From contig QNDZ01000013.1 in the NCBI GenBank assembly GCA_003646055.1, forward strand, positions 1-17,157: DNA of 17,157 bases. Reading direction: 5' to 3'. The notes beneath the pieces are model-generated. The model ran no database searches, had not been told where the DNA came from, and saw only the letters and a list, made by a program, of their open reading frames with translations. Positions within the stretch are counted from its first letter, which is position 1; the number at the start of each line of letters is the position of its first letter. Source of the stretch: a bacterium (lineage in GTDB: Bacteria > Hydrothermota > UBA3072 > B12-G15). Positions 1 to 17,157 of this stretch are shown piece after piece. The translations under genes and the position numbers were made by a program.

Positions 1-107
1 CGCTACCGCTCATAAACTCATCAGGGTAATATTCGCTATGGTTAATAATAACCTCCTTTTCTCGGAGACAGCACTATGTATGGACTCTCATATTCCTTTT
101 TAAACAT
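1..107 (-). pseudogene. Small protein gene, apparently frameshifted, runs off left edge
   Basis: On the minus strand an ATG at 107 is preceded by a good ribosome binding site (AAGGAG, six bases upstream) and a sigma70-like promoter. The frame starting MFKKEYESPYIVLSPRK stops at TAA (42-44) after 21 residues. The neighbouring frame then reads on with protein-like sequence (REKEVIINHSEYYPDEFMSG) to the window edge. Removing one base of the CC pair near position 63 would join both parts into one open frame. The expression signals are strong for so short a product, so I read this as a small protein broken by a one-base frameshift or a sequence error. The family is not recognised. The start resembles short 'KKxYxxP' peptides, some of which are peptide-modification precursors, but that is only a resemblance. 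A genuine 21-residue peptide is the alternative. Confidence 0.4.
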
Positions 108-127
108 AGTTGACTCCTTTTTTGCTG

Positions 128-155
128 ATTTTATGGGTGCATTTAACTTTGTCAA
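128..155 (-). promoter_or_regulatory. Sigma70-like promoter for the small minus-strand gene
   Basis: Reading the minus strand, TTGACA (150-155) is followed after 16 bases by TAAAAT (128-133). The ATG at 107 lies 20 bases past the -10 box, leaving room for a start of transcription and the AAGGAG ribosome binding site. The promoter is divergent from that of the PLP enzyme gene. Confidence 0.6.
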
Positions 156-191
156 GCATCATTGATATAGGGAATAAACTTTGTGTGATTG

Positions 192-219
192 TTGACGAAA
201 ATTATTCTGAATTTATAAT
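192..219 (+). promoter_or_regulatory. Sigma70-like promoter for the PLP enzyme gene
   Basis: TTGACG (192-197), a 16-base spacer and a perfect TATAAT (214-219) lie just before a GGAGG ribosome binding site (229-233) and the ATG at 238. The predicted leader is only about a dozen bases long. No operator or riboswitch can be fitted into so short a leader. Confidence 0.7.
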
Positions 220-237
220 CCTGAAAAAGGAGGAATA

Positions 238-1215
238 ATGCTGGATAGATACTTCAAACTGGGGTTTTTCCCGACACCAATTGAAAGGCTTGAAAATCTT
301 TCAAAGGTTTTCAACGGTTACAATATTTTCATAAAAAGGGATGATTTAACAGGGCTTGCAACAGGTGGAAACAAGACCAGAAAACTTGAATACCTTCTAT
401 ATGATGCACTTAACAATGGATATGATACGGTTATCACTGCTGGAGCCTACCAGTCCAATCATTGCAGACAAACAGCAGCAGCATGCAGAAAGGCACGGCT
501 TGAATGCTACCTTGTGCTTGGTGGTGAGGCAGAGCCTGAACCCGATGGGAACCTCCTTCTTGATATACTCCTTGGAGCAAATATACATTACACCACAAGA
601 AGTAGAAGGGGGGAGAAGATGGATGAGATTGCTGATGGGTTGAGAAAACAGGGTAAAAAGGTTTACATCATTCCCTATGGTGGCTCCAATGCAACTGGTA
701 TGATTGGTTATGTCAGGGCAATGGTTGAACTGAAGGAGCAGATTGATGAAATGGGCATAGAATTTCATTATATATTCATACCAACAAGTTCAGGTGGAAC
801 CCAGTCCGGTATGCTGCTTGGGGAGGAAATCACAGGATTGAAGAGCAGAATAATAGGCATAAACATTGATAAGGAAGAAACATACGGGATACCCCTTGAG
901 GATTATATTATGAAACTTATTGAGGAAGGTGCGGATAAATTGCGAATAAAAGCGCATGTGAGTAAAGAGGATGTTATTGTAGTCAGGGAATACGACAGTG
1001 CTGGTTATGGGGTTCTCACTGAAAATGAAAGAAAGGCAATTAAACTTCTTGCAGAAACAGAAGGCATACTCCTTGACCCTGTTTATACAGGGAGGGGATT
1101 CTTTGGCATGATAGACATGCTGGAGAAGGGCATGCTGGAGAAGGGGACGAACATCCTCTTCTGGCACACAGGAGGCACACCTGCCATCTTCCACTATGGA
1201 AAATCCCTCCTGTAA
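238..1215 (+). CDS. PLP-dependent D-cysteine desulfhydrase / ACC deaminase family enzyme
   Basis: A 325-residue cytoplasmic fold-type II PLP enzyme of the family that includes D-cysteine desulfhydrase (D-cysteine to pyruvate, sulfide and ammonia) and 1-aminocyclopropane-1-carboxylate deaminase. The family motif GGNKTRKLEYL gives the probable Schiff-base lysine K46. AGAYQSNHCRQTA (68-80) is the substrate-loop motif with S73 and N74. SSGGTQSG (184-191) is the phosphate-binding glycine loop. EGILLDPVYTG (275-285) carries the conserved tyrosine Y283, and HTGGTPA lies near the C-terminus. The length is normal. The start is supported by GGAGG four bases upstream and the promoter before it. A 15-base tandem duplication near the 3' end (1117-1146) gives MLEKGMLEKG. 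D-cysteine desulfhydrase (DcyD type) is the likelier activity because ACC deaminases are usually somewhat longer, but the two cannot be separated reliably from sequence. The helicase operon downstream has its own promoter, so this gene is probably a separate unit. Confidence 0.88.
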   Translation: MLDRYFKLGFFPTPIERLENLSKVFNGYNIFIKRDDLTGLATGGNKTRKLEYLLYDALNNGYDTVITAGAYQSNHCRQTAAACRKARLECYLVLGGEAEPEPDGNLLLDILLGANIHYTTRSRRGEKMDEIADGLRKQGKKVYIIPYGGSNATGMIGYVRAMVELKEQIDEMGIEFHYIFIPTSSGGTQSGMLLGEEITGLKSRIIGINIDKEETYGIPLEDYIMKLIEEGADKLRIKAHVSKEDVIVVREYDSAGYGVLTENERKAIKLLAETEGILLDPVYTGRGFFGMIDMLEKGMLEKGTNILFWHTGGTPAIFHYGKSLL

Positions 1216-1236
1216 AGATGCAAGGCAATTTTGCCC

Positions 1237-1265
1237 TTGATATGTCCTTAGAAAAAAACTAATAT
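1237..1265 (+). promoter_or_regulatory. Promoter for the kinase-helicase operon, probably leaderless
   Basis: TTGATA (1237-1242), a 17-base spacer and TAATAT (1260-1265) end just 5 bases before the ATG at 1271. Transcription from this site would begin at or next to the A of the start codon. No Shine-Dalgarno sequence precedes that ATG, which fits a leaderless message. The -35 box overlaps the tail of a small imperfect hairpin (1221-1239) after the upstream gene. Confidence 0.5.
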
Positions 1266-1270
1266 TTGGT

Positions 1271-3865
1271 ATGCTACCTAATATAACAAAGCGTTATGAA
1301 ATCCTTGAATGGCTTGGTGGTGGACGGTTTGGTGATGTTTACCTTGTAAGGGATAAACTTATAGACAGGAAGTTTGCCCTGAAGGTTGGGCGTGGTGGTG
1401 GTAACACCGAGGCATTCCTTGAAGAGGCAAGAATTATTTCCCATTTAGAACATAAAAACATAATACGGTTTTTCACAGCAGATATTATTGATGGAAGGAT
1501 TGTTATTGTTACAGAGTATATTGAAGGAAGAACCCTGAGAGAAATAATAGACAGAGATGCACCATTAGACCCTGAAACAGCACTTGATTACGGAAAGCAA
1601 CTCCTTTCGGCACTCACCTATGCCCATAAAAGGGGTGTTATCCATAGAGACCTGAAACCAGAGAATATCATGGTGCTTGATGATGGGAATATAAAGGTGG
1701 TTGATTTTGGCATTGCAAGGATTGGGGAGGGAGACCTCACAGTTTCAATTGCCGGAACACCACCATACATGGCAAGGGAGGTGTGGAAGGGGAAGGCATC
1801 AGAACTTTCAGACCAGTGGTCAGCAGGATTGATTCTCTATGAGATGCTCACTGGAAAGAATCCATTCTTTGGTGAGACACTTGAAGATGTGAGGAAGAAG
1901 ATTTTTAAGGGCAAGATACCCCACATAAACACATATGGAATATCCTTACCATCAAGGATTGGTGAAGCCATAATGAGGGCATTGTCCCCTGACCCTGATA
2001 AAAGGTATCCTGATGTGGGTGTCTTTCTCTCAGAACTCACAATAAAGGATTCAGTCTCTCCACCTGTATATATAAAGAAAAAAGAATTGCGTGGACTTCC
2101 ATATCCCCTTACAGAGGAACAAAGGGAGGCAATTGAGGCAGATGCAAATGTTCTTGTGCTGGGAGGCCCTGGGACAGGTAAGACCTACACACTTATGGCA
2201 AAGGTTGTTCATTTGCTTAAGAAGGGTGTCAGACCAGAGAATATGATTGTAACAACATTCACACTGAGAAACTGGTCTGAACTTGAGAAGAGGATAGGAA
2301 GGGAACTAGGGCACAGGGTGAGGGAGATAATCCTTGGAAACTTCCATCATGTATGTATGATTTTTCTCAAACGGGATATTGGTCTTTTAGGTTTTGGTGA
2401 GGATTTCAGGGTGATTCCTCCCAATATACAGGCAATTTATATGAAGAAGGCCTGTGAGGGGACAGGGGTTGATTACAGGTATGCCACAAACAGGATTTCT
2501 TCTTACAAGGCAAAGGGGATTGACGTGAGAATGGCTGAAACAATTGGGGTTTCTGAAAAGGTTTTGAGGGTATGGAAAAAGTATCAGGAAATATTGAAAA
2601 ATGAAAATTCACTGGATTATGACGATGTTATACTCTATACCATGAAACTCTTTCAGGATGAGGCAGTTACCAGGGAATACAGAAATAGGTTCAGCCATAT
2701 ACTTATTGATGAGTTCCAGGACCTATCCCCTGCCCAGATTTCCATATTGAGGCAGATGTGCGGGGATAATAACAGGATCTTTGCCACTGGCGACGACGAC
2801 CAGATGATCTATGGATGGAGGGGAGCAAACCTCAACAACATCAGAAAATTTGGGGACGGCTTTCCATCTGCAAAGGTTTTCAGGCTCACGAGGTCCTTCA
2901 GGCTTCCGTCCTCAATACAGAGGGCAGCATCCAATCTTATAAGGTTCAATCTTGAGAGGGAAGAAAAGGTTGTTATTCCAAGGGATTTCAATGATAAATC
3001 TTCTATAATCATAAAGCAGTTTTCAAAACAATCTGGTGAGGCATCCTTTGTTGCATCCGAGATAAAAAAACTTGTGAAGGCTGGATATAACTATTCTGAT
3101 ATAGCAGTGATTTACAGGGTTAACTATCTTTCAAGGGGGCTATCGGAGGCGTTCAAAAAGAGTGGGATACCCCATTCCTTTGTTGGTGGTGGTTTTTACG
3201 AGAGAAAAGAGATAACAGGGCTTATAAGTGTTCTTGAATACATTGCCTATGGTGGAAAGACCAGACTTTTCAAAGCCCTGTTGTATCCAGAAGGGGGGAA
3301 GGCTTCCAGAAAAAAGACGGACATTGAACAGATACTGAAAAAAAAGGAAATGAAGAAAAAATACCAGATACTTGAAAATATAAGAGGTGCTTCTCCAGGG
3401 ATAACAACAACTATCCGTTCTGTGATTGATTTCTTTAATATTGTCAGGTATTACACAGACAGAGAGGGTGGGCTTGAGAGCCTTGAAAACATAAATGAAT
3501 TCCTGAAGGCAGGTGAGGAGTTTGAGGAGAGGTTTCCAGAAAAGTCACTGAAGAAGTTTCTTGAATACATACAGGAGGTTTCAAGGGCAGGGGTTTCAGG
3601 TCAGGAAGGAGTGAACCTGATGACTGTCCACTCGGCAAAGGGTCTTGAATTTCCAGTTGTTTTCATTTATGCTTTAAGGGATGGTGTTTTTCCACTCCTC
3701 AGGAGTTTGAGCACCAGGGAGGAACTTGAAGAGGAGAGGAGGCTTATGTATGTTGCAATGACAAGGGCCACTGAGAGACTTTATCTTACCTGTTCTGTTT
3801 CAAAGAACAGATTGAGTGGTTCTGATAAACCTTCAAGATTTCTTTCAGAAATCTTTGGACAATAG
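1271..3865 (+). CDS. Ser/Thr protein kinase fused to UvrD/PcrA-type SF1 helicase
   Basis: An 864-residue cytoplasmic two-enzyme fusion. Residues 8-258 are a Hanks-type Ser/Thr kinase: glycine loop GGGRFGDV (16-23), ATP lysine K38, alpha-C glutamate E51 or E52, HRDLKPEN with catalytic D127 and N132, and DFG (145-147). The usual APE is ARE (168-170). Residues 275-864 form a superfamily I helicase: a Q-motif-like LTEEQREAI, Walker A GGPGTGKT (298-305, K304), Walker B LIDEFQDLSPAQ (478-489), motif III TGDDDQMIYGWRGA (507-519), motif IV LTRSFRLP, motif V MTVHSAKGLEF (784-794) and motif VI YVAMTRATERLYL (827-839). All catalytic motifs look intact in both halves. The helicase part is about 590 residues, shorter than typical UvrD (about 720). 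The fusion is one uninterrupted frame with no join artefact visible. It has no upstream ribosome binding site and is probably leaderless. It heads a five-gene coupled operon. The kinase may control the helicase or phosphorylate operon partners; that is inference. Confidence 0.93.
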   Translation: MLPNITKRYEILEWLGGGRFGDVYLVRDKLIDRKFALKVGRGGGNTEAFLEEARIISHLEHKNIIRFFTADIIDGRIVIVTEYIEGRTLREIIDRDAPLDPETALDYGKQLLSALTYAHKRGVIHRDLKPENIMVLDDGNIKVVDFGIARIGEGDLTVSIAGTPPYMAREVWKGKASELSDQWSAGLILYEMLTGKNPFFGETLEDVRKKIFKGKIPHINTYGISLPSRIGEAIMRALSPDPDKRYPDVGVFLSELTIKDSVSPPVYIKKKELRGLPYPLTEEQREAIEADANVLVLGGPGTGKTYTLMAKVVHLLKKGVRPENMIVTTFTLRNWSELEKRIGRELGHRVREIILGNFHHVCMIFLKRDIGLLGFGEDFRVIPPNIQAIYMKKACEGTGVDYRYATNRISSYKAKGIDVRMAETIGVSEKVLRVWKKYQEILKNENSLDYDDVILYTMKLFQDEAVTREYRNRFSHILIDEFQDLSPAQISILRQMCGDNNRIFATGDDDQMIYGWRGANLNNIRKFGDGFPSAKVFRLTRSFRLPSSIQRAASNLIRFNLEREEKVVIPRDFNDKSSIIIKQFSKQSGEASFVASEIKKLVKAGYNYSDIAVIYRVNYLSRGLSEAFKKSGIPHSFVGGGFYERKEITGLISVLEYIAYGGKTRLFKALLYPEGGKASRKKTDIEQILKKKEMKKKYQILENIRGASPGITTTIRSVIDFFNIVRYYTDREGGLESLENINEFLKAGEEFEERFPEKSLKKFLEYIQEVSRAGVSGQEGVNLMTVHSAKGLEFPVVFIYALRDGVFPLLRSLSTREELEEERRLMYVAMTRATERLYLTCSVSKNRLSGSDKPSRFLSEIFGQ

Positions 3866-3873
3866 GAGGAGGT

Positions 3874-4752
3874 ATGATTGAGAAGTTTATTGCATCACTG
3901 GACAAAGGTGAGGCATTCTTTGAAGGGAATGTATTGTTTGTACCCATCAAGGGAGAGGACAGGGGAAACGGTGTTTCTGTTCTTGATGAATCAATAGCAG
4001 AGGGAACCCTTGAAGTGAAGGACCCGGGTGTAATTGAGACGGCTGTGATTGATTATCGCGGGAATAATCCACTCTTTGTTATGGATGGCGAGGAGATTGT
4101 TGGGGCAAGGCAGAACAGGATTTTTGCCACATCTTTTTTAACCGAAAGGGTGGAAGACTTTCGTGTCCCTGTTGTGTGCGTGGAGGAAGGGAGGTGGGAA
4201 GATGGAACCTATTTTGCAACAGGCACGGTCTGTGCCAATCCCCAGATAAGGTCTGTGATTGCAACAACAACATTCAAAAGCCTTAAAAAGAGGAAAGGAT
4301 TCAGGCCCGACCAGAAACTCGTGTGGAAGGAGGTGAGAAAGACCCTTGACAGGTTGAATGTGCAGTCAAAAACACTATCCCTTCATGATGTTTACAACAG
4401 GGGTATGTCCCTGTTTACAACAGATTATACCCCTGATGAAGATACCATAGGAATAATGGGTTTTGATGGGGAGGGATTCACGGGTATGGATGTTTTTTCA
4501 TCCCATGCAATCTTCAAAAAACTCTCAAAAAAGATTATCCAGAGTTATCTTATGGGTTCATGGGGTATAAGGGGCAAGTTTCCCACAGCACCAGAGCCAT
4601 TGAAAGAGATTGAAGGGCTTGAAGACTGGAAGGAGTTTCCATCCATCGGGCTTGGAAGGGAATACAGGACAGAGAATAGAGATAAGGTGGCAAAGGCACT
4701 TGTTGATAATGATAAGGTGGTTCATCTTTCAATATTCAGGAGAACAGTATGA
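3874..4752 (+). CDS. ARPP-1 / DUF6569-like protein
   Basis: A 292-residue soluble protein with no signal peptide or membrane segment. The central block PLFVMDGEEIVGARQNR (66-82), then a VPVVCVEEGRW stretch (98-108), matches what I remember of the ARPP-1/DUF6569 family. That family is named for genomic association with ADP-ribosylglycohydrolase and rhodanese-phosphatase proteins, and its biochemical function is not established. C102, E104, E105 and W108 look like the conserved core. A strong ribosome binding site (GGAGGAGG) fills the 8-base gap after the helicase stop, and the 3' end overlaps the next start (ATGA). Its position between a kinase and a nuclease suggests a partner or regulator, possibly in nucleotide or phosphate signalling. 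The family call is from pattern recognition and the role is unknown. Confidence 0.75.
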   Translation: MIEKFIASLDKGEAFFEGNVLFVPIKGEDRGNGVSVLDESIAEGTLEVKDPGVIETAVIDYRGNNPLFVMDGEEIVGARQNRIFATSFLTERVEDFRVPVVCVEEGRWEDGTYFATGTVCANPQIRSVIATTTFKSLKKRKGFRPDQKLVWKEVRKTLDRLNVQSKTLSLHDVYNRGMSLFTTDYTPDEDTIGIMGFDGEGFTGMDVFSSHAIFKKLSKKIIQSYLMGSWGIRGKFPTAPEPLKEIEGLEDWKEFPSIGLGREYRTENRDKVAKALVDNDKVVHLSIFRRTV

Positions 4753-5543
4753 TAGTGATACTTTTATCCTTAATTCAGGTGTTTTTCTCGCCCAATGGTG
4801 GGTGTAAGGATGCAGTATTAAAGGAGATAAATTCTGCAAAAAGGAGTGTTCAGGTTGCTGTTTATCTTTTGACAGACAGGGAGATATCAAATGCCCTTCT
4901 GAATGCAAAGGAAAGGGGGGTTGATGTAAAGGTTGTTCTGGACGGAGAGCAGGCAGATGAAATTTCCTATTCAAAGCACATCTATTTGAAAAAACATGGG
5001 GTTGATGTCAGGCTTGTTTATCCAGGAAAGAGTGGAAAGGGGATTATGCATCACAAGTTTGCAGTGATTGATAAAAAAACACTTCTAACTGGTTCATTCA
5101 ACTGGACACCAACGGCGGATAGATACAACCACGAGAATCTTTTAGTTATTAAAAAAAATAAAAAACTTTTGAAGAAGTTTCTTGCTGAATTCAAAAGATT
5201 GTACAAAAAGGGGGTACCTGTGGAGATTGAAACAAAGGTTGTGAATGGCAATAACACGCGAGAGGTAAAGGACTATGTTGGAAGAACTGTTTATGTGAAG
5301 GGTAAGGTTTATAACTGGCACATATCCAGAAAGGGCAATCTCTTTATTGATTTTGGGAAGACAAGAAAGTCCTTCACCTTTGTTATGTGGAGTGAGGGTG
5401 TAAAGGAGTTAAAAAAGAGAGGTTTTCCCTTTGAGAAACTTGACAATGGGTATGTCAAGGTTTATGGAAAAATCATTGACCATCCAAAATACGGGCTAGA
5501 AATCTTAACCGATGACCCTGATGCTATTGAGATTGTAAAATGA
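4749..5543 (+). CDS. Phospholipase D-like nuclease with C-terminal OB-fold domain, probably exported
   Basis: A 264-residue protein. Residues 1-19 form a hydrophobic start that looks like a short signal sequence without the usual positive N-region. Residues 20-155 are a single PLD-type domain with a complete HKD motif, HHKFAVID (H101, K103, D108), followed by TGSFNWT (114-120) and an asparagine/glutamate strand (NHENLLVI). Proteins with one HKD usually dimerise to form the active site, as in Nuc-type nucleases and the mitochondrial MitoPLD family. Residues 170-264 read as an OB-fold (YVGRTVYVKGKVYNWHISRKG onward), similar in style to nucleic-acid-binding domains attached to secreted nucleases such as YhcR. 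A DNA or RNA nuclease is therefore likelier than a lipase. The ATG overlaps the upstream stop by 4 bases and has AGGAG six bases before it. Confidence 0.8.
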   Translation: MIVILLSLIQVFFSPNGGCKDAVLKEINSAKRSVQVAVYLLTDREISNALLNAKERGVDVKVVLDGEQADEISYSKHIYLKKHGVDVRLVYPGKSGKGIMHHKFAVIDKKTLLTGSFNWTPTADRYNHENLLVIKKNKKLLKKFLAEFKRLYKKGVPVEIETKVVNGNNTREVKDYVGRTVYVKGKVYNWHISRKGNLFIDFGKTRKSFTFVMWSEGVKELKKRGFPFEKLDNGYVKVYGKIIDHPKYGLEILTDDPDAIEIVK

Positions 5544-6088
5544 TACAACTAATAAATGCTTACAAAAAGAAAGAGAAGATTGCCCAGTTAAAATCCTTCC
5601 TTGAAAGGGTTGCTCCAGTGAGAGTAACCCCATTCAGGATTGTTGAGGCCGTTTCGTGTGCTGTGATTTCAGGTTCAGAGAGGATTATAACAGAGGAAGG
5701 CATACTTCCATCAGCAGAGGATTTTCTTTTAAAGGTGAAGGTTCCTGTTATAGGGATATGCTATGGCATGCAGCTTATATCCTGTGTTTTTGGTGCACAG
5801 ATTGAAAGTGGAGACAATATAAAGGGTTTGAGGAAGGTCAAAATTATCAGGGAGAATCTGTTGACCACTGGACTTCCCCAGGAGGTGATGCTCCCTGAAA
5901 GCCACAGGGAGAGGATTATTTCAGTATCAGATAAACTTGAGATTTTTGCAGTTTCAAAAGCAGGTATTGAACTTGTTAAGGTCAAAGGCAGGGATATTTA
6001 TGGAACCCAGTTCCACTTTGAACGGTCAAAAAAATACGGATACATAGTTTTGAAAAACTTTCTCAGAATATCAGGAGAGGATGTATAA
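5540..6088 (+). CDS. Class I glutamine amidotransferase domain protein
   Basis: A 182-residue cytoplasmic protein with the class I (triad) glutamine amidotransferase fold. The nucleophile elbow is GICYGMQL (C74), and the histidine/glutamate part is GTQFHFE (H159, E161), where most relatives have FHPE. ESHRERI (120-126) corresponds to the conserved SH segment of the GMP synthase type. It is a stand-alone domain of about the size of archaeal GMP synthase glutaminase subunits or anthranilate synthase component II. No partner synthetase is nearby, so the ammonia acceptor is unknown; a gamma-glutamyl hydrolase role is possible. The start overlaps the upstream stop by 4 bases (ATGA) with little ribosome binding site of its own, suggesting translational coupling. 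Its 3' end overlaps the transpeptidase gene by 8 bases. Confidence 0.8.
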   Translation: MIQLINAYKKKEKIAQLKSFLERVAPVRVTPFRIVEAVSCAVISGSERIITEEGILPSAEDFLLKVKVPVIGICYGMQLISCVFGAQIESGDNIKGLRKVKIIRENLLTTGLPQEVMLPESHRERIISVSDKLEIFAVSKAGIELVKVKGRDIYGTQFHFERSKKYGYIVLKNFLRISGEDV

Positions 6089-7130
6089 GCGAATAATAAC
6101 AAGATTTCTCATCTTTTCCCTGATTGCAGGAGCCTCTTTTTATGTTGAGAGAACAGAGAGACTCCACTCACCTTACACTATTCTGAAACATTATTCATCT
6201 TTTGAAAAGAAAAAGAATGGTTACTCTGTCAGGTTTTTGAGGAGGTATGGACTCAGCTTTGATAGGTCAATCCAGTCATACTTAGAAAAAAGGATGTCCC
6301 GTTATAAAACAGGGTATATAGATGTTATAATGATTGATGTGAGAAAGAAAAAGATGATTGCCTTCTATGACAGGGGTGGTGTATTCAATAAGTCATTAAA
6401 GGCAGCCTCCATATTCAAGGTTTTCACCCTGATTGCTGGTTTGACCTCAGATTCCATTGGCCCCTTTGACCCTGTTGAATACAGGGGTAATCCACATTCC
6501 TCAAACCCGGAATACTGGACCAATGGGAGAAGGAGGATAAAATCCCTTTCAGATGCATTCGGCGAGTCAAGCAATCCTGCATTTGCACTTCTTGGTGAGG
6601 GGGTGGGTGAAGAAAATATCATAGAGACATGCAGGAACCTGCTCCTTGGTACAAACATAATGGATGTGGTATCAGGATATATAAATGAATCAACAGATGT
6701 AAAATTGCTTGCACCAGGGCTTAAGGGAAGTTACATTTCACCCCTGTATGCATCAATCCTCGCATCAGGTATAGCAAATGATGGTGTTTTTTTTATCCCT
6801 GAGATTGTTTCCGGAACAGGCTACATATCCCTTGGACGAATGATTGACAACGATGTTGCAGCATGGACAAGGCATATTTCAAGGGGTACGGTGATTGATG
6901 GCACTGCAAGGCATTATTACAAAAAATTAAAAACAAAAATAGAAATGGGGGGTAAAACTGGTTCAATAACAGGGATTGACCCACCAGGCTGGTACGAATG
7001 GTTTGTTGGATGGGCTCCTGTGGATACCCCGCTTGTTGCAGTGGTTGTCTTTGCTGTTCACGATAGTATAAAGTATTTTTCACCCGCAGAGGTGGGCTTA
7101 TATATGATGAACAGGTATCTGAAAAAATAA
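6081..7130 (+). CDS. Minimal penicillin-binding protein transpeptidase
   Basis: A 349-residue membrane-anchored protein. Residues 4-21 are a single N-terminal signal anchor, and the rest should face the periplasm. The three active-site motifs of the penicillin-binding transpeptidase fold are present: SIFK (110-113, nucleophile S110), SSN (163-165) and GGKTGS (290-295, K292). GWYEWFVGWAP (303-313) is the strand that usually follows KTG. About 80 residues separate the anchor from the catalytic fold, so the large pedestal/dimerisation domain of class B enzymes such as FtsI is missing. It probably cross-links or trims peptidoglycan (DD-transpeptidase or carboxypeptidase). It is unlikely to be a beta-lactamase because the late strand is PBP-like. 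The ATG lies inside the end of the amidotransferase gene with AGGAG (6073-6077) just upstream. Why an envelope enzyme closes a kinase-helicase operon is not clear. Confidence 0.85.
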   Translation: MYKRIITRFLIFSLIAGASFYVERTERLHSPYTILKHYSSFEKKKNGYSVRFLRRYGLSFDRSIQSYLEKRMSRYKTGYIDVIMIDVRKKKMIAFYDRGGVFNKSLKAASIFKVFTLIAGLTSDSIGPFDPVEYRGNPHSSNPEYWTNGRRRIKSLSDAFGESSNPAFALLGEGVGEENIIETCRNLLLGTNIMDVVSGYINESTDVKLLAPGLKGSYISPLYASILASGIANDGVFFIPEIVSGTGYISLGRMIDNDVAAWTRHISRGTVIDGTARHYYKKLKTKIEMGGKTGSITGIDPPGWYEWFVGWAPVDTPLVAVVVFAVHDSIKYFSPAEVGLYMMNRYLKK

Positions 7131-7219
7131 AGGGGTCAAGCATACACCTTCTACTTTTTGCATTCAGTAGCGTTTTGCAATTTATAAATTTATCCTCCGT
7201 CCCTTAGATAGAGAAGATG

Positions 7220-7250
7220 AAGTGGGGGTAGATGCCCCCACTTTTATTTT
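7220..7250. terminator. Convergent hairpin terminator
   Basis: AAGTGGGGG (7220-7228) and CCCCCACTT (7235-7243) form a perfect 9-base-pair stem with a six-base loop, followed on the plus strand by TTATTTTAA. It ends the plus-strand kinase operon. It sits directly after the stop of the minus-strand secreted protein, whose TAA is at 7244-7246, so it may serve both directions. On the minus strand the following sequence is pyrimidine-rich but not a clean T-run. Nothing else was seen between 7131 and 7219. Confidence 0.8.
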
Positions 7251-10200
7251 AATAGTATTATCTTTTTCAGTAGCAGGGGCTTACCGTCCTTTTTAATACT
7301 GATGAAGTAAACCCCATTTTTCATACTATATGAATACACCCTGATTTTTCCGGAGTTCAAAACCCTGTATTTTTCATTCAAGACACATCTTCCTGTAATA
7401 TCAAAGAGTTTTATATCCACATTGCCAGGCCTTGCAATCTCCATATAAACGGGGATACTGTTTCCAGTGAGTATGGAGGAATTGAGAATTGCAAGGTCTC
7501 TGTCTTTCAAGGTGTTTTGCTCAACAAAAACTGGTTCTGGTGGTTCTGGATGGTATGGGTCAGAGTTTGTGCTTCCGTAATACCAGGCAAGGAGTGCATC
7601 GTAGATCTGCCTTGCACCTGGCACATATCCCATTGAATAAACAGTATCCCTTCCTCCATTCATACCATATCCAACACCCGTTCCAAACACGAATTTTAAT
7701 GTCTCCCCATCTACAATGGTGAATGGTCCCATGCTTATATAAAACCTGTAATCAAACTCATCTGCACCAAGGTCGTATGGGTGGGGTTTCTGTCTGAACC
7801 CGTAGAGATGTTCGCTTGTTCCATCCATGAATCTATATTTTGCCTCATCCGTTCCAGGGTCTTCATCCCAGTTCCACCATCCATATGTAGCAGGCCTTAT
7901 AATCCTTGCAGTATCTCCATATGCATCAATAAATATAGAATCTGAACCTGATGGAGGTGCGTAGATGAATCCACCAAAGATATAACCAGGGGAAAGTCCA
8001 TTATCACCTGTATCGTTTTCAGGGGTTTCAGGGTCGTCAGAGTCGTACATGAATGCCATGTTCCTCCACACAAGGAGTGTATCTCCATGAACAGTGGTTT
8101 CATCAGGGTCATCACCAAAAAGTGTTGCCTCATCATACACCCCATCGCTTCCAATCAGTGTTGTATCCCTCATGATTGTTAATGTATCAACAGGTGAAGG
8201 GAAGTGGGGAAGGGTATTCCAGGCATTCCCTGTCCATCCATCAAAGTGGACAAGGTCATCAATGTGTGGGCTTGAAGGGTCAGCAGAAGAGATATCTGCA
8301 TCAAAGATTATGGCAAAGTAAACATCTTCAAGTGTATCAGGAAGCCCTGCCATTCCATTTGATTTATTATAGATAACATAGAATTCATACAGTTTTGCAT
8401 TCCTCAGTAGGGGGTCTGTATCCCATCCAATTGCCTCCTGTATGATTTTAATTCCAAGGGGATGTGGGTTTGAATAGTAAGTTCCATAGTCAATAAAACT
8501 TGAAACAATGTCAAGGTCACCCTTTGATGCATTCGCATCAATCCATGATGGGTTGTCTGGACTGAATTCATATTCACCATACCCGGCGTGGGAAACATAG
8601 AAGTTTGAGCCTATTTTTGTTCCCACCCATATCCTTCCTTCCCAGAGATAATAACACCCAGCATACCATGGCCAGTCATAGGACGGATTCCCGGTACTTC
8701 CTGCATTTGGATCACCCAAAATACCACAATTACTCACAACTGTCCTCAAAATTCCTGCATCATGAGTAACAAATCCAGGGTCATTTGATGAGGGGAGCAA
8801 AGTTTTGCTCAGGGTTGCCTTTGCCATCCTGGACTCCACTGTATCATAGACACAGGTTACCCCATAGGTGATACTACTATCAGAACCCGCCAGTGTATCT
8901 ATGTAACTGGTTGTTTGCAGATTGCTTGCAATCAATGTGAAATCAGTTTCATTTAACCTCTTTCTGTAAATATTATATGTATGATTTTGTTTTCCACCCC
9001 GGTACTCTGGAGGGGCAAAGTTGATATAACCCTTTTCATTCATAAGTCTTCCTGACACCATTGCTGGTGGTGGGTACATGGTGGGGTGCGCAACAACTGT
9101 GTCTGTGGATGGGCTTTCACCCCTGCTGTAAAGGGCTGTTACATAGTAGTAGTATGTGGATTCGTTCTGGACAGTATTATCAATATAGTGGCAGGAATCA
9201 ACACTTGCAATTACATTAAAAACCATGGATGTGCTTTCAGCCCTGTAGATGTTGTATTGCAGAAAGTATTTACTGCTTGTTGCAGGTGGTTTATTCCACT
9301 TAAGTTCAGCCATGCCATCTGCATAGGGATTTAATATTCTCAAAGAGGTTGGTGGAAGAAGCACAGGAGGCAGGGTGTCAATTTTAATTTTTGAACCTAT
9401 TTTGCCCAGACCTGGGAAGAATGCAATGAAAGAATCACTGGGTGAGAAGTAGATTTCCGCCTCATTGTGTGTTCCAAGGTCAATATCCTCATAGGTGGAA
9501 TCAGAACCACACCTTACAATCCTCAATCTTCCAGGAACATTCAAGGTTGCATTGAAGAGAATGGTATTATTTGAAGACCTTATGCTGAATTTATAACCTA
9601 ATATCTTAAGGTAAGCAGGTTCTCCAGTAGTGTAGGGGAGTGAACCAATGTTTCTGAGATACACTGTTGTGCTACACAGGGAAAGTTCATTGAGGAAGCA
9701 GGACGAACGAAATTCAGGGAAAATGTCGTCAAAGAAGGTGAGTGCGTATCCTGAATCAGAGAGGGTTGAATCAATGGATGGTATATCATTTATTGGGTTT
9801 TGCAAAAGCCCTTTAAGGAAGCCACTCCCGAATTTTTCAAAGAGATAGAGTGAAAAAACAAAGGATTCTTTAGAATTATACAGATCGGTCAGCCCTGTAT
9901 AGATGCCTGCAAAATTGCCCTCACCTGTTCCTGTGAGATACCATCCATACCATTCATACATGGTTTTAAGGAAGTCTTCCTCATCAGGGTCATAACCATT
10001 GTGAATCAGGTCTGTGATTGAATAGGTGATGTTTTTCTGCGCATTCTCACTGCTGGAAAGCAAGGGATAGTCCACATATATTACATCGCATTTATTGGAA
10101 TGGGGGTCAAGTGTATCATGGTCAACAGGGTTGAAGTAGGAGTAACACCAGTTTGAACTCCAGTAATTCTTGTCATATATATCAAGGAGCAAAACCTTTA

Positions 10201-11377
10201 TCTTTCCATCACCATCAATGTCAGGAAGGTCACCCAGTTTATCTGTTAGTACATCTATTATGCCCATTGAAGGATTTGCTGGTGTATGGGCTTTGAGCCA
10301 TGCAAAAACAGTATCTGCATTTTCAGGAAGGGGTTCAAAAAGATATGTTTTTTCCCAGGATGTACCCCCGTAGTTTATGAAGGGACCGTTTTCATTGAGC
10401 AGGAAGATTGTATCAGGTAGTATACTTGAGATTGCAATAATATTATTCACATAAGGTTCAGCACCAATATCAGTGAGATTCCATGTGATGTCTGTGAATG
10501 TATTACCACCATCTGTTGACCTGAATATTCCATTGTGCGTTCCTGCATAGACTATGGATTCATCATTGTATGATGCAGTGATTGAGGTTACAGAGTCAGA
10601 AATGCTTGAGTGATACCAGTTTGCCCCCATGTCATTTGTGTAGTAGACACCAGTGGGTGTTCCAACCCAGATGGTTGAATCTGTATTATGGGATACATGG
10701 AAGCACAGGATATTTTTATCAGGGAGTGTGGTTGAAAGTTCAATGAACTGTGAATCAGGACCCGACCAGAGGAACACACCATTGGTTGTGGCAATGAATA
10801 CCGAATCATCACCAATATTACTGGGACACAAACCTGTTATTTTACCCATTATGGTGTCAAAGGGAATCATTGAGAAGTGATAGGATGAAGGCACTCTCCT
10901 TGTGTATATTCTTTTCTCGTTTGCCACATAATATCTCAAACGAAAAATAGATGTAGCGTTGTCAGGTGATAAACATGCAGCCACAAATCCTGAATCGTTT
11001 AACTCACTATGATAGTCAACATCTGTCCATGAATCAAAATAAGTTGTGCTTGTATATAGATGTCTGTCAGTGAGCCCGAGCATTCTATAACCATTACCAG
11101 GGCAGTAATAGAGGTCAACAAAGAGCAGGGAGCAGGGTCTTGTCCAGGAAAAGCCTGTTCCTGCCCTATATAGCCCTGAATCTGTCGCAACAAGGAAAAG
11201 ATCTTCTTTGCATTCGGCATCGTAGAATCCCCCAATCTTTGTAAAGGAATATACCTGGACATTGAGTGAATCCAGAGACAGGATAAAGTGTTCCCTGTGG
11301 TAGGATCTGTAAAACCCCTGGTCCTGAACCCAGAAGGTCTCAGGGTTCAGTGAAAGAAGAAGGATTATAAGATTCAT
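7244..11377 (-). CDS. Large secreted propeller / pseudo-peptidase / Fn3 protein with C-terminal sorting domain
   Basis: A 1377-residue exported protein. The start at 11377 is chosen over the ATG 12 bases upstream because that earlier ATG overlaps the ribosome binding site GGAGGTG. A short hydrophobic signal (residues 1-12) follows. Residues about 20-335 carry Asp-box/BNR-type propeller repeats, clearest at 233-256 and 272-296 (STDGGNTF). Residues about 365-520 resemble secreted metallopeptidases of the M6/M30 type, with DIDGDGK (386-392) and the block LIHNGYDPDEEDF, but the expected HExxH is YSITD (452-456), so it is probably inactive. Residues about 671-766 and 767-862 are two Fn3-like domains with the NIYR signature. 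Residues about 870-1290 are an unrecognised beta-rich region. The last 72 residues (VDIKLFDITGR, NGVYFISI, ending in KKIILLK) form a Por/type IX-like sorting domain. It is likely surface-attached or released and may bind proteins or glycans; the ligand is unknown. Confidence 0.85.
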   Translation of the reverse strand: MNLIILLLSLNPETFWVQDQGFYRSYHREHFILSLDSLNVQVYSFTKIGGFYDAECKEDLFLVATDSGLYRAGTGFSWTRPCSLLFVDLYYCPGNGYRMLGLTDRHLYTSTTYFDSWTDVDYHSELNDSGFVAACLSPDNATSIFRLRYYVANEKRIYTRRVPSSYHFSMIPFDTIMGKITGLCPSNIGDDSVFIATTNGVFLWSGPDSQFIELSTTLPDKNILCFHVSHNTDSTIWVGTPTGVYYTNDMGANWYHSSISDSVTSITASYNDESIVYAGTHNGIFRSTDGGNTFTDITWNLTDIGAEPYVNNIIAISSILPDTIFLLNENGPFINYGGTSWEKTYLFEPLPENADTVFAWLKAHTPANPSMGIIDVLTDKLGDLPDIDGDGKIKVLLLDIYDKNYWSSNWCYSYFNPVDHDTLDPHSNKCDVIYVDYPLLSSSENAQKNITYSITDLIHNGYDPDEEDFLKTMYEWYGWYLTGTGEGNFAGIYTGLTDLYNSKESFVFSLYLFEKFGSGFLKGLLQNPINDIPSIDSTLSDSGYALTFFDDIFPEFRSSCFLNELSLCSTTVYLRNIGSLPYTTGEPAYLKILGYKFSIRSSNNTILFNATLNVPGRLRIVRCGSDSTYEDIDLGTHNEAEIYFSPSDSFIAFFPGLGKIGSKIKIDTLPPVLLPPTSLRILNPYADGMAELKWNKPPATSSKYFLQYNIYRAESTSMVFNVIASVDSCHYIDNTVQNESTYYYYVTALYSRGESPSTDTVVAHPTMYPPPAMVSGRLMNEKGYINFAPPEYRGGKQNHTYNIYRKRLNETDFTLIASNLQTTSYIDTLAGSDSSITYGVTCVYDTVESRMAKATLSKTLLPSSNDPGFVTHDAGILRTVVSNCGILGDPNAGSTGNPSYDWPWYAGCYYLWEGRIWVGTKIGSNFYVSHAGYGEYEFSPDNPSWIDANASKGDLDIVSSFIDYGTYYSNPHPLGIKIIQEAIGWDTDPLLRNAKLYEFYVIYNKSNGMAGLPDTLEDVYFAIIFDADISSADPSSPHIDDLVHFDGWTGNAWNTLPHFPSPVDTLTIMRDTTLIGSDGVYDEATLFGDDPDETTVHGDTLLVWRNMAFMYDSDDPETPENDTGDNGLSPGYIFGGFIYAPPSGSDSIFIDAYGDTARIIRPATYGWWNWDEDPGTDEAKYRFMDGTSEHLYGFRQKPHPYDLGADEFDYRFYISMGPFTIVDGETLKFVFGTGVGYGMNGGRDTVYSMGYVPGARQIYDALLAWYYGSTNSDPYHPEPPEPVFVEQNTLKDRDLAILNSSILTGNSIPVYMEIARPGNVDIKLFDITGRCVLNEKYRVLNSGKIRVYSYSMKNGVYFISIKKDGKPLLLKKIILLK

Positions 11378-11380
11378 AAA

Positions 11381-11387
11381 CACCTCC
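11381..11387 (-). promoter_or_regulatory. Ribosome binding site that decides the start of the large secreted protein
   Basis: GGAGGTG on the minus strand lies 3 bases before the ATG at 11377 (GGAGG to ATG spacing 5). The in-frame ATG at 11389 overlaps the first base of this site and has no such signal of its own, so the shorter start is preferred. Confidence 0.75.
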
Positions 11388-11396
11388 ATTGCTAAA

Positions 11397-11503
11397 GAAT
11401 ATTTACATTCTCAAAAAGTCTTCCCGTAACATCCACTCAATGACTTTTCTGATGGAATGTTCAAATCGTATGTGTGGCAAGAGACAAAGCATTGTAAATA
11501 TTC
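11397..11503 (-). repeat. Inverted repeat spanning leader ORF and downstream ribosome binding site region
   Basis: On the minus strand GAATATTTACA (11493-11503) lies inside the 50-codon ORF, and its exact complement TGTAAATATTC (11397-11407) lies between that ORF's stop and the GGAGGTG ribosome binding site of the large gene. The arms can pair over 11 bases with about 85 bases between them. The downstream arm ends 9 bases before the ribosome binding site. Ribosomes translating the small ORF would cover the upstream arm, so pairing could respond to its translation. The stem is all A/T except for two G-C pairs, so its stability is modest. Confidence 0.45.
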
Positions 11504-11563
11504 AGAACCACACCAATTCTCCTGATATGCTGGATTTGAAAACCTTCTAATTTGTTTTATCAT
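11411..11563 (-). CDS. Small cysteine-containing leader ORF (50 residues), unrecognised
   Basis: An ATG at 11563 with GGGAG six bases upstream opens a 50-codon frame ending in TGA (11411-11413). It starts about 23 bases past the -10 box of a strong promoter and ends 33 bases before the start of the large secreted protein, so both lie on one message. The product starts MIKQIRRFSNPAYQENWCG and has four cysteines (positions 18, 25, 29 and 45), the middle part reading CFVSCHTYDL and the end SGCYGKTF. There is no signal peptide, membrane segment or known family. It could be a real small protein, a regulatory upstream ORF for the large gene (see the inverted repeat), or a gene remnant. Promoter, ribosome binding site and position all favour its being translated. 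Confidence 0.5.
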   Translation of the reverse strand: MIKQIRRFSNPAYQENWCGSEYLQCFVSCHTYDLNIPSEKSLSGCYGKTF

Positions 11564-11585
11564 TATTCACTCCCGTTATAATGTT

Positions 11586-11614
11586 ATAATACACCAAAAA
11601 ATTTATTCTGTCAA
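11586..11614 (-). promoter_or_regulatory. Strong sigma70-like promoter for small ORF and large secreted protein
   Basis: On the minus strand TTGACA (11609-11614), exactly 17 bases, then TATTAT (11586-11591). This is a near-consensus promoter lying in the gap after the polysaccharide operon. Transcription would start near 11579 and read the 50-codon ORF and then the 1377-residue protein. I saw no convincing terminator for the upstream operon between 11615 and 11642, so some read-through is possible. Confidence 0.75.
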
Positions 11615-11642
11615 TTGGAAAATAGAATGGATATTAAGCCTG

Positions 11643-12629
11643 TTATCCCCCGTTGTTCTTTTTCAGGGATTCATTTGCCATCTGGAGAACCTTAACAATC
11701 TTCAGGGCAAACTTTCCATTTGAGACAGGGGTTTTTCTCGTTTTTATGCATTCAACAAAGTGTTCCATCTCCAGTTTTAATGGCTCTGTACCTTCTATCT
11801 TTGGTGCATGTATGTCCCCTGTCCTGTATGTGAGAAGGAATTCTCCATAGTCGTATGGCTCCTTTAACTGGACACCAGAATCGTATATCTTCACCTTCTC
11901 CTGAGGGTTTGTCTCATCGTAAACAATCATCTTTTTGGAACCAACAATAATGGTTCTTCTTATCTTTGATGGGGCGAGCCAGCCCACCTGGATGTCTGCA
12001 ATAACGCCATTATCAAAGATTGTGTGAATGAATGCTACATCAGCAAGTCCATCAAGCACTGCATCCTTACCAACAGCAGATACATGTTTTGGTTCTGTGT
12101 CCATCCATGTGAAGATTATTGAAAAATCATGGGGGGCAAGGTCCCATATTACATTGGCATCCTTTCTATGTATCCCAAGATTCACCCTTGTAGAGGTTAT
12201 ATAATATATATCCCCAACCTCCCCACTCTCTATAATTTCCTTTATCTTCAGAACTGCAGGATTGAACATAAATGTGTGACCAACCATCAGGATTTTGTTC
12301 TTTTCTTCTGCAAGATTCACAAGATCCTCTGCTTCAGTATATGAAACAGTGAGAGGTTTCTCAACAAATACATCCTTATCCCTTTCAAGGGCAAGTTTTG
12401 CCAGTTCATAATGGGATTTCACAGGTGTGGCTATAACAATTGCTCTGACATCAGGGTCATCAATAAAATCACAGGATGTTGTGTACTCTGCATTGGGGAA
12501 TTTTTTCTTTATTATGTCAATCCTTTTTTTGTCCTCATCACACCCAATAACCTCAATATCGGGGATATGTAAAAGATTCCTCAACAGGTTGGGTCCCCAG
12601 TATCCAAGACCAATAACTCCAATCTTCAT
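11643..12629 (-). CDS. Gfo/Idh/MocA-family sugar dehydrogenase, WbpB/WlbA-like
   Basis: A 328-residue NAD(P)-dependent cytoplasmic oxidoreductase. The N-terminal Rossmann fold has GVIGLGYWG (4-12). EKP (90-92) gives the conserved lysine K91, and DLAPHD (163-168) gives the paired aspartate/histidine typical of the family. With its two neighbours it fits the oxidation of the 3-hydroxyl of a UDP-N-acetylglucosaminuronic acid, the step done by WbpB/WlbA before 3-amination. It is the last gene of a four-gene minus-strand operon, with a 3-base gap after the aminotransferase stop. The Gfo/Idh/MocA fold is certain. The exact substrate is inferred from context and could be another nucleotide sugar, or an inositol. 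Confidence 0.87.
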   Translation of the reverse strand: MKIGVIGLGYWGPNLLRNLLHIPDIEVIGCDEDKKRIDIIKKKFPNAEYTTSCDFIDDPDVRAIVIATPVKSHYELAKLALERDKDVFVEKPLTVSYTEAEDLVNLAEEKNKILMVGHTFMFNPAVLKIKEIIESGEVGDIYYITSTRVNLGIHRKDANVIWDLAPHDFSIIFTWMDTEPKHVSAVGKDAVLDGLADVAFIHTIFDNGVIADIQVGWLAPSKIRRTIIVGSKKMIVYDETNPQEKVKIYDSGVQLKEPYDYGEFLLTYRTGDIHAPKIEGTEPLKLEMEHFVECIKTRKTPVSNGKFALKIVKVLQMANESLKKNNGG

Positions 12630-12632
12630 AAA

Positions 12633-13781
12633 TCAACCCCCAGCAAAAAAAGCCCTTATTGTGTCACATACATATTCAACATCAGCATCTGTCATATGTG
12701 GATGTATGGGTAGAGATATAATTTCATCGGCAACCTTTTCAGTTATGGGCAGTGAGATATTTAACTCCTTCAATGGTTCCTGTTTATGGCAGGGAACAGG
12801 GTAATGGATTCCTGCACCAACTCCATTCTCCCTCAGGTAGTTAAAGAGTTCATCCCTTCTCTCTGTCCTTATAACATAGAGATGATACACATGCTTTGCC
12901 TTTTCGTGTTCAACAGGTGTTTTTATGGGGAGGTCAGAGAGATAGTCGTTGTACATCCTTGCAATCATTCTCCTTCTCTCATTCCATTTATCCAGTCTCT
13001 TTAATTTAAGCCTCAGGACTGCTGCCTGTAATTCGTCAAGTCTCCCATTAAAACCAAACATCTCATGGTGATACTTATCCTTCTGACCGTGCTCCCTCAG
13101 CCTTTTCACCATGTATGCAATGTCCGGATCGTTTGTTGTAACGCCTCCTGCCTCTCCAAATGCACCGAGGTTCTTTGAAAAGTAGAAACTGAATCCTGCA
13201 ACATCACCAATGGAGCCGACCTTCCTGCCATTATACTCTGCTCCCTGTGCCTGGGCTGCATCCTCAATAACCTTCAGATTATACTTCTTTGCTATCTCCA
13301 TTATCCTTCCCATACATGCACTCTGCCCGTAGAGATGAACAGGAAGAATAGCACGAACTACTTTCCCGTCAGATTTGTCAATAAGGGTTTCACCGTCAAA
13401 TCTACATTTTGTTTCAATATACTCAAGGATTCTATCAGGGGATATGTTGTATGTATCCTCATTTATATCAACCATTACGGGTTCCGCCCCTGCATGAATA
13501 ATTGCCTCAATAGTGGCAAAGAATGTATGGCTTACAGTTATCACCTTTTCACCAGAATTTACTCCTGCTGCACGTATTGCGTAATGAACTGCTTCAGTAC
13601 CATTCCCAACACCAATACAGTCAGCAACGCCTATATACTCACCAAACTCCTTTTCAAATGTCTGAACATTTGGTCCAAGGTAGAGCCTCATACCTTCAAG
13701 TATTTCTTCCCACATATTAAATAGTTCTTCTTTTATCTCTCTGTACTGAGCCTTAAGGTCAACAAGTGGAACATTCCTCAT
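12633..13781 (-). CDS. DegT/DnrJ/EryC1/StrS-family sugar aminotransferase, WbpE/WlbC-like
   Basis: A 382-residue PLP-dependent aminotransferase acting on 3-keto (or 4-keto) nucleotide sugars. Visible family motifs are [12 protein letters not shown] (60-71), the substrate/PLP stretch SHTFFAT (84-90), EDAAQAQGA (173-181, D174 binds the pyridine nitrogen) and the Schiff-base lysine in [15 protein letters not shown] (K203). The C-terminal [12 protein letters not shown] is the usual product-site motif of the family. The N-terminal [13 protein letters not shown] matches typical starts of the family, so the start is secure. Its start overlaps the stop of the acetyltransferase gene by 4 bases. With the dehydrogenase and acetyltransferase it should supply the 3-amino group of a 2,3-diamino uronic acid. 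A dTDP-3-amino-hexose pathway is the alternative, but no dTDP-glucose genes are seen. Confidence 0.92.
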
Positions 13782-14311
13782 AATGCCCTCCTCACCCTTG
13801 CCTTTTCCCCATAAACAAGTGTTCCCGGTGGAATATCGTCTACTACCACAGAACCAAGACCTATTAAGGCATTCTCACCTATTGTGATACCGCACTTTAT
13901 CACGGAACTTGCACCAATTGCAGCCCCCCTCTTTACAAGCGTAGGAACAATCTCATACTCATCAATCAAACTCCCATCCTCCTTGCAACTCCTCGGGAAT
14001 AAATCATTGGTGAAGACCACGTTGGGACCGAGAAAAACGCAATCTTCAATGGTTACCCCTTCTGGAATGAAAACAAGGGGTTCAATCTTCACCTTTTTCC
14101 CAATCTTTACCCCTTTCCTGATTTCAACAAATGCTCCAATCTTTGTCTTCGCACCAATTTCTGCACCGTAGATATTTACATTACTCCATATAACAACGCC
14201 ATCTCCGAAAACAGTGTCCTTCACTATTATGTTGTATTCAGGTATCAGTATATCCACTGGCGTGTTATCCGGTATCTCCTTTTTTTCACCCCTGATTAGA
14301 ACATATCCCAT
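13778..14311 (-). CDS. Left-handed beta-helix sugar N-acetyltransferase, WbpD/WlbB-like
   Basis: A 177-residue hexapeptide-repeat acyltransferase. A run of [LIV]-G-x-x-x-x turns from about residue 34 to 155 builds the left-handed beta-helix. The loop [13 protein letters not shown] (95-107) matches the conserved FTND/FIND-YPR loop of the WbpD/WlbB type of 3-N-acetyltransferases, which transfer acetyl from acetyl-CoA to UDP-2-acetamido-3-amino-uronic acid. The first 30 residues are a short extension before the helix. GGAGG lies a few bases upstream of the ATG at 14311, after the stop of the sugar transferase (9-base gap). The 3' end overlaps the aminotransferase start. The acyl donor and sugar are inferred from family and context. 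Confidence 0.87.
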
Positions 14312-14320
14312 TAATCCTCC

Positions 14321-15658
14321 TTAGTATGCTCCTTTTCCGAATACTATGTTTGGTATGGTTTGTAGTATAAGATGGATGTCAAGCCAGAATGACCTGTTAT
14401 AGGCATAATAAATGTCAAGAAACACAGATTCATCAAAGGGTAAGAGTGAACGGCCAAATACCTGCCACATACCTGTAATTCCCTGCTTCACAATCAATCT
14501 CAATTTATGCCATTCCTCGTATTCCTTGATTTCATAGTCAAGTGGTGGTCTTGGACCAACAATGGAAAGGTGGCCTTTCAGAACATTGAAAAATTGTGGT
14601 AACTCGTCGAGGCTTGTCTTCCTGAGAAAGTATCCAACAGGTGTTACCCTTGGGTCATTTGTGAGTTTATAAACTTTTCCATCTTTCTTTTCCCCTTTTA
14701 TAAGATTTTTCACATACTTCTTATGCACCTCATCATCTATATTCGTGTACATTGACCTGAATTTGAGCATGGGGAAGGGTTTCATTCTCTCTGTTAGCCT
14801 TGTCTGTTTGAAGAAAACAGGACCTTCTGAGGTGAGCTTGATGATGATGGGAATAAATATGAAGAAGGGCAGAAAGACTATTATTGCCACGATGCTTCCA
14901 ATAATGTCAACAATTCTCTTTGATACAAGATAGACCTTTGACCTGCCAGACCATCTGAATGGAACAAGGGGGATACCAGCAAAGTAGAACCAGTAAGGTA
15001 CACCCCTTATTTTCTTATTAAGTTCTGAATAGACAAAAACTTTCTCTTTATTCATAAAATCACCAAGTTTTTTTAAGAGCACTTCGTAGCCTCCTTTATT
15101 TAAGACAAGGATAAAAGTTATTTTGTTCCCTCTGAACTTTTTGAGTTCTCTCATATTTTTCACAACATCAATAACCTTTATGTTTGCAAATCTGTGGGTT
15201 TTGAAGAATGTATCCAGTCCCATGGCATTCCCATCAGGTGAGTAAATTACAACATTTCTTGAAGGCAAAATCCTTAAAAGCAGTGAATAAATAACTATTC
15301 TCTCAAAGTAAAGGATTGTTGAGAGAACAACAAACAGTGAAAGGATCAAAACCCTTGAATGGTACAGTCCAAACTTAAAGATAAAGGTAACAATAAGATA
15401 GAGGAAGAATGAGTAAAGTATGGACTTGGATGTCCTGAATATGTAACCAATCCTATCAAGATAGGCCATAAAATTGAACATATCTGTATATGCGAAAACA
15501 GATACAATGATTAATGGTATGGAGATCAGGTTGTACCATATGAAAACAGGATGGGAGATATAGTGGATTTTGATTAGCAAATAATAGGTAAACCCCACCC
15601 CCAGCAGGGCTGATGCAACATCAATTATAAGGAATGTAACATCCCTGTCTCTCCACAT
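14321..15658 (-). CDS. Polyprenyl-phosphate sugar phosphotransferase initiating surface glycan synthesis
   Basis: A 445-residue membrane enzyme of the bacterial sugar transferase family (WbaP/WcaJ-type polyprenol hexose-1-phosphate transferases). Four hydrophobic segments occupy about residues 8-29, 39-60, 80-98 and 102-127. A cytoplasmic middle region follows, and then a re-entrant hydrophobic helix (249-273). The catalytic domain has EGPVFFKQTR (278-287), KFRSM (299-303), the TSLDELPQ motif with the conserved D351-E352 pair, VGPRPP (367-372) and the C-terminal GKGAY. It transfers a sugar phosphate from a nucleotide sugar to a lipid carrier as the first step of O-antigen, capsule or exopolysaccharide assembly. 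It leads the operon, and the next three genes make a diamino uronic acid. There is no clear ribosome binding site; a -10-like box ends 6 bases before the ATG, so the message may be leaderless. Confidence 0.92.
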   Translation of the reverse strand: MWRDRDVTFLIIDVASALLGVGFTYYLLIKIHYISHPVFIWYNLISIPLIIVSVFAYTDMFNFMAYLDRIGYIFRTSKSILYSFFLYLIVTFIFKFGLYHSRVLILSLFVVLSTILYFERIVIYSLLLRILPSRNVVIYSPDGNAMGLDTFFKTHRFANIKVIDVVKNMRELKKFRGNKITFILVLNKGGYEVLLKKLGDFMNKEKVFVYSELNKKIRGVPYWFYFAGIPLVPFRWSGRSKVYLVSKRIVDIIGSIVAIIVFLPFFIFIPIIIKLTSEGPVFFKQTRLTERMKPFPMLKFRSMYTNIDDEVHKKYVKNLIKGEKKDGKVYKLTNDPRVTPVGYFLRKTSLDELPQFFNVLKGHLSIVGPRPPLDYEIKEYEEWHKLRLIVKQGITGMWQVFGRSLLPFDESVFLDIYYAYNRSFWLDIHLILQTIPNIVFGKGAY

Positions 15659-15664
15659 GGAATT

Positions 15665-15692
15665 AAGATACCTGAAAAATGGAAATTTTCAA
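15665..15692 (-). promoter_or_regulatory. Possible leaderless promoter for the polysaccharide operon
   Basis: On the minus strand TTGAAA (15687-15692), 16 bases, then TATCTT (15665-15670), which ends 6 bases before the ATG at 15658. The -10 match is imperfect. It is supported by the missing Shine-Dalgarno sequence and by the same arrangement at the kinase-helicase operon. Confidence 0.35.
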
Positions 15693-15706
15693 CCCGAATT
15701 TTCAAC
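15684..15706 (-). repeat. Tandem 10-base direct repeat upstream of the sugar transferase
   Basis: GTTGAAAATT occurs twice on the minus strand (15697-15706 and 15684-15693) with a 13-base period. The second copy contains the proposed -35 box. It could be an operator for a regulator bound to one face of the DNA, though the spacing is slightly more than a helical turn. It could also be a chance duplication. Confidence 0.35.
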
Positions 15707-15987
15707 TAAGGGGAAATAGAGCAGGTCAGGGGTAAATTTAAAGGGCAGGAAAGAGGGATTCATGCATTTTTTGTTTTCTGGTCTGGCAAATGTATCAAAA
15801 TATGTATAGAGAGCTGTATTCTTTCCCCTTTTTTCAAATGCGGCATTTCTAAATAGTAGTCACAATGGATAAAAAGGGTTGACAAGAAAAACAGCCTATT
15901 ATACTTACATAGAAATAATGGTTTCAGTATTCACTCTTGTGGAGAGATAAAGGAAAGTATGTTAACCTTTGAAGGTGGAGGTAAGTA
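15707..15987 (+). other. Non-coding stretch before the FG-GAP/barrel ORF
   Basis: No ORF above about 15 codons fits here on either strand and I see no RNA gene. The only structured parts are a possible plus-strand promoter (15879-15905) and, at the end, a nine-codon mini-ORF (15959-15988, MLTFEGGGK). The mini-ORF has AAGGA upstream, and its stop overlaps the next start as TAATG. The mini-ORF may couple translation to the following gene or may be chance. Confidence 0.5.
15879..15905 (+). promoter_or_regulatory. Possible promoter for the right-end surface protein genes
   Basis: TTGACA (15879-15884) is a perfect -35 box and TATACT (15900-15905) a fair -10 box, but the spacer is only 15 bases, shorter than usual. 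It lies about 80 bases before the ORF start at 15988 with no competing gene between. Confidence 0.4.
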
Positions 15988-16842
15988 ATGGTTATTTTAT
16001 TGTTGTTTTATACTAATTTTAAGCTCCCTGGGATTGAAGGGTATACGGATAGAGGGTTGGAAAGTTCTATGGGCATAATGGATATTTCTCCTGCACTTAT
16101 GGACATAAACAATGATGGTAAGCAAGGGATGTTCTTTGGCTGTGATGATGGAAATGGTGATGGGAAAGGGAAGGTATACGCTTATGATTCAGACTGGAAT
16201 TTGATGTGGGTAATAGATGTTCAAGGAAATATTGGTGCAAATCCTTGTATATCTAAATTAAGAAGCATCTATTGTAAAAACAAAAGGTTAAAAGCTGTGA
16301 GAAAGCTATCCATAGAATTTTTTTGTGGGAATTATTTTACTTTTAAAGATACAATACATTATGGTTCAAGGATAACATTACCATTTTCTATGTGGAGGAT
16401 AGGATGTAGAATTTCCTACGAGCCAATTCAGAGAGTAATTCTCTCTATATCAGGTAACTGGGGTTATACTAAAAATCTTTCTGGTTTAACGCTCCATCTC
16501 TACCCCCCTCCCAAATTTTCCATTTCTCATTTCTCTTTCCTATGCTCTTATAATAAAGTTTTTTTTAAAAGTGGCTCATGGAACGCTGGGGGTGGAATAA
16601 GTCTCTTTAATACTGAACTAATCCTGAACGGAAAGACAATGAATGCCACTTATCTAAGTTCATTAATTACTATTGGCCTCCAGTTTGATATTGAGCATCC
16701 TTGGTACTTAGGAATACAAAGTGAATATCACCTTCCTTATTTTGTAAAAGGTGGTTCCAACGAACTATATCTTAATGAACCATTGCCAAGTTTAACTTTA
16801 AACTTAGGGTATAAATTTAATTTTAAAAGGAAGAAGCCATGA
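15988..16842 (+). CDS. Chimeric surface protein ORF: FG-GAP fragment joined to outer-membrane barrel-like segment
   Basis: A 284-residue ORF with GGAGG six bases before its ATG. Residues 1-10 are a weak, short signal-like stretch. Residues 30-88 look like the first FG-GAP/integrin-type repeat (SPALMDINNDGKQGMFFG, then VYAYDSDWNLMW). The pattern should continue with another calcium-binding DxDxDG after NPCISKL, but breaks off near residue 91. From about 105 to 284 the sequence becomes alternating aromatic/hydrophobic beta strands with turns and ends LTLNLGYKFNF, typical of an outer-membrane beta-barrel terminus. FG-GAP and barrel domains are not a usual pair in so small a protein. I read it as a fusion of two gene fragments that stayed in frame, or a decayed gene. 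The stop overlaps the next ATG (ATGA). The function is unknown. Confidence 0.6.
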   Translation: MVILLLFYTNFKLPGIEGYTDRGLESSMGIMDISPALMDINNDGKQGMFFGCDDGNGDGKGKVYAYDSDWNLMWVIDVQGNIGANPCISKLRSIYCKNKRLKAVRKLSIEFFCGNYFTFKDTIHYGSRITLPFSMWRIGCRISYEPIQRVILSISGNWGYTKNLSGLTLHLYPPPKFSISHFSFLCSYNKVFFKSGSWNAGGGISLFNTELILNGKTMNATYLSSLITIGLQFDIEHPWYLGIQSEYHLPYFVKGGSNELYLNEPLPSLTLNLGYKFNFKRKKP

Positions 16843-17157
16843 AAAGGTGTTTGGTTTTTAGGAAATTTACTCCTTACTGTTTCTTTAACGTTAAATGCGA
16901 AGGAATTGTACTATTACGGGGGTGGAGAGAAAATTAGGGTTGGTATGTGCAAGAATAGAATATCTATTAAATGGTGTGAGGATATTAAGAATATGGATAA
17001 AGTGAAAGTATTGAGAACTTTTCCTGTTTTAAAAAAATCGACCTCCTCACTGAGCACTACAAAGTCAGTATATTTTTTACCGGTGACGGTACATGTATTT
17101 ATGTATTTTCAGAATTTTTCTATTTTTCCTAATATTCAGAAAATAAAAGGGTTACAG
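16839..17157 (+). pseudogene. Start of a secreted protein gene, one base out of frame, cut by right edge
   Basis: The ATG at 16839 overlaps the previous stop and begins MKRCLVF, but its frame ends at TAG after 32 codons. The frame one base over is open from 16843 to the window end and continues LGNLLLTVSLTLNAKELYYY, the rest of a classic signal peptide and mature start. Removing one T from the T5 run at 16855-16859 gives a continuous MKRCLVLGNLLLTVSL signal peptide. The mature part (YYYGGGEKIRVG, then about 80 more residues) resembles the N-terminal propeptide region of secreted subtilisin-like peptidases in sorting-domain-bearing bacteria, but no catalytic motif is inside the window. It may be a true frameshift mutation, phase variation at the T-run, or a sequencing error. 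Confidence 0.5.

Follow-up and report, generated by a model that had tools for sequence, protein, structure and literature searches.

What a gene that joins a protein kinase to a DNA helicase in one reading frame is for, and with which partner its product may work, is the question raised by the window, i.e., the whole stretch of 17,157 nucleotides that was analysed (G000:C13:1-17157), which was taken from a source genome with 277 contigs, a total length of 1.87 Mb, and a completeness of 80.6%. In bacteria, Ser/Thr kinases are known mainly as sensors in the membrane, with few links to DNA. A first, sequence-only reading of this DNA had described one uninterrupted frame of 864 codons and had named the catalytic residues K38, D127, DFG (145-147), Walker A K304, and DE (480-481); ORF translation from the ATG start confirmed the frame, and all of these residues were found at the positions given. 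The gene and its parts were delimited as follows:

1271..3865, plus strand: Ser/Thr kinase-UvrD helicase fusion gene, ATG to stop, 864 aa, no internal stop
1295..2041, plus strand: Hanks-type kinase domain, residues about 9-257, with K38, HRD 125-127, DFG 145-147, activation-loop S159, and invariant T163
2042..2107, plus strand: short linker, residues about 258-279
2108..2863, plus strand: UvrD-helicase N-terminal part, residues 280-531, with Q motif, Walker A 298-305, DEFQD 480-484, and GDDDQ 507-511
2864..3862, plus strand: UvrD C-terminal part, residues 532-864, with R544, R616, motif V 786-794, and motif VI 821-833

Searches against Pfam placed a Pkinase match on residues 9-220 (166.9 bits, cut-off 31.7), a UvrD-helicase match on residues 280-531 (199.9 bits, cut-off 23), and the best UvrD_C stretch on residues 716-842 (171.8 bits, cut-off 25.6). 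As judged from its motifs, the kinase half holds a complete Hanks core (Gly-rich loop, K, E, HRD-K-N, DFG, and the Glu of APE), and the motifs and Pfam domains of the helicase half place it in the UvrD/PcrA/Rep SF1A superfamily, with PcrA as the best solved relative (1pjr, E 1.2e-85). The protein scored far below the curated NCBIfam cut-offs for pcrA (398 of 911 bits), UvrD (324 of 1144), and Rep (291 of 951) and is hence not one of these equivalogs; unlike them, it carries an N-terminal kinase. Kinases of the PknB/StkP type share the complete core, and bacterial Ser/Thr kinases were among the best solved relatives of this half. The fusion differs from them in being joined to a DNA motor, in having no membrane stretch detectable by hydropathy (maximum 19-residue mean 1.37), and in having no PASTA domain by Pfam, and with 209.5 bits against a cut-off of 450 it is not a PASTA kinase of the PknB/Stk1 kind.

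Residue conservation, which lies far beyond chance, was counted over 150 distinct fusion sequences, which are not mutually independent. In the kinase half, D127, N132, D145, F146, and G147 were kept in all 150 and K38 in 149 (one gap); an RD-type HRD (R126) was present in 146, and position 159 of the activation loop was Ser or Thr in 132 (Ser 122, Thr 10). The helicase residues K304, D480, D484, D508, Q511, R544, R616, G791, E822, and R832 were likewise kept in 150/150. Position 481 was Glu in 140 and Asp in 10, and looser positions were R517 (Arg in 140), G518 (Gly in 141), H787 (His in 144), K790 (Lys in 147), and W516 (Trp in 117, Phe in 33). With core residues invariant or nearly so on both sides, decay of either half was ruled out. 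The kinase and helicase active sites are, as far as conservation tells, both intact, as had been read from the letters of this one gene, and maintained together. The accompanying idea of phosphorylation-controlled unwinding, or of a helicase that brings a signalling module of its own, agrees with two halves that look intact and conserved together; that idea missed the neighbouring gene described below.

By profile search, the fusion was detected in at least 63 of 147 genomes of the source phylum, spread over 19 family codes; this number is a lower bound, with profile matches considered to about E 1e-122 and short fusion pieces possibly missed. Fifty-seven of the 63 carry it at full length, including six single-contig genomes (G105, G106, G115-G118), and the incomplete copies are split over contigs (G008, G091), partial (G060, G092, G128), or partial with stops (G070). 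At least 48 of the 63 have a further UvrD-type match at E 1e-100, which makes the fusion an additional helicase in most of these genomes. A genome contig scan with generic kinase patterns gave no fusion frame among the at least 80 loci matched. The sequence-only reading had allowed for a fusion that is absent from close relatives and results from mis-assembly. Among the listed matches it was indeed absent from one same-genus genome (75% complete) and six same-order genomes, yet both same-class genomes listed carry it, in one case split over two contigs, and the many full-length relatives, the single-contig genomes, and the conserved residues rule out mis-assembly or a chance fusion.

In a protein search in which 8000 candidates were scored, the best 120 of 6663 proteins with E ≤ 0.001 were examined for the fusion architecture. 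Ninety-six of them (P0002-P0097, the own cluster included) are kinase-UvrD proteins with a query coverage of 96-100% and an identity of 33-99%; the remainder comprises 2 partial proteins, 4 that match one half only, and 18 of about 960 aa that represent a second type of fusion. The cluster of the window protein itself (P0002, 99% identical) has 24 member sequences, and two source-phylum fusions match proteins assigned to Hydrothermales and WOR-3 MAGs at 100% and 99.9% identity, which makes WOR-3, at NCBI now called Caldifarciminota, the probable source phylum. Within the same best 120 of 6663, named matches also came from Aminicenantia, Thermosulfidibacter (P0026, T. takaii), Planctomycetes, Synergistetes, and “bacterium JZ-2024 1” MAGs. 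The family is wide, as one of the objections raised beforehand supposed, but no paper giving it a function was found in the literature searched. Full-text searches of the open-licence PMC literature found no paper describing a Ser/Thr kinase and a UvrD helicase joined in one protein, in agreement with the initial impression that no characterised protein has this architecture; the mentions retrieved from PMC3702460 and PMC7641849 concern other matters, and the main text of the WOR-3 genome paper PMC12542636 does not contain “helicase” or “UvrD”.

The ARPP-1 gene opens the series of genes behind the fusion:

3874-4752, plus strand: ARPP-1 (PF20208) gene, 292 aa, following the fusion gene after 8 bp, Pfam 177.6 bits (cut-off 27)
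4749-5543, plus strand: PLD-type gene, in an overlapping run behind ARPP-1
5540-6088, plus strand: class-I GATase-like gene, same overlapping run
6081-7130, plus strand: PBP transpeptidase-like gene, same overlapping run

Given this layout, the PLD, GATase, and PBP genes (4749..7130) are probably co-transcribed with the preceding genes. A wider operon including these three was considered and rejected, as they do not recur beside the fusion in 16 other loci.

ARPP-1 was found in 81 of the 147 source-phylum genomes, i.e., in 60 of the 63 with the fusion and in 21 of the 84 without a detected one (Fisher p 2.5e-19, a value that ignores relatedness, with shared descent being addressed by the family count and partial Mantel test below). 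In 37 of the 63 genomes, it lies on the same strand within 1.1 kb of the fusion (at 865 and 1006 bp in two cases); it precedes the fusion in 35 genomes and follows it in 2 (the window genome and G009), so that the link survives a change of gene order. The 26 of 63 fusions without an adjacent ARPP-1 were counted against a dedicated module.

The 108 ARPP ORFs were reduced to 98 tree rows by dropping duplicates and domains under about 180 aa; domains were chosen by whole-sequence score, so some rows may be trimmed. Among the ARPP matches outside the tree are linked copies from G115, G091, G120, and G128 and fragments or split matches from G063, G137, G054, and G073. The tree, which was flagged for its join of long branches, has two sides with 100/100 support. 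On the fusion side stand 58 rows from 58 genomes, comprising every one of the 33 linked copies that entered the tree together with 25 unlinked ones, of which 22 come from fusion genomes; the other side has 40 rows and no linked copy. The three remaining unlinked copies (G064, G084, G122), members of the subfamily from genomes without a detected fusion, were also counted against the module. A fusion-type ARPP was assigned in 59 of the 63 fusion genomes, 55 by the tree and 4 by adjacency (G091, G115, G120, G128). G063 has an ARPP fragment only, and this search gave no ARPP-1 in G060, G085 (98% complete), and G087 (94%), though the fusion is present there. Eighteen of the 21 ARPP genomes lacking a detected fusion were placed, 3 on the fusion side and 15 on the other, with G054, G073, and G137 unplaced. 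A fusion-type ARPP occurs in all 19 fusion family codes (in f37 by adjacency only), and in the 18 non-fusion family codes no placed ARPP was of this type. Additionally, divergence of the fusion and of ARPP correlated beyond that of the stand-alone UvrD (partial Mantel, rank r 0.39, p 0.002, 11 genomes). By sequence comparison, one ARPP-1 subfamily was shown to track the fusion, often as its same-strand neighbour, and this pairing provides a functional lead for that subfamily.

The same pairing was recovered in a second phylum, that of the Acidobacteriota-titled record (L036, G147), from which 396 genomes were sampled. Any ARPP-1 match was present in 79 of these and the fusion in five (E ≤ 1e-180), and in all five fusion loci ARPP-1 is the gene immediately before the fusion on its strand, the two overlapping by 4 nt (first-start gene calls). 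For the tree, these five linked ARPPs were combined with 19 of the 20 best-scoring others (one partial excluded); by this quick method the linked ones fell on the fusion side and the 19 unlinked ones did not. From a third phylum, that of the Schlesneria-titled record (L056, G149), 392 genomes were sampled, none of which had a single-frame fusion past E 1e-170. In three of the 392, a separate kinase gene directly precedes a UvrD gene (identified by Pfam in L358 and by motif patterns alone in L359 and L360), and such side-by-side genes were counted in favour of the module; ARPP-1 was matched in none of the three genomes, which was counted against it, the control genomes of that search likewise being without matches.

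We know of no activity of ARPP-1, and sequence search yielded no solved relative. Eight residues are invariant in all 98 rows (Q80, R82, C102, E104, R107, R126, Q147, W151). They agree with the enzyme site proposed in the ARPP section of PMC9503650, where a site with conserved Cys and Gln and sugar-directed, possibly SRAP-like covalent chemistry are suggested for the family. Position 169 is Ser in 58/58 fusion-side rows and Thr, Ala, or Arg on the other side, and S169 together with H171 is typical of the fusion-side subfamily; S169 is a candidate phosphosite or active-site change. A hydrophobic stretch precedes the domain in 32 of 40 rows on the other side versus 2 of 58 on the fusion side, so the other-side proteins are probably exported. 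Weighing all this, we give roughly an even chance to the joint reading in which the fusion product is a soluble kinase-helicase with two intact ATP-using enzymes in one chain, the fusion-side ARPP-1 is an intracellular enzyme, and the two genes form a conserved module with ARPP-1 as the dedicated partner; the pairing is seen in the sequences, and how the pair would work can be proposed as follows.

The helicase half would be the DNA sensor and motor. Its loading on single-stranded or junction DNA would lead to phosphorylation of the kinase activation loop, and the active kinase would phosphorylate its own helicase half and/or ARPP-1, whose Cys/Gln site would target a sugar or nucleotide group where DNA is damaged or stalled. 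What the kinase phosphorylates and which way the signal runs are guesses here, and regulation could act on the helicase only. A precedent is YabT, a DNA-activated Hanks kinase of Bacillus subtilis linked to genome maintenance (described in the YabT passages of PMC6333020); by analogy, a similar logic may apply to the fusion. According to the same passages, YabT is membrane-anchored and uses a basic juxtamembrane segment, whereas the DNA-binding part of the fusion would be the helicase. In its most specific form, the proposal is a checkpoint coupled to a DNA motor, in which the helicase on stalled or damaged DNA switches on the fused kinase and thereby controls a dedicated ARPP enzyme, whose task would be to modify or shield either a sugar site in DNA or a nucleotide. 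This form is tentative, and we consider it clearly less probable than the module as such; if true, it would be a kind of signalling that was not found described in the literature searched.

Regulation could also be confined to the chain itself, phosphorylation gating unwinding only in cis and ARPP-1 being an independent enzyme of the same pathway rather than a substrate. The kinase abuts the helicase Q motif via the short linker, and the spacing from R245 to Q284 is 35-45 residues in 143 of the 150 fusions and 51-54 in 7. Moreover, the region 640-786, which we take to be the regulatory 2B subdomain region, has a median of 141 residues (range 126-167, 56 fusions) versus 177 (165-182) in stand-alone UvrDs, i.e., it is about 36 residues shorter, and the tail after R832 has a median of 32 residues versus 99; the stand-alone set consists of the 19 of 25 fetched loci that passed the motif filter. 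A new regulator may thus have replaced old ones. The association with ARPP-1 and a Ser169 specific to its subfamily are, however, compatible with phosphorylation in trans, and a mechanism restricted to cis is regarded as rather unlikely.

Similarly doubtful is an anti-phage or conflict system, in which the kinase-helicase would sense invading DNA and ARPP-1 would act on ADP-ribose or nucleotides. The ARPP section of PMC9503650 describes the family beside predicted ADP-ribose conflict systems, and the conserved Cys and Gln of these are shared with the window ARPP-1. That section covers ARG/phosphatase systems as well as two-gene neighbourhoods in which the partner is HIRAN, WYL, or PF01522, a kinase-helicase not being among them, and neither an ADP-ribosylglycohydrolase nor a rhodanese-phosphatase domain of an ARG-centred system was found in 12 window ORFs (the view starts 237 bp before the upstream gene). 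The PADLOC models GajB, RTasHel, PD-T4-6, and mad6 match the fusion among the best 25 of 89 families, each over one half only. Gabija, which has a GajA nuclease gene next to GajB, does not fit: no GajA was among the PADLOC matches listed for 7 ORFs, and the fusion is flanked by a PLP enzyme and ARPP-1. For BREX, MADS, and DISARM, these 7 ORFs gave single-domain matches only and no further system component, the contig start limiting the view: mad6 and PglW-type models match the kinase half, and DrmC and other PLD-type models match the gene at 4749-5543 (best 54 bits).

Against a defence role, the fusion is frequent within families, with 21 genomes in f11, 4 in f36, and 5 in f8. No place covering 80% of it was found in any of 181 matching phage or 3781 matching plasmid records, and no fusion frame in 60 fetched viral loci, which leaves a phage or plasmid gene unsupported. 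The scanned neighbours are ordinary (rhomboid, TIM, pantoate ligase, EF-P, FtsZ), and clustering of neighbours at 56 loci gave no gene other than the fusion and ARPP common to more than two families. The lack of another recurrent gene and the ordinary neighbours favour a genome-maintenance module, and a role in genome maintenance rather than mobile defence is likely.

Neighbours of a different kind bear on a nucleotide or second-messenger stress module, in which ARPP-1 would handle a nucleotide signal and the kinase-helicase would report on it. In f18/f24, unlinked fusion-type ARPPs lie beside a diadenylate cyclase gene; in f30/f31 a RelA/SpoT gene is close to them, and in f8/f21 a Nudix gene. 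An FHA-GGDEF gene follows in 4 of the 5 second-phylum loci. Each such neighbour is, however, limited to two first-phylum families or one second-phylum group, as shared descent predicts, and the motor half would go unexplained; a module of this kind is considered very unlikely.

Within the literature searched, the fusion and its ARPP-1 look like an undescribed DNA-linked signalling pair, present in two or more bacterial groups that are deeply separated. Conservation of both the kinase and the DNA motor within a single chain, across at least two phyla and with a regular ARPP-1 partner, offers a directly testable case of bacterial DNA-linked phospho-signalling.

As to origin, a tree of 65 helicase parts (quick method, midpoint root, with G095 and P0091 on long branches) separated 36 fusions of the window type by a branch with SH-aLRT 100 from all other members, namely 26 stand-alone helicases and 3 proteins of the second fusion type. 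The fusion helicases forming one clade is consistent with a single origin. Within it, the window fusion and that of G009 group with second-phylum, Aminicenantia, Planctomycetes, and Thermosulfidibacter sequences (SH-aLRT 98), a grouping that suggests transfer of the fusion between phyla. The second type, called Group 2 (P0100-P0102, P0105-P0118, P0121, about 960 aa), has the same domain order and was found at full length in 1 of the 396 second-phylum genomes, with ARPP-1 there on another contig. Unlike the window-type fusions, the three Group 2 proteins tested fall with the stand-alone UvrDs, and this type is probably an independent fusion.

In three loci from the third phylum sample (L358 468-4434, L359 and L360), the kinase and the UvrD helicase are encoded by separate genes lying side by side, and these adjacent genes are a split counterpart of the fusion. 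The gene pair is followed in L358 by an FHA gene. A second type of kinase-UvrD fusion, of about 963 aa, was found in L345 (genome G228, second-phylum sample) and is 79% identical to the protein match P0105; its helicase part only was matched, at 44-49% identity, in six other genomes of the same sample.

The surroundings of the ARPP-fusion pair in the second phylum were compared across L352, L354, L355 and L356, plus L353. Downstream of the pair, four of the five loci carry an uncharacterised gene, then EF-P, and then an FHA-GGDEF protein. On the opposite side of the pair, rpsL-, rpsG- and fusA-like genes (judged by eye) are located in four of five (L353-L356). FtsA and FtsZ genes lie close to the pair in three of the five loci.

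Fusion-type ARPP genes without a fusion beside them were found in the following gene neighbourhoods:

Neighbours of unlinked fusion-type ARPP genes
L235 3296-4054, with related f18 loci L248, L257, L258 and L260: adjoining CdaA-type diadenylate cyclase gene (5 genomes, families f18 and f24)
L239 1309-3696, with related loci of f30/f31: RelA/SpoT gene close by (5 genomes, f30/f31)
L245 3412-3909, f8/f21: Nudix gene close by (7 genomes, f8/f21)

An HflX-like GTPase is also encoded close by in the f18/f24 loci with the cyclase.

Besides the fusion and ARPP genes, the window contains:

238-1215: D-cysteine desulfhydrase family member, a PLP enzyme, immediately 5' of the fusion gene
4749-5543: NucT/DrmC-like protein of the PLD type, in which an OB-fold match falls below threshold; overlaps the ARPP gene end by 4 bp
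7244-11389, minus strand: protein of 1381 aa whose C-terminal match to a Por secretion tail falls below threshold
11643-15658, minus strand: sugar/glycan cluster (oxidoreductase, DegT aminotransferase, hexapeptide transferase, sugar transferase)

Elsewhere in the window's genome, a further kinase is encoded on contig C37 (7101-9750; loci L003 and L357), and the sole FHA domain match found in this genome sits close to it on the same contig.
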